Part shown: positions 1 through 64,000 of the stretch, piece after piece
Layout: each line of letters starts with the position of its first letter
Position numbering within the stretch: the first letter of the stretch is position 1
Source: Blastococcus sp. HT6-4
Lineage (GTDB): Bacteria > Actinomycetota > Actinomycetes > Mycobacteriales > Geodermatophilaceae
Direction: 5' to 3'
Length of the DNA: 64,000 nt
Assembly (NCBI RefSeq): GCF_039679125.1
Contig: NZ_CP155551.1
Coordinates: 2,666,001 to 2,730,000 of the forward strand
Program-made: the position numbers and the translations under genes
The notes under the pieces: model-generated
Seen by the model: only the letters and a program-made list of their open reading frames with translations
Database searches by the model: none
Told to the model about the DNA's origin: nothing

Positions 1-620
1 AAGAACAGGGGGGTCACGTCGACGCCCTGCCCGTCGAGCTGCGACACGACCGCCACGACGTTGCCCACGGTCGACACGACCGCCGCGCCGAGGAGGACGG
101 CGATCTGGGAGCGGAAGACGCCGGCGGCGCTCCTCCACCGGCGCAGCAGGTGCAGGTAGGCTGCGCCGACGACGACGTACGAGTACAGGCTGTGGACGGC
201 GAAGGCTGCTCCGAAGGTCACCCGCTCTCCAGCCGCCAGGTGACCTGCGATGACGAGGTCCCGGGTGGCCGGCAGGGCGGCCAGCACGACCATGACGACG
301 GGCTCCACCGCCATCAGGGCGACCCCTCGCCGGGCCGGGCGCCACGAGGGGTCCGTGACGGTACGGGCGATGGCGTAGGTCCCGGCGACCACCACCCCGA
401 CCGCGGCCATGAGCACCGGCGGGTAGGCCCGGCGCACGAGTTCGGATCCGATTCCGAAGAGGAGCGCGTCGGCGCCCGACCAGGTCGCCACGCCGGCCAT
501 GGTGCCGGCGAACGCGATCGCCGCCGGCGTGCGGTCGCGGCGCCGCCAGGCCAGCACGCCGACCACGACCGCGATGACGGCTGCGCAGGCGAACAGCACC
601 GCCCATCGCTGTGACGTCAT
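1..620 (-). CDS. Histidine kinase-type N-terminal 7TM sensor protein (5' part only)
   Basis: The gene runs off the left edge, so only its first 206 codons are present. It starts at the ATG whose complement is 618-620 and opens with MTSQRWAVLFACAAV. The translation is almost entirely hydrophobic helices separated by short basic loops such as AWRRRDR and PARRG, about six or seven membrane segments. This matches the N-terminal 7TM region found before GGDEF, PAS or histidine kinase modules in actinobacteria. The motif WSGADALLFG resembles that family's conserved second segment. The signalling output domain lies outside the window, so kinase versus cyclase cannot be decided. It is on the same strand as whiA, 240 bases downstream of it, and probably transcribed separately. 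Confidence 0.6.
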   Translation of the reverse strand, partial: MTSQRWAVLFACAAVIAVVVGVLAWRRRDRTPAAIAFAGTMAGVATWSGADALLFGIGSELVRRAYPPVLMAAVGVVVAGTYAIARTVTDPSWRPARRGVALMAVEPVVMVVLAALPATRDLVIAGHLAAGERVTFGAAFAVHSLYSYVVVGAAYLHLLRRWRSAAGVFRSQIAVLLGAAVVSTVGNVVAVVSQLDGQGVDVTPLF

Positions 621-783
621 GCCCGGCTCCTCGGTCGCCCGGCCGGGCGTCGGTCGCCGGCCGCTGCCCCGGAGATCGGACGCGACGCCATGTCCCTGGA
701 GCCGCCGTTCCCCCCTCCGAGGGAGGCACGCCGGCCCGCCCACACCGAGGTCGACGACGTGCGGGTCCAGCGACGTGCAGAGA

Positions 784-803
784 GCCGTGTCGAGCGACAC
801 GGC
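784..803. terminator. Short perfect palindrome between whiA and the 7TM gene
   Basis: Two 9-base arms (784-792 and 795-803) pair perfectly around a 2-base centre. It lies 57 bases past the whiA stop and could end whiA transcription. No T-tract follows on either strand. A two-base loop is sterically tight, so a smaller stem or a protein-binding palindrome is also possible. Confidence 0.3.
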
Positions 804-859
804 GGCTCCCCTAGGGGCCCGCCAGGAGTCTGCGAGCCGGTGAGGGGCGGGCGGTCCTC

Positions 860-1840
860 CTACTGCGTGAGCATGTCGTCGGTGACGACGGACTCCGTGT
901 CGGGGATGCCGAGATCCTTGGCGCGCTTGTCGGCCATGGCCAGCAGCCGGCGGATCCGGCCCGCGACGGCGTCCTTGGTCATCGGCGGGTCGGCGCGCTG
1001 GCCGAGCTCCTCCAGCGACGCCTGACCGAACTCCAGCCGCAGCCGACCGGCCACCAGCAGGTGCTCCGGGGCGTCCTCACCGAGGATCTCCAGGGCGCGC
1101 TCGACCCGTGCACTGGCCGCGACGGCGGCGCGCGCGGACCGGCGGAGGTTGGCGTCGTCGAAGTTGGCCAGGCGGTTGGCCGTGGCGCGGACCTCGCGCC
1201 GCATCCGCCGCTCCTCCCAGGCCAGCACCGCGTCGTGGGCGCCCATCTTCGTGAGCAGCGCGCTGATCGCGTCGCCGTCCCGCACGACCACCCGGTCGGC
1301 ACCGCGCACCTCGCGGGCCTTGGCGGCGATGCCGAGCCGGCGCGCGGCGCCGACGAGGGCCATGGCGGCCTCCGGCCCCGGGCAGGTCACCTCGAGCGAG
1401 GAGGAGCGGCCGGGCTCGGTCAGCGAGCCGTGGGCGAGGAACGCCCCCCGCCAGGCGGCCTCGGCGTCGCTGAGGCTGCCGGAGACGACGGCCGGAGGCA
1501 GCCCGCGGACGGGCCGTCCGCGCTGGTCGACCAGGCCGGTCTGCCGCGCGAGGCCCTCGCCGTGCTTGGCGATGCGGACCAGGTAGCGGACGCCACGCCG
1601 GATGTTGCCGCCGGCGAGCACGCTGACCCCGCTGGTGTAGCCGTAGACCTCGCTGATGTCGCGGCGCAGCCGCCGGGCGACCGACCCGGTGTCCAGCTCG
1701 GCCTCGATGACCACCCGGCCGCCGACGATGTGCAGGCCCCCGGAGAACCGCAGCAGGGCGGTCACCTCGGCCTTGCGCTCGGAGGTCTTCGTGCACTCCA
1801 CTCGGGAGAGCTCGTCCTTCACCATGGCCGTCATCGCCAT
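860..1840 (-). CDS. whiA: DNA-binding regulator WhiA
   Basis: WhiA is a conserved Gram-positive DNA-binding protein; in Streptomyces it acts with WhiB to start sporulation septation, and in other species it affects division. The 326-residue product begins [14 protein letters not shown], the usual start of the family, so the longer upstream frame to 1945 is rejected. An N-terminal LAGLIDADG-like region ([13 protein letters not shown]) is followed by a C-terminal helix-turn-helix region with [20 protein letters not shown], which recognises DNA. Length matches the family. It follows yvcK after 135 bases, the standard rapZ-yvcK-whiA order of Gram-positive genomes. Confidence 0.95.
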
Positions 1841-1975
1841 GCAGTCCACCCCCACGTCACCCCGGGGTATTCCGCCCCCGCACCTCGGGTCAGCGTCATC
1901 TACGCCGTCCCCTTTCCCCCTCGTGCCGGCCGGACGGCCGAACACCCCGGTACCCGATCCGACACCTCTGCTCGC

Positions 1976-2944
1976 TCATCGCACCCCGACCGCGGCGGCC
2001 AGCGCCGCGGACAGGCGCACGGGGTCGTGCCGCGGCGCACCGTCCGGCTCGGCGACCGGGGCGAGCAGGAGCTCGGCACCGCACCCGCGGACCGCGTCCA
2101 GAAGACCACGGCGGTCAACCACCGATTCCACCTCCGCGATCACGGCGTGCAACGCCACTCCGCCCAGATGCGCCTGCAGCACGGACACATGCTCCTCCGG
2201 GGAGAAACCGTCCGTCTCACCGGGCTGCGGTTCGAGGTTGAGCACCACGACCACGCGCGCCTGTGAATCGGCCAGCGCCGTGCGGAGCTGGGGCACGAGC
2301 AGGTGCGGGAGCACGGAGGTGTACCAGGAGCCCGGGCCGAGCGAGACGACGTCGGCGGCCGCGATCGCCTCCAGCACGGCGGGGTGCACGACCGGATCGG
2401 CCGGCGACACCCGGATCTCCCGCACCCGGCCCGGGGTCGCGGCGATGGCCACCTGACCGCGGATGGTCCGCACCCGGGCCGGGTCGTCGCGGTCGGTCGT
2501 CTCCACCCGGGCGACCAGGTCCAGTGGCTCGTCGGCCATGGGCAGCACCCGCCCGCACGCGCCGACGAGCTCCCCGAGCTCGTCCAGGGCCCGGACGGTG
2601 TCGCCGCCGTGCATCTCGGCCAGCCCGGTGAGCAGCAGGTTCCCGACCGGGTGCCCGGCGAGCACGCCGGTGCCCCCGAAGCGGTGCTGGAAGAGGGCGG
2701 CGAGGGTGCGGTCGCGGTCACCGTCCCCGGCCAGCGCCGCGAGGGCCATCCGCAGGTCGCCGGGCGGCAGCACCGGCATCTCCCGCCGGATCCGCCCGGA
2801 GGAGCCGCCGTCGTCGGCGACCGTCACGACCGCGGTCAGCTGCGGGGTGATGCGGCGCCAGGCCGCCAGGGCCGCGGCGAGCCCGTGCCCACCGCCGAAC
2901 GCCACCACCCGGGGAGTCCCCCCCGGACCCACCGTTCCGCCCAC
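1976..2944 (-). CDS. yvcK: Gluconeogenesis factor YvcK/CofD-like protein
   Basis: A 322-residue protein of the YvcK (CofD-like, UPF0052) family, which binds UDP-sugars and affects cell shape and growth on gluconeogenic carbon. Visible signatures are the N-terminal VVAFGGGHGLAA nucleotide loop, TVADDGGSSGR, PPGDLRMALAAL, GHPVGNLLLTGL and LGPGSWYTSVLPHLL. The start is a GTG whose first base is the last base of the rapZ TAG (TAGTG overlap), implying translational coupling. A longer frame extends far upstream, but only as a shadow of rapZ and uvrC. Confidence 0.93.
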   Translation of the reverse strand: MGGTVGPGGTPRVVAFGGGHGLAAALAAWRRITPQLTAVVTVADDGGSSGRIRREMPVLPPGDLRMALAALAGDGDRDRTLAALFQHRFGGTGVLAGHPVGNLLLTGLAEMHGGDTVRALDELGELVGACGRVLPMADEPLDLVARVETTDRDDPARVRTIRGQVAIAATPGRVREIRVSPADPVVHPAVLEAIAAADVVSLGPGSWYTSVLPHLLVPQLRTALADSQARVVVVLNLEPQPGETDGFSPEEHVSVLQAHLGGVALHAVIAEVESVVDRRGLLDAVRGCGAELLLAPVAEPDGAPRHDPVRLSAALAAAVGVR

Positions 2945-3882
2945 TACTCGCGGCCCAGGTCGCGGTGCCGGGCGACGGCGGCGACGCCCTCGGCGCTCAG
3001 CCGCCGGGCGAACTCCTCGGTGATCGCCACGCTGCGGTGCTTCCCGCCCGTGCAGCCCACCGCCAGGGTCAGGTACCGCTTGCCCTCCCGCCGGTAGCCG
3101 GGCACGAGCAGCCGCAGCACCTCGGTGTAGCGGTCCAGGAAGTCGGCGGCGCCCTCCTGCCCGAGCACGTAGTCGCGGACGTCGGCGTCGCGGCCGGTGT
3201 GCTCCTGGAGCTCCGGGACCCAGTGCGGGTTGGGCAGGAACCGGGCGTCGACGACGAGGTCGGCGTCGAGCGGGAGCCCGTACTTGAACCCGAAGCTCAT
3301 CACCGTGGCGGTGAGCGGCGGGGTGCTCCCGCCGCGGGCGAAGGCGTTCTCCAGCGTCGCCCGCAACTGGTGCACGTTCAGGTCGCTGGTGTCCACCCAC
3401 AGGTCGGCCTCGCCGGCGATCCCGGTGAGCAGCGCCCGCTCGGCGGTGATCCCGTCGATGAGCGTCCCGTTGCCCTGGAGCGGGTGCTCCCGGCGGTTGG
3501 ATTCGTAGCGGCGCACCAGCACCTCGTCCCGGGCGTGCACGTAGACCACGCGCGGGCGGTGCCCGGCCTCGGAGAGGACCCGGATCGCCTCCTGGAGGTC
3601 GCTGGAGAACGCCCGGCTACGCACGTCGACGACCGCGGCGAACCGCCGCAGATCGCCCCGTGCCCCGAGCTGCACCATCGGCAGCAGCAGGGCCGGCGGC
3701 AGGTTGTCGACCACGAACCAGCCGAGGTCCTCCATCACCCGTCCGGCGCTGTTCTTGCCCGCCCCGGACAAGCCGGTGACCACCACGACCTCCAGCGGCG
3801 GCGTCTCCGTGCTGGCCGGGTCGAGGGCCGGGGGGCGCTCGTTCTGCGGCCCTGCACCGGCCACGTCGGCTTCGGCCGTCAC
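2944..3882 (-). CDS. rapZ: RNase adapter/nucleotide-binding protein RapZ (YvcJ family)
   Basis: A 312-residue P-loop protein. In E. coli RapZ directs the GlmZ small RNA to RNase E; in Gram-positives the homologue YvcJ is a nucleotide hydrolase. The N-terminal Walker A reads [11 protein letters not shown], followed by the family motif [10 protein letters not shown]. The C-terminal half holds [15 protein letters not shown] and [11 protein letters not shown], typical of RapZ. After the P-loop lysine there is Asn and then Ser, where E. coli has Ser directly. The GTG start overlaps the uvrC stop by four bases (GTGA). It begins after an acidic, Pro-rich leader of about 29 residues. Confidence 0.93.
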
Positions 3883-5915
3883 GAGGCCACCCGCCCGGCC
3901 TCGGCGGCGTCCCCGGCGCCCGGACGGTTGCTCCCCGGTTGCGCCGGCCCCTGCGGCGCGAGCGCGGACTCCTCCGCCACCGGTGGGCCGGTCGCGGGGC
4001 CGGGCACCGGTTCGGCGACCGCCATCTGCACCGCCTCCGCCGTCCGCCGGCCGATGCCGGGCACCGTCATGAGGTCCTCCACCGTCGCTGCGCGCAGCCG
4101 CTTGAGCGAGCCGAACTGCTTCATCAGTGCCTTCCGTCGCGCGTCCCCGAGGCCGGGGACGTCGTCCAGCAGGGAGACCAGCATGCCGGTGGACCGCTTC
4201 TGCCGGTGGTAGGTGATCGCGAAGCGGTGGGCCTCGTCGCGCACCCGCTGCAGCAGGTACAGCGCCTCCGAGGTGCGCGGCAGGATCACGGGGTCGCTCT
4301 CCCCCGGCAGCCACACCTCCTCCATGCGCTTGGCGAGACCGCAGACGGCGACGTCGACCACGCCCAGCTCGTCGAGCGCCCGGGCCGCCGCGGCGACCTG
4401 CGGGGCGCCGCCGTCGACGACGAGCAGGTTGGGCGGGTAGGCGAACCGGCGCGGCCGCCCCTCCTCCGCGGCGATGCCCTGCTCGTCCCGGCGGTCGGCC
4501 TCGTCCTTGAGGTGCCGGGCGAACCGGCGGCGCACCACCTCCGCCATGGCGGCGGTGTCGTCGGTTCCTTCCGTGACGGAGAACCTGCGGTAGTCGGACT
4601 TCTTCGCGAGGCCGTCCTCGAAGACCACCATGGACGCCACCACGTTCGTGCCCTGCACGTGGCTGATGTCCATGCACTCGATCCGCAGCGGCGCGTCGGG
4701 GAGCTCCAGCGCCTCCTGCAGCTCCGCGAGCGCCAGCGAGCGCGCGGTGAGGTCGCTGGACCGTTTCACCCGGTGCCGGGCGAACGCCTCCTTCGCGTTG
4801 CGCTCCACGGTCTCCATGAGGCTGCGCTTGTCACCGCGCTGCGGCACGCGGAGGGAGACCCGGCCACCCCGCAGCTCCTCCAGCAGCTCGACGTAGACGT
4901 CGGCGTCGTCGGGCAGCTCGGGGACCAGCACCTCGCGGGGCACCGCCTCGCCGGCCTCCCCCGTCCCGGTCTGCTCGTCGACGCCGCCGTAGACCTGCAG
5001 GAGGAACTGCTCCACCAGCTCCCCGGTGGTGACCTCCTCGACCTTGTCGATGATCCAGCCGCGCTGGCCACGGACCCGCCCGCCGCGGACGTGGAAGACC
5101 TGGACGGCGGCCTCCAGGTCGTCCTGCGCGAAGGCGACGACGTCGGCGTCGGTGCCGTCGCCGAGGACCACGGCCTGCTTCTCCATCGCGCGCTTGAGGG
5201 CGCCGATGTCGTCGCGCAGCCGGGCGGCCTTCTCGTACTCCATCGCCTCGGCGGCCGCGGCCATCTCCCGCTCGAGCCGCTTGATCATCGAGTCGGTGCG
5301 CCCGGCCATGAAGTCGCAGAAGTCGTCGACGATCTCCCGGTGCTCCTCGGCGCTCACCCGGCCGACGCACGGCGCGGCGCACTTGCCGATGTAGCCGAGC
5401 AGGCAGGGCCGGCCGATCTGCCCCGCGCGCTTGAAGACGCCGGTGGAGCAGGTCCGGGCCGGGAAGACACGGGTGAGGGTGTCGAGGGTCTCGCGGATCG
5501 CCCAGGCGTGGGCGTAGGGGCCGAAGTAGCGGACGCCCTTCTTCTTGGGCCCGCGCATGACCTGCAGCCGCGGGTACTCCTCGTTCAGCGTCACGGCCAG
5601 CGACGGGTAGCTCTTGTCGTCGCGGTAGCGGACGTTGAACCGCGGGTCGAACTCCTTGATCCAGTTGTACTCGAGCTGGAGGGCCTCGACCTCGGTGCCG
5701 ACGACGGTCCACTCGACGCTCGACGCCGTCGTCACCATCTGGCGGGTGCGGGGATGCAGGCCGGCGACGTCGGCGAAGTAGCTGTTCAACCGCTGCCGCA
5801 GGCTCTTGGCCTTGCCGACGTAGACGACCCGGCCGTGGGGATCGCGGAACCTGTAGACCCCGGGGCTCTCGGGGATCGAGCCGACCGCCGGGCGGTACGT
5901 GGACGGATCGGCCAT
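3879..5915 (-). CDS. uvrC: UvrABC excision nuclease subunit C
   Basis: UvrC makes the 3' and 5' incisions in nucleotide excision repair after UvrA/UvrB find damage. The 678-residue protein has the expected order: N-terminal GIY-YIG nuclease ([20 protein letters not shown], residues 17-36), a UVR UvrB-binding motif around residues 205-240 ([15 protein letters not shown]), the RNase H-like C-terminal nuclease ([30 protein letters not shown]), and helix-hairpin-helix motifs near residue 600-640 ([30 protein letters not shown]). An Ala/Pro-rich tail of about 35 residues extends beyond the usual end. First gene of the uvrC-rapZ-yvcK-whiA run. Confidence 0.97.
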
Positions 5916-6082
5916 GCCTCCACACTAGGTCGCGGGACCGACGGTCCGTCAGGTGACGGGACCCGTCCGTCCCACTCGCCCCAGGGGTCGCGCGCGGACG
6001 CCGCGGACAGCGCGCACCGCCGATCCCGCGCCCGGCGGTCGCCGGGCGCGGTCGGCCGACGGCGCGGGGCCGGGCCGGACGG

Positions 6083-6388
6083 TCAGCCCACCGGCCGGGA
6101 CCGCCGCATGGCGGCCGGCGCGTGGGCGGCGGCCGCGGCGCCGAGACGCTGCGCGAGACGGATGCATCGCGCGGTCAGCACCAGTCCGGACACGAGCGCC
6201 ACGCCTCCGGACAGCACGACGACGGCGCCGGGCGCCGTGCCGCCCGTGGCCAGGGAGACGGAGGCCGCGAGGACCGCGAGCAGGATCACGGTCGACCGCA
6301 CGCCGGGGCCGCCACCGGTGTACGGCCCGTCGACCGGGGAGCCGCAGTTGGACAGGTCGGGGTCGCAGTCGGGCGTCAGCGCACTCAT
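6083..6388 (-). CDS. Small two-helix membrane protein, function unknown
   Basis: A 101-residue protein starting MSALTPDCDPDLSNCGSP. The start is chosen because a strong GGAGGA ribosome site lies about nine bases upstream; a longer frame to 6514 is less likely. The N-terminal 30 residues are polar with two Asp-Cys/Asn-Cys pairs. Two hydrophobic helices follow (STVILLAVLAASVSLATGG and VVVLSGGVALVSGLVLTA), then a basic Ala-rich tail. Similar small membrane proteins are common beside uvr genes in actinobacteria, but I do not recognise a family. It sits alone between uvrA and uvrC. Confidence 0.6.
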   Translation of the reverse strand: MSALTPDCDPDLSNCGSPVDGPYTGGGPGVRSTVILLAVLAASVSLATGGTAPGAVVVLSGGVALVSGLVLTARCIRLAQRLGAAAAAHAPAAMRRSRPVG

Positions 6389-6574
6389 CGCTGTCCTCCT
6401 CCGAGGGACTCCGCCACGGCGCCCCGGAGGGGCACTGTCGTGACGTCGGTCACACGGACCATACGGGCCGGTCCGGCGGCGGATCAAGTCCTGCGGCATC
6501 CCGGGGGACGACACCGGCCCGCGTCGCCGGGAGCGGAGCGCGGGCCGGATGCCCCCAGGGCGGGCGGCGGAGGC

Positions 6575-9475
6575 TCAGCCGGCCTTCTTGCGGGCCCGCT
6601 TCTTCACCGGCCCGGAGGCCGCCGCCGCGGCGATCGCGTCGGCGTCCAGCAGCGGCACGAGGTACCGGCCGGTGTGGCTCTCCGGCACCGAGGCGAGGAA
6701 CTCCGGCGAGCCCTCCGCCACCAGGGTGCCGCCGCGGAAACCGCCCTCGGGGCCCATGTCGATGAGCCAGTCGGCGCTCTTGATGACGTCCAGGTTGTGC
6801 TCGATGACGATGACCGAGTTGCCCTTGTCGACCAGGCCCTGCAGGACCAGCAGCAGCTTCCGGATGTCCTCGAAGTGCAGCCCGGTGGTCGGCTCGTCGA
6901 GGACGTAGATGCTGCGGCCGTTGGACCGCTTCTGCAGTTCGCTGGCCAGCTTGACCCGCTGCGCCTCACCGCCGGAGAGAGTGGTGGCCGGCTGCCCCAG
7001 CCGCACGTAGCCCAGCCCCACCTCGGTGAGGGTGCGCAGGTAGCGCGCGATCGCCGGGATGGCGGCGAAGAAGTCCGCGGCCTCCTCGATCGGCATGTCG
7101 AGGACCTCGGCCACCGTCTTGCCCTTGTAGTGCACCTCGAGGGTCTCCCGGTTGAACCGGGCGCCCTTGCAGACCTCGCAGGGGACGTAGACGTCCGGCA
7201 GGAAGTTCATCTCGATCTTCAGCGTGCCGTCGCCCGAGCACGCCTCGCAGCGGCCGCCCTTCACGTTGAAGGAGAACCGCCCCGGCAGGTAGCCGCGGAC
7301 CTTCGCCTCCGACGTCTGGGCGAAGAGCTTGCGGACGTGGTCCCAGACCCCGGTGTAGGTGGCCGGGTTCGACCGCGGGGTGCGGCCGATCGGTGACTGG
7401 TCGACGTGCACGACCTTGTCCAGGTGCTCCAGCCCGGTGATCGTGCGGTGCCGGCCCGGGACCATGCGCGCCCGGTTGAGCTCGTTGGCCAGGACGGTGT
7501 AGAGGATGTCGTTGACCAGGCTGGACTTGCCCGACCCGGAGACGCCGGTGACCGCGACGAGGCAGCCGAGCGGGAAGGTGACGTCGACGCCGCGCAGGTT
7601 GTTCTCGCGGGCGCCCTTCACCACCAGTTCGCGTCCCGGCTCCGGCACACGCCGCTTCTCCGGGACGGAGATCGCCATCCGGCCCGACAGGTAGGCGCCG
7701 GTGATGGACCGCTCACTGGCCAGCAGGTCCTCGACCGTGCCGCTGACCACGACCTCGCCGCCGTGCTCACCGGCACCCGGCCCGATGTCGACGACCCAGT
7801 CGGCGGTCTTGATGGTGTCCTCGTCGTGCTCGACGACGATCAGCGTGTTGCCCATGTCGCGCAGCCGCACGAGGGTCTCGATCAGCCGGCTGTTGTCCCG
7901 CTGGTGCAGGCCGATGGACGGCTCGTCCAGCACGTACAGGACACCGACCAGCCCCGACCCGATCTGGGTGGCCAGCCGGATCCGCTGCGCCTCGCCGCCG
8001 GCGAGGGTGGCCGCCGGCCGGTCCAGCGACAGGTAGTCCAGGCCGACGTCGACCAGGAAGGACAGCCGGGCCTGGATCTCGCGGAGGACGCGGTCGGCGA
8101 TCGCCTTCTCCCGCTCCCCCAGCTCCAGCGCGCCCAGCCACTGCGCCGCCTCGCCGATCGACAGGTTGGTCACCTCGGCGATCGACCGGTCGCTGAGCTT
8201 GACCGCGAGGATCTCCGGCTTCAGCCGGGTGCCGTGGCAGACGGGACAGGGCACGTCGCGCATGTAGCCCTCGTACTTGTCCTTCATGAACTCGCTGTCG
8301 GTGTCCTCGTGGCGGCGCTCGAGGAAGGGCAGCACACCCTCGAAGGCGGCGTAGTAGCTGCGCTCGCGGCCGTAGCGGTTCTTGTAGCGGACGTGCACCT
8401 GGTCGGGCGAGCCGTGGAGGATCGCCTTCTGCACCTTCGCCGGCAGCCGCTCCCACGGGTCGTCCATCGAGAAGCCGATCTGCTGCGACAGACCGGTGAG
8501 CAGCCGGGTGAAGTACTCGTTGCTCATCGAGCTGGCCCAGGGTGCGACGGCGCCCTGGGCGAGGCTCTTGCCCGGGTCGGGCACGACGAGCTCCGGGTCG
8601 ACCTCCTTGCGGGTGCCGATGCCGGTGCACTCCGGGCAGGCGCCGAAGGGCGAGTTGAACGAGAACGAGCGGGGCTCCAGCGCCTCGAACGACAGCCCGT
8701 CGTCGACGCAGGCCAGGTGCTCGGAGAAGGTGCGCTCGCGCTCGGGGTCGTCGTCGGGGAGGTCGACGAAGTCGAGGACCACCAGTCCGCCGGCCAGGCC
8801 GAGCGCGGTCTCGATCGAATCGGTGAGCCGGCGCTTGGCGCTCTCCTTGACGGTGAGCCGGTCGACGATCACCTCGATCGTGTGCTTCTCCTGCTTCTTG
8901 AGCGTCGGCGGCTCGGTGAGCGGGTGCACGGTGCCGTCGACGCGCACGCGGGAGAAGCCCTGGGTCTGCAGCGAGCTGAACAGGTCGACGTACTCGCCCT
9001 TGCGCGCGCGGACGACGGGGGCCAGCACCTGGAACCGGGTGCCCTCCGCCATCGCGAGCACCTGGTCGACGATCTGCTGCGGGGTCTGCCGGGCGATCGG
9101 CTTGCCGCAGTTGGGGCAGTGCGGCTGCCCGGCGCGGGCGTACAGCAGCCGCAGGTAGTCGTAGACCTCGGTGATCGTGCCGACGGTCGACCGCGGGTTC
9201 CGGTTGGTCGACTTCTGGTCGATCGAGACGGCGGGCGAGAGGCCCTCGATGAAGTCGACGTCGGGCTTGTCCATCTGCCCGAGGAACTGCCGGGCGTAGG
9301 CCGACAGCGACTCGACGTACCGGCGCTGCCCCTCGGCGAAGATCGTGTCGAAGGCGAGGCTGGACTTCCCCGAGCCCGACAGCCCCGTGAAGACGATGAG
9401 CGCGTCACGGGGGAGGTCGATGTGGACGTCCTTGAGGTTGTGCTCTCGGGCGCCGCGGACGACGAGCCGGTCCAT
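6575..9475 (-). CDS. uvrA: UvrABC excision nuclease subunit A
   Basis: UvrA is the ATPase that scans DNA for bulky damage and loads UvrB. The 966-residue product starts [17 protein letters not shown] and has two ABC modules, each with its own Walker A ([14 protein letters not shown] near residue 31; [17 protein letters not shown] near residue 645) and signature ([24 protein letters not shown]). Zinc-binding Cys pairs are visible at [22 protein letters not shown] and CEVCKGARF. Length is normal for the family. A Lys-rich tail KKRARKKAG ends the protein. The gene follows the amidase by 154 bases. Confidence 0.98.
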
Positions 9476-9629
9476 GTGATCCCTGTCGGTCGCTGGGGTT
9501 GGGTGTCGCGGTTGGTGCGCTGGCGTGCCGCCGTCGGGCGCCGACCGCGGGCCACCCGGTGCAACGCCGGTGGTCCCCGTGGTCGTCCGCCGGTGGCTGT
9601 GAGCTGCGTCCGGCCGTGCGGCGGCCGGA

Positions 9630-11078
9630 CTACGCGGCCGGGGCCGCCGGGGACGTCGGGTCGAACACCGGCGCGTACCGGCGCCACGGCCGCCGGGCCT
9701 CCAGCTCGCCGGCGATCCAGAGTAGGCGCGCTTCGGCGCCGGGGGGGCCGACGAACTGGACCGGGACCGGCGGCCCGCCGGGCCGGGTGCCGGCGGGGAG
9801 GACGGTGGCGGGGATGCCGGCCAGGTTCCACGCCCCGGTGAACGGCGCCCAGCGGGCGTTGGCGGTGAGGTTGGCCAGGAACGACCGCTCGTGCCAGGGC
9901 CGGGCCGGCAGCGGCGGCCCGGTGGTGACCGGGGTGAGCAGCAGGTCGACGTCGTCGAAGAACCGCACCATCCGCTCCCGGAACCGCTCCTGGGTGCGCG
10001 GCCGCACGAGCCCGAGGCGCCGCACCAGCCGGCCCATGCGGGCGTGGGTGCGGCTGCGGGGCTGCAGCCGGCTGCGGTCGATGCCCAGGTACGCCGCGTC
10101 GTCCTCCGCCCCGGCCATCCAGCGCACGACGGCGCCCGCGGCGGCGCCGGGGGTGATCGGGGGCGTGCGTGGGACGACCGTGTGCCCGGCCGCGCGCAGC
10201 TCGGCCACCACCGCGTCGATCGCTGCGCGGATGGGCTCGTCCCCGCCGACGCCGGGGAGCGGTGACCGGGTGCTGACCGCGATGCGCAGCGGGCGGCCCG
10301 GATCCGCCGGGGGGCCGGGCTGCTCCCCCGCCAGCACGGCGTGCACGACCGCGAGATCGGCCACCGTGGTGGCGAGCGCCCCGTTCACCGCCATGCCCGA
10401 CCAGTCGTCGGCCCCGATGCCGCCGGGGACGACCCCGGTGCCGGGCTTGAGCGTGACCAGGCCGCAGGCGGCCGCGGGCAGCCGGAGCGAGCCCATGCCG
10501 TCGTTGCCGTGGGCGATCGGGACGGACCCGGAGGCCACCGCGGCCGCGCTGCCGCCGGAGCTGCCGGCCGGCGAGAGAGCGGTGTCCCAGGGATTCCGGG
10601 TGACCGTGCCGGGGCCGTCCGTGGCGGCGTAGAGGCACAGCTCGGGCGCCCGGGTGATGCCGACGACGACCGCGCCGGCCTTGCGCAGCCGGGTGACCAC
10701 GTCGTGGTCCCTGCGCGCGGGGGCGGCGTCCTCGCGCGCCGGCGAGCCGTCGGTGCAGACCTCCCCCGCCACGGCCACGTTGTCCTTGATCGCCACCGGG
10801 ACGCCGGCCAGCGGCAGGGCGAAGCGGGTGAGGCTGGCGTCGACCGCCGCGGCCTCGGCCAGCGCCGCCTCGCGGCGGACCACCCGGAAGGCGCCGACCC
10901 GGGCGTCGACGGCCTCGATGTGGTCGAGGTGCGCGCGGACCACCTCGACCGCCGTCAGCTCCCCGGCCCGCACCCGCGCCGCGATCTCCGTGGCCGGGAG
11001 CCCCACGATCCGGGTACCGGGGCCGCCGCCGTTCCCGGCACCGCCCTGAGCCGTGCCGACACCTCCGCTAGCGTCCAT
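9630..11078 (-). CDS. Amidase signature family hydrolase
   Basis: A 482-residue member of the amidase signature family, which hydrolyses amide bonds with a Ser-cisSer-Lys triad. The lysine is in PVAIKDNVA (K98), the Gly/Ser loop is [14 protein letters not shown] (residues 171-184) and the nucleophile Ser is in [10 protein letters not shown] (about S197). No GatB or GatC gene is nearby, and the sequence lacks a strong GatA look, so it is more likely a stand-alone amidase with unknown substrate. The first 20 residues are Gly-rich and may not be translated; a later start is possible. It diverges from the MBL gene with 47 bases between the starts. Confidence 0.85.
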
Positions 11079-11125
11079 GCCAGGACCGTAACGGCGGCCG
11101 CCGACACTTTCCGAACGGAGTCCGG

Positions 11126-11791
11126 ATGAGCACCCCGACCTACACCGGCGACGTCCAGGTCGGCGGCCCCGCCGACGTGCGGGAGCTGCCCGGCCTCACC
11201 ATCAGCAAGGTCGCGGTCAGCGAGATGGCCAACAACGCCTACCTGCTGCGCTGCACGACGACCGGCGAGGCGCTGCTGGTCGACGCGGCCGCGGAGCCCG
11301 ACGTCCTCCGGGCGCTCATCGGCGACGCCGACCTGCGCACCGTCGTCACCACCCACGGCCACTGGGACCACCACCGCGCGCTGCCCGACGTCGTCCGGGA
11401 GACCGGGGCGGCCACCGTGGCCCACCCCGAGGACGCCGCCGCCCTGCCGGTGCCGGTGCAGCGCCCCGTCGAGCACGGGGATCCGGTGACCGTCGGCGAC
11501 CAGACGCTCGAGGTGGTGCACCTGCGCGGGCACACGCCGGGCAGCATCGCGCTGGTCTGGCGCGGCCCGGCGGACGCCGGGGTGCACGTCTTCACCGGCG
11601 ACAGCCTCTTCCCCGGCGGCGTGGGCAGGACCTGGTCGGCGGAGGACTTCGCCAGCCTGATCGACGACGTCGAGCAGCGCCTGTTCGGCGCCCTCCCCGA
11701 CGAGACGTGGGTCTACCCGGGGCACGGCAAGGACACCACCATCGGCGCCGAGCGCCCGCATCTGGCGCAGTGGCGCGCCCGCGGCTGGTGA
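11126..11791 (+). CDS. MBL-fold metallo-hydrolase (glyoxalase II-like)
   Basis: A 221-residue metallo-beta-lactamase-fold hydrolase. Metal ligands can be read directly: HGHWDHH at residues 77-83, H136 in RGHTPGS, D159 in FTGDSLFPGG and H200 in YPGHG. The layout fits the glyoxalase II/hydroxyacylglutathione hydrolase-like subgroup, which acts on thioesters or related substrates; actinobacteria lack glutathione in general, so mycothiol-linked substrates are possible. That last point is inference. It ends nine bases before the stop of the convergent small gene at 11801. Confidence 0.85.
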   Translation: MSTPTYTGDVQVGGPADVRELPGLTISKVAVSEMANNAYLLRCTTTGEALLVDAAAEPDVLRALIGDADLRTVVTTHGHWDHHRALPDVVRETGAATVAHPEDAAALPVPVQRPVEHGDPVTVGDQTLEVVHLRGHTPGSIALVWRGPADAGVHVFTGDSLFPGGVGRTWSAEDFASLIDDVEQRLFGALPDETWVYPGHGKDTTIGAERPHLAQWRARGW

Positions 11792-11800
11792 GCCGCCTCG

Positions 11801-12082
11801 TCACTCCTCGTCGAAGAGCTCGACCACCTCGTCGGCCGTGCCGGGAAGGTGCAGCGGCAGGACCGAGACCGTCCACTCCGGCCGCCGCTCGTCGACGCCG
11901 AGCGCGAGGTCCCAGGCGGCCCGGGGCGTGAGCGGGCCGAAGCACGCGTCCTCGCCGTCCTCCCCCAGGTCCACCTCGACCAGCCACTGGTCCGAGAGGT
12001 CGGCGGCGAGCTCGGAGAAGTCGGCAGGGGTGTCCTCGTCGGGCTCGGGGGTGTCCAGCCGGACCGGGTAGATGAGCGCCAT
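11801..12082 (-). CDS. Small acidic protein, function unknown
   Basis: A 93-residue acidic protein beginning MALIYPVRLDTPEPDED. It has a high content of Asp and Glu, several Trp (DQWLVEVDLG, RAAWDLA) and ends in an acidic tail. No signal peptide or membrane segment is seen. I do not recognise a named family. The start codon follows directly from an ATG at 12080-12082; the much longer open frame upstream is a shadow of the acetyltransferase gene. It is convergent with the MBL gene and divergent from the acetyltransferase. Confidence 0.6.
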   Translation of the reverse strand: MALIYPVRLDTPEPDEDTPADFSELAADLSDQWLVEVDLGEDGEDACFGPLTPRAAWDLALGVDERRPEWTVSVLPLHLPGTADEVVELFDEE

Positions 12083-12169
12083 CCTCCGCACGCTAGGCCC
12101 TGCGGGCCCCGGAGACACCTCGATGCGTCGCGGGAGGACGTCGGCGCGCCGGTGCGTAGGTTCCAGGGC

Positions 12170-12760
12170 GTGACGACAGCACCCGGGCACGACGGCCGGT
12201 CCATGCGGGAGCGGATGCTGGCCGGGGAGCTCTACCTCGCCGACGACCCCGAGCTCGGGGAGCTCAGCTCCCGGGCGCTCGACCTCGTCGCCGCGTACAA
12301 CGCGACGTCGGTGCGGCAGGCGTCGCTCCGGCGGGACCTGCTGGCCGAGCTGCTCGGATCGGTCGGCGAGGACACCGAGATCCGCCCTCCGCTGCGGGTC
12401 GACTACGGCCGGCACCTCAGCATCGGTGCCCGCTGCTTCGCGAACTTCGGCCTGGTCGCCCTCGACGTCGCCCCCATCACCATCGGCGACGACGTGCAGA
12501 TCGGGCCGAACGTCCAGCTGCTCACGCCCACCCACCCGGTGGCGGCCGAGCCGCGGCGGCAGAAGTGGGAGGCGGCGCGGCCGATCGTCATCGGCGACAA
12601 CGTGTGGCTGGGCGGCGGCGCCATCGTGCTGGCCGGGGTCACGATCGGCGCGAACACCGTCGTCGGCGCGGGGGCGGTCGTCACCCGCGACCTGCCGGCC
12701 GACGTCGTCGCCGTCGGCAACCCGGCGCGCGCCGTCCGCCGCCTGGACGAGCCCCGGTAG
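12170..12760 (+). CDS. Maltose/galactoside O-acetyltransferase-like protein
   Basis: A 196-residue left-handed beta-helix acetyltransferase related to maltose O-acetyltransferase (Maa), LacA and NodL, which move acetyl from acetyl-CoA to a sugar hydroxyl. It has the family's N-terminal MRERMLAGELYLADDPEL, hexapeptide repeats (ITIGDDVQIGPNVQLLTPTH, VIGDNVWLGGGAIVLAGVTI) and the C-terminal GNPARAVRRL. The catalytic His is in the LLTPTHPV segment. Start is a GTG at 12170; an in-frame ATG at 12203 is an alternative and gives the more usual 185 residues. Substrate is not predictable from sequence. Confidence 0.88.
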   Translation: MTTAPGHDGRSMRERMLAGELYLADDPELGELSSRALDLVAAYNATSVRQASLRRDLLAELLGSVGEDTEIRPPLRVDYGRHLSIGARCFANFGLVALDVAPITIGDDVQIGPNVQLLTPTHPVAAEPRRQKWEAARPIVIGDNVWLGGGAIVLAGVTIGANTVVGAGAVVTRDLPADVVAVGNPARAVRRLDEPR

Positions 12761-12765
12761 CCGGC

Positions 12766-12805
12766 GAGCCGTCGTCGGCGTCCCCGGGGACGCCGACGAC
12801 GGCTC
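12766..12805. terminator. 40-base perfect palindrome between convergent genes
   Basis: Two 20-base arms (12766-12785 and 12786-12805) are exact reverse complements with no spacer. In RNA this folds to a stem of about 18 pairs with a four-base loop. It begins six bases past the acetyltransferase stop. A second hairpin (12-base arms 12834-12845 and 12851-12862, loop GGGTC) lies just before the M28 peptidase stop. Together they look like a two-sided terminator. T-tracts are absent, as is common in high-GC actinobacteria. Confidence 0.75.
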
Positions 12806-12870
12806 GGTGATCAGTCGACGGGACCGGGCCGGCGGTGGCGCGGCCGGGTCGGCCGCGCCACCACCAGCGA

Positions 12871-14523
12871 TCAGTCCTCGATGTCGTGCCCGTGCACGTG
12901 GTCGTGCGCGAGGCCGCCGCCGCCGGCGGCCTCCTTGAACGTGCCCTCCTCGCCGGCCGGCGCCGGCAGCCGGAACGCCGGGCCGGGGACCTTCTTGCCC
13001 GGCACGCCGTTCACCGGCTCCGTCGAGTAGGCGTACGTGAGCATGGCGAACGCGATGAGATCGCTGTTCACCTCGAGCGCGTCCAGGGCGAGGTTGTCGA
13101 TCTGGTCGCAGGCCTGGTGGTAGCACGGGTCGAACTGCTCACCCGCGGTGCCGCCCCAGATGGCCACCTGCTCCTCGGTCTTCCGGACCTCCGCGCCGGT
13201 GAAGAGACCACCGGAGGGGATGCCGGCGTTGATGAACGCCTGGTAGTCGCTCCGGCCGGAGTACTCGGCATCGTCGTAGGGCACGCCGACCTTGGTGTAG
13301 AACGACTCGTAGAGGTCCTCGATCGCGGTGGAGCCCGCGGGGATCGGCACCGGCGCCTCCCAGGTGGACTCGTCCGAGTCGTAGACCATCTGGACGTAGT
13401 TCGGCGAGCCCACCATGTCGTAGTTCATGTAGAGCGCGATCCGGTCCACCTCCGCCTGCGACAGGCCCTCGACGTAGTCGGCGGATCCGACCAGGCCCTG
13501 CTCCTCGGCCGCCCACCAGGCGAACCGCAGCGTGTTCTCCGGGTTGAGCTTGCGCATGGTCAGCGCCGCCTCCAGGAGCGCCGCGGACCCGGAGCCGTTG
13601 TCGTTGATGCCCGGCCCGACCTCGACGCTGTCCAGGTGCGCGCCGGCCATGACGACGTTGTCAGGGTTCCTGCCCGGCAGCTCCGCGATGACGTTGTGGT
13701 CCTCGCGGATCTCGGCGGGGATCACCTCGATGAACGCGGTGGCGCCATCGGCGGCGAGCGCCACACCCTGGTCGAAGCTCGCGCCGACCACGGGGATGCC
13801 GTGCTGGACCGTGCTGCCGTCCCCGAGGGTCGCCGCGTTGGCGACGATGAGCTCCATCCGGTCGGGGCCGTTGCCCTGGTTGAAGATGACCACCGCCTCG
13901 GCGCCGGCGTCCTCGGCGTTGACCACCTTGTTCCCGAAGTTGCAGGCCCCGCGCTGGACGAGCGCGATGTCGGCGGGGCCGCTCAGGTCCAGCCCGGCGA
14001 AGTCGGCGGCCTCGCACCCGCTGGTCGAGGTGGCCGGGTCCGTGAGCGCGAGGTCGACGGGGACAACCGCGCCCTCGACCGTGCCGGACCCGCTGCCGGT
14101 GAAGACGCCGGTCTCGTACTCGGCCTGGACAGTCCTCAGCTGCCGCAGCACCGCGGGGAAGTTGAACGTGACGTCGACCGGGTCGAGCGTGACCCGGTAG
14201 CCGGCGTCCCGGAGCAGGCCCGCGACGTACTCGACGCTGTCGTCGTAGCCGTCCGTGCCCGCCGCCCGGCTGCCCGGGTAGACGGGGTCGTCGCTGTTCT
14301 CGGCGATCTTCTGGAAGGCGCGCTGGTGCTCCATGACGCCCTCGAGGGTCACGCACTCCAGCAGCTTGGCGTAGGTGTTGTTGTTCCGGTTCTCGCAGGC
14401 GTTCCCTGGCGCGGCGGTGGCCGCGGTGACAGGCAGCGCCAGGGCGACCAGCAGTCCGCTGCTGCCCAGGGCGATGGTTCGAGCCGCCGTCCGTCGTGCG
14501 GACGCGGTCCGTGGTTGGCTCAC
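12871..14523 (-). CDS. Secreted M28-family aminopeptidase with PA domain
   Basis: A 550-residue zinc exopeptidase. A twin-basic N-terminus and hydrophobic stretch (ALGSSGLLVALALPVTAATA) form a Sec-type signal peptide. A protease-associated insert covers roughly residues 140-290 (GLDLSGPADIALVQRGACNF). The M28 catalytic core follows with zinc ligands in GAHLDSVEVGPGINDNGSG, the Glu pair in WWAAEEQGL, and MNYDMVGSPN. Close relatives are aminopeptidase Y and Streptomyces aminopeptidases. The GTG start at 14523 is preceded by AAGGGA. The C-terminal tail is His/Asp rich (AHDHVHGHDIED). Likely role is extracellular peptide use. Confidence 0.88.
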   Translation of the reverse strand: MSQPRTASARRTAARTIALGSSGLLVALALPVTAATAAPGNACENRNNNTYAKLLECVTLEGVMEHQRAFQKIAENSDDPVYPGSRAAGTDGYDDSVEYVAGLLRDAGYRVTLDPVDVTFNFPAVLRQLRTVQAEYETGVFTGSGSGTVEGAVVPVDLALTDPATSTSGCEAADFAGLDLSGPADIALVQRGACNFGNKVVNAEDAGAEAVVIFNQGNGPDRMELIVANAATLGDGSTVQHGIPVVGASFDQGVALAADGATAFIEVIPAEIREDHNVIAELPGRNPDNVVMAGAHLDSVEVGPGINDNGSGSAALLEAALTMRKLNPENTLRFAWWAAEEQGLVGSADYVEGLSQAEVDRIALYMNYDMVGSPNYVQMVYDSDESTWEAPVPIPAGSTAIEDLYESFYTKVGVPYDDAEYSGRSDYQAFINAGIPSGGLFTGAEVRKTEEQVAIWGGTAGEQFDPCYHQACDQIDNLALDALEVNSDLIAFAMLTYAYSTEPVNGVPGKKVPGPAFRLPAPAGEEGTFKEAAGGGGLAHDHVHGHDIED

Positions 14524-14762
14524 GCTCGGTCCCTTCGATCGGTCACCGGCGGCGGGGACCACCGCCGGGGCGCCGACACCGTTGTCGGCACCGGGACCTT
14601 GGCCCCTTCGAGGGGCGGTTGCATAGAGGTGATGTGGCGACACGCACCGACAGGACCGCTGCTCCGGCCGGTGGTCATCGGGGGCCGCGCTCGACGGACA
14701 GCGGGCTGACCTGCGCATTCGCGCGTGGCCCAGGTCACGACACGCCGCAGGCTCGGAAAGAC

Positions 14763-16736
14763 TCAGCGTGAGACGAGGTCACCGTCGGTGACCTGCGGGG
14801 GCGGCAGCCAGCGCCCCCACCAGCGCAGCAGGTGCTCGAGCCGGGCGAGCCGGTGCCTCGGCCGTCCCGTGCGCGCCAGCTCGTGCCCCTCGCCGGGGAA
14901 GAGCAGCAGCTCGGCCGGCACTCCATGCCGCACGAGCTCCACGTACAACCGCTCGCCCTCCCGGGCTGGCACCCGCGCGTCCTCCTCGCCGTGGATGACC
15001 AGCGTCGGCGCCGCGCTGCGCCCCGGCCAGGCCGGCGGGCTCTGCGCAGCCGGCCGCTCGGAGGCGGTCCCCGTGCCGTCGTCGGCCACGCACCAACCCG
15101 TGCCGGCGGAGTCGATCAGGCCTCCCGGGTCGGTGATCGCCGCGTCCAGAACCGCCGCCGCGAACCGGTCGGTCCGGCCGAGCAGCAGAGCCGCCAGGTA
15201 TCCCCCGGAGGAGCTGCCCGCGATCCCGATCCGCTCGCCGTCGAGCGCCGGATCCAGCAGCGCGGCGTCGAGGAACGTGAGGACGTCGTCGACGTCGGGG
15301 CCGCCGAGCTCCCCGGGGCCGGCCCGGCCGTGGTCGGGCCCGTGGCCGGAGGAGCCCCGGGGATCGCACCGGACCACCGCGTACCCGGCCGAGACGTACA
15401 CCTGCGTGTCGACCGACAGCGCCCAGCCCGGCTGCCGGACCGGCCCGCCCGGCAGCACGAGCAGGACCGGGTGCGGCCCGGGCCCCGGCGGTGTCGTCAC
15501 CCAGCCGTGCACCGGTCGGCCGTCAGGCGCGGTCGCCGTCCGCTCCGAGGTGCGGTGCAGCCGCCCGGTCGCGCCGAGCTCCCGGCCGAAGCCGGTGAGC
15601 AGCCGCCGCCCGCCGGGTGTCAGGGCCACCAGCTCCCCCGCGGATCGGTCGTGGCCGACGGTAGCGACGACGACGCCGGCGGCCGCGGCGACGCCGCGCA
15701 CCGTGAAGGGGCCGTCGATCAGCGTCTCGGGCGCCCCGCCCTCCACGGGGACGCGGAGCAGCTCGACCGCCCCCCGTCGTTCGACGCCGGCCAACGCCGC
15801 CCCGTCGGCGAGCACGGGCGCGGTGACGGCACCGCCGCGGCGCTCGGCCGGGTCGAGCAGCGGCTGCAGCGCCCCGCCGGCGACGGCCACCCGGCAGGGC
15901 ACGGCCTGCCACCCGACGACGTCCGGCCCGTCCGGGCCCCGGTCGGGAACGGCGGTGACCACCATCGCCGTGCCGTCGGCGGTGTACGCGGGGAGAGCGC
16001 AGTCCGCGCGGGACCCGGTGACCCGGCGCAGCCCCGAGCCGTCGGGCGCGACGGCGTGGACGTCGCGCACCGGATCGCGGTCGGCGCCGTCGTGCCGGGC
16101 GGACACGAAGGCCAGCTCGGCACCGTCCGGGCGCCAGGCCACGTCGGCGCAGTCGGCCTCGCCGGTGGTGACCTGCACCGGCGCCGGCGGCGGCACGGTG
16201 TCGTCGGCGAAGTCGGCCGGCAGGTCGATGACGAAGACCTGGCTGGGCCGGTCGCGCACGAAGCCGACCCCGTCGAGCCGGTACCTCAGCGTCGTGATCA
16301 GCCGCGGCGGCTCGGCGGCCGGGTCCACGCCGGCCACGGTGCCGTAGCGGCCGTGCTCGGGCACCCGCGCGACGTAGGCGAGGCGGCGCGAGTCCGGCGA
16401 CCACACCGGCGCACCGGCACCCAGGTGGTGGTCGGTCAGCCGCCTGGGCGCCCCGCCCGCGGCGGGCAGCACGTGGATCTGGGCGCGACGGCCCGGCTCC
16501 GCCCCGAGGTACGCCAGCCAGCGCCCGTCCGGGGAGAAGACCGGATCGGTGTCGTGCCGGCCGGAGGTCAGGGGCCGGGCCGGTGCGGAGCCGTCGGTGG
16601 GCACCGCCCAGAGCTGGCTGCGGTGGTCGTCCGCGTCCGGATCGGGCCAGCCGACGGCGACGACGGCGATCCGCCCGTCGGGCGACAGGGTCGGCGTCCC
16701 CGGCGTGCGCAGGAGCGCGAGGTCGGTCGGCCGCAT
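14763..16736 (-). CDS. S9 (prolyl oligopeptidase) family serine peptidase
   Basis: A 657-residue S9C/acylaminoacyl-peptidase-like protein. The N-terminal two thirds show WD40/TolB-like beta-propeller repeats (DPVFSPDGRWLAYLG; APVWSPDSRRLAYVA; DVAWRPDGAELAFVS). The C-terminal alpha/beta hydrolase has the nucleophile in IAGSSSGGYLAALL, the Asp in the following strand region and the His region near HGEEDARVPAREGERLYVEL and GEGHELA. No signal peptide is visible, so it is probably cytoplasmic and acts on short or N-acylated peptides. It starts ATG and lies 26 bases from the M28 gene start region's upstream side, on the same strand. Confidence 0.88.
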   Translation of the reverse strand: MRPTDLALLRTPGTPTLSPDGRIAVVAVGWPDPDADDHRSQLWAVPTDGSAPARPLTSGRHDTDPVFSPDGRWLAYLGAEPGRRAQIHVLPAAGGAPRRLTDHHLGAGAPVWSPDSRRLAYVARVPEHGRYGTVAGVDPAAEPPRLITTLRYRLDGVGFVRDRPSQVFVIDLPADFADDTVPPPAPVQVTTGEADCADVAWRPDGAELAFVSARHDGADRDPVRDVHAVAPDGSGLRRVTGSRADCALPAYTADGTAMVVTAVPDRGPDGPDVVGWQAVPCRVAVAGGALQPLLDPAERRGGAVTAPVLADGAALAGVERRGAVELLRVPVEGGAPETLIDGPFTVRGVAAAAGVVVATVGHDRSAGELVALTPGGRRLLTGFGRELGATGRLHRTSERTATAPDGRPVHGWVTTPPGPGPHPVLLVLPGGPVRQPGWALSVDTQVYVSAGYAVVRCDPRGSSGHGPDHGRAGPGELGGPDVDDVLTFLDAALLDPALDGERIGIAGSSSGGYLAALLLGRTDRFAAAVLDAAITDPGGLIDSAGTGWCVADDGTGTASERPAAQSPPAWPGRSAAPTLVIHGEEDARVPAREGERLYVELVRHGVPAELLLFPGEGHELARTGRPRHRLARLEHLLRWWGRWLPPPQVTDGDLVSR

Positions 16737-16830
16737 GCCGGCGACGCTAGCCGAGGGCTCGTCCGCCCCCCGCTCCCGTCCGGAGGCGGGCGGCGCCGGC
16801 CGGCTCGGCGGCCGGGACGTCGACGGATCG

Positions 16831-16864
16831 GAGCCGCCCGCGGTGGCGTCACCGCGGGCGGCTC
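16831..16864 (-). terminator. Terminator hairpin of the TerC gene
   Basis: Two exact 15-base arms (16831-16845, 16850-16864) flank a GCGT loop. It ends 10 bases after the stop of the minus-strand TerC gene, the right place for its transcription terminator. Confidence 0.75.
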
Positions 16865-16874
16865 CGGCCCGGAC

Positions 16875-18020
16875 TCAGTCCCTCGAGTGGTCGTCCCGGG
16901 ACGTCACGGGGGCGTTCCTCGGGTCCGGCGGGCCTTCCCCGCGCCCGGGGTTGTCGATCCCGTCGTGGCTCGCCGGAGCGGCCACGTTGCGCCCGGTCCG
17001 GTCGGCGCCCGGATCGCCGGCACCGGTCGGGCTGGTGTAGCCCTGCTCCCGGTCGCGCTTGTTCTTGGCCAGGCTGGCGACGGTGGTGATCAGCAGGGTC
17101 ACCAGGATGACCGTCAGGGACAGCCAGGTCGGGATCTCCGGGATCACCGTGATGTGCTCACCACCGTTGAGGAACGGCAGCTCGTTGGTGTGCAGCGCGT
17201 GGATGAGCAGCTTGATGCCGATGAAGCCGAGGATGACGGCCAGGCCGTAGGCCAGGTAGACCAGCCGGTCCAGCAGGCCGTCGATGAGGAAGAACAGCTG
17301 GCGCAGGCCGAGGAGGGCGAAGGCGTTGGCCGTGAAGACGAGGTACGTCTCCTGGGTCAGTCCGAAGATCGCCGGGATGGAGTCGACGGCGAACAGGATG
17401 TCGGCGCTGCCGATGGCCACCAGCGCGATCGCCAGCGGGGTGATGTAGCGCTTCCCCTTGATCTTGGTCGTCATGCGGTCGCCGTGGTAGTCGTCCGTCG
17501 TCGGCACCGCCTTGCGGGTGAGCCGGAGGAAGAAGTTCTCCTTGAACTCCTCCTCTTCGTTGTGCCCGCCGCTGCGCGCCTGCGCCCAGGCCGTGTAGAT
17601 CAGGAACCCGCCGAAGATGTAGAAGACCCAGCTGAAGTTCTCGATCGCTGCGGCGCCGATGAAGATGAAGATCGTGCGGAGCACCAGCGCGAAGGCGATG
17701 CCGAACAGCAGCACCTTCTGCTGCAGTACCCGAGGCACCGCGAAGCTGGCCATGATCAGGACGAAGACGAACAGGTTGTCGACCGAGAGGCTCTTCTCGG
17801 TGATGTAGCCGGCGAAGTACTCCCCGCCGAACGTGCCGCCGTAGAAGAAGAGGATCAGCAGCCCGAAGAGGACGGCGATCCCGACGTAGATGGCCGACCA
17901 GGTGGCCGACTCCTTGAGGGTCGGCGCATGCGGGGTGCGCACGTGGCCGTAGAAGTCGAAGACCAGCATGCCGACGATGGCGCCGACCGTGAGAGCCCAC
18001 ACCCAGAAGGGCACGTCCAT
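16875..18020 (-). CDS. TerC/Alx-family membrane protein, probable manganese exporter
   Basis: A 381-residue polytopic protein of the TerC family, with about eight or nine hydrophobic helices and the conserved acidic membrane motifs FDFYGHVR, EKSLSVDNLFVFVL and ADILFAVDSIPAIFGLT. Members such as Alx and MeeF/YkoY export manganese, sometimes helping load secreted metalloenzymes. That assignment is supported here by a manganese-riboswitch-like leader directly upstream. The C-terminal 60 residues are hydrophilic and basic/Gly-rich. The SD GGAGG lies nine bases before the ATG and is part of a helix discussed under the riboswitch entry. Confidence 0.9.
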   Translation of the reverse strand: MDVPFWVWALTVGAIVGMLVFDFYGHVRTPHAPTLKESATWSAIYVGIAVLFGLLILFFYGGTFGGEYFAGYITEKSLSVDNLFVFVLIMASFAVPRVLQQKVLLFGIAFALVLRTIFIFIGAAAIENFSWVFYIFGGFLIYTAWAQARSGGHNEEEEFKENFFLRLTRKAVPTTDDYHGDRMTTKIKGKRYITPLAIALVAIGSADILFAVDSIPAIFGLTQETYLVFTANAFALLGLRQLFFLIDGLLDRLVYLAYGLAVILGFIGIKLLIHALHTNELPFLNGGEHITVIPEIPTWLSLTVILVTLLITTVASLAKNKRDREQGYTSPTGAGDPGADRTGRNVAAPASHDGIDNPGRGEGPPDPRNAPVTSRDDHSRD

Positions 18021-18027
18021 TGCAGAA

Positions 18028-18160
18028 GACCTCCGGTATCACTGCCGACGTCCGGCACCGGAGGTCTCTCCCGCCGCCGGCCAGGGCCGGCGACCGGCAG
18101 CACCGGAGGCCATGGGACCTCGTGATGACGACGCTGCCGCGGGGGATACTCCCCTCCACC
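18028..18160 (-). promoter_or_regulatory. yybP-ykoY-type manganese riboswitch controlling the TerC gene
   Basis: Read on the minus strand, the leader contains GGAGGGGAGTAT (ends near 18156), then GTCGTCATCACGAGG, then GAGAGACCTCC (18060s). GGGGAGUA, GUCGUCA and a 3' GACCU closing strand are the conserved pieces of the yybP-ykoY manganese aptamer; the first and last pair as helix P1 (GGAGG with CCTCC). Downstream, 18057-18066 and 18028-18037 are exact 10-base inverted repeats; the second contains the TerC Shine-Dalgarno. So the P1 3' strand can pair either with the aptamer or with the SD. Expected logic: manganese stabilises the aptamer, frees the SD and turns translation on. Family facts are known; the switch mechanism here is inferred. 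Confidence 0.75.
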
Positions 18161-18387
18161 GTGCGACCCCGTCGCCGCGCAGGCGTCACCGGATGCGAGC
18201 GCCGGGGTTCTGGCGCACACCGTACCCCGGCGCCGCGGGAACCACCGCCGGAGCGTCCCGTCGCCCCGGCGCGCCGCCCCGGTCGTCCGCTCCGGTCGCA
18301 CCCGGCCCGGCCCGACCGGCACCTCGCCCGAGCGGGTCACCCCCGGGCGCGTCCGACCGCCACGAGCGGGGCCGGACCGGTCCTCCG

Positions 18388-20514
18388 TCAGGCGTGCGCG
18401 GCGTCGAACTGGCGGAGCTCCTTCTTCAGCTCGTTGAGCTCGTCGCGCAGGCGGGCGGCCACCTCGAACTGCAGTTCGCGGGCGGCGGCGAGCATCTGCT
18501 CGTTCATCTGGGTGATGAGGTCGGCCAGCTCGGCCCGGGGCAGGCCCTGCACGTCGATCGCTCCGGCCTTGCCCTTGCCGCCGGCCTTCTTCGACGACAG
18601 ACCCGGCACCGGCGCCTTGCCCCGCGACTGCTGCCGGCCGGAACCGCCCAGCAGCTCGGTGGCGCCCTCGGAGTCCTCGGCCTCGCGGTAGATGCCGTCG
18701 AGGATGTCGACGATCTTCTTGCGCAGCGGCTGCGGGTCGATGCCGCGCTCGGTGTTGTAGGCGATCTGCTTCTCGCGCCGGCGGCTGGTCTCGTCGATCG
18801 CCTGCGCCATCGACGGGGTGATCTTGTCGGCGTACATGTGCACCTGGCCGGAGACGTTGCGCGCGGCCCGCCCGATCGTCTGGATCAGCGAGGTGCCCGA
18901 CCGGAGGAAGCCTTCCTTGTCCGCGTCGAGGATCGCCACCAGCGAGACCTCGGGCAGGTCGAGCCCCTCGCGCAGCAGGTTGATCCCGACCAGCACGTCG
19001 TACTCGCCCTGCCGGAGCTCGCGCAGGAGCTCGACCCGGCGGAGGGTGTCGACCTCCGAGTGCAGGTAGCGGACCTTGATGCCCAGCTCGAGCAGGTAGT
19101 CGGTGAGGTCCTCGGACATCTTCTTGGTCAGCGTCGTGACCAGGATCCGCTCGTCCTTCTCCGTGCGGACGCGGATCTCGTGGACGAGATCGTCGATCTG
19201 GCCCTTGGTCGGCTTGACCACGACCTCCGGGTCGATGAGCCCGGTCGGGCGGATTACCTGCTCGACGACGTCGCCCTGGACCCGGCCCAGCTCGTAGGGG
19301 CCCGGGGTGGCCGACAGGTAGACGGTCTGCCCGATCCGGTCGGTGAACTCCTCCCACTTCAGCGGGCGGTTGTCCATCGCCGAGGGCAGCCGGAAACCGT
19401 GCTCGACGAGCGTCCGCTTGCGGCTCATGTCCCCCTCGTACATGCCGCCGATCTGCGGGACGGTCACGTGCGACTCGTCGACGACGAGCAGGAAGTCGTC
19501 GGGGAAGTAGTCGATGAGGCAGGCACCGGCGCTGCCCGGGGTGCGTCCGTCGATGTGCCGGGAGTAGTTCTCGATGCCCGAGCAGAACCCGACCTGGCGC
19601 ATCATCTCGATGTCGTAGGTGGTGCGCATGCGCAGCCGCTGCGCCTCCAGGAGCTTGCCCTGCCTGTCCAGCTCGGCCAGCCGCTGCTCGAGCTCCGCCT
19701 CGATCGTGGCGATCGCCCGCTCCATGCGGTCGGGACCCGCCACGTAGTGGCTGGCCGGGAAGACGAACAGCTCCTCGACCTCGCGGACCACCTCACCGGT
19801 GAGCGGGTGCAGGTAGTACAGCCGCTCGACCTCGTCGCCGAACATCTCGATCCGGACGGCGAGCTCCTCGTAGACCGGGAACACCTCGATGGTGTCGCCC
19901 CGGACCCGGAAGGTGCCGCGGGTGAACGACAGGTCGTTGCGGGTGTACTGCTCGGTGACCAGGGTGCGCAGCAGCTCGTCGCGGTCGCGCTCCTCCCCCA
20001 CCCCGATCTTCAGCGCCCGCTCGACGTACTCCTGCGGCGTGCCCAGGCCGTAGATGCAGGACACGGTGGAGACCACGACGACGTCGCGGCGGGTGAGCAG
20101 GCTGTTGGTGGCCGAGTGCCGCAGCCGCTCGACCTCCTCGTTGATCGACGAGTCCTTCTCGATGTAGGTGTCGGTCTGCGGGACGTAGGCCTCGGGCTGG
20201 TAGTAGTCGTAGTACGACACGAAGTACTCGACCGCCGCGTCGGGCATCAGCTCGCGGAACTCGTTGGCCAGCTGGGCGGCGAGGGTCTTGTTCGGCGCCA
20301 TCACCAGCGTCGGGCGCTGCACCTGCTCGATCAGCCAGGCCGTCGTCGCCGACTTGCCGGTACCGGTGGCCCCGAGCAGGACGACGTCCTTCTCACCGGC
20401 GTTCACCCGCTCGGCGAGGGCCTTGATCGCCGCCGGCTGGTCGCCCGAGGGCTCGAAGTCGCTGACGACGCGGAAACGCCCCTGGGTGGGCCGGAGATCG
20501 GTGGTCGTGCGCAC
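18388..20514 (-). CDS. uvrB: UvrABC excision nuclease subunit B
   Basis: UvrB is the damage-verifying helicase-like subunit that binds UvrA and then UvrC. The 708-residue protein has Walker [17 protein letters not shown] (around residues 48-63), the damage-probing beta-hairpin region with [20 protein letters not shown], helicase motifs [17 protein letters not shown] and QTIGRAARN, and a C-terminal UVR domain ([19 protein letters not shown]) that contacts UvrC. Starts with GTG. A non-conserved Gly/Lys/Gln-rich linker (about residues 615-645) precedes the UVR domain. With uvrC and uvrA, all three uvr genes lie within 17 kb on one strand. Confidence 0.98.
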
Positions 20515-20988
20515 GGCGTCGACGGTACGTCGGCGGTGTGACAGAAGCCGTCGCGAGCGCTCCGGTGCGACCTCTGGTGCCCCCGGGACGGCGGCGGCAG
20601 GGCGGGTACTTGTCTCCTCCGCCGGCCACCCCTAGCGTGCCTGGTCGCAGGAGCGGTCACCACCCGGGGCCAGCGCCACCCGGCAGCTCGCCGGGCGAGG
20701 TCGGCCCCCGGGGCCTCCCGTTCCCGGTCCCACCTCCGGGCGGGCCTGCGCACGACGCCCCCTGCGGCCCTGCCGCGGGGGGCGTCGTCGCGCCGGGCGT
20801 GGTCGTCGCGCCGCGCGGGACCACGGGGACCGCCGGGGCGAGGCGGAGACGTGCGGCACGTCCAGGTGTGGCGGGGCCCCCGGGCGGGCAACGGGTGTCA
20901 GACGACCGTCCGGACCCGGTCGCGCCAGCACACGCCCGGGTCACCGCCCTCAGCACCGGGGCGCCCTGCGCAGGAGGAACACCCCACG
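20515..20988. other. Divergent intergenic region uvrB/glgX with a long hairpin
   Basis: This 474-base stretch separates the divergent uvrB and glgX starts and must hold both promoters; I cannot pick out reliable -35/-10 boxes. It contains a large hairpin at 20752-20788: outer arms of 11 bases (20752-20762, 20778-20788), one T-G step, inner arms of 5 bases (20764-20768, 20772-20776) and a CCT loop. The open frames that cross it have the Pro/Gly/Arg bias of non-coding high-GC DNA and no ribosome site, so I annotate no gene. Confidence 0.5.
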
Positions 20989-23100
20989 ATGACCCAGGTA
21001 TGGCCCGGTAGTGCCTACCCTCTCGGCGCCACGTACGACGGCACCGGCACCAACTTCGCGATCTTCAGCGAGGTGGCCGAGAAGGTCGAGCTGTGCCTGT
21101 TCGACGAGCAGGGCAACGAGGAGCGCATCCGGCTCCCCGAGATGGACGGCTACGTCTGGCACGCGTTCCTCCCCGGCATCCACCCGGGCCAGAAGTACGG
21201 CTTCCGCGTGCACGGCCCCTACGACCCGGCCCAGGGGCTGCGCTGCAACCCCACCAAGCTGCTGCTCGACCCCTACGCGAAGGCGATCGACGGGCAGATC
21301 GACTGGGACCCGTCGGTCTTCGGCTACGACTTCGAGACCAAGGAGCGCAACGACGAGGACTCCGCGGCGCACATGCCCAAGTCCGTCGTCGTCAACCCGT
21401 TCTTCGACTGGGGCGTGGACCGGCCGCCGAGGACGCCCTACAACAGGACGGTCATCTACGAGGCCCACGTCAAGGGCCTGACGATGACGAACCCGCGCAT
21501 CCCGGAGAACCTCCGCGGCACCTACGCCGGCGTCGCGCACCCGGCGACGATCGAGCACCTGCACGACCTGGGGATCACCGCCATCGAGTTGCTCCCGGTG
21601 CACCAGTTCGTCCAGGACGACACCCTGCAGCAGAAGGGCCTGCGCAACTACTGGGGCTACAACACGATCGGCTTCTTCGCCCCGCACAACGAGTACGCCA
21701 GCGACACCACCGCCGGGCAGCACGTCCTGGAGTTCAAGGGCATGGTGCGGGCCCTGCACGAGGCGGGCATCGAGGTCATCCTCGACGTCGTCTACAACCA
21801 CACCGCCGAGGGCAACCACAACGGCCCGACGCTGTCGTTCCGCGGGATCGACAACCGGACGTACTACAAGCTCGTCGAGGGCGACGAGCGGTACTACATG
21901 GACTTCACCGGCACCGGGAACACCCTCAACGTCCGGACGCCACAGTCGCTGCAGCTGATCATGGACTCGCTGCGGTACTGGGTCACCGAGATGCACGTCG
22001 ACGGCTTCCGGTTCGATCTCGCCTCGTCCCTGGCCCGCGAGCTGCACGCCGTCGACCGGCTGGCGACCTTCTTCGACCTCGTCCACCAGGACCCGGTCGT
22101 CAGCCAGGTCAAGCTGATCGCCGAGCCCTGGGACGTCGGCGAAGGCGGCTACCAGGTCGGCAACTTCCCGGCCCTGTGGACCGAGTGGAACGGCAAGTAC
22201 CGCGACACCGTCCGCGACTTCTGGCGCGGCGAGGGCGGCACGATCGGCGAGTTCGCCGACCGGATCTCCGGGTCCTCCGACCTGTACCAGCACTCGGGCC
22301 GGCGGCCGGTGGCCAGCATCAACTTCGTGACCGCCCATGACGGCTTCACCATGCGCGACCTCGTGTCCTACAACGAGAAGCACAACGAGGCCAACGGCGA
22401 GGACAACAACGACGGCGAGAGCCACAACCGCAGCTGGAACTGCGGGGTCGAGGGCGAGACCGACGACCCCGACGTGCTGGCCTGCCGGGCCCGCCAGCAG
22501 CGCAACTTCATCGCCACCCTGATGCTCAGCCAGGGAGTGCCGATGCTCCTGCACGGCGACGAGCTCGGCCGCAGCCAGAGGGGCAACAACAACGGCTACT
22601 GCCAGGACTCCGAACTCACCTGGATCGACTGGGACAACGTCGACGAGGGCCTGCTGGAGTTCACCAGGAAGGTCACCAAGCTCCGCTCCGACCACCCGAC
22701 GTTCCGCCGTCGCCGGTTCTTCCACGGCCGACCGGTCCGCCGCGGGCTGGGCGACCCGGTGCCCGACATCGCCTGGCTCGCCCCGTCCGGGGAGGAGATG
22801 GCCGACGAGGACTGGGACGCCGCCTACGCCAAGTCGCTGGCGGTCTACCTCAACGGCGTCGGGATCCGGGAGACCGACGAGCGCGGCGAGTACGTCTCCG
22901 ACGACCACTTCTACCTGGCGTTCAACGCCTCGCACGAGCCGATCGAGTTCACGCTGCCCAGCGACGACTACTCGCGGACCTGGACGCCGGTGCTCGACAC
23001 CGCCGAGATGCACGAGGTGGAGCCGGTCGAGGTGAAGCCCGGCGAGACGGTCACCGTGCAGGGCCGCTCGATCGTCGTCCTGACGGGTCCTGCGCAGTGA
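20989..23100 (+). CDS. glgX: Glycogen debranching enzyme GlgX/TreX
   Basis: A 703-residue GH13 isoamylase-type enzyme that cleaves alpha-1,6 branches of glycogen. An N-terminal CBM48 region ([20 protein letters not shown]) precedes the barrel. Catalytic regions are visible: [23 protein letters not shown] (nucleophile Asp), [13 protein letters not shown] (acid Glu) and [19 protein letters not shown] sits about ten bases before the ATG at 20989, which rules out the longer frame from 20851. It is directly followed by treY with a four-base overlap, so debranching and trehalose formation are transcribed together; treX is an equally valid name. Confidence 0.95.
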
Positions 23101-25430
23101 CCCAGCCCGTCCGGGTGCCCGGTGGTGAACGGCGCCGCGGCACCCCGTCGTCGACCTACCGGCTGCAGGTACACGCCGGCTTCCCGCTCCAGGACGCCGC
23201 CGAGGTCGCGGGCTACCTCGCCGACCTCGGGGTCACCCACGCCTACTCCTCGCCGTTGCTGCGCTCGGCGGAGGGCAGCAACCACGGCTACGACACCGTG
23301 GACCACGCCCACGTCGACGAGGCGCGCGGCGGGCAGGCCGGCTTCGACCGGTTCGTGGCGGCGCTGCACGAGCACGGCCTCGGTCTGGTGCTCGACCTGG
23401 TGCCGAACCACATGGGCGTCGACGACCCGGCCGCCGCCCGCTGGTGGTGGGACGTGCTGCAGCACGGCCGGGACAGCGCGCACGCGGCGGCGTTCGACAT
23501 CGACTGGGAGTTCGGCGGCGGGAAGGTCCGCATCCCCGTGCTCGGGTCCGCGGACGACGTCGAGAAGCTCGAAGTGGCCGACGGGGAGCTCCGCTACTAC
23601 GACAACCGGTTCCCCATCGCGCCCGGCACCGGTGAGGGGACGCCGCAGGAGGTGCACGCCCGGCAGCACTACGAGCTGGTCGACTGGCGCCGCGCCGACT
23701 CCGACCTCAACTACCGGCGGTTCTTCGCGATCAACACCCTGGCCGGCCTGCGGGTGGAGGACCCCGCAGTCTTCGGCGCGACGCACGAGCTGGTGCTGCG
23801 GTTCGTGCGCGACGGCGCCGTCGACGGGCTGCGGATCGACCACCCGGACGGGCTGGCCGACCCGAAGGGCTACCTGGACCGGCTCGCCCAGGCCTCGGAC
23901 CACCGGTGGACGGTCGTGGAGAAGATCCTCGAGCCCGGTGAGGACCTCCCGGAGAGCTGGGCGACGGCGGGGACGACCGGCTACGACGCCCTCGCCGAGG
24001 TCGACGCGGTGCTCGTCGACCCGGCCGGCGAGCCGGCGTTCACCGCGCTGGACACCGAGCTGGCCGGCACGCGGGTCGACTACGAGCAGCTCGTGCACGA
24101 CTGCAAGCGCGAGGTCACCGACGGGATGCTCGGCTCGGAGGTCGCCCGGCTCGTCCGCGTGATCGGCGAGCTGCCGGGCGTCGGCGTCGCCCAGCAGACC
24201 GAAGCGCTGGCCGAGCTGCTGGCCGCCTTCCCCGTCTACCGCAGCTACCTGCCCGACGGCCGCGTGCACCTGGACGCCACCGTCGCCGCCGTCCGTGACC
24301 GCCGCCCGGACCTGGTCCCGGCGGTCGACGCGCTGCACCCCGTGCTCTCCGCGTCGGGGTCGGAGGCGGCGACCCGGTTCGAGCAGACCAGTGGCCCGGT
24401 CATGGCCAAGGGCGTGGAGGACACCGCCTATTACCGGTATGCCCGGTTCGCGGCGCTCAACGAGGTGGGCGGGGACCCGGCGCACTTCGGCGGCACGGTC
24501 GCCGGGTTCCACGAGGCCCAGCGACGCCGGCTGGAGAAGCGGCCGCGGTCGATGACGACGCTGTCCACGCACGACACCAAGCGCAGCGAGGACGTGCGCG
24601 CGCGGCTGGCCGTGCTCGCCGAGATCCCCGACGAGTGGGCGCGGCTGGTCCGCGGCTGGATCCTCCGCCACCCGCTGGGCGACCCGTCGCTGGCCCACCT
24701 GGTGTGGCAGAACCTGGTGGGTGCGTGGCCGCTCTCCCGGGAGCGGGCGCACGCCTACGCGGAGAAGGCCGCCCGCGAGGCCGGCACCGCCACCACCTGG
24801 ACCGATCCCGACCAGGAGTTCGAGCAGCGGCTGCACGCGCTGGTCGACGCCGCCTACGACGACCCGGCGACGAACGCGGAGATCGACGCCCTGGTCGTCC
24901 GGATCGCCCCGCTGGGGTGGTCGAACTCGCTGAGCCAGAAGCTGCTCCAGCTGACGATGCCCGGCGTCCCCGACGTCTACCAGGGCACCGAGCTGTGGGA
25001 CTTCTCGCTGGTCGACCCGGACAACCGCCGCCCGGTCGACTACGCGATGCGCCGGAAGCTGCTGGCCGCGCTCGACGCCGGCGAGGTCCCGGCCGTCGAC
25101 GAGACCGGCGCGGCGAAGCTCCTGGTCACCTCGCGGGTGCTGCGGGCGCGGCGGGACCGTCCCGAGTGGTTCACCGGGTACGAGCCCGTGGCGGTGACCG
25201 GATCGGGCGCCGATCACGTGGTGGCCTACGACCGGGGCGGTGTCGTCGTCGTGGCGACCCGCCTGCCCGCCGGCCTCGCCGGCCAGGGCTGGGGCGACAC
25301 CGCGCTGCAGCTGCCCAACGGCGCCTGGCGCGACCTGTTCACCGGCGAGCGGGCGGTCTCCGACGCCGCCGGCGTCGCCGTGGCCGGCGTGCTCGGCCGC
25401 CTGCCGGTGGCCCTGCTCGTCCGCGGCTGA
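23097..25430 (+). CDS. treY: Maltooligosyltrehalose synthase TreY
   Basis: A 777-residue GH13 enzyme that turns the reducing end of a malto-oligosaccharide into a trehalosyl unit by intramolecular transglycosylation. Diagnostic segments are [18 protein letters not shown] at the N-terminus, [45 protein letters not shown] (nucleophile Asp), [13 protein letters not shown] (Glu) and [17 protein letters not shown]. The GTG start overlaps the glgX stop as GTGA. Its partner TreZ is encoded 3.4 kb further on. Confidence 0.96.
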
Positions 25431-25433
25431 CGG

Positions 25434-25684
25434 CTACCGGCCGACCTCCGCCGCCAGCCGCCGCCGGCGCTCCGGCGGCAGCTGGCGCCGGTCGAGGTCG
25501 AGCAGCGCACCCTCGAGCGCCCACAGCAGGTTCCTCGTCGGACGCGCGCCGGCGGCGACGCGCGGCGGTAGGCCTCCGCCGCGCCGAGCGCGTCGAGCTG
25601 CGCGCGGGTCTCGATCCCGGCGGCCAGCAGCATCCGCCCGCCGGCCGGCCCCCGGTTCTGCAGGTCGCGCAGCCGATCGGGCAC
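25434..25684 (-). pseudogene. TfoX C-terminal-domain gene broken by a frameshift
   Basis: A strong ribosome site (GGAGGAG) precedes a GTG at 25684. The first 41 codons read as a TfoX-C domain (LRDLQNRGPAGGRMLLAAGI, then LDALGAAEAYRR). Near 25555-25566 the reading frame is lost, and the rest of the domain continues in another frame (NLLWALEGALLDLD, ending AAEVGR and TAG at 25434-25436). The two halves join to about 83 residues, the normal length of this helix-hairpin-helix-like domain. One missing base accounts for the break. It follows the exporter permease by 13 bases as the last gene of that operon. A sequencing error is the main alternative. Confidence 0.7.
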
Positions 25685-25697
25685 CGGCCTCCTCCCG

Positions 25698-26921
25698 TCA
25701 GAAGCGGATGGCGTCGATGACCTTGGCGCGGACGGCGATGATCGCCGGCAGCAGCCCGGCCAGGGCCCCGACCGCGGTCGCGGCGATCATCCCCTCGACC
25801 GCCGCGGCGACCGGGAAGCCCGGGGTGTCGGCCAGCGGGATGCCGTCGTTGAGCAGCCGCTCCAGCGGCAGTGCACGCACCAGCACGATCGCCGCCCCGA
25901 CGGCGGCCACCCCCGCCAGGGCCGTCGCGCAGACGCTCTCCAGCATGACCGCGGAGAAGATCCGCCCCGAGGTGGCCCCGAAGCTGCGCCGCACCCCGAT
26001 CTCCCGGATCCGCTGCCGGACCGTGACCAGGCCGATGTTGAGCACTCCCAGCCCGCCCAGGACGAGCACCACGATCCCGGCGCCGCGGATGGCCAGCCGG
26101 AGCATCGCGAGCGTCTCCTCCATCCCGGAGGCGTCCTGCCGGTAGGCGTCCACCTGCACACCGTCGAGCGCCAGGCCGAGGTCGTGCGTCACCGTCTCCA
26201 TGACCTGCTCGGCCTGCTCCGGCGACACCCAGAGCTCGAGGGTGCTCGGCCCGCCGTACATCCCGGCCATCGGGTCCGCCGTGCCCGCGTCGTCCCACGG
26301 CGCCCCGGACCGGTCCACCCGGTAGGCGATCAGGTCCGACCCGTAGCCCTCGCGGACGACGCCGACGATGGTGGCCCGCACGGGGGTCGGCCCGCCGAGG
26401 ACGACGGTCGGCCGCGACGACAGGTCGGGAACGCCGAGCGCCTCCAGGAAGCTCTCGTTCACCACGAGCGCCGGCGAGAGGCTGGTCCGGTCGCCCTCGC
26501 GGAACCAGCGTCCCTCGATCGGCTCCCTGCGGTGCAGCTCCCCGTAGGACGGGGAGACCCGCATGGTCTGCACCCGCTGCGTGCCTCCGGGAAGCCGGAA
26601 CAGGCCCTCCCCGTAGGAGACGGTGGCGGCGGTCGAGATGCCGTAGCGCTCGGTCAGGTCCGTGACCGCGGCGTCCCACCGCCCGGCGTCCGGAGGCATC
26701 CCGGTCATCGAGTCGTAGGCGCTCACCGCGACCGTCGCCGGCCGGCCGGATCCGCGTTCCGCGCTCTCCTGCTGCACCTGGGCGACGATCAGGCCGAGGG
26801 CGGTGACGGTGGTCATGGCGAAGACGGCGAGGAACACCCCGACCAGGGACAGGACGACCCGGGCCTTGTGCACCCGCACCTCGTCCCACCCCTCCGCGAG
26901 GGCCCCCAGGACGCCGGTCAC
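25698..26921 (-). CDS. MacB/FtsX-type ABC transporter permease
   Basis: A 407-residue permease with one N-terminal helix (VVLSLVGVFLAVFAMTTVTAL), a large extracytoplasmic MacB-PCD domain (roughly residues 50-270) and three C-terminal helices around IVVLVLGGLGVLNIGLV, ATALAGVAAVGAAIVLV and AAVEGMIAATAVGALAGLLP. The loop motif RIREIGVRRSFGAT is typical of the FtsX fold. Such proteins act mechanically with an ATPase and an HlyD-like adaptor. The start overlaps the ATPase stop by four bases. Substrate unknown; related systems export peptides or lipoproteins or confer drug tolerance. Confidence 0.9.
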   Translation of the reverse strand: MTGVLGALAEGWDEVRVHKARVVLSLVGVFLAVFAMTTVTALGLIVAQVQQESAERGSGRPATVAVSAYDSMTGMPPDAGRWDAAVTDLTERYGISTAATVSYGEGLFRLPGGTQRVQTMRVSPSYGELHRREPIEGRWFREGDRTSLSPALVVNESFLEALGVPDLSSRPTVVLGGPTPVRATIVGVVREGYGSDLIAYRVDRSGAPWDDAGTADPMAGMYGGPSTLELWVSPEQAEQVMETVTHDLGLALDGVQVDAYRQDASGMEETLAMLRLAIRGAGIVVLVLGGLGVLNIGLVTVRQRIREIGVRRSFGATSGRIFSAVMLESVCATALAGVAAVGAAIVLVRALPLERLLNDGIPLADTPGFPVAAAVEGMIAATAVGALAGLLPAIIAVRAKVIDAIRF

Positions 26922-27646
26922 GTGGTGCCCCGGTCCGACGTCGCGGCGCCCAGCGCACCGGCCTCGACCAGCGGGGAGAGCCGGCCGGCGTCCAGCCGGA
27001 AGCGGCGGCCGGCGAGGGCGGCGACGGACAGGTCGTGGGTGATGGTCACCAGCGCCGCACCGTTCTCCGCCGCCGCCTCGGCGAGCAGGGCCATCACCTG
27101 CGCCCCGGTCTCGACGTCCAGGGCCCCGGTCGGCTCGTCGGCGAGGACGACGCGCGGCGAGCGGACCAGTGCCCGGGCGATCGCCACGCGCTGCTGCTCG
27201 CCGCCGGACAGCCGTTCGGGCACCTGGTCGGCGCGCGCACCGAGACCGACCCGGTCGAGCATCTCGCGCGCCGTCCGCCGCCGGTGCAGGTAGTCGCGAC
27301 CGCGGGCGTAGAGCAACGGCGCCGCCACGTTCTCCGCGGCGGTGCGCCGGGGCAGCAGGTTGAACTGCTGGAAGACGAAACCGAACACCTCGCCGCGCAG
27401 CCGCGAGCGTCGCCGGGCGCGGAGCCGGACGGTGGGCTCCCCGTCGAGCAGGTACCGCCCCTCCGTGGGGCTGTCCAGCAGCCCGAGGATGTTGAGCAGG
27501 GTGGACTTCCCCGACCCGGACCGCCCCACGATCGAGACGTGCTCGCCGGGTGCGATCTCGAGGTCCACGCCGGTCAGGATCGGCAGGACGCTGCCGTCGG
27601 GCAGGTCGACCCGCCGGCTGATCCCGCTGAGCGACAGCAGGCTCAT
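26918..27646 (-). CDS. MacB/LolD-type ABC transporter ATP-binding protein
   Basis: A 242-residue ABC ATPase. Walker A is IVGRSGSGKSTLLNILG, the Q-loop region is FVFQQFNLLPRRTAAENV, the signature is RLSGGEQQRVAIARAL, and Walker B is VVLADEPTGALDVETG with the H-switch in LVTITHDL. The QFNLLPRRTAAENV motif is typical of the MacB/LolD branch. The gene lies between the adaptor and permease genes, overlapping each by four bases, so the three are one operon transcribed on the minus strand. Confidence 0.93.
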   Translation of the reverse strand: MSLLSLSGISRRVDLPDGSVLPILTGVDLEIAPGEHVSIVGRSGSGKSTLLNILGLLDSPTEGRYLLDGEPTVRLRARRRSRLRGEVFGFVFQQFNLLPRRTAAENVAAPLLYARGRDYLHRRRTAREMLDRVGLGARADQVPERLSGGEQQRVAIARALVRSPRVVLADEPTGALDVETGAQVMALLAEAAAENGAALVTITHDLSVAALAGRRFRLDAGRLSPLVEAGALGAATSDRGTT

Positions 27647-28665
27647 CCGTAGGGCCCGCCCGTCATCTGGTCCTGGACGCTGTCGTCGGGCACCGGCACG
27701 AACTGGAGGATCTGCTCGCCCTCGGCCAGGCCCTCGCGGACCTCGATCTGCTCGCCGTCGGTGAGCCCGAGCGCCACGGCCCGCTGCTCCTCCGCGCCGT
27801 CCGCGCCGACGACCCAGACGTTGCCCTGCTGCACCGAACCCTGCACGGCGGTCACGGGCACGACGAGGACGTCCTCGGCGGTGCCGGCGGAGACCGCGAC
27901 GGTGGCCCCCATGCCCGCGAACACCGTGACGTCCGGCGGCACTGCGCAGCGGGCGGTGGTCCCCCCGGTCGAGGGCGGCGCCATCGGATCGCCACCCGCG
28001 CCGCCGTCGGGGCTCGGACCGGTCGCCGCGCCCAGCACGAGCCCGGTGCAGGTGAACGGGGCCGGCCCGCCCTGGACGGTCACCTCCGCCGTGGACGGCG
28101 GCGCCAGCAGGCGGAACTGCTCGGCCTGGGTGAGCGGTGCGGTGACCGAGAGCGTGCCCGGGGAGATCTGCCCGATCGTGTCGCCGACCGCGACCACCTG
28201 GTCGACCAGCACGTCGAGTTCCGCGAGCGTGCCCGCGCTCGGGGCCGGCACCGTCACGGTGCGGACCTTCGGCGGCCGCGGGGTGGACGTGGGGTTGCCC
28301 TCGGCGTCGGTTCCGGTGACCGGTGGCTGCTCCTCCTCGAAGCGCACCTCCAGGACGGGCTGTCCGGCCGTCACCGCCGAACCGGTCGCGACGAGGATCC
28401 GGCGGACGGTGCCCGCGGCCGTCGCCTTCACCGCGACCGGGGCGTCGGCGACCACGGTCCCGCTCACCGTGACGGTGTTGGCGACGCTCCCCCTCGCCAC
28501 CGGGATCGGCGGCGAGGCCAGATCCAGCGTGGGCGCGCCCGGCCCCGAGCCGGCCGCGGTGTCCCCGGCGCCGCCCCGGAAGGCGAGCACGACCAGCGCC
28601 ACGGCGATCACCGCCCAGACGACCAGCCGCAGCGCGGGGAACGCGATGGTGCGAACAGCGCCCAC
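27643..28665 (-). CDS. HlyD/RND-type adaptor protein of the exporter
   Basis: A 340-residue membrane-anchored adaptor. The GTG start at 28665 has GGAGG eight bases upstream; the very long open frame beyond it is a shadow of treZ. One N-terminal helix (LRLVVWAVIAVALVVLAF) anchors the protein. Then come beta-barrel and lipoyl/biotinyl-like halves (VKATAAGTVRRILVATGSAVTAGQPVLEV; VPAPSAGTLAELDVLVDQVVAVGD) and a membrane-proximal domain (VLVVPVTAVQGSVQQGNVWVV). It lacks a long coiled coil, as usual in Gram-positive exporters. First gene of the operon with the ATPase and permease. Confidence 0.85.
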   Translation of the reverse strand: MGAVRTIAFPALRLVVWAVIAVALVVLAFRGGAGDTAAGSGPGAPTLDLASPPIPVARGSVANTVTVSGTVVADAPVAVKATAAGTVRRILVATGSAVTAGQPVLEVRFEEEQPPVTGTDAEGNPTSTPRPPKVRTVTVPAPSAGTLAELDVLVDQVVAVGDTIGQISPGTLSVTAPLTQAEQFRLLAPPSTAEVTVQGGPAPFTCTGLVLGAATGPSPDGGAGGDPMAPPSTGGTTARCAVPPDVTVFAGMGATVAVSAGTAEDVLVVPVTAVQGSVQQGNVWVVGADGAEEQRAVALGLTDGEQIEVREGLAEGEQILQFVPVPDDSVQDQMTGGPYG

Positions 28666-28857
28666 GGGCGACCTCCGGCGGATGGGGTACTCAGTGGTAC
28701 CGGTGTGGCGGGACGATAGCGCGTGATCGGCCCCCTGCTCGCCGTTCGGTGTGCGGCGCGCGGCGTCCGGGCGGATCCGGGGTGAGAAGGGTTGACCAGC
28801 GGTGTCGCGGGCAGAATCCGTCCGCCCCCCGCCGTCCCCCTCATCGGAGGCTCCCGC

Positions 28858-30612
28858 ATGCCCGCTCCCGTCGAGTTCGCCGTCTGGGCGCCCCTGCCCG
28901 GACGCGTCCGAGTGCAGGTCGACGGCGCCGTCCACGAGATGCGACGGGACGACGGCGGCTGGTGGCGCGCCGAGATCGAGGCGGGCCCGGACGCCGACTA
29001 CGGCTTCCTGCTCGGCGACGACGACACACCCCGTCCCGACCCGCGCTCCCGCCGGCAGCCCGAGGGCGTGCACGGCCTCTCCCGCCGGTTCGACCCGGCG
29101 GCCCACGAGTGGGGCGACGACGCCTGGACCGGGCGCCCGCTGGCCGGCGGCTCCGTCTACGAGATGCACGTGGGCACCTTCACGCCCGAGGGCACCCTCG
29201 ACGCGGCGATCGGCCGGCTGGGCCACCTCGTGCGCCTCGGCGTCGACTTCGTCGAACTGCTGCCGGTCAACGCCTTCGACGGAACCCACAACTGGGGCTA
29301 CGACGGCGTGCTCTGGTACGCCGTGCAGGAGTCCTACGGCGGGCCGGAGGCCTACCAGCGCTTCGTCGACGCCTGCCACCAGCAGGGCCTGGGGGTGATC
29401 CAGGACGTCGTCTACAACCACCTCGGCCCGTCGGGCAACTACCTGCCGATGTTCATGCCGATCTTCAGCGAGGGCGGGGCGAACACCTGGGGCGAGTCGG
29501 TCAACCTCAGCGGACCGGATTCCGACGAGGTGCGCCGCTACATCATCGACAACGCGCTGATGTGGCTGCGCGACATGCACGTCGACGGCCTGCGGCTCGA
29601 CGCCGTGCACGCGCTGGTCGACGAGCGGGCCACGCACGTGCTCGAGGAGATGGCCCAGGAGGTCGACCGGCTGTCGGTGGCCGTCCGGCGGCCGCTCACC
29701 CTCATCGCCGAGAGCGACCTGAACGACCCCCGGATGGTCACGCCGCGCATCGCCGGCGGCCTCGGGCTGGCCGCCCAGTGGAGCGACGACTTCCACCACG
29801 CCCTGCACGCGACGCTCACCGGCGAGGGGCAGGGCTACTACGCCGACTTCGCCGACGCCGGGCCGGCCGGGCTGGCCAAGACGCTCACCGGCGCCTACTT
29901 CCACGACGGCGCGTGGTCCAGCTTCCGCCGCCGGCACCACGGCCGGCCGGTCGACACCGCCTACCTGCCCGGCTGGAAGTTCCTGGCCTACCTGCAGGAC
30001 CACGACCAGATCGGCAACCGCGCGGTCGGCGACCGCATCTCGGCGTCCCTCTCCCCCGGCCTCCTCGCGGTCGGCGCCACGGTCCTGCTGACCAGCCCGT
30101 TCACGCCCATGCTCTTCATGGGCGAGGAGTGGGGGGCGAGCACGCCCTGGCAGTTCTTCACCAGCCACACCGACCCAGACATCGGGCGGGCGACGGCCGA
30201 AGGGCGCAAGGGGGAGTTCGCCGAGCACGGCTGGGATGCCGACGAGGTGCCCGACCCGCAGGACCCGGAGACCTTCACCCGCTCGAAGCTGGACTGGTCC
30301 GAGCTCGCCCGGGAGCCGCACGACCGGTTGCTCGCCGTGCACCGGACGCTGCTGGCCCTCCGCCGGGCCCACCCCGACCTCGCGGACCCGGACCTGGCCG
30401 CCGTGGAGGTCGACCTGGACGACGCGGAGCGCTGGCTGGTCGTGCACCGCGGCACCCTGCGCGTGGCGGTGAACCTCGCCGGCGAGCCGCGGGAGATCGA
30501 CCTGGACCGCCCCGTGGGCGAGATCCTCTTCGCGACGGCCGAACTGCCCGCCGTGGACGGCGCGACCGTGACCCTCCCGCCGGAGAGCGCGACCGTCCTC
30601 AGCACCCGCTGA
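28858..30612 (+). CDS. treZ: Maltooligosyltrehalose trehalohydrolase TreZ
   Basis: A 584-residue GH13 enzyme that releases trehalose from maltooligosyltrehalose made by TreY. The start at 28858 is preceded by GGAGG; an upstream in-frame GTG-type start at 28792 has no such site. Motifs: VYEMHVGTFTPEGTLDAAI, VIQDVVYNHLGPSGNY, VDGLRLDAVHAL (nucleophile Asp), TLIAESDLNDPR (acid Glu), YLQDHDQIGNRAVGDR and PMLFMGEEWGA. Normally treZ is adjacent to treX/treY; here the minus-strand exporter operon lies between. It is followed at once by the reductase gene, one base after the stop. Confidence 0.96.
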   Translation: MPAPVEFAVWAPLPGRVRVQVDGAVHEMRRDDGGWWRAEIEAGPDADYGFLLGDDDTPRPDPRSRRQPEGVHGLSRRFDPAAHEWGDDAWTGRPLAGGSVYEMHVGTFTPEGTLDAAIGRLGHLVRLGVDFVELLPVNAFDGTHNWGYDGVLWYAVQESYGGPEAYQRFVDACHQQGLGVIQDVVYNHLGPSGNYLPMFMPIFSEGGANTWGESVNLSGPDSDEVRRYIIDNALMWLRDMHVDGLRLDAVHALVDERATHVLEEMAQEVDRLSVAVRRPLTLIAESDLNDPRMVTPRIAGGLGLAAQWSDDFHHALHATLTGEGQGYYADFADAGPAGLAKTLTGAYFHDGAWSSFRRRHHGRPVDTAYLPGWKFLAYLQDHDQIGNRAVGDRISASLSPGLLAVGATVLLTSPFTPMLFMGEEWGASTPWQFFTSHTDPDIGRATAEGRKGEFAEHGWDADEVPDPQDPETFTRSKLDWSELAREPHDRLLAVHRTLLALRRAHPDLADPDLAAVEVDLDDAERWLVVHRGTLRVAVNLAGEPREIDLDRPVGEILFATAELPAVDGATVTLPPESATVLSTR

Positions 30613-30613
30613 C

Positions 30614-31369
30614 GTGCGGCGACTGCTCCCCGGGCCCGGCGCCGACGACGCCCCGCTCGACGACGACGCCCTGGTCGAGGCCTACCGCTGCCCGTCCGGG
30701 CGCTGGCTGCGGATGGACTTCATCGCCTCGCTCGACGGCGCCATCACCGTCGGCGGGGTGAGCGAGGGGCTGGGCTCCCCCGGTGACCGCCGGGTCTTCC
30801 GGGTGCTGCGCGCGCTGGCCGACGTCGTCCTCGTCGGGCACGGCACCGCCTCGGCCGAGGGCTACCGGCCCGTGCTGGCGAACTCCGCCGTCGGGCGGCT
30901 GCGCACCCGGCTCGGCCGGCCGCCGACCGCACCGGTCGCGGTCGTCTCCCGCCGGGCGTCGCTGGACCCGGCGAGCGGACTGGTCACCGAAGCCGTCTCC
31001 CCCACGATCCTGGTCACCTGCGCGGCGGCCGACCCGACCCGCCGCGCGGCGCTGGCCGACGCCGGGGCGACCGTGCTGGTGTGCGGGGACGACGACGTCG
31101 ACCTCCCGGCCGCGCTCGGCGCGCTCGCCGAGCGCGGGGTGGAGCAGGTGACGTGCGAGGGCGGCCCGCAACTGCTGCGCACCGCCCTGGCCGCCGGCGT
31201 CGTCGACGAGCTCGACCTGTCCCTCTCGCCGGCCCTGGTCGGCGGCGAGACCCGGCTGCTCGACCGGGCGCTCCCCGGCCCGGCGCGGCTGACGCTGCGC
31301 CAGGTGCTCGAGGAGGACGGCATGCTCTTCACCCGCTACGACGTCGGGCGCCCCGAGCCCCGGCCGTGA
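30614..31369 (+). CDS. RibD C-terminal/DHFR-fold pyrimidine reductase family protein
   Basis: A 251-residue NADPH-type reductase of the RibD_C fold, related to 5-amino-6-ribosylamino-uracil reductase. Characteristic pieces are MDFIASLDGAITVGG (substrate loop), LRALADVVLVGHGTASAEGY and VTCEGGPQLLRTALAAGVVDELDLSLSP. No deaminase domain is present and no other riboflavin gene is close, so it may act on another pteridine- or pyrimidine-like substrate. GTG start, one base after the treZ stop, so it is probably co-transcribed with treZ, though no functional link is known. Confidence 0.85.
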   Translation: MRRLLPGPGADDAPLDDDALVEAYRCPSGRWLRMDFIASLDGAITVGGVSEGLGSPGDRRVFRVLRALADVVLVGHGTASAEGYRPVLANSAVGRLRTRLGRPPTAPVAVVSRRASLDPASGLVTEAVSPTILVTCAAADPTRRAALADAGATVLVCGDDDVDLPAALGALAERGVEQVTCEGGPQLLRTALAAGVVDELDLSLSPALVGGETRLLDRALPGPARLTLRQVLEEDGMLFTRYDVGRPEPRP

Positions 31370-31419
31370 CGGTGCCCGATCCCGTGTCCGGTCGGCCCGA
31401 GACTGCTTGACTGACCGGC

Positions 31420-32493
31420 ATGGACCTCCCCGTGCAGCCGCCGGTGAAGCCGATGCTGGCCAAGGCCGTGACCACGATCCCCACCGGTGACGAGTGGTTC
31501 TACGAGCCGAAGTGGGACGGGTTCCGCTGCATCGTCTTCCGGGACGGCGACGAGGTGGAGCTGGGCAGCCGCAACGAGCGGCCGCTCACCCGCTACTTCC
31601 CCGACGTGGTCGCCGCGGTGAAGGAACAGCTCCCGGAGCGGTGCGTGGTCGACGGCGAGATCATCGTGCCGCGCGGGGACCGGCTGCACTTCGAGTCGCT
31701 CCTGCAGCGCATCCACCCGGCACAGTCGCGGGTCGCGCTGCTGGCCGAGGAGACCCCGGCCTCGTTCGTCGCCTTCGATCTGCTGGCGCTCGGCGACGAG
31801 TCGCTGCTCGACCAGCCGTTCGCCCGGCGCCAGGAGCGGCTGCGCACCGTCCTCGCCGGGGCGACGTCACCGGTGCACGTCACCGCGATCAGCCGCGACG
31901 CGGACACCGCCCGGCGCTGGTTCGACACCTTCGAGGGCGCGGGCCTCGACGGCGTCGTCGCCAAGAACGGCACGCTGCCGTACGGGCCGGACCAGCGGCT
32001 GATGGCCAAGATCAAGCACGTGCGGACGGCGGACTGCGTCGTCGCCGGCTTCCGCTGGCACAAGAGCGGGCCGATCGTCGGCTCGCTGCTGCTCGGGCTG
32101 TACGACGACGCCGGCGAGCTCCAGCACATCGGCGTCGCCGCCTCCTTCCCGATGAAGCGCCGCGCCGAGCTGGTCGAGGAGCTGGCGCCGTACCGGGCCG
32201 AGGCGCTCGACGGCCATCCGTGGCAGGACTGGGCCAACGCCGAGACCGGCTCCGACGGCGGTCACCGCATGCCCGGGGCGGTCAGCAGGTGGAACGCGAA
32301 GAAGGACCTCTCGTGGGTGCCGCTGCGGCCCGAGCTGGTCGTCGAGATCAAGTACGACCAGCTCGAGGGGCGTCGACTTCGTCACACGGGGCACTTCCTG
32401 CGCTGGCGCCCCGACCGGGACCCCCGCAGCTGCACGTACGACCAGCTCGACGTGCCCGTTCGCTACGACCTGGCCGAGGTCCTCGACGGCTGA
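31420..32493 (+). CDS. ligC: ATP-dependent DNA ligase, LigC type
   Basis: A 357-residue ATP-dependent ligase. The adenylated lysine is K31 in EPKWDGFR; further nucleotidyltransferase motifs are ELGSRNERPLTRY, VDGEIIVP, FVAFDLLALGDESL, LDGVVAKNGTLPYGP and MAKIKHVRTADCVVAGFRWH. The C-terminal OB fold includes ELVVEIKYDQLEGRRLRHTG. It matches the mycobacterial LigC group used in base-excision or backup end-joining repair, with no primase or nuclease domain fused. ATG start 50 bases after the reductase gene. A LigD-type polymerase is encoded two genes downstream, but no Ku gene is in the window. Confidence 0.92.
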   Translation: MDLPVQPPVKPMLAKAVTTIPTGDEWFYEPKWDGFRCIVFRDGDEVELGSRNERPLTRYFPDVVAAVKEQLPERCVVDGEIIVPRGDRLHFESLLQRIHPAQSRVALLAEETPASFVAFDLLALGDESLLDQPFARRQERLRTVLAGATSPVHVTAISRDADTARRWFDTFEGAGLDGVVAKNGTLPYGPDQRLMAKIKHVRTADCVVAGFRWHKSGPIVGSLLLGLYDDAGELQHIGVAASFPMKRRAELVEELAPYRAEALDGHPWQDWANAETGSDGGHRMPGAVSRWNAKKDLSWVPLRPELVVEIKYDQLEGRRLRHTGHFLRWRPDRDPRSCTYDQLDVPVRYDLAEVLDG

Positions 32494-32568
32494 TCGCCCG
32501 GCTGCGGAGCGGGGTCGCGGGAGCGGGGCCGCCTGCCGCGGTTGCGCGAGGCTCCTACGCTCGGGATC

Positions 32569-34128
32569 ATGCGTCTGCACCGTGGCCTCCCGGCCGCCGC
32601 GTCCGGCCTGCTCCTGGCCCTCCCCCTGGCACTGGCCGGGTGCACCACCTCCGGCGACGACGCCGAGGCCCCCGCGGCCGCCAGCGCGACACCGACCGAG
32701 GCCGAGGTCGCCGCCGTCGAGTGGACCGACTGCGACGACCAGATCCAGCCGCTGATCGCCGGCCAGCCCGGCAGCGAGCGCCCGCTGAGCTTCGAGTGCG
32801 GCCGCACCGAGGTGCCGATCAGCTACGACGATCCCGGGGGCGACACGCTCCCGCTGTTCCTGGTCCGCGCCTCGTCGGGCGCGCAGACCGACCCCATCGG
32901 GTCCCTGGTGGTCAACCCCGGCGGGCCGGGCGGTTCCGGGGCGGACGCCGCGATCGGGCTGGCGCTGACCCTGCCCGAGGACGTGCTCGACCGCTTCGCC
33001 GTCGTGGGCTTCGACCCCCGTGGCGTGGGGCTGTCCACCCCCGTGGAGTGCATCCCGGCCGAGCTCAAGGACCGGGCGGTCGCCGCCGAGCCGCGGCCGA
33101 CCACCGACGAGCAGCTCGACGCCGTCTTCGCGATGGCCGACGACGTGGCCGAGGGCTGCGCCGAGGAGTACGGCGACGCACTGGGCACGTTCAACACCGT
33201 CGACACCGCGCGCGACATGGAGCAGCTGCGGCAGGCGCTGGGCGAGGAGCGGCTGACCTTCCTCGGCTACTCCTACGGCACCACGCTGGGCTCCACCTAC
33301 GCCGAGCTCTTCCCCGACCGCGTGCGCGCCATGGTGCTCGATGCCGCCGTCGACCCCGACGCCGACGCGATCGCCGACGCCGAGGCGACCGCGGCCGGGC
33401 TCGAGGCCGGGTTCGACGCCTTCGCCGCGAACTGCACGGGCCTGATCGCCGGCTGCCCCCTCGGCGACGACCCCCGTCGCTTCGTCGAGGAGCTGCTCGC
33501 CCAGGCCGACGCCACCCCCATCCCGAGCAGCGAGCCCGAGGAGTCCCGCCAGGCGACGCCGGGGATCGTGCTCACCGCGATCCAGGCGGGGCTCTACGAC
33601 ACCGCGTCCTGGCCGCAGCTGGCCCAGGGCCTCGCGGCCGCCCGCGACGGCGACGCCCGGGCGCTGTTCTCGCTGGCCGACCAGTACACCGGCCGGCTCG
33701 AGGACGGCACCTACACCAACCTCTTCGACGCCAACCTCGCCATCAACTGCGCCGACACCGAGCAGACCGTGGAGGAGAGCCGGGTGCGCCAGCTCGCGCC
33801 CGAGTGGGGCGAGCGCTTCCCGCTGTTCGGCGCCGGGTCCGCCGCCGGGCTGTACACGTGCTCGGTGTGGGAGGCGGAGCGGACGCCGCTCCCCGAGCGC
33901 GATGCCGAGGGCAGCGCGCCGATCGTCGTCGTCGGCAACGCCGGTGACCCGGTGACCCCGCTGGCCGGCGCCGTCGACCTCGCCGAGGACCTCGACAGCG
34001 GCGTGCTGCTCACCTGGGAGGGCCAGGGGCACACGGCCTACCCGAAGACCGAGTGCGTCACCGCGGCGGTCAACGCCTACCTCATCGATCTGGTGGCGCC
34101 GGTGGACGGCCTCACCTGCCCTGCGTGA
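32569..34128 (+). CDS. Lipoprotein alpha/beta hydrolase, tripeptidyl aminopeptidase-like
   Basis: A 519-residue secreted lipoprotein. The signal peptide ends LALPLALAGC, giving lipidated Cys25; a Thr/Ala-rich linker follows. The hydrolase core has VVNPGGPGGSGADAA (oxyanion region), VGFDPRGVGLSTPVEC, nucleophile Ser in LGYSYGTTLGSTYAE, Asp in VVGNAGDPVTPLAGA and His in WEGQGHTAYP. The C-terminal part matches the TAP-like domain of Streptomyces tripeptidyl aminopeptidases (SlpD/SlpE group). Start ATG at 32569 is preferred to 32542 because the signal peptide then begins correctly. It lies between two DNA repair genes without an obvious link. Confidence 0.9.
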   Translation: MRLHRGLPAAASGLLLALPLALAGCTTSGDDAEAPAAASATPTEAEVAAVEWTDCDDQIQPLIAGQPGSERPLSFECGRTEVPISYDDPGGDTLPLFLVRASSGAQTDPIGSLVVNPGGPGGSGADAAIGLALTLPEDVLDRFAVVGFDPRGVGLSTPVECIPAELKDRAVAAEPRPTTDEQLDAVFAMADDVAEGCAEEYGDALGTFNTVDTARDMEQLRQALGEERLTFLGYSYGTTLGSTYAELFPDRVRAMVLDAAVDPDADAIADAEATAAGLEAGFDAFAANCTGLIAGCPLGDDPRRFVEELLAQADATPIPSSEPEESRQATPGIVLTAIQAGLYDTASWPQLAQGLAAARDGDARALFSLADQYTGRLEDGTYTNLFDANLAINCADTEQTVEESRVRQLAPEWGERFPLFGAGSAAGLYTCSVWEAERTPLPERDAEGSAPIVVVGNAGDPVTPLAGAVDLAEDLDSGVLLTWEGQGHTAYPKTECVTAAVNAYLIDLVAPVDGLTCPA

Positions 34129-34164
34129 GACTCGGCGCTCCCGACCACTGAGGGAGTGCCGCTG

Positions 34165-35232
34165 ATGGCCACCAGCAAGGACGCCGTCGTCCTCGACGTC
34201 GCCGGGCACGAGGTGCGCGTCTCCAACCCGGAGAAGCCGTACTTCGCGGGCCTGGGCGTGCGGAAGATCGACGTCGTGGAGTACTTCGTCGCCGTCGGCG
34301 ACGGGATCCTGTTCGCGCTGAAGGACCGGCCGACGACGCTGGAGCGCTGGCCGGGCGGCTACTCCCCCGACGCGAAGATGGCCACGCGGGCAGACACCCA
34401 CGGCGACGCCTTCTACCAGAAGCGGGTGCCGAAGAACGCCCCGCCGTGGGTGCCGACCGCGCACATCACCTTCCCCAGTGGGCGGACGGCCGACGAGATC
34501 GCCCCCGACTCGGTGGCCGTGGTCGCCTGGTGCGCGAACCTCGGGACGCTGACCTTCCACCCGTGGCCGGTGGACAAGACCGACGTCGAGGCGCCGAACC
34601 AGATCCGCATCGACCTCGACCCGCAGCCGGGCACCGACTTCGCCGACGCGGTGTGGGTGGCCCCGCACGTGCGGGAGCTGCTGCACGAGTTCGGCATGGA
34701 GGGCTGGCCGAAGACCTCCGGCGGGCGCGGCGTGCACATCTACGTGCCCATCCAGCCGCGCTGGACCTTCACCGAGGTCCGGCATGCGGTGATCGCCCTC
34801 GGCCGCGAGCTGGAGCGGCGCCTGCCCGACCGCGTGACGATGTCGTGGTGGAAGGAGGAGCGCGGCGAGAAGATCTTCATCGACTACAACCAGATGGCCC
34901 GGGACCGCACCATCGCCTCGGCCTACTCCATCCGGCCCAAGCCGCACGCGCCGGTCTCCGCACCCGTCGACTGGGAGGAGCTGCCCGACGTGCATCCCAC
35001 CGACTTCGACATCCGGACCATGCCCGAGCGCTTCGCGAAGGTGGGCGACCGGCACGCCGGCCTCGCCGACCACGCCTACGGCATCGAACCGCTGCTGGAG
35101 CTGGCCGAGCGGCAGGCCGCCGACGACGGTCTGGGTGACCTGCCCTATCCCCCCGACTACCCGAAGATGCCGGGCGAGCCGATGCGCGTGCAGCCCAGCC
35201 GCGCCAAGCGGTCTACCAGCGAAAACCAGTGA
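34165..35232 (+). CDS. LigD-type polymerase/primase (PolD) for end joining
   Basis: A 355-residue archaeo-eukaryotic primase-like polymerase, the stand-alone form of the LigD polymerase domain. It fills gaps, preferably with ribonucleotides, during non-homologous end joining. Motifs: RVSNPEKPYF, ERWPGGYSPDA, FYQKRVPKNAPPW, catalytic IRIDLDPQPG (D150, D152), KTSGGRGVHIYVP and DYNQMARDRTIASAYSIRP. GAGGGA nine bases before the ATG at 34165 decides that start over a GTG at 34156. The last 15 residues (QPSRAKRSTSENQ) lie in the repeat shared with 41766-41893 and differ slightly from the copy there. Confidence 0.92.
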   Translation: MATSKDAVVLDVAGHEVRVSNPEKPYFAGLGVRKIDVVEYFVAVGDGILFALKDRPTTLERWPGGYSPDAKMATRADTHGDAFYQKRVPKNAPPWVPTAHITFPSGRTADEIAPDSVAVVAWCANLGTLTFHPWPVDKTDVEAPNQIRIDLDPQPGTDFADAVWVAPHVRELLHEFGMEGWPKTSGGRGVHIYVPIQPRWTFTEVRHAVIALGRELERRLPDRVTMSWWKEERGEKIFIDYNQMARDRTIASAYSIRPKPHAPVSAPVDWEELPDVHPTDFDIRTMPERFAKVGDRHAGLADHAYGIEPLLELAERQAADDGLGDLPYPPDYPKMPGEPMRVQPSRAKRSTSENQ

Positions 35233-35372
35233 TCGCGCCGTCAGGCCGGGACCCCGGCCTGGCACGGTGGCCCCGGCTACCCGGCGGGCGATCAACGGGG
35301 TGGCCGGTGCGCGACGGCTGCCCGCGGCGCACGTGCGGCGTCGGCCATCTCGGCCAGCATCGCCTCGGTCGT
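35162..35372 (+). repeat. Left copy of the duplicated ligD-pol/aroF junction
   Basis: This copy holds the last 70 bases of the LigD-pol gene, the intergenic hairpin (9-base arms around AC, near 35244-35263) and, at 35329-35372, a reverse-strand remnant of the aroF 3' end that translates [15 protein letters not shown]. Block 35162-35289 matches 41766-41893 with about ten differences in 127 bases; block 35329-35372 matches 41950-41993 with about three. The aroF part is orphaned here. It marks the left edge of the inserted region. Confidence 0.85.
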
Positions 35373-35625
35373 CGTCGCGCTGAGAACTGCAGCGGCTGCG
35401 GACCGTCAAGCGGAGGGCGACCGGCATCGCGGACGTCTCCTACAGCTAGGAGAGTTCGCGCGAGGCATGGGGTCGCCGGAGTGCTACTCGAGCCACCCGC
35501 GGCATCGGATCGACCTGCATCTTCGCCCGGGACTGCCCAAGGTTCGGTTGACTCCTTACCTGTGAGGCCGCGGCCTCTGGAAGCCGAGAACCGCGCGCGC
35601 CGTAAGCGCCACGCAGTTCAAGGGC

Positions 35626-36936
35626 TCAACACAATCCAGGGTGTAGTTGCGGTCTGAAGCCGCCGGTCTCGAGCAGGCTCCTGGCGATGTAGTTGGTGAG
35701 GTTGCGGAACCCGAGCGCCGAGCCGCGCAGATGCTCCAGGCGTCCGTTCATCGCTTCTGTCGGGCCGTTGCTCGTGCCGGGGCGGTCGAAGTAGGCCAGG
35801 ACGTCCTCGGCGCGCTTCTTCAGGGTCCGCCCGAGGGTCGTCAGCTCGGTGAGCGCGGCCGGGACGCCGTGGCTGACGGACTCGATCAGCGTCGTCATGA
35901 GCCGCCGGCCCTTCGCGCGGTCGGGTTCGCGGTAGGCGCCGATCATGCGCTGGTAGATGCCCCAGGTCGCCTCGACCTGGACGTGCTCCTCGACGCCGAA
36001 CAGCGCGGTGAGGCGTTGCTGCTGTCGGTCGGTGAGGAGGTCAGAACCCGTGTGCAGGGTGCGTCGGGCGCGGTAGAGCGGGTCGTCCTTGCGGCCTCGG
36101 TGGCCGTGCAGATCCTGCTGGACCCGGCGGCGGCAGCGGTCCAACGCGTCGCCGGCGAGGCGGACGACGTGGAACGGATCCATGACGGCGACGGCGTCGG
36201 GGAGCTCTTCGGTGGTGGCGGTCTTGAAGCCGGTGAACCCGTCCATCGCGACCACCTCCAGGCCCTTCCGCCAGGCCTCCGGCCGCTGGGTAAGCCAGGT
36301 CTTGAAGGCCTGCTTGGAGCGGCCTTCGACCATGTCCAGCAGGCGGGAGGGCCCGGTCTTGTCGCGGATCGGGGTGAGGTCGATGATGACGGTGACGTAC
36401 TTGTCGCCGTGGCGGGTGTGGCGCCAGACATGCTCATCAACCCCGATGACCGCTACGCCGTGGAAGCGGTCCGGGTCGCCGATCAAGACGCGCTTACCCT
36501 CGGCGAGGACGGCGGTGTTGGCGGTGTTCCACGACACCGCGAGGGCTTCGGCGATCCGAGCCACCGTGAGGTGCTGGACCACTAGCCCTTCCAGGGCCCA
36601 GCGCAGCGCGCTTCGGGAGAGCCGCGCCCGGGGTTCTGCGGCGCGGCTGGTGTCTTGACGCCAGACGTGGCCGCAGCCGGTGCACTGGTAGCGGCGGACC
36701 GTGACCAGCAGCGTCGTGGGCCGCCAGCCCAGCGGCTCGTGGGCCAGGCGGCGGGTCACGCTGTCACGCGGGGTGCCCTCCCAGCCGCAGCGCCTGCACC
36801 ACTGGTCGGCCTCCACGACGCGGCAGGCCAGGACCGCGCGGTCGGGCTCGAGGCACTGCCCGAGGGCTTGCAGACCCAGCTTGTCGAGGCGGCAAAACGT
36901 GGTCAGGTCGGGGCAGGCAAAGGTAGCGTCAGGCAC
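35626..36936 (-). CDS. ISL3-family transposase
   Basis: A 436-residue DDE transposase. An N-terminal zinc-finger-like part (CRRCGWEG; YQCTGCGHVWRQDTSR) and helix-turn-helix segment (LVVQHLTVARIAEALAVSW) precede the catalytic core, with Asp in VAVIGVDEHVWR, Asp in LEVVAMDGFTGF and Glu in GTSNGPTEAMNGRLEHLRG. This pattern is ISL3. The start is a GTG at 36936; the frame runs on to 37185 but the added residues are low-quality. The gene is full length. Possible weak terminal inverted repeats are at 35623-35643 and 37026-37046, giving a 1.4-kb element; no target duplication is seen. Confidence 0.93.
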   Translation of the reverse strand: MPDATFACPDLTTFCRLDKLGLQALGQCLEPDRAVLACRVVEADQWCRRCGWEGTPRDSVTRRLAHEPLGWRPTTLLVTVRRYQCTGCGHVWRQDTSRAAEPRARLSRSALRWALEGLVVQHLTVARIAEALAVSWNTANTAVLAEGKRVLIGDPDRFHGVAVIGVDEHVWRHTRHGDKYVTVIIDLTPIRDKTGPSRLLDMVEGRSKQAFKTWLTQRPEAWRKGLEVVAMDGFTGFKTATTEELPDAVAVMDPFHVVRLAGDALDRCRRRVQQDLHGHRGRKDDPLYRARRTLHTGSDLLTDRQQQRLTALFGVEEHVQVEATWGIYQRMIGAYREPDRAKGRRLMTTLIESVSHGVPAALTELTTLGRTLKKRAEDVLAYFDRPGTSNGPTEAMNGRLEHLRGSALGFRNLTNYIARSLLETGGFRPQLHPGLC

Positions 36937-37197
36937 GTCGAGGTCTTTCTGGATGGGCGGTGTAGGAACTTCCACCCTCGGCAGGCCTCGGCCTTCACCC
37001 GGGCACCCACGCGCGGGCCGGTGCCACCATTCAGCTCTGACAAGCCATCGAAGTAGCCTCAATCCCGGGCGGAGGGTGCGAGCAGCTCTCCGGTCCCATC
37101 GCCGCAGTAGACGCCCAGCGACCAGGCTGAGCGCATCGCGGCGCCAGCCCCGCTGAGCGGGAAGCGGCGCCAGTGCATGCTGCAAACAGGAGAGTTC

Positions 37198-38415
37198 ATG
37201 ACGTTGTCCCCGGCCGCCCGGGTCGGCCTGGCCGGAGCGGCGGTGGTCGGGGTCGCCTTCGGTATGGCCCGGTACGCCTACGGGCTGACACTGCCCGACA
37301 TCCGACAGGACCTGGGACTCTCCGAGCTGGTGCTCGGTCTGGTCGCCAGCGCCACGTTCGCCGGCTACCTAGCGGGCCTGCTGCTTACGGGGCCGCTCGC
37401 CACTCGCCGCGGCTCGCGTGCCCCGACGACCGTGGGCGGAGCCTGCGGCGCTCTGGGGGCGGTGATCGTCACGGTCGCGCAGTCTCCCTGGTTGCTCGCC
37501 GGCGGTGCCGTCCTGGCCGGCAGTGCGGGCGGCTGGGTCTGGGCGCCCTACTCCGACATCGTGACGCGGACGGTAGCCGAGCGGCAGCAGCCGAGGGCGT
37601 TGGCGATCATCACGACCGGCACCAGCGGCGGACTGGTCGCTCTGGGTGCTCTGGCCGGCCTTGCCGCGCTGGGCTCATGGCGCCTGGTCTGGGGCGGCAT
37701 CGCCCTCGCCGCCGTGGCTGCCGCCGTGGTGAACCTCCGGCTGGTGCCGAGAACCAGGCCAGCCCCACGCCCGGATGGGCGGCGCGGCACCTCCTCACTC
37801 GTGAGAGCGCTGCGGGTTCCGGCCGCCTACTCCGTCGTCTACTTCGCGGTCATAGTCATCTACTTCACCTACGCCGCGGACGTCCTCCAGCGGGATGACC
37901 TCCCGGCGGCAGCCGTCCCGGCCCTCTACGCGGCCATCGGCCTCACCGGCGTGGTTGCTGTAACGACCGGGGCCATCGCGAAGCGACTTGGCAGCATCAG
38001 GGTGGCGGCGCTATGCCTGTTGACGGTGGCTGCGGCGCTGGCACTACTGGGGCTGGCCAGCGACTCCCTGGCCGCGACGGCGGCCTCGGCATGCATCTTC
38101 GGCGTGGGGTATATGACCGGGTCGGCGGTGCTCGCGGTCTGGACCGCCGAGCTGGTGCCCGACCGCGCAGGCACGGCGTTCACCGGGTGTCTGGTCGTGG
38201 GAGCCGTCACCTCGGTCGCAGCGCCCGCCGTCGCCGGTGCGGTCATCCCTGGCCTGGGGCTAGGGACGCTGCTCGTCCTCACCGCCGCGGTGTCACTGCT
38301 CAGCGGGGTGGCACTGATGCTGCACGGGTCCTCGGGAGGGGGACCGTCAGCAACACCGAATCGTGAACCCCAGTGTCCCGCCAGTACTCGTCCCGCACAC
38401 CCTCCATTGCGATGA
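37198..38415 (+). CDS. YbfB/YjiJ-type MFS transporter
   Basis: A 405-residue major facilitator with twelve hydrophobic segments. The opening VGVAFGMARYAYGLTLPDIR, with a conserved Arg-Tyr pair in the first helix, and the loop GPLATRRGSRAPT fit the YbfB/YjiJ exporter group. AGGAGAG sits directly upstream of the ATG at 37198. The polar last 35 residues (after LMLHGSSGGG) run into DNA resembling an IS3 element, so the C-terminus may be altered by that insertion. It has no partner regulator nearby. Substrate is unknown; drugs or sugars are typical for the wider family. Confidence 0.82.
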   Translation: MTLSPAARVGLAGAAVVGVAFGMARYAYGLTLPDIRQDLGLSELVLGLVASATFAGYLAGLLLTGPLATRRGSRAPTTVGGACGALGAVIVTVAQSPWLLAGGAVLAGSAGGWVWAPYSDIVTRTVAERQQPRALAIITTGTSGGLVALGALAGLAALGSWRLVWGGIALAAVAAAVVNLRLVPRTRPAPRPDGRRGTSSLVRALRVPAAYSVVYFAVIVIYFTYAADVLQRDDLPAAAVPALYAAIGLTGVVAVTTGAIAKRLGSIRVAALCLLTVAAALALLGLASDSLAATAASACIFGVGYMTGSAVLAVWTAELVPDRAGTAFTGCLVVGAVTSVAAPAVAGAVIPGLGLGTLLVLTAAVSLLSGVALMLHGSSGGGPSATPNREPQCPASTRPAHPPLR

Positions 38416-38580
38416 GCCAGTTCAAGCAGGAGAACGAGATGCTGCCCGGCGGCCTACTTAGCGCGCGACGTGCTCCCAGAATGATGTACCCGCTGGTCCA
38501 AGAGCTCGCCGCCGACAAGATCCCTGTCGTGGTGACCTGCCCGGTGCTCGGCTTCTCCAAGCAGGCCTTGTACACGAGGG
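38410..38580 (+). pseudogene. IS3-family orfA/orfB fragment
   Basis: A short remnant of an insertion sequence. One frame gives the end of orfA (AMSQFKQENEML, then after a frame change AAYLARDVLPE and TGA at 38480-38482). The orfB start ATG overlaps that stop (38479-38484) and reads MMYPLVQELAADK, then TCPVLGFSKQALY, the standard N-terminus of an IS3-type transposase. Similarity ends after about 35 residues, so the integrase domain is missing. It follows, and probably trimmed, the MFS gene. Confidence 0.65.
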
Positions 38581-38671
38581 AACCTAGCCCGCCGTCTTCA
38601 CGCGCGGTGCTATGCCGGTGTCGAAGAGAACGCACGGCGTGACGATCCCGAGTCCACCGTCTTGTGAGGGC

Positions 38672-39430
38672 CTAGATACCTTGAGAGGCACCGGCGCCGA
38701 AGTCCTGTTGTTGCTCTGGGGTCAAAAGGATCCAGGTACTTGTGCCAACGGAGGTGAGCTCGCCGTTCGCCGCCTGTATCGCCGACCCCGCATGGCGTTT
38801 CCGCCCATCCGCCCTGAGAGTCCACCCCAGGACTGTTAGAGGTTCGCCGGCTCTCGGTCGGCGATGCACGACCGCGGCCATGCGGCCCAGCACGATGGTC
38901 CCCAGGTTCGGGTCGACCGACAGCCACGCGAATCCGCTCTGACAGTCGAGGGCTGCCCACAGAATGCGCTCGTCCACGGCTCCACCGTCGTCCACGTGCG
39001 AGGACGTCGGGGTCCATGGCCAGGCGACGATGCCGTGTTCGCACGTGGCACCCGGGAAGATGCGCAGTCCGTCACCCGGGGTGCGGTCGGGGCCGCAGGT
39101 GTAGCAGGTCGGATAGACGTGACTGCGCCGGTAGGCAGTGATGTCGAATGACTCGGCCGCTACTAGAGCCTCGTCGTAGCTCACGGTCGGTGGGGAACTG
39201 AGTTCGCCGTCGAACCGTCGGGCTTGTGCCACCAACCTGTCATCGGCCAGCAGCCGTGTCTCGCCGTGTTCCTGTTCCAGCGTGAGTGGCTGTTGCAGCG
39301 GGGGCGGGGCGAAAAGCGTGACCTCGGCGGGTCGCCTGGACCCCTGCGCCGTCACCCCGCAGGCATAACCGCCGTTGGCTGAGCCCGGGGGTCCACAAAA
39401 GCGCCGGTCTATCACCACGTGCGTCCGCAT
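38672..39430 (-). CDS. Hotdog-fold (thioesterase-like) protein
   Basis: A 252-residue protein that opens MRTHVVIDRRFCGPPGSANGG, where GPPGSxNGGY is shared by a group of actinobacterial hotdog-like proteins; PAEVTLFAPPPLQQPL follows. A Cys pair in YPTCYTCGPDRTPGDGLRI and an ILWAALDCQSGFAW segment resemble the second half of those proteins. The precise reaction is not known to me; acyl-CoA thioester handling is the usual guess. ATG start lies one base after the stop of the oxidoreductase gene, so the two form one unit. Confidence 0.65.
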   Translation of the reverse strand: MRTHVVIDRRFCGPPGSANGGYACGVTAQGSRRPAEVTLFAPPPLQQPLTLEQEHGETRLLADDRLVAQARRFDGELSSPPTVSYDEALVAAESFDITAYRRSHVYPTCYTCGPDRTPGDGLRIFPGATCEHGIVAWPWTPTSSHVDDGGAVDERILWAALDCQSGFAWLSVDPNLGTIVLGRMAAVVHRRPRAGEPLTVLGWTLRADGRKRHAGSAIQAANGELTSVGTSTWILLTPEQQQDFGAGASQGI

Positions 39431-39431
39431 C

Positions 39432-40367
39432 TCAGCTCACCGATCCCAGGAGAAGGGACCGTATCTCGCCTGCGGCTTCCACCTCATGCTCGGCGCTTTT
39501 TCCGTTGATGATGAGGTTCACCAGGCGGCAGCCGTATTCGACGAACGGCGTGAGGAAAGTCGCGATCTCCTCCGATCGTCCTGCCGGGCTCCACTTTTCG
39601 AATCGCTCGTAGGGCATCCCGTAGAAGGCCTGCATCGCCGAGGCGACGTGGCCCCGCGCCTGGTCCCGCGTGTCTCCAACGCCGCACCAGATGTTCAGCG
39701 CGTTGAGGTCCGGAACGCCGCGACCGGCGTTCGACGCGGACTCCGCCATGAGGTCCAGGGACATTCGGTACCGCTCGGCGGAGACCCAGAGGCCCCACCA
39801 GCCATCGCCCACCCGCCCTGCGCGGGCGATTGCAGCATCGGAACGGCCGCCGATGACGACAGGGACGGGCTGCACGGGGGTCGGCGTGATCTGAGCCCGC
39901 TGCAACCTGAAGTGCTCCCCCTCGAAATCCACCAACCCCCCTGCCAGTAGGGAACGAACGATCTGGATGGCTTCCTCCATCCGTCGTCCCCGAGTCGACG
40001 GATCGACCCCGCAGAGCGCGTACTCGTTCCTGTCCTCGCCACCAACCCCGACGCCGAACACGAACCGCCCCGGTGCGAGCACCGCGATGTCGGCGAGCTG
40101 ACGCGCCACCGGGACCGGATGCCGTAGCGGCAGCAGGTAGATACCAGTGTTGGTGGAGAGCCTGTCGGAGGCGGCGAGGATCCCAGCAGCTCCCAGAAGC
40201 CCATCGAAACCTGCGCCGGTGTGGAAGCTGACGTGGTCACCAACGGCGACGTGATCGAGACCAGCCTCCTCGGCGAGCCCCAGCACGCGCTTGCGCTGCA
40301 AGCTGTCCAGTCTCGGGAGCCGAGGAAGTAGGCAACCCACGGACAAGTCCACCCTCGCAGTATTCAT
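39432..40367 (-). CDS. Luciferase-like (LLM) flavin/F420-dependent oxidoreductase
   Basis: A 311-residue TIM-barrel enzyme of the luciferase-like monooxygenase class. Markers are VGDHVSFHTGAGFDGL, NTGIYLLPLRHPVPVARQLA, GRFVFGVGVGGEDRNEY, STRGRRMEEAIQIVRSLLAGG, HFRLQRAQITPTPVQPVPVVIGG split across its length, and RAGRVGDGWWG. The nucleotide-binding style suits F420 or FMN; which cofactor cannot be decided. The ATG start has only a weak ribosome site. Transcribed leftward with the hotdog gene; the pair may process an acyl or aldehyde substrate, which is inference. Confidence 0.88.
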   Translation of the reverse strand: MNTARVDLSVGCLLPRLPRLDSLQRKRVLGLAEEAGLDHVAVGDHVSFHTGAGFDGLLGAAGILAASDRLSTNTGIYLLPLRHPVPVARQLADIAVLAPGRFVFGVGVGGEDRNEYALCGVDPSTRGRRMEEAIQIVRSLLAGGLVDFEGEHFRLQRAQITPTPVQPVPVVIGGRSDAAIARAGRVGDGWWGLWVSAERYRMSLDLMAESASNAGRGVPDLNALNIWCGVGDTRDQARGHVASAMQAFYGMPYERFEKWSPAGRSEEIATFLTPFVEYGCRLVNLIINGKSAEHEVEAAGEIRSLLLGSVS

Positions 40368-40443
40368 TCACCCATCCAGATCTGCACCTAGTGAAATAAC
40401 CGCGCCCGGTTCAGTTGCAGGACGATCAGGAGGAGCGCACACC

Positions 40444-40882
40444 GTGGTCGGTACCCCTCAGGCGCGCATGGAGTGGCAGGAGCTCGCCGAGGTGCTGGCC
40501 GTCTCCCGCCCGGTGCCGCGAGAGCGGCGCTCCAGACGCCTGGTGGCCAGCCGGTGGCGGGGTGCCCGACCCGCTCGCCGTCCGCTGCTGCTGCTGCTGC
40601 TGCTGCTGCGAAGGCTGCCCCGCGAAGCTCGAGTGTCTCGACTACGCCCTCGCCGCGAACGAGGATGGTGGACTGTGGGGTGGGCTCACTCGAGCGGAGC
40701 GGGCCGAGGTGTGCCGGCAACGGGGGCTGGCGCCGCCCTCACCGCCGGAGCTGCCCCGGCACGGTGAGAACAGCACCTACGCGGCCGGCTGCGACTGTGG
40801 GCCGTGCACTCAGGCCCATGTGCGTTACGTCGCCGACTGGCGGACCCGGCGGAAGTACGCCGAGACCACCCGGTCAGCCTGA
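40444..40882 (+). pseudogene. WhiB-like regulator gene, probably frameshifted, with an eight-Cys codon run
   Basis: A strong ribosome site (GGAGGAG) and GTG at 40444 begin one frame (GTPQARMEWQELAE), but the WhiB signatures are in the next frame: a first Cys in PARCRESGAPDAWWPAGGG, then CEGCPAKLEC (CxxCx5C iron-sulfur ligands) and GGLWGGLTRAERAEV (the GxWGG turn). Eight consecutive TGC codons (40586-40609) place a run of Cys next to the cluster. A C-terminal motif HGENSTYAAGCDCGPC resembles small actinophage proteins. Start and signatures in different frames indicate a frameshift before about 40510. WhiB proteins are redox-sensitive transcription factors. Confidence 0.6.
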
Positions 40883-40938
40883 CAACGCGCTGAGCCCCGC
40901 CGACTACGGATCGGCGGGGCTCAGTGCTGTCGTCCGGA

Positions 40939-41609
40939 TCAGCGCGCGAGGTCGAGCAGCGCCCGCTCCTCTTCCGACAGTCGGCGGAGCCGGGCGCGCA
41001 GCATCGGCACGTCAACGCGCAGCGTGGCGGCGGCCTCATGGAGACCCGTGCTGCGCTGGGCCGCCGCAAGCAGGTCGTCGAACGGGATGAGGAGCCACGA
41101 GGCCCAGCCCGCAGCGGCTCCGTCCCCGCGGTCCTGGTCGAAGGGGCCGAGCTCGAGCACCCCCAGTTCGTAGGCCAGCGTCGGGCGGCGCTCTGCAGTG
41201 GTGAGCCGGCTGTCGACCAGTTGCACTGTCTCGATCACTCGCACGTCGGGATACCACTCGACCCGGTGCGCCCAGGGGTCCCAGGTGATCATCCCGCACC
41301 CCCCGATCCGGTCGCAGCACTCGAGGATGGCCGTGGCGAGCTTGCGGGCGGTGTCCGGGTCGAGCTTCGTGTCGAGAACGAAAACGCGCTCTGGCCCTCG
41401 ACGAGGAGCACTCCGCCCTCCCCGACGGCGAAGGCGTCCTCGCGGAAGAGTTGACCCTTCACGGGCACCAACTCGCCGTCGGGCGGCTCGATGACCTAGG
41501 CCACGGTCGGCATGGTCCAGGTGTATTCGATGGAGTCCGGACCCACGGCAACGGTCTCGGCCCGGGCCGGGCGGCGGCTGATGTAATTCGACTGCTGGGT
41601 GGTGTTCAT
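40939..41609 (-). pseudogene. ImmA/IrrE-like gene, inactivated, with upstream 37-codon ORF
   Basis: The C-terminal part (ending LRRLSEEERALLDLAR) matches the ImmA/IrrE metallopeptidase-like proteins of actinobacterial mobile DNA: LVDSRLTTAERRPTLAYELG, then WLLIPFDDLLAAAQRS and ATLRVDVPMLRARL. The zinc motif HExxH reads YELGV, so both His are lost. Near 41380-41390 the frame changes (…GGVLLVEGQ / RVFVLDTKLDPD). Upstream, an AGGAGGAG-led ATG at 41609 gives a 37-residue peptide starting MNTTQQSNYISRR and ending at TAG (41496-41498), in frame with the following VIEPPDGELVPVKG. Either two genes or one gene with a nonsense codon. Confidence 0.55.
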
Positions 41610-41765
41610 GGCGGCGGTACTCCTCCTGTCGGGTGCCGCTGGTGTAGCGGCGGGGTGCGACAAGCCCTCGCCGACCGACAGAACTCGCCCGATAACCCAC
41701 CGACGGACGCTCCCCCGCTACCTGCGGATACACCACTTCGCACAGCGCTTACCGGGCTTGCTCCG

Positions 41766-41993
41766 CGAAGATGCCGGGCGAGCGCGATGCGCGCGCAGCC
41801 CAGCCGCGCCAAGCGGTCTACCCGCGGAAACGAGTGATCGCGCCGTCGGCCGGGACCCCGGCCTGGCACGGTGGGTCCGGCTACCCGGCCTGCGTCGGAG
41901 CCCGGCAGACGGTCAGCTGCCCGGACCGTGTCCGCCGGCGCCCCGCCGCGCGCGTGCGGCGTCGGCCAGCTCGGCCAGCATCGCCTCGGTCGT
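41766..41993 (+). repeat. Right copy of the duplicated ligD-pol/aroF junction
   Basis: This copy holds a truncated piece of a LigD-pol 3' end (reading MRAQPSRAKRSTRGNE and TGA, in a frame broken by one inserted base near 41783), the intergenic hairpin, and the genuine aroF 3' end. Similarity to the left copy begins abruptly at 41766 and fades inside aroF after 41993. The piece of polymerase gene has no upstream part. See the left copy for the alignment. Confidence 0.85.
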
Positions 41994-43169
41994 GTCGAGG
42001 TCGACGCAGGCGTCGGTGACGCTCAACCCGTACCGCAGCCCGCCGGGATTTCGCTGGTCCAGGTCCTGCCGCCCGGCGACGAGGTTGCTCTCCAGCATCA
42101 CGCCGCGGATGGCCGCCTCCCCCGCCGCGATCTGACCGGCCAGGTCGTGCACCACGTCGATCTGGCGCAGGTGGTTCTTCTGGCTGTTGCCGTGGGAGGC
42201 GTCGACCACGAGCACCGCCGGCAGACCGCGCTTCCGCAGCCTCGCCGTGGTGTCCGCGACGTGCGCCGCGGAGTAGTTCGGGCCGTCCTTGTCCCCGCGG
42301 AGGATGACGTGGCCGGTCTCGTTGCCGGTGGTCGAGAGCTGCGCCGTCATCCCGTGCCGGTCGACGCCGAGGAACTCGTGCGCGGCCCGTGCGGCGATGA
42401 CCGCCTGGATCGCGGCGTCGATGCTGCCCTCCGGTGAGTTCTTGAAGCCGACGACGGCGGAGAACCCCGAGACGCGCTCCCGGGCGGTCTGGTCGGTGAC
42501 GTTGCGCGCGCCGACACCGTTGTAGGTGACCAGCCCGTCGACGTACTGCGGCGTGAGGGCGTTCAGCGGTTCGGCGGCCACCGGCACCCCGAGGGCGGTG
42601 ATGCGGCTCATCAGCATCCGCGTCGCGACCAGGCCGACGCTGATCCGGTTGGAGCCGTCGAGGTAGGGGTCGTAGGCAAACCCCTTCCAGTCCACCTCGG
42701 TCCGGGGTTTCTCCGTGTAGGTGCGCATGACGATCTCGAGGTCGGCCGCGTGCCGCTCGCGCATGCGACGGAGGAACTCGGCGTACTCGAGCGTGGCGGC
42801 CGGGTCGTGGATCGAGCAGGGGCCGGCGATGACGGCCAGCCGGCCGTCGGCGCCGGTGACGATGTCGGTCATCGCCCGCCGGCCCGCCCGCGTCGTGGCG
42901 GCGGAGGCGGCCGAGATCGGCAGGACGGTGGCGACCGCCTCGGGGGTGACGACGACGTCGAGCCCGGCGATCCGCGTGTTCACCAGCCCGGACAGGTCGA
43001 CCGGGTCGGCATCCCGGAGGCCGAGCTGCCGCCGGACCTCGGGGAGCAATTCCGCCTGCACCGCGTCCATCTGCGCGTTCACGCGGCGCTGCACGTCCAG
43101 CAGGCGATCGGCGATCCGCTCCGCCGAGGCCAGCACCTGGTCGGTGGGGAGGGTCTCCTGCTGCGTCAT
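41913..43169 (-). CDS. aroF: 3-deoxy-7-phosphoheptulonate (DAHP) synthase, class I
   Basis: A 418-residue type I DAHP synthase, first step of the shikimate pathway (phosphoenolpyruvate plus erythrose 4-phosphate). Family motifs: [66 protein letters not shown] split, [34 protein letters not shown] and [13 protein letters not shown]. An N-terminal extension of about 75 residues precedes the core, longer than in E. coli AroG. ATG at 43169. Its 3' end lies in the duplicated junction. Which of aroF, aroG or aroH it equals is not decidable; aroF is used generically. Confidence 0.92.
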
Positions 43170-43248
43170 GCTCCGCGCTCCTTCCGGGGCCCGGTCGAGC
43201 CCCGCACCACTCCAGCACATCCCGCTCCCGGCGGACCGGCGACGCGCC

Positions 43249-43269
43249 TTTCTTGACCCGTTCAAGAAA
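43249..43269. promoter_or_regulatory. Palindromic Fur-type operator before furA-katG
   Basis: Exact 8-base arms TTTCTTGA (43249-43256) and TCAAGAAA (43262-43269) flank a 5-base centre. It ends 18 bases before the furA start. The A/T-rich palindrome stands out in this GC-rich sequence and resembles FurA boxes of mycobacterial and streptomycete furA/katG operons, so it is likely where FurA represses its own operon. It also lies 80 bases upstream of the divergent aroF start. Confidence 0.7.
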
Positions 43270-43287
43270 GCACGCCAGGATGTCCCC

Positions 43288-43710
43288 GTGACCGACCCCG
43301 CGGCTCTCGAACGCGACCTGCGCGCCGCGGGCCTCCGCGTCACCCGCCCGCGCCTGGCGGTGCTGGACGCCGTGCACGCGCACCCGCACCTCGACACCGA
43401 GGCGCTCATCGGCGTCACGCGCACGCGCCTGGGCGCCGTCTCGCACCAGGCGGTCTACGACGTGCTGCGGGTGCTCACCGACAGCGGCCTCGTCCGGCGC
43501 ATCCAGCCGCAGGGGTCGGTCGCCCGCTACGAGGCCCGCGTGGGCGACAACCACCACCACCTGGTCTGCCGGGACTGCGGCGCCATCGTCGACGTCGACT
43601 GCGCCGTCGGCGCCGCCCCGTGCCTCACCCCCTCCGACGACGTCGGCTACACCGTCGACGAGGCCGAGGTCGTCTTCTGGGGCCGCTGCCCCAGCTGCGC
43701 GGCTGCCTGA
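43288..43710 (+). CDS. furA: Fur-family peroxide/iron-responsive repressor FurA
   Basis: A 140-residue Fur-family repressor. The winged helix ([20 protein letters not shown], then [21 protein letters not shown]) is followed by the metal-sensing part [18 protein letters not shown] and a C-terminal WGRCPSC. C94/C97 and C134/C137 form the structural zinc site. Placement immediately upstream of katG is the standard furA-katG arrangement, in which oxidised FurA releases the promoter and allows catalase-peroxidase expression. GTG start at 43288; the longer frame from 42721 is antisense to aroF. Confidence 0.95.
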
Positions 43711-43758
43711 CCCACCGGCCGTTCCCCTCTCCCCGCCCGACGCCCAGGAAGGTCCACC

Positions 43759-45978
43759 GTGACCAACGAGCACGACAAGATCCACACCGCGAGCACCACC
43801 GAGAGCGAGAACCCGGCGATCCCCTCGCCGACGCAGGTCACCAACCGGCGGCCGCGCACCAACCGCGACTGGTGGCCGAACCAGATCGACCTCGGGGTGC
43901 TGAACAAGCCGTCCAAGGACTCCGACCCGCTCGGCGCGGACTTCGACTACAAGGCCGCGTTCGCCACGCTCGACGTCGAGGAGCTCAAGCGCGACATCGT
44001 CCAGGTGATGCGCACCTCGCAGGACTGGTGGCCGGCCGACTGGGGGCACTACGGCCCGCTGTTCATCCGCATGTCGTGGCACGCGGCCGGCACCTACCGC
44101 ATGGCCGACGGCCGCGGCGGCGGTGGCCAGGGCGGGCAGCGCTTCGCCCCGCTCAACAGCTGGCCGGACAACGCCAACCTCGACAAGGCGCGGCGCCTGC
44201 TGCTGCCGGTCAAGCAGAAGTACGGCCGCAAGGTCTCCTGGGCCGACCTGCTCGTGCTCGCCGGCAACGTCGCGCACGACGACATGGGCCTCCAGACCTT
44301 CGGCTTCGCCTTCGGCCGCGAGGACACCTGGCAGCCCGAGGAGATCTTCTGGGGCCCGGAGGACACCTGGCTCGGCGACGAGCGCTACAGCGGCGACACC
44401 CCCCTCGACCTCGAGGACGGCCCCCTCGCCAACGTGACCATGGGGCTGATCTACGTCAACCCCGAGGGCCCGCAGGGCAAGCCGGACCCGCTCGCGTCCG
44501 CGCACGACATCCGCGTCACCTTCAGCCGCATGGGGATGACCGACGAGGAGACCGTCGCCCTCATCGCCGGCGGCCACACGTTCGGCAAGACGCACGGCGC
44601 CGGCAACCCCGAGCTCGTCGGCCCGGAGCCGGAGGGCTGCCCGGTGCACGGCAACGGCCTCGGGTGGATCAGCCAGCACGGCACCGGCAAGGGCGCCGAC
44701 ACCATCACCAGCGGTCTCGAGGGCGCCTGGACCCCCACGCCCACCACGTGGGACAACACCTACTTCGAGATGCTGTTCAGCTACGAGTGGGAGCTCACCG
44801 AGAGCCCGGCCGGCGCCAAGCAGTGGAAGCCGAAGAACCCCGAGGCGCAGGAGCTCGTCCCCGACGCGCACATCGAGGGCAAGAAGAACGCGCCGATGAT
44901 GGCCACGACCGACCTCGCGCTCATGGCCGACCCCGGGTTCCGCGAGATCTCGGAGCGCTTCTACAACGACCCCGAGTACTTCGCCGACCAGTACGCCCGC
45001 GCCTGGTTCAAGCTGCTGCACCGTGACATGGGTCCGAAGGCCCGCTACCTCGGTCCGGACGTGCCGAGCGAGGACCTGATCTGGCAGGACCCGATCCCGG
45101 CCGTCGACCACGAGCTCGTGGGCGAGGTCGACGTCGCCGACCTGAAGCAGCGCCTGCTCTCCTCCGGCCTGACCGTCTCGCAGCTGGTGCACACGGCCTG
45201 GTCCGCCGCCGCGTCGTACCGCGGCACCGACAAGCGTGGTGGCGCCAACGGCGGCCGCCTGCGGCTCGAGCCCCAGATCGGCTGGGCGGTCAACGAGGGC
45301 GTCCGCGACGTGCTGCCGGTGCTCGAGCGGGTGAAGGGTGAGTTCGAGTCGCAGGCCGGCAAGCAGGTCTCGCTCGCCGACCTCATCGTCCTCGGCGGCA
45401 CCGCCGCGGTGGAGAAGGCCGCTGCCGACGCCGGCGTCCAGGTGACGGTGCCCTTCTCCCCGGGCCGCGCCGACGCCTCGCAGGAGCAGACCGACGTCGA
45501 CGGGTTCCGCTGGCTCGAGCCCCGGGCGGACGGCTTCCGCAACTGGATCCAGCCGGGCAGCAAGCTCGCCCCCGAGACGCTGCTGGTCGACCGCGCCTAC
45601 ATGCTCGAGCTCACGCCGAAGGAGATGACGGTGCTGCTCGGCGGGCTGCGGGTGCTCGGCGCGAACACCGGCGGGGTGAAGCACGGCGTGTTCACCGACC
45701 GGCCGGGCGTGCTGTCGCAGGACTTCTTCCGCAACCTGCTCGACCTCGGCATCTCGTGGCGCACGTCGGCCGAGACGGAGGACGTGTACGAGGGCCTGGA
45801 CGCCGAGGGCACCGTCGTGCGGACGGCCACCGCGGCCGACCTCGTGTTCAACTCGAACGCGATCCTGCGCGGCATCGTCGAGGTCTACTCGGCCGACGAC
45901 GCCCAGGAGCAGTTCGTGCGGGACTTCGCCGCCGCCTGGGTCAAGGTCATGGAGCTCGACCGCTACGACCTGCGGTAA
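43759..45978 (+). CDS. katG: Catalase-peroxidase KatG
   Basis: A 739-residue bifunctional heme enzyme that removes hydrogen peroxide. The distal site R104-W107-H108 is in [14 protein letters not shown], the same numbers as in M. tuberculosis. The covalent Met-Tyr-Trp adduct is W107, Y232 ([11 protein letters not shown]) and M258 (FSRMGM). The proximal heme ligand is H273 in [12 protein letters not shown], with W324 in EGAW. Ser318 in ITSGLEGAW corresponds to the M. tuberculosis S315 site. Both tandem peroxidase-like halves are present. GTG start preceded by GGAAGG, 48 bases after furA. Confidence 0.98.
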
Positions 45979-45991
45979 CCGACCCCTGGCC

Positions 45992-46026
45992 GACGCCCCG
46001 GTCCGCCTCGTGCGGGCCGGGGCGTC
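45992..46026. terminator. Terminator between katG and the convergent reductase gene
   Basis: Arms of 15 bases (45992-46006, 46012-46026) pair with one G-T step around a CTCGT loop. It begins 14 bases past the katG stop and 23 bases past the end of the reductase gene, so it can stop transcription from both sides. Confidence 0.75.
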
Positions 46027-46048
46027 CGCGCGTCCGGGTCCTGGCGGG

Positions 46049-46579
46049 TCAGCCCTTGACCACGTCGTAGCGGACGCAGACGAACTCGCCGTTGACCGCC
46101 CACTCCGTGCGGACCAGCTCCAGCCGGCGGGGCAGCAGCGGCGCCCCGGACCCGATCGTGCACGGCGCGATGGAGACGACGATCTCGTCGAGCAGGCCCG
46201 CGTCCGCGAACTGGCCCGCGAGGTCGCCGCCGCCGACGACCCAGACGTCGCGGTCGCCGGCCGCGGCGACCATCTCCCCGTGCACCTCCGCGGCCCCCGC
46301 CGACGTGAAGCGGATGTCCGCACCCGGGTAGCCGCCCAGGTCGCGGTGGGTGAACACCCAGGTGGGCGCGCGGTAGGACCAGTCGGCGCCGCCGTGCTGC
46401 TGGACCCACGTGTAGGTGTTCGCGCCCATCGCCAGCGCACCGATCCGCTTCTCGAAGTCCTGGTAGCCGAACGGCCCCTCGTGGTCGGCCTGGCGGGTGA
46501 GCAGCCAGTCCAGGGAGTGCTCCTCCGTGGCGATGAAGCCGTCGAGGGTGGTGGCGGTGTAGTAGACGGTGCGGGTCAT
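46049..46579 (-). CDS. DHFR-fold (RibD_C/YyaP) family protein
   Basis: A 176-residue dihydrofolate-reductase-fold protein of the YyaP/RibD_C type. Typical pieces: MTRTVYYTATTLDGFIATEE (substrate-side strand), GALAMGANTYTWV, APTWVFTHRD, VWVVGGGDLAGQFADAGLLDEIVV and IAPCTIGSGAPLLPRR. Members are often paired with AraC-type regulators containing a DinB-like domain, as here: the regulator gene ends 52 bases upstream on the same strand. No substrate is established for this group. Confidence 0.85.
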   Translation of the reverse strand: MTRTVYYTATTLDGFIATEEHSLDWLLTRQADHEGPFGYQDFEKRIGALAMGANTYTWVQQHGGADWSYRAPTWVFTHRDLGGYPGADIRFTSAGAAEVHGEMVAAAGDRDVWVVGGGDLAGQFADAGLLDEIVVSIAPCTIGSGAPLLPRRLELVRTEWAVNGEFVCVRYDVVKG

Positions 46580-46630
46580 CGGTCCTCCTCCGGGTGTGCA
46601 CGGCGGCAGGCGGCCGCGGCCGCCGAGGCC

Positions 46631-47590
46631 TCAGCGCGGTGAGCGCGTCAGCCAGTCGATCGGGTCGCCGGTGTCCACGGACAGCCCGGCGTCGCGGAGC
46701 AGGTGTCGCACCAGCAGGCGCCGGTGCGCCGAGAACGTGAGGACGTGCGCGACGACGCTGCCGATCACGAACGTCTCCGGGGGCTCGCAGAGCGCGTCGA
46801 CCAACCGGTCGCCCCAGGCGCCGCGCCGGGCGATGTCGCGGACGGCGACCAGCCACCGCGGCGCCACCGCGTCGTGCCGCGCCAGCAACGACACCGGGTC
46901 GTCGGCGCCTCGCGCCGGGTGCGCACCGCCCTCGACCGAGGCCAGCCACACCTCCTTGCTCCACACCAGCCGGTCGAGCAGCGCGGCCACCGACTCCTCG
47001 GCGCCGTCCCACGGCAGCACCGACCACCCGGGCAGCCGGGCCCGGTGGTACTCCGCGCCGGGCAGCGCCTTCGCCGTCTCGATCAGCGCCCGGGTGTCCT
47101 CGACGTCGTGGTGCACCATCAGCGCGGTGACCTCGTCGGGCGTGCCGCGGCCGGCCTCCTCCGCCACCCACAGCGACACCGGCGGGTGGAAGTGGATGCC
47201 GTTGGGCGCGGGCAGCCAGTGCTCGTCGCGGGTGCGCGGGCGGGCGTCCACCTCGGCGCCGCCCGCGGTGTCGCCGTCCACCGCCCCGGGGGACCGGCCG
47301 TAGGCACGGGCGAACGCGCGGGCGAAGCCCTCGACCGACTCGTAGCCGGCGGCGAAGGCCGTGTCAGTGACGCTCGCACCCGCGCGCAGCTGCCAGGCCG
47401 CGCGCTCCAGCAGCACCCGGCGACGGAGCGCGACGGGCGACTCGCCGGCGCCGCGGGTGATCTGGCGGCTGAAGTACCACGGGGAGGCGTAGGCGTCCCC
47501 GGCCATGTCGCTGAGCGTCCGGTTGTCCTCGTCGAGGACGGCGTCGAGCAGCTCGCGCAGGCGGTCCCGCCCGGGGGTGTCGTCGGCCAT
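46631..47590 (-). CDS. AraC-type regulator with C-terminal DinB-like domain
   Basis: A 319-residue protein. The N-terminal 100 residues form an AraC double helix-turn-helix (SDMAGDAYASPWYFSRQI; VTDTAFAAGYESVEGFARAF; YGRSPGAVDG). After a spacer, the rest has the four-helix DinB/maleylpyruvate isomerase-like pattern with His positions in LMVHHDVEDTRALI and VVAHVLTFSAHRR that could bind metal. Start at the ATG of MADDTPGRDRLRE (47590). It probably regulates itself and the reductase gene downstream; the signal sensed is unknown. Confidence 0.82.
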   Translation of the reverse strand: MADDTPGRDRLRELLDAVLDEDNRTLSDMAGDAYASPWYFSRQITRGAGESPVALRRRVLLERAAWQLRAGASVTDTAFAAGYESVEGFARAFARAYGRSPGAVDGDTAGGAEVDARPRTRDEHWLPAPNGIHFHPPVSLWVAEEAGRGTPDEVTALMVHHDVEDTRALIETAKALPGAEYHRARLPGWSVLPWDGAEESVAALLDRLVWSKEVWLASVEGGAHPARGADDPVSLLARHDAVAPRWLVAVRDIARRGAWGDRLVDALCEPPETFVIGSVVAHVLTFSAHRRLLVRHLLRDAGLSVDTGDPIDWLTRSPR

Positions 47591-47743
47591 GGCAGCAGTC
47601 TGGCGAGCGACGGCGGCGTCGCGCCCGACCGTTCTTGCCCTGTTCGAGCCGGACGGCGTCAGGAACGAGATCGGCACGGGCCATCCGCCCCGGCGCGACG
47701 GCGGGCCGCGCGCCCGGCGGCGACGCCGAGGGGCGGTCCCGGG

Positions 47744-47989
47744 TCAGCAGGTCAGCCGGTGCGCGTCGGGGCCGAGCGCGTGCGCCGCCAGCGCGGCCGG
47801 CGTCCCCAGCTCGCGCGCCAGCTCGGCCGCCGCTCCCGCGACGCGCAGCGCGGCCGCGGACTCGGCCAGCCGGTCGGCCAGGATCAGGTCGAGGTCGGCG
47901 TCGTGCAGGTCCTCGATGTCGCGCAGCAGGACGGCGGGCCCGGTGGCGGGAACGCGGGCGGAACGGGTCGTGGCGGCGGTGGCCTGCAT
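47744..47989 (-). CDS. Small Ala-rich protein, function unknown
   Basis: An 81-residue protein starting MQATAATTRSARVP; CAGGAGGA is placed correctly before this ATG, which decides the start over 48040. The sequence is almost all predicted helix with heavy Ala/Leu content (IEDLHDADLDLILADRLAES; AAELARELGTPAALAA) and a Cys at the C-terminus. No membrane segment or signal peptide. No family recognised. It lies upstream of the AraC-type gene on the same strand, 153 bases away. Confidence 0.55.
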   Translation of the reverse strand: MQATAATTRSARVPATGPAVLLRDIEDLHDADLDLILADRLAESAAALRVAGAAAELARELGTPAALAAHALGPDAHRLTC

Positions 47990-48248
47990 GGCGGTCCTCC
48001 TGGATCGGTGGTGCGCCGGTTCCGTCCGGCTGGTCTCCACCCTCCGGCGGCTCCCGCACGGCGCCGCCGAGGAATCCGCAGGAAATGCGCAAGACCGGAC
48101 GCCGCGCGACCCCGCCGGGCCCTCACTCCCCCGGACGGTCGCACCGGCCCCCTCGGACGGGTGAGGGTCACCCGCCGCGCGCCGGCCGGTCCTCCAGCTG
48201 CGGGCAACGGTGGTCGATGCAGCTCTCGACAGCGACGGAGGAGTTCGG

Positions 48249-48734
48249 GTGAGGGTCTGGTTGCTGGTGTACGGCGTGCTCTACGTCGTCATCGAGATGA
48301 CCGGCCACGCCCTGGCGACGGTGGGCTGGCCGCACATCACCGCCCTCGATGTGGCGACGGCGGTCACCGACGCCTTCCTCACCGTCGCCGTGGCCATGGC
48401 CGCGCTCCTCGCCGCCCAACTCGGTGCGCGGCGCTGGGGCCCGCTGCTGGCGACCCGGGGCCGATCGGGTGAACCGGTCGAACTGCTTCCCGACCGGCCG
48501 ATCGGCGTGCGGTCGTGGCGGCCGGCGCCCCTGGCCCTTCCCGGTTCCTCGGCACCGACCGGAGGCCCCGGCACCGACACCGACACCGGCACCGGCACCT
48601 ACGGAAGCGGGGCCTACGGGACGAGCACCCCCACGGTGGGGACCTACTCCGTGGGTGCGCGCCTCGGCCGCGGTGATCGGCGCGGGCGGCGACTGGCGCC
48701 GGCGTTCCCGGAGGAGTCCGGCCACCTGCTCTGA
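48249..48734 (+). CDS. Two-helix membrane protein with Gly/Thr-rich tail
   Basis: A 161-residue protein with GTG start and a GGAGGAG site upstream. Two hydrophobic helices at the N-terminus (VWLLVYGVLYVVIEMTG; AVTDAFLTVAVAMAALLAAQ) are followed by a disordered cytoplasmic or external tail with a Thr-Gly/Tyr-Gly run (GTDTDTGTGTYGSGAYG). It ends in RRLAPAFPEESGHLL, a motif found again in untranslated-looking DNA near 51338. Function unknown. The region 48735-49014 after it holds nothing I can support. Confidence 0.6.
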   Translation: MRVWLLVYGVLYVVIEMTGHALATVGWPHITALDVATAVTDAFLTVAVAMAALLAAQLGARRWGPLLATRGRSGEPVELLPDRPIGVRSWRPAPLALPGSSAPTGGPGTDTDTGTGTYGSGAYGTSTPTVGTYSVGARLGRGDRRGRRLAPAFPEESGHLL

Positions 48735-49014
48735 ACTCGGTCCGACGGCCCGCGGATCGTGTCGCGTGGGGTCGGCACCCACCGGATGGGCGACGGCCGG
48801 GACGGGTCGACGGAGCGGCATCGCGTCACCCCGATCGACGGCCGGCCCGATGACGCCGGCCTCGGCAGGAGGGCCGCCGGCCGCTGCCAGGCAGCGGTGC
48901 AGCCGCATGAGAGCCGGGGGCCGTCGGCACCTGGCTCGGTGACGAGCGGTGCAGCGGCGGCGCCCCGCTCCACCTCACGGCGGGCCCGCGGGGCCGGACC
49001 GATGGCGCGGGCGG

Positions 49015-50478
49015 TCAGACCCCGGCGCGGTAGTGGTCGGCGATCTGCCCGGCCGTCAGCTCGCGCGTGTAGACGGACGCGTGGGCCAGGTATCCCCGCC
49101 AGTGCCCGCCGTAGGTGTTGTCCGGCCAGGCGTCGGAGATGTCGTCGTACCCCAGGCGCCAGTAACCGGTGTAGTTGCGCGGCGTGGTCATGGTGGCGTC
49201 GCCGGCCACGCGTGCACCGTCGACGTAGAGGTACGAGCCGGCGGCGGAGACGGTGACCGTCGCGAGGTGCCAGCGGTTGTCGTTGTAGGGCAACGGCGTC
49301 CGGATCGTCCGCGGCGTCGTCCCGGGCCGGAGGCCGAAGTACAGATTGCCCGAGTAGCTCATGTAGAGCAGCCGGTCGTGGTAGATGGAGTCACCGACGG
49401 GGTCCCGCGCAAGGTCCATCAGGACCCCGCCGTATCCGGTCGACGTCCGGAACCAGATGCTCAGCGTGAAGACCGTCGGGTTGGCGATGGCGTCCGTCGT
49501 GTAGACGTACCCGTAGGTGCCGTCCAGGTAGACGGCCCGGCCGCCGTCGCGGGGGCACGGGCCGCCGGCGCGGCCGAGGTAGGTGCCGGCGGCGGTGTAC
49601 GTGGCGTTCTGCGGCGTTCCGGCCGTGTCGTAGGCGGTGGAGCCGCTGGTCTCCTGCAGCCCGTAGTAGCGCTGGGCGACCGACGTACCGGTGATCCCCC
49701 CGGCTCCGACGTCGCGGGCCGCGTTCGCACAGGTGTAGTAGGTGCCCGAGCCCCAGGCGTCGCCGGCGTTGCTCGTGGTGCTGGCCAGGGCCGCGCCCGC
49801 ACCGGTCAGATCGAGCACGGTCAGCACGGTCAGCACGGTCAGGGCGCCGGCGCCGAGGCCGAGCAGCCGGAGCCGCCACCGTGCGCGGCGCACGTGATCG
49901 CGCTGCGGCGGGGACGCCGGCGCGGCCGGCAACCGGAACCACGTGGCGGCCGGCAGGAGCCCCGCGACGGCAGCCCCGGCGGCCAGCACCGGCGCCCACC
50001 GCCCCTCCTGCGCCCACACCACCACGGCGCCGGCCCAGGGCACCCGGAGGGAGGCGATCCCGTGCACCCGCGCGGCTTCGACCGGGGATGTGTCGGGCTC
50101 GGCGTTGGCGTCCCCCTTGAGCCAGAGCCGCCCCGCGTCGTCCACGTCGTGCAGCCGGTGCAGCAGGAGCTGGCCCTGGCGTTCGGGGTGGTCGACGAGC
50201 AGCACCCGGCCCGGGACGAGCTCGGCCACCGCGCCGGGGCGCACGACGACGACGTCGCCGGTGTGCAACCGGGGCTCCATGGAACCCGACAGCACCACCG
50301 TCGACTCCCAGCCCAGGGCGGCCGGCGCGACCGACCACAGCAACAGCCCGGTCACCAGGGCCAGCAACGCCCGCGCGACCGCCGCGACGACGAGCGCGGC
50401 CCAGCTCCCGCGCAGCCCCCCGGACGCACGTCCGGCCCGGTGCGCCCCCCGGCGCCGCGGGCTCGGATCGGTGGTCAC
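49015..50478 (-). CDS. SipW-like signal peptidase fused to a LamG domain
   Basis: A 487-residue fusion. Residues 25-55 form a membrane helix; the ER/archaeal-type signal peptidase core follows with nucleophile S66 in VVLSGSMEPRLHTGD, His107 in LLLHRLHD (His where bacterial type I enzymes use Lys) and Asp123 in KGDAN. Two more hydrophobic segments follow (AGAVVVW; residues 163-180). A further helix at residues 203-230 runs into ALASTTSNAGDAWGSG, which resembles a TasA-type export and cleavage signal, then a LamG-like jelly roll (YVYTTDAIANPTVFTLSIWF; RWHLATVTVSAAGSYLYVDG). GTG start with AGGAGA. It lies 39 bases after the TasA-like gene, same strand. Confidence 0.85.
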   Translation of the reverse strand: MTTDPSPRRRGAHRAGRASGGLRGSWAALVVAAVARALLALVTGLLLWSVAPAALGWESTVVLSGSMEPRLHTGDVVVVRPGAVAELVPGRVLLVDHPERQGQLLLHRLHDVDDAGRLWLKGDANAEPDTSPVEAARVHGIASLRVPWAGAVVVWAQEGRWAPVLAAGAAVAGLLPAATWFRLPAAPASPPQRDHVRRARWRLRLLGLGAGALTVLTVLTVLDLTGAGAALASTTSNAGDAWGSGTYYTCANAARDVGAGGITGTSVAQRYYGLQETSGSTAYDTAGTPQNATYTAAGTYLGRAGGPCPRDGGRAVYLDGTYGYVYTTDAIANPTVFTLSIWFRTSTGYGGVLMDLARDPVGDSIYHDRLLYMSYSGNLYFGLRPGTTPRTIRTPLPYNDNRWHLATVTVSAAGSYLYVDGARVAGDATMTTPRNYTGYWRLGYDDISDAWPDNTYGGHWRGYLAHASVYTRELTAGQIADHYRAGV

Positions 50479-50517
50479 GGGTCTCCTGCTCGGGGCGGTC
50501 GGTCGGGAGGGCGGGTG

Positions 50518-51108
50518 TCAGGAGCTCTGGGCCTCCCAGGTGAAGGTGATCGATGCGGTGCCACCCTGGGTGCTCTGCGGAGCAGCGGAGTCGAACGTCC
50601 ACGCGAACCGGTACGTCCGCGAGGCGGCGCTCGCGCCGGTCGGGGCCCAGGTGCCGTAACCGGCCGCGTGCGTGGTGGCGGTGAAGCCCGCCAGGGTCCC
50701 CGTGTAGATACCGGCACCGCTGAAGTCCGAGCAGTCGGTCGCCGTTCCCGCGCCCTCGCTGACGGTCAGCTGGAGATACGACGACAGACCGTTCGTGGTG
50801 GTCAGGCCGGTGCCGTACAGCTTCACCGTGGACGGCACCGTGCCCTCGGACGTGACCACGATGCAGCGGTTGCCCGTCGAACCGGGCATCAGCCGGTCCG
50901 CGCTGAACATCGCGACGCCGGAGTCGTTGTCCGTCAGCCGCACGCTGCCGGCGGTCCAGTTGTTGACGCCGTTGCTCGTCGTGGACGAGAACGCCGAGTA
51001 GGACGTCTGCCACACGAGCAGGACCGCGACGGCGAGGCCGACGAACGGTGCCGCGACGAAGCCGAACTTGGCCGCGCGGGCGCCGGGGCGCCCCGTGGTG
51101 CGGATCAT
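50518..51108 (-). CDS. TasA/camelysin-like secreted protein
   Basis: A 196-residue exported protein. Basic N-terminus, one hydrophobic helix (FGFVAAPFVGLAVAVLLVW) and a SYSAFSSTTSNGVNNWTAGS cleavage region, the pattern of SipW substrates such as TasA, TapA and camelysin. The mature part is beta-rich with one Cys pair (NRCIVV, TDCSDF) and no catalytic motif. TasA forms amyloid-like fibres in Bacillus biofilms; by analogy this is a surface fibre or adhesin. ATG at 51108 follows CAGGAGACC. The neighbouring peptidase is the expected processing enzyme. Confidence 0.82.
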   Translation of the reverse strand: MIRTTGRPGARAAKFGFVAAPFVGLAVAVLLVWQTSYSAFSSTTSNGVNNWTAGSVRLTDNDSGVAMFSADRLMPGSTGNRCIVVTSEGTVPSTVKLYGTGLTTTNGLSSYLQLTVSEGAGTATDCSDFSGAGIYTGTLAGFTATTHAAGYGTWAPTGASAASRTYRFAWTFDSAAPQSTQGGTASITFTWEAQSS

Positions 51109-51529
51109 GGAGGTCTCCTGGGATCGGGATCTACGCCCTCGGTCGCCGTACGGCCACGTCGGACCTCCCAGGTATCGGCCGGAGTATCGCGCACTACAGA
51201 GTTGCGACCACGACTCACCCTCGAGGGTGAGTCGAGAGCCGGCCGCGCGCTCCGCGCACGTCCGCCCGGCTCGGAGCACCGACGCGGTCGGCGCCTCCGG
51301 ACCCCTGTCGGGCCGCCGGGGACGACGGGTCTCGCCGTCGTTCCCGGAGGAACCCGGGCACCTGCTGCGACCCTCGGGGCGGGCACCAGCAGCCCCCGCG
51401 GAGAGTCGCAGGTCACAGTTGTGCCGCGTCGGTGTTCCCTTCTGGCGATCTTTGGCTAGGGTTGGGCCTGTCGGGAAGGCCCTGCGCATTGGCAGGACCC
51501 CGATGCACCACCTCAGCTAGGAGCGAGCA
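51109..51529. other. Intergenic region upstream of cspA with a repeated motif
   Basis: This 421-base region holds the promoters of the divergent TasA-like and cspA genes. On the plus strand near 51335-51365 a short stretch reads SPSFPEEPGHLLR, matching the C-terminus of the 48249 protein (APAFPEESGHLL) both in peptide and in most bases, without being part of a convincing gene. The cspA leader includes AGGAG at about 51518. No reliable -35/-10 boxes could be picked. Confidence 0.4.
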
Positions 51530-51733
51530 ATGCCCGAAGGAACTGTCAAGTGGTTCAACGCGGAGAAGGGGTTCGGCTTTGCCACCCCCGACGGCGGCGG
51601 ACCGGACGTCTTCGTCCACTACTCGGCCATCCAGTCCAGCGGGTACCGCTCGCTCGATGAAGGCCAGCGGATCGCGTTCGACATCGAGCAGGGCCAGAAG
51701 GGCCCGCAGGCCGCGAACGTCACCCCGCTCTGA
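51530..51733 (+). CDS. cspA: Cold shock protein
   Basis: A 67-residue cold-shock-domain protein that binds single-stranded nucleic acid and melts RNA structure. RNP-1 KGFGFAT and RNP-2 VFVHYSAI are intact ([18 protein letters not shown], residues 1-18). ATG is preceded by AGGAG. Its stop codon lies inside a 19-base tandem duplication, and a long hairpin terminator follows. Confidence 0.97.
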
Positions 51734-51764
51734 TCTCCTGATCAGGCTCTGATCTCCTGATCAG
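51727..51764 (+). repeat. Perfect 19-base tandem duplication over the cspA stop
   Basis: Two identical 19-base units (51727-51745, 51746-51764) each contain the codons CTC TGA and the palindrome CTGATCTCCTGATCAG. The first supplies the cspA stop; the second repeats it downstream. Looks like a replication-slippage duplication. Confidence 0.85.
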
Positions 51765-51765
51765 C

Positions 51766-51803
51766 ACAGCGCCCCCGCCCGGTTCTCCGGGCGGGGGCGC
51801 TGT
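51766..51803 (+). terminator. cspA terminator hairpin
   Basis: Exact 17-base arms (51766-51782, 51787-51803) surround a TTCT loop, starting 33 bases after the cspA stop. It ends 19 bases before the stop of the convergent gene at 51822 and may serve both. Confidence 0.85.
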
Positions 51804-51821
51804 CGTTCCGGGGCTGGGTCG

Positions 51822-52301
51822 CTAGCGCGCCCGCGGCACGTAGCCGCCGATCAGCGACGACATCAGCAGTGCCCCGTCGTGCTCGCCCACCGCCGCCGCC
51901 GCCTCGGCGAGGGCCCGCCAGCGCTGCCGCTCGACATCGGTGGGCGCCCGCTCCGCGCGGACGGCCAGCTGCTCGAGCAGCCGTTCCCACTCCCCCTGCG
52001 GGGTCGGCCAGAGCCCGGCCAGCCGACGGGCCTCCGCCGAGATGGCGGTGATCCGGACGATGTCCCCCGCGTGGTTGGTGAGCGGCTCGATGTAGCCGGC
52101 CGACGCCAGGGCCTTGGCCGCGGCGATCACCTCCGCCTTCGGCAGCCCGCTCCCGGGGACGACCGACCCGAGCAGGTAGGGCGCGCCACCGTGCTTCGGC
52201 TCGTCGACCAGCCGGGCGATGGCCCGCAGCACCGGGAGGTCACGGGTGAACCAGACGTCGGGGAGCAGGTCGCCGGGCGCGGTGGGATCGGGGGAGGTCA
52301 C
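51822..52301 (-). CDS. Hypothetical winged-helix-like protein
   Basis: A 159-residue soluble protein with GTG start. The first half (DVWFTRDLPVLRAIARLVDE; LPKAEVIAAAKALASAGYIEPL) looks like a winged helix for DNA binding, and the second half is helical with many Ala and Trp (EWERLLEQLAVRAERA). I do not recognise the family name and no effector domain is seen. It diverges from msrB with 104 bases between starts. Low-confidence guess: a small regulator. Confidence 0.55.
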   Translation of the reverse strand: MTSPDPTAPGDLLPDVWFTRDLPVLRAIARLVDEPKHGGAPYLLGSVVPGSGLPKAEVIAAAKALASAGYIEPLTNHAGDIVRITAISAEARRLAGLWPTPQGEWERLLEQLAVRAERAPTDVERQRWRALAEAAAAVGEHDGALLMSSLIGGYVPRAR

Positions 52302-52405
52302 GCCTCCAGTCTCCCCGCGCCCGCCACCCGCCCGCGCAGGCGGCCCGCCCCGGCGGCACGGAGCCCGGGGGGAATGGCGGCTCCGGCGGCTTCGTTCGTC
52401 CAGAC

Positions 52406-52828
52406 ATGACGACCTCCCCCGAGAAGCCCCAGGTCAGCAAGACCGACGAGGAGTGGCGGGCGCAGCTGTCCCCGGAGGAGTACGCGGTGCTCCGGCAGGC
52501 CGGGACCGAGCGTCCCTGGACCGGCGAGTACGTCGACACCAAGACCGTCGGCGTCTACGAGTGCCGGGCCTGCGGGGCGGAGCTGTTCCGCTCGGAGACC
52601 AAGTTCGACAGCCACTGCGGCTGGCCGTCCTTCTACGAGGCCTCGGCCGAGGACAACGTGCTCCTCCGCGAGGACCGCAGCTTCGGGATGGTCCGCACCG
52701 AGGTGCTGTGCGGCACCTGCCACAGCCACCTGGGCCACCTCTTCGACGACGCCCCGCAGACGCCCACCGGCGACCGCTACTGCATCAACAGCGTCAGCAT
52801 CCGGCTGCAGCCCGCCACGACATCGTGA
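52406..52828 (+). CDS. msrB: Peptide methionine-R-sulfoxide reductase MsrB
   Basis: A 140-residue MsrB, which repairs the R form of oxidised methionine. Zinc Cys pairs CRACG and CGTCH, the conserved FDSHCGWPSFYEA, SHLGHLFDDAP and the catalytic Cys in RYCINSVSIRL are all present. ATG start. No MsrA partner is nearby. The stop is inside a small hairpin (52825-52841), and a larger one lies at 52884. Confidence 0.97.
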   Translation: MTTSPEKPQVSKTDEEWRAQLSPEEYAVLRQAGTERPWTGEYVDTKTVGVYECRACGAELFRSETKFDSHCGWPSFYEASAEDNVLLREDRSFGMVRTEVLCGTCHSHLGHLFDDAPQTPTGDRYCINSVSIRLQPATTS

Positions 52829-52883
52829 TCCTCCGGATCACACCGCGTCCACGAGCCGTTCCCCGGTTCCGCTGAACGCGTCC

Positions 52884-52927
52884 GCGTCCCGCGTCGGGAG
52901 CCTTCCGGGTCCCGCGACGCGGGACGC
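52884..52927. terminator. Hairpin between convergent msrB and hemQ
   Basis: Arms of 12 bases (52884-52895, 52916-52927) pair exactly around a 20-base loop. It sits 56 bases past the msrB stop and 17 bases past the hemQ stop on the other strand. A likely shared terminator. Confidence 0.6.
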
Positions 52928-52944
52928 AGTGCTGTCCGGCGTCG

Positions 52945-53664
52945 TCACGCCAGGTCGGCGACCAGCTCCGCGACCGGCTTGCGGACGCCGCTGTAGAACG
53001 GCACCTCCTCGCGCACGTGCCGGCGGGCGCGGCTGGCCCGCAGATCGCGCATCAGGTCGACGATCCGGTGCATCTCGTCGGCCTCGAAGGCGAGCATCCA
53101 CTCGTAGTCACCGAGCGCGAACGCGGCCACCGTGTTGGCCCGCACGTCGGGGTACGGCCGGGCCTGCATGCCGTGCTCCTTGAGCATGTCCCGGCGCTCC
53201 GCGTCGGGCAGCAGGTACCACTCGTAGGAGCGCACGAACGGGTAGACGCAGATGAACCGCCGCGGCTCCTCGTCGGCGAGGAACGCCGGGATGTGGCTGC
53301 GGTTGAACTCCGCCGGCCGGTGCAGCGCCATCTGCGACCAGACGGGCTCGAGGCGCCGGCCCAGCGCGGTGCGGCGCAGCCGGGTGTAGGCCTCCTGCAG
53401 CGCCTCCACCGACGCGGCGTGCCACCACACCATGAGGTCGGCGTCGGCCCGGAAACCGGCGACGTCGTAGGTGCCGCGGACGACGACGTCCTTGCCGGCC
53501 AGCTCCTCGATCAGCGCGGCGACCTCGTCGGCGGCCGCGGTCCGCTGGTCGTCGCCGAAGGGGTGCGCCAGCCTGAACACCGACCACATCGTGTAGCGGA
53601 TGCTGGCGTTCAGCTCGTTCGCCCGCTTGCCGATGCTGCGTTCATCCACCTGCTGCTCGCTCAT
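52945..53664 (-). CDS. hemQ: Coproheme decarboxylase HemQ
   Basis: A 239-residue chlorite-dismutase-fold protein. HemQ oxidatively decarboxylates coproheme to heme b, the last step of the coproporphyrin-dependent pathway of Gram-positives. Family segments: [55 protein letters not shown] split, [17 protein letters not shown] (with the catalytic Tyr) and [24 protein letters not shown] at 53664 with AGGAAG upstream; a GTG two codons earlier is possible. Downstream of hemE and hemY on the same strand. Confidence 0.95.
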
Positions 53665-53710
53665 GCCCACATCTTCCTCCGCGGCGTGGGCGGCACCGGG
53701 GCCGGGCGGG

Positions 53711-54679
53711 TCAGGTGCCCGGGATCACGGTCAGGTGCCGACGACTGCGCCCGGGCAGGCAGGCGACCGCGGCCAGCGCCAGCGCGACGCCGTCCTCCAC
53801 CAGCGCCGCCCCGAGGTCGGGCATCCGCCCGGCCGCCCACCGCCGCCAGCCCAGCCCCCCGTAGGAGCCGGCCAGCGCGCCGACGACCCCGGCCACCACG
53901 GGCAGCGCCCCGTTCGAGCGCTCCCGCGCGGCCAGCCGCCCACCGCCCTCGGCCGCGGCGAGCAACCGTGGCACCAGGACGGCGCCCTCCGTCCGCGGCG
54001 AGGTGCCCGGCTGCTTGTCGGCGACCAGTTCCGCCACGACGCCCGCGCCGCTGAAGACCTGCCGCTTCCTGGTCACGCCGCCCGGCGCACCCGCTCTCGT
54101 GGAGGCGGTGAGGATCGGGCCCGCGAAACCCAGGGAGCTCCGGCTGCCGGTGGCCAGCCCCAGCACCGCCGACCGGAGCACCAGATCGGCGCGCGCAGGG
54201 CCCACCGCACGCTCGCGCGGGACGGGCGCCGCCTCCAGCACGGTCTGCACCGCCGCGCCGTAGGCCAGGTGCGGCACGGCGTCGGCCAGCAGGTCGCCGG
54301 CCGACCACGTGCGCGGGTCCGTGACCCCCAGCGCCGCCGCGGCGCCGTCGGTGACGGCGGTCGCCGCCGCCCCCGCCAGCACCGCGCCCACCGGCGCCGG
54401 GAACCGCACGCCCAGCGACCGGACGACACTGGCCAGGACGCCGACGCCCAGGCCGTTGGCCGTCCCGGCGAGCGCACCCAGCGCTGTCCGCCGGTGCGCA
54501 CGGACGGCGCCGCGGCCGGGGACATCCCGCCCCACCCGGGCGGCGACGGCGTCGACCACCCGCTCCGGCACCGTGCTCGCCGGACGTCCGCGGAGGGCCA
54601 TGTCGAGGTAGCTGACGGCGTTGAGGGCGACGGTGCCGGCCGCACCAGCAGCCAGCCCGCGCGTGAATGACCCGGTCAT
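53711..54679 (-). CDS. Hypothetical polytopic membrane protein
   Basis: A 322-residue protein with several hydrophobic Ala/Gly/Val-rich segments ([62 protein letters not shown]). The C-terminal part, with [23 protein letters not shown] and [22 protein letters not shown], resembles DUF4126-type proteins. It starts [10 protein letters not shown]. Inserted between hemY and hemQ, so it may belong to the heme operon by position only. No catalytic motif seen. Confidence 0.6.
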
Positions 54680-54725
54680 CCTCCGACCCTGCGCACCCTG
54701 CGACCGATCGGCAACCGGAGGAACC

Positions 54726-56105
54726 TCAGCCGAGGGCGTCGACCGCCCGGTACGCGTCCCGGATGCAGGCCGGCACACCCGGACCCTCGAACGCGGCGCC
54801 GGCGATCTCCAGCCCCGGGATGCCGGCGACCGCCGACCGGATCGCCCGCACCCGCGCCGGGTGCCCGACCTGGTACTGCGGGAGCCCGCCACCCCAGCGG
54901 ACCACGCGGGTCTGCAGCGGCTCCGGGTGCGCGAGCCCCAGCAGCTCCGCGACGTCGGCCACGACCGCGGCGGCCAGCTCGTCGTCCGGGCGCTGCAGCT
55001 GCGACTCGTCCCGGAACCGGCCCACCGAGGACCGGACCCGCAGCACGCCGCCCGCGCCCAGGTGCGACCACTTGGCCGACGAGACCGTCACGCCCTTGAC
55101 CAGCCGGCCGGTCACCGGCGGCACCAGCAGGCCGGAGCCCGCCGCGACGTCCTGGGCCGGGAACGCCATGGCGACCACGGCCATCGACGCGTACGGGATC
55201 CCCTGCAGCGGCTCCACCGCGGCCGGTGCGACGCCGCCCAGCAGCCGGGCGGCCTTCGTGGCCGGCGTCGCCACGAGGACCGCGTCGGCGGTCAGCACCT
55301 CCGGCGCCGCCACGGGCCCCACGGAGACCTCGAAGCCCGACGCCGTCCGGCGTAGCCCGTGCGCGGGGCTGCGCAGCCGGACGTCCGCCCGCGCCGCCTC
55401 GGCGAGCGCCACCGGCAGCGCCCCGATCCCGCGGTCGACGGTGACGAAGACCGGGCCGTCGACGTCCCCGCGGCTGCGCGCACCGGCGTCCCGGGCGGCG
55501 GCCGCCGCCTCGAGCACCGAGCGCGCGCCGGGCAGGTGGGCGGCGAGCGCGGGCATGGTGGCGGCCAGCGAGAGCTCGTCGGCCCGGCCGGCGTAGACAC
55601 CGCCCAGCAGCGGCTCGACCAGGCGGTCGACGACCTCGTCGCCGAGCCGCTCGCGCAGGAGCGCCCCGACCGCGACGTCGTCCCCGGACAGCGACAGCGG
55701 CGGCAGGTCCGCCTCGGCACGCACCCGCTCCACCCCGGCAGGGGTCAGCACGCCCGCGAGGCCGTCGGCCGAGGTCGGCACGCCCAGCACCGTGCCGGCC
55801 GGCAGCGGGAAGCGGCCGTCGGGCAGGACCACCGACGCCTGCGTGGTGGCCGGGGCGACCAGGCGGTCCCCCCAGCCGAGGGCCTCCACGAGGGCGACCG
55901 CCTCCGGCACCCGGGCGAGCATCGCCTCGGCTCCGGTGTCGTACCAGGCACCGGCCAGGTCGATCCGGTCGAGCTTCCCGCCGAGGCGGTCCCCGGCCTC
56001 CAGCACGACGATCTCGTCGTCGGGGTGCCGACGGCGCCACTCGAACGCGGCGGCCAGGCCGGTGATCCCGGCCCCGACGACGACCAGCCGGCGCGGCGAC
56101 GTCAT
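54726..56105 (-). CDS. hemY: Protoporphyrinogen/coproporphyrinogen oxidase (HemY/CgoX)
   Basis: A 459-residue FAD-dependent oxidase. The dinucleotide fold is [20 protein letters not shown] (residues 7-26) followed by [11 protein letters not shown]; other family pieces are [30 protein letters not shown], and the C-terminal [20 protein letters not shown]. With hemQ present, the expected role is oxidation of coproporphyrinogen III to coproporphyrin III. ATG overlaps the hemE stop by four bases, so the two are translationally coupled. Often also named hemG in actinobacteria. Confidence 0.92.
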
Positions 56106-57208
56106 GCGCCCGGGGTGGTGGGGTGGGACGGAGCGACGGTCGTGGTGGGGTGGGACGGAGCGACGGTCAGCTCGTGCACCAGCTCGGCCACGCGGGTGAG
56201 CACGTCCGGGTCGGTGTCGGGCAGCACGCCGTGGCCGAGGTTGAAGATGTGCCCGCGCGCGGCCTGCCCCTGCTCGACCACCCGGCGCACCTCGCGCTCG
56301 ACGGTGGCGCGGTCGGCCAGCAGCACCGCGGGGTCGAGGTTGCCCTGCAGCGACCGTCCCGGCCCCACCCGGCGGGCCGCCTCGTCCAGCGGCACCCGCC
56401 AGTCGACCCCCACGACGTCGGCGCCGGCGTCACCGATCAGCGGCAGCAGCTCCCCGGTGCCGACGCCGAAGTGGATGCGCGGGACGTCGCGCTCCGCCAG
56501 CCCGTCGAACACCGCCCGCGAGTGCGGCAGCACCCGCTCGGCGTAGTCGGCGGCCGACAGCACGCCGGCCCAGGAGTCGAACAACTGCACCGCAGAGGCC
56601 CCGGCATCCACCTGCGCCCGCAGGAACGTCGCCGCCGACAGCGACAGCCGCTGCAGCAGCCGCGACCACGCCTCCGGCTCGGCGTACATGAACGCCTTGG
56701 TGCGGGCGTGCTCCTTGGAGGGACCGCCCTCGATCAGATAGGTGGCCAGGGTGAAGGGCGCACCGGCGAAGCCGATGAGCGGGGTGGCGCCGAGCTCGGC
56801 CACCAGCGACCGGACCGCGGTCTCCAGGAACGCCAGCTGACCGGGCTCGAGGTCGGGCAGCGCGTCGACGTCGGTGACCGTGCGCACCGGGTTCGCGACG
56901 ACCGGGCCGACCCCTGGCTTGATCTCGATGTCCACCCCGGCGACCACCAGCGGGAGCACGATGTCGGAGAAGAGGATCGCCGCGTCCACCCCGTGCCGGC
57001 GGACCGGCTGCAGGGTGATCTCGGTGACCAGGTCGGGGTCCTGGCAGGCCTGGAGCATCGCCGTCCCGGCGCGCAGGGCGCGGTACTCCGGCAGCGAGCG
57101 GCCGGCCTGGCGCATGAACCAGACCGGGGTGCGGCTCACCGGGAGGCCACGTGCGGCGCGGACGAGGTCGGAATCGGCCGGGGACGCCGACACGGGAGCG
57201 GGACTCAC
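56102..57208 (-). CDS. hemE: Uroporphyrinogen decarboxylase HemE
   Basis: A 368-residue enzyme that decarboxylates uroporphyrinogen III to coproporphyrinogen III. Recognised by [16 protein letters not shown] (active-site Arg pair), [51 protein letters not shown] and [19 protein letters not shown]-type start at the distal end. The last 18 residues are two copies of VAPSHPTT(T/P), encoded by a 27-base tandem repeat, and extend past the usual C-terminus. Confidence 0.96.
56115..56168 (-). repeat. 27-base tandem repeat in the hemE 3' end
   Basis: Two exact 27-base units (56115-56141, 56142-56168) encode VAPSHPTTT then VAPSHPTTP. Being 27 bases, the duplication keeps the frame. It adds a Pro/Thr-rich tail. 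Confidence 0.9.
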
Positions 57209-57312
57209 GACCGCCGATCCTCCCAGATGCGCAGGCCACGCCTACCCGCCGCGTCCGTGCGCGTGCGGCGCGTCGGCCACCGAGTCCTGATTACCGGCCT
57301 ACTCTCGCGAAC

Positions 57313-57942
57313 GTGGAGCCGCGCAACCTGGCCGAGGCCGGGGACCAGAGCCGGGACGACGCCGTCCCCGCCGAGTTCCGCGCCGCCCTCGAGTCGCTGG
57401 CCTCCGTCTCCGCCCGGCCCGAGATCGAATTGCGGCGCATCCCCGCCCCGCAGCGCCTCGCTCCCTTCGCCCACGCGATCGGTGCCCGGGTGCCTGATCC
57501 GGAGGGCGACGACGAGGACGACCTCGAGATCGCCAGCGCCCGGTTCATCGTGCTCTTCGACCCGCAGGGGCACGAGGCCTGGCACGGCACCATGCGCTGC
57601 GTCGGCTACCTCTCCGCGGAGACCGACGAGGAGCTGGTCGACGACGCCATGTTCTCCGAGGTGGCGTGGAGCTGGCTCACCGATGCGCTGGCCGAGTCAG
57701 GCGCCGCCCACCACACCGTCGGTGGGACGGTCACCCGCACCGCCTCGACCCGGTTCGGGGAGCTCGCCGGCCCCGAGCACTCGGTCGACGTCGAGATGCG
57801 CGCCTCGTGGACGGCCGACGGCACCGACCTGGACCGGCACCTGCTGGCGTGGCTGGAGGTCCTCGGGAACGCGGCCGGCCTGCCGCCGCCCGGAGTGCGG
57901 TTGCTGGGTCCCTCCGACCGGGTCGGCACCGAGACTCTCTAA
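57313..57942 (+). CDS. DUF3000-family protein
   Basis: A 209-residue protein starting with GTG (VEPRNLAEAG). It has the features of the actinobacterial DUF3000 group: PAEFRAALESLASVSARPEIELRRIPAPQRLAPFAHAI split across residues 25-60, ASARFIVLFDPQGHEAWHGTMR and AWSWLTDALAESGA. These proteins are found next to ribonuclease D and hemE in actinobacteria, as here. No enzymatic role is established. It diverges from hemE with 104 bases between starts. Confidence 0.82.
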   Translation: MEPRNLAEAGDQSRDDAVPAEFRAALESLASVSARPEIELRRIPAPQRLAPFAHAIGARVPDPEGDDEDDLEIASARFIVLFDPQGHEAWHGTMRCVGYLSAETDEELVDDAMFSEVAWSWLTDALAESGAAHHTVGGTVTRTASTRFGELAGPEHSVDVEMRASWTADGTDLDRHLLAWLEVLGNAAGLPPPGVRLLGPSDRVGTETL

Positions 57943-57981
57943 CATCGACCCGGCACAGCGGGCCCGGAGCCCGTTGAGCCG

Positions 57982-59325
57982 GTGCTCCGCTCCCTGGAGC
58001 CCGCGCCCGGCCGCGGGCGACCCCGGCCGGGCGCCGGTGGACCGACGGACGAGGACCGGCGAGAAGGTGGACGGCAACTGAGCAGCGAGCCCACTCCCCA
58101 GCCGACGGAGACGCCGGCGGAGGAGACGACCCCCGCCACCCCGCTCCTCGCCCCCCGCGACGGTCTGACCCCGGTCATCGAGACCTCCACCCAGCTCGTC
58201 GAGTACGCCGAGGCGCTGCGCGCGGGCACCGGCCCGGTCGCCGTCGACGCCGAGCGCGCCTCCGGCTACCGCTACGGGCAGCGGGCCTACCTGGTGCAGC
58301 TGCGTCGCGACGGTGCGGGCACCGGCCTGGTCGACCCGGTGCCACTGCCGGACCTCTCGGTCCTCCAGGCGGCCATCGCCGACGCCGAGTGGGTGCTGCA
58401 CGCGGCGAACCAGGACCTGCCCTGCCTGGCCGAGATCGGCCTGGTGCCGGCCCGCGTGTTCGACACCGAGCTCGCCGCCCGCCTCGCCGGCCTGCCGCGC
58501 GTCGGCCTGGGCGCCGTCGTCGAGTCGCTGCTGGGGTTCTCGCTGCAGAAGGGCCACTCGGCCGCCGACTGGAGCACCCGCCCGCTGCCCGAGGAGTGGC
58601 TGGTCTACGCCGCCCTCGACGTCGAGGTGCTGGTCGACCTGCGGGATGCGCTGGCCGCGATCCTGGCGGAGCAGGGCAAGACCGAGTGGGCTCGGCAGGA
58701 GTTCGAGGCGATCCTCGCCGCCGGCCCGCCGGCCCCGAAGCAGGACCCGTGGCGGCGGACATCCGGCGTGCACGGCCTGCGCAGCCGCCGCCAGCTGGGC
58801 ATGCTGCGGGCGATCTGGGAGGCCCGCGACGAGCTCGCCCGCCGCCGTGACGTCGCCCCGGGCCGGGTGCTCCCCGACTCCGCCATGGTCGCCGCCGTGC
58901 AGGCCGATCCCAAGAACGAGGGCGCGCTGCTGGAGCTGCCGGTGTTCCGGGGCCGGGCCAACCGCCGCCTCGTGGCGCACTGGTTCACCGCGCTGGCCCG
59001 GGGCAGGGCGCTGCCCGAGAACGAGCTGCCGCTGCACAGCAAGCCGGGCGACGGTCCCCCGCCGGTGAACCGCTGGGCCGACCGCGACCCGGCCGCCGCC
59101 ACCCGCCTGCAGGCCGCCCGCGCCGGCCTCGCCGAGCTGTCGGAGAAGCATTCCGTCCCGGTCGAGAACGTCGTCTCCCCCGACCTGGTGCGGCGGATCA
59201 TGTGGAGCCCGCCCGAGCCGCGGGAGGCCGCCGCCGTCGCCGACGCCCTGCGCGCCGGGGGCGCCCGCGAGTGGCAGGTCGAGCTCACCCTGGACGTGCT
59301 GACCGACGCGGTCACCCGCGCCTGA
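57982..59325 (+). CDS. rnd: Ribonuclease D-like 3'-5' exonuclease with HRDC domain
   Basis: A DEDDy exonuclease that trims tRNA and other RNA 3' ends. Active-site residues are in VAVDAERASGYRYG (Asp-Glu), VLHAANQDLPCLAEIG (Asp) and WLVYAALDVEVLVDL (Tyr-Asp); a C-terminal HRDC-like helical domain follows (LGMLRAIWEARDELARR; LLELPVFRGRANRRL). The start is uncertain: the frame opens at 57982 (447 codons), but its first 30 codons cross a GC-rich inverted repeat (57990-58035) and have no homologous look, so a CTG at 58078 or a later start may be real. Hairpin array follows the stop. Confidence 0.88.
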   Translation: MLRSLEPAPGRGRPRPGAGGPTDEDRREGGRQLSSEPTPQPTETPAEETTPATPLLAPRDGLTPVIETSTQLVEYAEALRAGTGPVAVDAERASGYRYGQRAYLVQLRRDGAGTGLVDPVPLPDLSVLQAAIADAEWVLHAANQDLPCLAEIGLVPARVFDTELAARLAGLPRVGLGAVVESLLGFSLQKGHSAADWSTRPLPEEWLVYAALDVEVLVDLRDALAAILAEQGKTEWARQEFEAILAAGPPAPKQDPWRRTSGVHGLRSRRQLGMLRAIWEARDELARRRDVAPGRVLPDSAMVAAVQADPKNEGALLELPVFRGRANRRLVAHWFTALARGRALPENELPLHSKPGDGPPPVNRWADRDPAAATRLQAARAGLAELSEKHSVPVENVVSPDLVRRIMWSPPEPREAAAVADALRAGGAREWQVELTLDVLTDAVTRA

Positions 59326-59335
59326 GCCGCCTGAG

Positions 59336-59531
59336 CCGCAGGCATAGGAAGCTATGCCTGCGGATCGGCGCCCGAACCCGTAGGCATAGGAAGCTATGCC
59401 TGCGGATCGGCGCCCGAACCCGTAGGCATAGGAAGCTATGCCTGCGGATCGGCGCCCGAACCCGTAGGCATAGGAAGCTATGCCTACGGATCGGCGCCCG
59501 AACCCGTAGGCACAGGTTCCTATGCCTGAGC
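59336..59531. repeat. Five tandem 42-base hairpin units
   Basis: Units begin at 59336, 59378, 59420, 59462 and 59504, exactly 42 bases apart. Each is a 28-base hairpin (12-base arm, GAAG loop, 12-base arm) plus a constant 14-base spacer. Unit 1 has arms CCGCAGGCATAG/CTATGCCTGCGG and unit 4 CCGTAGGCATAG/CTATGCCTACGG, a matched change on both sides; units 2 and 3 have a T-G step. Unit 5 is degenerate, with loop GTTC. Located between the convergent rnd and ABC-permease genes. Not CRISPR: spacers are identical. Confidence 0.92.
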
Positions 59532-59537
59532 GACGAA

Positions 59538-59574
59538 CGCCGGCGCCCTCCGCACGGAGCGGAGGACGCCGGCG
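59538..59574. terminator. Strong hairpin after the repeat array
   Basis: Arms of 8 plus 7 bases (59538-59545 with 59567-59574; 59547-59553 with 59559-59565) pair around ACGGA with a single mismatched step. A second hairpin with exact 13-base arms (59588-59600, 59615-59627) abuts the permease stop at 59630. Together they probably terminate both converging transcripts, leaving the repeat array unexplained by termination alone. Confidence 0.65.
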
Positions 59575-59629
59575 CCGGCGTGGGTCACCTGCCGCCCGCC
59601 GGCCTGGAGCACGCGGCGGGCGGCAGGGG

Positions 59630-60916
59630 TCATCGGCGGGCCGTGGCGGCCCGTCGGCGGGCGAGCGCGTCGACGCCCGCGGCCAGCAGCAGCACGCCGC
59701 CGGTGATGATGAAGTTCAGGTACGCCGCGACCCCCAGCAGGCCCAGCCCGTTGGCGATGATCGCGATGACCAGGCCACCGAGGACGGCGTCGCGGGCCCG
59801 GCCGCGGCCGCCGAAGAGGCTGGTGCCACCGATGACGGCGGCGCCCACCGCGTACAGCAGGGTGTTGCCCGCACCGGCGTCGGGCGTCACCGAGCTCAGC
59901 CTCGACGTGGCCAGGATGCCGCTGATCGCCGCCATGCTGGAAGAGATCACGAACGCCATGACCCGGATCCGGGTCACGTTGATCCCGGCCCGGCGTGCGG
60001 CCTCGGCGTTGCCACCGACGGCGTAGATGTGCCGGCCGAAGCTGGTCCTCGAGAGCACGAACGTCAGGATCAGCAGCAGCAGGACCACGAGCGGGACCGC
60101 GTACGGGATGCCGGCCAGGTCGATGGCGGCCGCCAGCGCCCGGTCGACGCTGAGGATCGCGGTCACCGCGAAGATCACGGCGGCGATCACGACCACCCGC
60201 ACGATCACGAGCGCCAGCGGCTGGTGCGCCAGGCCCCGGGAACGCTGGGACCGCCACCGCCAGAACTCCACGGCGGCATAGGCGACGGCGACCACCGCGG
60301 CCAGGATCCACCCGAGGGTGACCGGCACGTTCTCGTTGGCCAGCGCGCGGATGACCGGCTCGCGCACCGGAACGGTGCCGCCCTGCCCGATCAACCGCAG
60401 CGTGACGCCCTGGAAACCGAGGAAGAGGGCCAGGGTCACCACGAACGACGGGATGCCCACCATCCCGACGAGGCTGCCGGTGAACATGCCGATCACGGCA
60501 CCGGTCGCGATGGCGCCCAGGATCGCGATGGGCCAGGCGACCCCCGCCTGCACCAGGAGCTGGGCCAGGACCGCGGAGCAGACCCCGGAGACCACGCCGG
60601 CGGACAGGTCGATCTCGCCCAGCAGCAGGACGAAGACCAGGCCCATCGCGAGCACGATGATCGGCGTGGACTGGACCAGCAGGTTGGAGAGGTTCAGCGG
60701 GGTGAGGAAGGTGCCCGGCCGCAGGACGGTGAACAGGATGCCGAGGACGACGATGCCCAGGACGGCCGGGAGCGCGCCGAGGTCACCGGCCCGCAGCTTG
60801 TTGAGGTAGCCGTGGAAGGCACCGGACACGGTGTTGTCCTGCCGGTCGCCCTCGAAGCCCGCGGCCGGCTTGTGCGGCCCGCTCGCCTCCGCGGCGGTCA
60901 GGGTGTTGCTCGACAT
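59630..60916 (-). CDS. Sugar ABC transporter permease (XylH-like)
   Basis: A 428-residue permease of the BPD_transp_2 family used by ribose/xylose-type (CUT2) importers. About ten hydrophobic helices are visible, with the conserved LLGEIDLSAGVVSGVCSAV, VGIPSFVVTLALFLGFQGV, GRHIYAVGGNAEAARRAGIN and AVIGGTSLFGGRGR. The polar N-terminal 45 residues are cytoplasmic. It lies 11 bases after the ATPase gene. Sugar identity is not determined by sequence; xylose or another monosaccharide is likely. Confidence 0.93.
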   Translation of the reverse strand: MSSNTLTAAEASGPHKPAAGFEGDRQDNTVSGAFHGYLNKLRAGDLGALPAVLGIVVLGILFTVLRPGTFLTPLNLSNLLVQSTPIIVLAMGLVFVLLLGEIDLSAGVVSGVCSAVLAQLLVQAGVAWPIAILGAIATGAVIGMFTGSLVGMVGIPSFVVTLALFLGFQGVTLRLIGQGGTVPVREPVIRALANENVPVTLGWILAAVVAVAYAAVEFWRWRSQRSRGLAHQPLALVIVRVVVIAAVIFAVTAILSVDRALAAAIDLAGIPYAVPLVVLLLLILTFVLSRTSFGRHIYAVGGNAEAARRAGINVTRIRVMAFVISSSMAAISGILATSRLSSVTPDAGAGNTLLYAVGAAVIGGTSLFGGRGRARDAVLGGLVIAIIANGLGLLGVAAYLNFIITGGVLLLAAGVDALARRRAATARR

Positions 60917-60927
60917 GGGGAGTCCTC

Positions 60928-61734
60928 TCAGTCCTCGAGGTCTTCGGCCGAGAGCCCCAGGTCACCGGAGCGGCCGGAGGTGATCAGCTCGATGACCTGG
61001 GTCCGGTCCACCTGGTCGATCGGGACGTCCGCCGCGATCCGGCCCAGGTAGAGGGCGGCGACGCGGTCGGCGACCTCGAAGACGTCGACCATGTTGTGGG
61101 TGATGAAGACGACGGCGTGCCCGGTGTCGGCCAGCCGGCGGACCAGGTCGAGGACCTGACGGGTCTGCGCGACGCCCAGTGCGGCGGTCGGCTCGTCGAG
61201 GATCACGAGCTTGGACTCCCAGAGGACCGCCTTGGCGATCGCCACGGTCTGCCGCTGCCCACCGGAGAGGCTGGACACGAGCTGGCGCACGGACTTGAGC
61301 GTGCGCACCGACAGCTTGGTCAGCGTGTCGCGCGCGGCCTCCTCCATGGAGGCCTCGTCGAGGACCACGCCGCGCTTGCGCTCGCGGCCCAGGAACATGT
61401 TCTGGACGACGTCGAGGTTGTCGGCGAGCGCGAGGTCCTGGTAGACGACCTCGATGCCGAGCTTGGCGGCGTCGCGCGGACCGTGCAGGGTGACGCGCTC
61501 GCCGTCGAACTCGATCTCGCCCGAGTCGAACGGGTGGATCCCGGCGATTCCCTTGATCAGCGTGCTCTTGCCGGCGCCGTTGTCACCGACGAGCGCGGTG
61601 ACCTTGCCGGGGTAGACGTCGAGGTGGACGTCGTGCAGGACCTGGACGGCCCCGAAACTCTTGTTGACCCCCCGCAGGCTGAGTGTCGGCCGGTCGAGGG
61701 TCGAGGTGGTCGGGGTCTGCTCGAGTGCGGACAC
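60928..61734 (-). CDS. Sugar ABC transporter ATP-binding protein
   Basis: A 268-residue single ABC domain. Walker A is ALVGDNGAGKSTLIKGIAG, the signature SSLSGGQRQTVAIAKAV and Walker B LVILDEPTAALGVAQ, with VFITHNMVDVFEVADR containing the H-loop. CUT2 systems often use a double-length RbsA-type ATPase; a single domain like this one (as in FrcA) must dimerise. GTG start at 61734 with AAGGA upstream; the frame extends to 62028 without support. Middle gene of the importer operon. Confidence 0.93.
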   Translation of the reverse strand: MSALEQTPTTSTLDRPTLSLRGVNKSFGAVQVLHDVHLDVYPGKVTALVGDNGAGKSTLIKGIAGIHPFDSGEIEFDGERVTLHGPRDAAKLGIEVVYQDLALADNLDVVQNMFLGRERKRGVVLDEASMEEAARDTLTKLSVRTLKSVRQLVSSLSGGQRQTVAIAKAVLWESKLVILDEPTAALGVAQTRQVLDLVRRLADTGHAVVFITHNMVDVFEVADRVAALYLGRIAADVPIDQVDRTQVIELITSGRSGDLGLSAEDLED

Positions 61735-61879
61735 CGTTGCGTCCTTTCCTGCGGGAACGACCCTGGCCGGGCCGTGGTGGGACAGTGTGCCGCCTCGCGG
61801 ACCACCGGCGATGGGCGATCCGCGAGGCGAGGAGCGAGCGGCCGGGGCACCCGCGTGGCGGATGCCCCGGCCGAACGGC

Positions 61880-62989
61880 TCAGGAGATGCCGAGCTCCTC
61901 GCAGGCAGCGGCGAACTCGCCGGTGCAGACGTCCTCGGCGCTCTGGTAGCCGTCCTCGATGACCCGCGAGACGTTGTCCCGGAAGATCGAGACCGGCTCG
62001 AGCAGCACCGACGGCACCTCGCGGTCACCCTCGGGGTCCTCCACCGTGCCGTCGACCTCCGGCTCCTCGCCGTTGACCAGGGCGACGGCGAGGTCGGCCA
62101 GGGCCTGCGCCTCCTCCTGGATCGGCTTGTAGACCGTCATGCACTGGCGGTCGGCGAGGATGTTCTGCAGACCCTCGACGGTCGCGTCCTGACCGGTGAC
62201 CGGGACCTCCCCCGCCACGTTGTTGCGGGACAGGATCGAGATCACGGCGTTGGCGAGGCCGTCGTTGGCGGCCAGGACACCCTGGATGTCACCGCCGGCC
62301 TGGGTGTACATCTGCTCGAAGATCGTCGCGGCCTGCTGGTTGTCCCAGTCGGGCACCGACTGCTCGGCGACCACCGTGTACTGGTCCATCGGGTCGAGGA
62401 CCTCGTGGGCACCCTGGGAGAACAGCGTGGCGTTGTTGTCGTCGGGCGAGCCGTTGAGGAACGCGATGTTGGCCGGCTCGTCACCGAGGCACTGCGCCAG
62501 GCCCTCGCCCTGCAGGCGGCCGACCTCGACGTTGTCGAACGAGACGTAGTAGTCGCTCTCGCCACCGAGCGTCAGCCGGTCGTAGTCGATCGTCTGCACG
62601 CCCTGCTGCTCGGCCTGGCGCTGGATGGCCGCACCGGAGGCCGAGTCGAGGTTCGTGATCGCCAGGACGGTGACGCCCTCGGTGATCATCTGCTCGGCGA
62701 TGGTCGCCATGCGTTGGGCGTCACCCTGCGCGTTCTGGATGTCGTGCTCGACGCCGGCCTCCTCGAAGGCCGCCTCGAGCAGAGGGCGGTCGGCCGACTC
62801 CCAGCGGGCCGAGGATGCGGTGTCGGGAAGGATCACGCCGACCTTGCCGGCAGCCTCGCCGCCGCCACCGCCACCGCCACCGCCACCGGTGCCACCGGTG
62901 CCGCCGTTGCCGTCGTCGCCACCACACGCGGCCAGGCCGAAGACCAGGGCCGCCGCGATCGCCGTCGTCAGGGTGCGCCGTCGCGCCAT
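61880..62989 (-). CDS. Sugar-binding lipoprotein of the ABC importer
   Basis: A 369-residue substrate-binding protein of the ribose/xylose (XylF) group. The signal peptide ends VFGLAAC, giving a lipidated Cys. A Gly-rich linker of about 20 residues (GTGGTGGGG…) precedes the mature domain, KVGVILPDTASSARWESADRP. Ligand-fold pieces: VLAITNLDSASGAAIQRQAE, TIDYDRLTLGGESDYYVSFD, AFLNGSPDDNNATLF, GVLAANDGLANAVISIL and VTGQDATVEGLQNIL. The ATG at 62989 is preferred to 63073 because the signal peptide then starts directly. It leads the three-gene operon. Confidence 0.93.
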   Translation of the reverse strand: MARRRTLTTAIAAALVFGLAACGGDDGNGGTGGTGGGGGGGGGGEAAGKVGVILPDTASSARWESADRPLLEAAFEEAGVEHDIQNAQGDAQRMATIAEQMITEGVTVLAITNLDSASGAAIQRQAEQQGVQTIDYDRLTLGGESDYYVSFDNVEVGRLQGEGLAQCLGDEPANIAFLNGSPDDNNATLFSQGAHEVLDPMDQYTVVAEQSVPDWDNQQAATIFEQMYTQAGGDIQGVLAANDGLANAVISILSRNNVAGEVPVTGQDATVEGLQNILADRQCMTVYKPIQEEAQALADLAVALVNGEEPEVDGTVEDPEGDREVPSVLLEPVSIFRDNVSRVIEDGYQSAEDVCTGEFAAACEELGIS

Positions 62990-63211
62990 GAGTGCCTGCC
63001 ATTTCGTTGGGGTTACAGAGAAATTCCGGCGGGTCATCTTGTCCACGTCGTCGGAGTGACCGCAAGCACACAACTGAGCCGTTGCAGGACCGTGACCACA
63101 CGGGGCCCGACCCGCGCGAGGGAGCTGCCATCGGGTGGCCGGTTACCGGCGGGTAACTTCACCGGCGACCGCGCCTCCCCCGGCCGGTCCCCGAACTGCT
63201 GCGGAGGTTCT

Positions 63212-64000
63212 GTGTCTTCCACTGAGCGGCGGCCACGCTCGCTGCGCGAGGTCGTCTTCGTCGACGGCGTCCGCACCCCCTTCGGCAAGGCCGGTCCGAA
63301 GGGCATCTACGCCGAGACGCGCGCCGACGACCTGGTCGTGCGCTGCATCCGCGAGCTGATGCGCCGCAACCCGGCCCTGCCGGCCGACCGGGTGGACGAG
63401 GTCGCCATCGCCGCCACGACCCAGATCGGCGACCAGGGGCTGACCATCGGCCGCACCGCCGCCCTCCTCGCGGGCCTGCCGAAGTCCGTCCCCGGGTACG
63501 CCATCGACCGGATGTGCGCCGGCGCCATGACCGCCGTCACCACGACCGCGAGCGGCATCGCCTTCGGCGCCTACGACGTCGCCATCGCCGGCGGCGTCGA
63601 GCACATGGGCCACCACCCCATGGGTGAGGGAGTCGACCCGAACCCCCGGATCGTCAGCGAGAAGCTGGTCGACCCGTCGGCGCTGGTCATGGGCTCGACC
63701 GCGGAGAACCTGCACGACCGCTTCCCGCACCTGACCAAGGAGCGCTGCGACGCCTTCGCGCTGGCCAGCCAGCACAAGTACGCGAAGGCGGTGGCCAACG
63801 GGAAGATCGGCCCCGAGCTCGTGCCCGTCGCCACCCGGTCGGCCGAGCAGGGCTGGGGGCTGGCCACCGTCGACGAGCCGCCGCGGCCGAACACGACCCT
63901 CGAGGGCCTCGGCACGCTGAAGACCCCGTTCCGTCCGCACGGCAACGTGACCGCCGGCAACGCGGCCGGTCTCAACGACGGCGCCACCGGTTGCCTGCTG
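63212..64000 (+). CDS. Acetyl-CoA C-acyltransferase (thiolase), 3' end outside window
   Basis: The first 263 codons of a thiolase, open to the right edge. It begins with GTG at 63212 after GGAGG. Recognised by VVFVDGVRTPFGKAGPKG, the catalytic Cys in AIDRMCAGAMTAV (about C95), GGVEHMGHHPMGEG and NAAGLNDGATGCLL. Thiolases cleave or condense acyl-CoA in beta-oxidation or acetoacetyl-CoA formation; the FadA type (beta-oxidation) is most likely, but a partner fadB-like gene would be beyond the edge. Diverges from the sugar-binding gene. Confidence 0.93.
   Translation, partial: MSSTERRPRSLREVVFVDGVRTPFGKAGPKGIYAETRADDLVVRCIRELMRRNPALPADRVDEVAIAATTQIGDQGLTIGRTAALLAGLPKSVPGYAIDRMCAGAMTAVTTTASGIAFGAYDVAIAGGVEHMGHHPMGEGVDPNPRIVSEKLVDPSALVMGSTAENLHDRFPHLTKERCDAFALASQHKYAKAVANGKIGPELVPVATRSAEQGWGLATVDEPPRPNTTLEGLGTLKTPFRPHGNVTAGNAAGLNDGATGCLL

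Follow-up and report, generated by a model that had tools for sequence, protein, structure and literature searches.

In the window, by which we mean the whole stretch of 64,000 nucleotides of Blastococcus sp. HT6-4 analysed here (host genome of 4.3 Mb, one contig, high G+C), two adjacent genes on the minus strand are best read, with moderate confidence and on grounds of sequence and of analogy, as a surface-filament cassette of the SipW/TasA type. Its peptidase appears to be fused to a second substrate resembling TapA; cleavage at the junction would then allow the LamG part to join or start the filament. As far as sequence comparison goes, both the fusion and the substrate-like character of its junction can be confirmed, and they are widespread: at least 42 peptidase-LamG fusions are spread over 35 genomes with 11 family codes among the sampled actinobacteria.

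Gene layout and domain composition

The fusion (49015..50478, minus strand; 487 aa, GTG start), delimited by profiles, a codon-model gene call and homologues, starts 39 bases after the gene of a TasA/CalY-like exported protein (50518..51108, also minus; 196 aa, ATG start), which was called with the codon model and linked to its family via relatives. They are flanked by a small gene (48249-48734) and a cold-shock protein gene (51530-51733), both on the plus strand. The initial annotation of a 487-residue ER-type peptidase joined to LamG is borne out by TIGR02228, Laminin_G_3 and the codon-model gene call. The peptidase part with the helices TM1 and TM2 (aa 24-182, 49933..50409, minus strand) was delimited by alignment and matches TIGR02228 (ER-type signal peptidase I, S26B) over aa 38-167 with 59.7 bits at a cut-off of 51.85; the SipW equivalog model NF046067 gives 52 bits, below its cut-off of 190. 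By its profile matches the peptidase is thus SipW-like and of the ER type, with the Bacillus SipW equivalog excluded. The LamG domain (aa 319-480, 49039..49524, minus strand) matches Laminin_G_3 with 65.7 bits (cut-off 27.6) and the S-layer domain protein 4qvs with an E value of 1.2e-06. AlphaFold2 run without an alignment on the two window proteins gave pLDDT values of 41 and 40.

The catalytic residues had been given as S66, H107 and D123. The first two stand, and the third is uncertain. In an alignment count, the Ser, the His, Asp123 and Asp129 are all kept in 40/40 of the peptidase-LamG fusions tested, so that D123 and D129 are equally invariant, and in the alignment with SEC11A the catalytic Asp of that protein, which we take to be its D122, falls on D129 of the window protein and favours this residue. 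For the signal peptidase complex, a Ser-His-Asp triad and an S56A mutant are confirmed in a passage of PMC13385932.

Upstream of the TasA-like gene lies a perfect 24-bp palindrome, CGACTCACCCTCGAGGGTGAGTCG (51211-51234), the core of which occurs at a single place in the window genome. None was found in the upstream regions of relatives that were searched. It is a possible operator.

Distribution of the fusions

Homologues were searched in overlapping samples (60 relatives, and genomes of the family (112), order (150), class (197) and phylum (198)), with the fusion as the first query and then with an alignment of peptidase and linker (A3), and the loci were sorted by gene calls and three small HMMs for the peptidase, LamG and TasA-like parts. 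A single-protein search of the genome contigs returned two weak relatives. The search for other fusions that the initial annotation had proposed yielded at least 43 peptidase-LamG proteins, one of them (L051) a decayed remnant, which leaves the 42 fusions in 35 genomes mentioned above; these counts are lower bounds because only part of the matches was fetched and read. One of the proteins runs off its contig (L107) and in another (L114) the LamG part is cut short by a stop. Most of the 43 carry one LamG domain (38 proteins), four carry two and one carries three. Within the window's own family a full-length fusion match was found in 21/112 genomes, and a TasA-like match was found in all 21 of these fusion-bearing genomes versus 27 of the 91 others.

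Nine further proteins join the same kind of peptidase to a cargo other than LamG: an RCC1 propeller in L133 (cut by the contig start), an Ig-like domain (Big_7) in L173, and cargos without a clear family in L132, L143, L165, L177, L202, L205 and L206, those of L177 and L205 matching zero Pfam families at the cut used. The peptidase of L165 (4298-5353) has a third helix; its cargo has no Pfam match but looks by eye like a cellulose-binding module, and the gene is flanked on both sides by TasA-like genes. L040 was left out of this group, its tree label as an other-cargo fusion having come from tail length only, with a third helix not seen.

The TasA-like partner gene

A TasA-like gene lies upstream of the fusion, on the same strand and within 300 bases, in 37 of 40 cases, and also in two fusions added later (L201 and L203), which makes 39/42; in 16 of the 37 it overlaps the fusion by 4 bases. 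Among the unfused peptidases of the same set, 18/29 have such a gene upstream. Three fusions depart from this. Two are second copies, one in G119 and one in G128, and the loci fetched for them have their TasA-like gene in another place; the third is L038, in which a frame that looks TasA-like exists but is out of frame with a hydrophobic segment before it. The expectation that a TasA-like gene would always be adjacent therefore holds nearly always (37/40, then 2/2 of the later ones), not without exception.

Neither PF12389 (camelysin/TasA) nor any other Pfam or NCBIfam model matches the TasA-like protein of the window. PF12389 does match five of ten members of the A2 alignment at E values up to 1 (best 2.6e-06), and five of seven further relatives, of which L130 (26.6 bits) and L210 (24.5 bits) exceed the cut-off of 22.5. 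A profile of the N-terminal part has five PDB matches, headed by the TasA structures 5of1 and 8aur with non-significant E values of 0.25 and 0.27, and the alignment sets a conserved Trp opposite the Phe of TasA's ATFASGTLDL. It is through its relatives, at the sequence level, that the window protein would be linked to TasA. Matches of the TasA-like profile to the MS2 coat protein covered positions 126-188 only and were gone with the N-terminal profile; we took them as chance.

A recurring cluster was seen in L040, L136-L141 and L144. It encodes a TasA-like protein, an unfused peptidase (not called in L139), a second TasA-like protein with a long tail at its C-terminus, and a protein of some 550 aa; seven of the eight loci (the exception being L141, where it was not seen) have a further exported protein carrying the signal motif described below.

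A signal-like segment at the junction

Between the peptidase and the LamG part the window fusion has the basic end of a cytoplasmic loop and a third hydrophobic helix, TM3 (aa 199-226, 49801..49884, minus strand), which together look like an internal signal peptide. They are followed by a predicted cleavage site, placed by the matrix scan described below, and a donor-strand-like stretch (aa 227-245, 49744..49800, minus strand), with AGA before the site and ALASTTSNAGDAWGSG after it, so that the predicted cut lies between A229 and A230. In the neighbouring TasA-like protein the signal ends in TSYS and the mature part would begin with AFSSTTSNGVNNWTAG. The two proteins had been said to match residue by residue in this region, and they are indeed in register, with 8/16 residues identical. 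This wording was too strong, however, since 23/60 shuffled fusions give a 16-mer as good, and the pairwise match in the window alone is not beyond chance.

The family offers a better measure. A matrix covering P3-P15' was built from the signal regions of 69 of 83 TasA-like genes, without using any fusion (the other 14 scored too low, in some cases because the signal had been lost in the gene call), and was run over whole proteins. Its best site falls inside the junction zone, defined as the end of the peptidase to 30 residues into LamG and on average 25% of the protein, in 38/40 peptidase-LamG fusions, and 36/40 outscore 95 or more of their 100 shuffles. A threshold of 10 is reached by 30/40 fusions, by 0/32 unfused peptidases (shorter than 300 aa; best score 0.35) and by 18/557 other genes of the loci. 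In 17 of these 18 genes the site lies within the first 76 residues, and the separate cargo genes of L209-L211 and the called cargo half of L134, a broken fusion, are among them. At its junction the window fusion scores 17.8, which none of 100 shuffles reaches; its second-best site has 2.3. At the weak end, 10/40 fusions score below 10, L107 and L122 peak outside the junction zone, L116 peaks elsewhere within it, and L107, L118, L120 and L122 do no better than shuffles. Homologues with a linker devoid of any such motif, which would have spoken against the initial proposal, were looked for; most keep the motif, the latter four being weak. For the fusions with other cargo the count of 6/6 is weak because the zone comprised everything after the peptidase; on visual inspection, all six, and likewise five proteins found later, have the site behind a third hydrophobic stretch.

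Across 46 junctions (40 LamG and six other-cargo fusions) the loop after TM2 is rich in Arg and Lys, and the last 12 residues before TM3 are more basic than acidic in 43. The matrix-placed sites have Ala at P1 in 43/46, a small residue at P3 in 45/46 and Phe, Tyr or Trp at P2' in 43/46, although the P1 and P2' counts are inflated because the matrix itself placed the sites and L107, L116 and L122 were corrected by eye. Without correction, Ala at P1 and an aromatic P2' occur together in 38/46 fusions versus 51/449 background genes (those scoring below 10 with the full matrix) under the same placement, which gives an aromatic P2' in 131/449 of them. A crude set of 36 other secreted-looking proteins has four with an aromatic P2', at least two of them SipW-type cargo genes. 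An aromatic P2' is described in the accessible part of PMC10269814 as marking TasA as a substrate of SipW rather than LepB, and as present in 0/143 verified E. coli LepB substrates. Leu occupies this position in the window copy and in L037, and Met in L171.

Beyond the cleavage site

The resemblance to TasA-like proteins does not end at the cleavage site but extends into the part that serves TasA as donor strand. The commonest letters, given here as a description, are AxA before the cut and xF[ST]ATTxNxxN[TS]W after it. In B. subtilis this strand consists of TasA residues 28-38, right after the SipW site, and F29, I32 and F39 belong to the interface (PMC9674648, in part).

A column correlation of 0.58 over P5'-P16' was discarded as proof, being circular (shuffles gave 0.60-0.62 and background genes 0.51-0.57). 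When the register was set by P3-P4' alone within the zone, the correlation was 0.47; controls run on whole proteins gave 0.18-0.32 (shuffled sequences), 0.19 (unfused peptidases) and -0.09 to 0.17 (background genes). In split-half scoring with the register again set by P3-P4', the P5'-P15' half exceeded 3 bits in 23/46 fusions, in 1.6% of 920 zone shuffles and in 0/449 background genes. Conversely, with the register set by P5'-P15', Ala at P1 with an aromatic P2' was found in 26/46 fusions, 7/920 zone shuffles and 4/449 background genes. By this strict measure, the two halves belong together in about half of the fusions. The likeness of the N-terminus to a donor strand holds in this way for the family; the window copy, in spite of its high score with the full matrix, is misplaced and fails when P3-P4' sets the register, because of its Leu at P2'.

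In B. subtilis the mature TapA starts with AFHDI and TasA with AFNDI, TapA is far scarcer than TasA and about as abundant as SipW, and a strain secreting just residues 44-57 of TapA forms a proper biofilm (PMC10151520, in part). Taking these N-termini together with the split-half match, the actinobacterial fusion looks like SipW plus a TapA-like protein with another head. The V-set Ig domain that follows the N-terminal strand in TapA is not seen in the window fusion, which has LamG there. By analogy, then, the window fusion may perhaps work like TapA, but it is not TapA.

Split forms, losses and origin

Some loci carry the peptidase and its presumed cargo in separate genes. The order in L145 is a TasA-like gene, a peptidase of 192 aa and a separate LamG gene of 381 aa overlapping by 17 bases, with an N-terminal signal that ends GTGAVFTSTTRNNGNTF. 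In L209, L210 and L211 the peptidase gene is likewise followed by one with such a signal, the product being Ig-like by sub-threshold matches in L209 and L210. L174 was not counted as a split pair of peptidase and LamG, owing to an unread contig base where the frame changes. In L134 (3582-6339) a TasA-like gene is followed by peptidase matches in two frames, which may reflect a frameshift or a sequencing error, and by a cargo resembling the RCC1 part of L133.

The window genome itself has a second, split cassette of the SipW type (C1:1020466-1022104; L048 7467-9105, G000) that encodes a protein judged CalY-like by eye, together with a peptidase and a small protein that has a SipW-type signal, the signal region ending in ASAGFGDT; response-regulator-like genes lie beside it.

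In a tree of the peptidases (82 rows, a quick search, with 38/79 inner branches open), 32 of the 42 LamG fusions lie in one starred group together with one LamG-deleted copy, and on the starred branches alone the LamG label has to change at least four times. A 99% branch separates L038, which is placed in another subfamily, but its row is long and the program calls its placement unsure. The label changes and L038 indicate that the fusion probably arose more than once or was often lost, and the mix of cargos and peptidase lineages suggests a repeated origin in the actinobacteria. Losses can be seen as well. L127 (G128) lacks nearly all of LamG, and at the syntenic place of the window cassette, beside the cold-shock gene, G031 has the decayed remnant (L051 10346-10894), while G077 and G099 have the fusion at this same site (L119 and L120) and no cassette was found there in G035 (L045 2615-4144).

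Cleavage, anchoring or simple co-expression

We propose the following mechanism for a cassette with a TapA-like second substrate. TM1, the outer catalytic domain and TM2 would make up an ordinary ER-type peptidase, and the basic loop with TM3 would act as an internal signal peptide. The enzyme would cut after its own AxA, either in cis or between neighbouring copies, leaving TM3 with the peptidase and freeing the LamG part, and would also remove the signal of the TasA-like protein. The start of the freed part resembles the mature start of the TasA-like protein, which is the donor strand in TasA, so it could slot into the first TasA-like subunit and be the initiator, a cap or a tip adhesin, in the way proposed for TapA in Bacillus. 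Cargo release by SipW-type cleavage is likely for the family and less sure for the window copy. The earlier claim that the peptidase carries its own cleavable substrate stands as regards a substrate-like segment and retained catalytic residues; self-cleavage in cis is a prediction. A donor-strand role of the released part, argued by analogy, has the support of the split-half result for the family, and glycan binding by LamG and a role in biofilm are predicted properties. The most specific version, in which one polypeptide cuts itself, exposes a TasA-type donor strand on an interchangeable head (LamG, RCC1 propeller or Ig) and so starts the filament at the site of processing, is put forward tentatively, its chances being somewhat below even.

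Two other readings start from the same segment. TM3 could be an uncleaved anchor that keeps LamG on the membrane, with the donor-strand-like stretch binding the first TasA-like subunit. The mean hydrophobicity of TM3 (2.20) does not set it apart from TM1 (2.50) and TM2 (2.29), so a stable anchor is conceivable, and the stretch after the site that is shared with TasA-like proteins in the split-half comparison would suit this arrangement too. A plain anchor, however, would not need the Ala at P1 and aromatic P2' that 26/46 fusions have, against under 1% of controls, and in the split forms the same segment stands as an N-terminal signal; we hold this reading unlikely. It is also improbable, in our judgement, that the fusion merely couples expression, with LamG released by whichever signal peptidase and secreted as a lectin that has no role in the filament, and with the motif reflecting no more than SipW recognition or common descent of signal segments. 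Leu at P2' in the window copy might suit a general signal peptidase, to judge from the excerpt of PMC10269814, and other exported genes near these peptidases share the signal (17/557). Against this, P5'-P15' are in register although the cargo folds differ, and the TasA-like partner is nearly always adjacent. That the whole arrangement is chance or an annotation artefact, from read-through of neighbouring genes or a decaying locus, we regard as scarcely credible: degraded copies do occur (L051 in G031, L127 in G128, and L114 with its LamG ended by a stop), but so many fusions in 35 genomes and 11 family codes, with the catalytic residues kept in the 40 tested, would not be expected from it.

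Comparison with known systems

A cassette in which the peptidase is fused to its second substrate and cut at the junction would be closest to tapA-sipW-tasA of B. subtilis, where a dedicated ER-type peptidase is likewise encoded beside TasA and a minor second substrate has a mature N-terminus resembling the TasA donor strand, cut before xF (PMC10151520, PMC9674648 and PMC10269814, each in part). Unlike B. subtilis, the actinobacteria studied here have the second substrate fused to the peptidase, with LamG (elsewhere RCC1 or Ig-like) in place of the Ig domain of TapA, and the gene order is TasA-like, then peptidase-cargo. In the sipW-bsaA system of C. perfringens, SipW is needed for extracellular BsaA and its polymers, and the available sections of PMC7395162 describe BsaB, BsaC and BsaD as separate putative secreted proteins and no fusion. 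A model for B. cereus with SipW, TasA, CalY and CapP has SipW process three secreted filament proteins, all from separate genes, and the word LamG is absent from the main text (PMC13082335). The archaeal threads are donor-strand filaments and the bundling pili have been compared with TasA, and for both the accessible part of PMC9715654 describes no peptidase-substrate fusion. Among the listed titles and abstract openings of the literature on SipW and LamG, on fused signal peptidases with LamG, on SipW and SEC11 in archaea and Actinobacteria, on TasA in Actinobacteria and on self-cleavage of signal peptidases, we found no description of a peptidase-cargo fusion.

A signal peptidase with a substrate in its own chain would be unusual. 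The natural fusion joins the peptidase, a second substrate and the filament gene in one testable unit for which exact N-termini are predicted, and members of the family supply many natural variants that differ in their heads. The substrate-like part of the fusion and the neighbouring gene of a fibre-like protein hint that a single protein may process a surface fibre and also help to start it.
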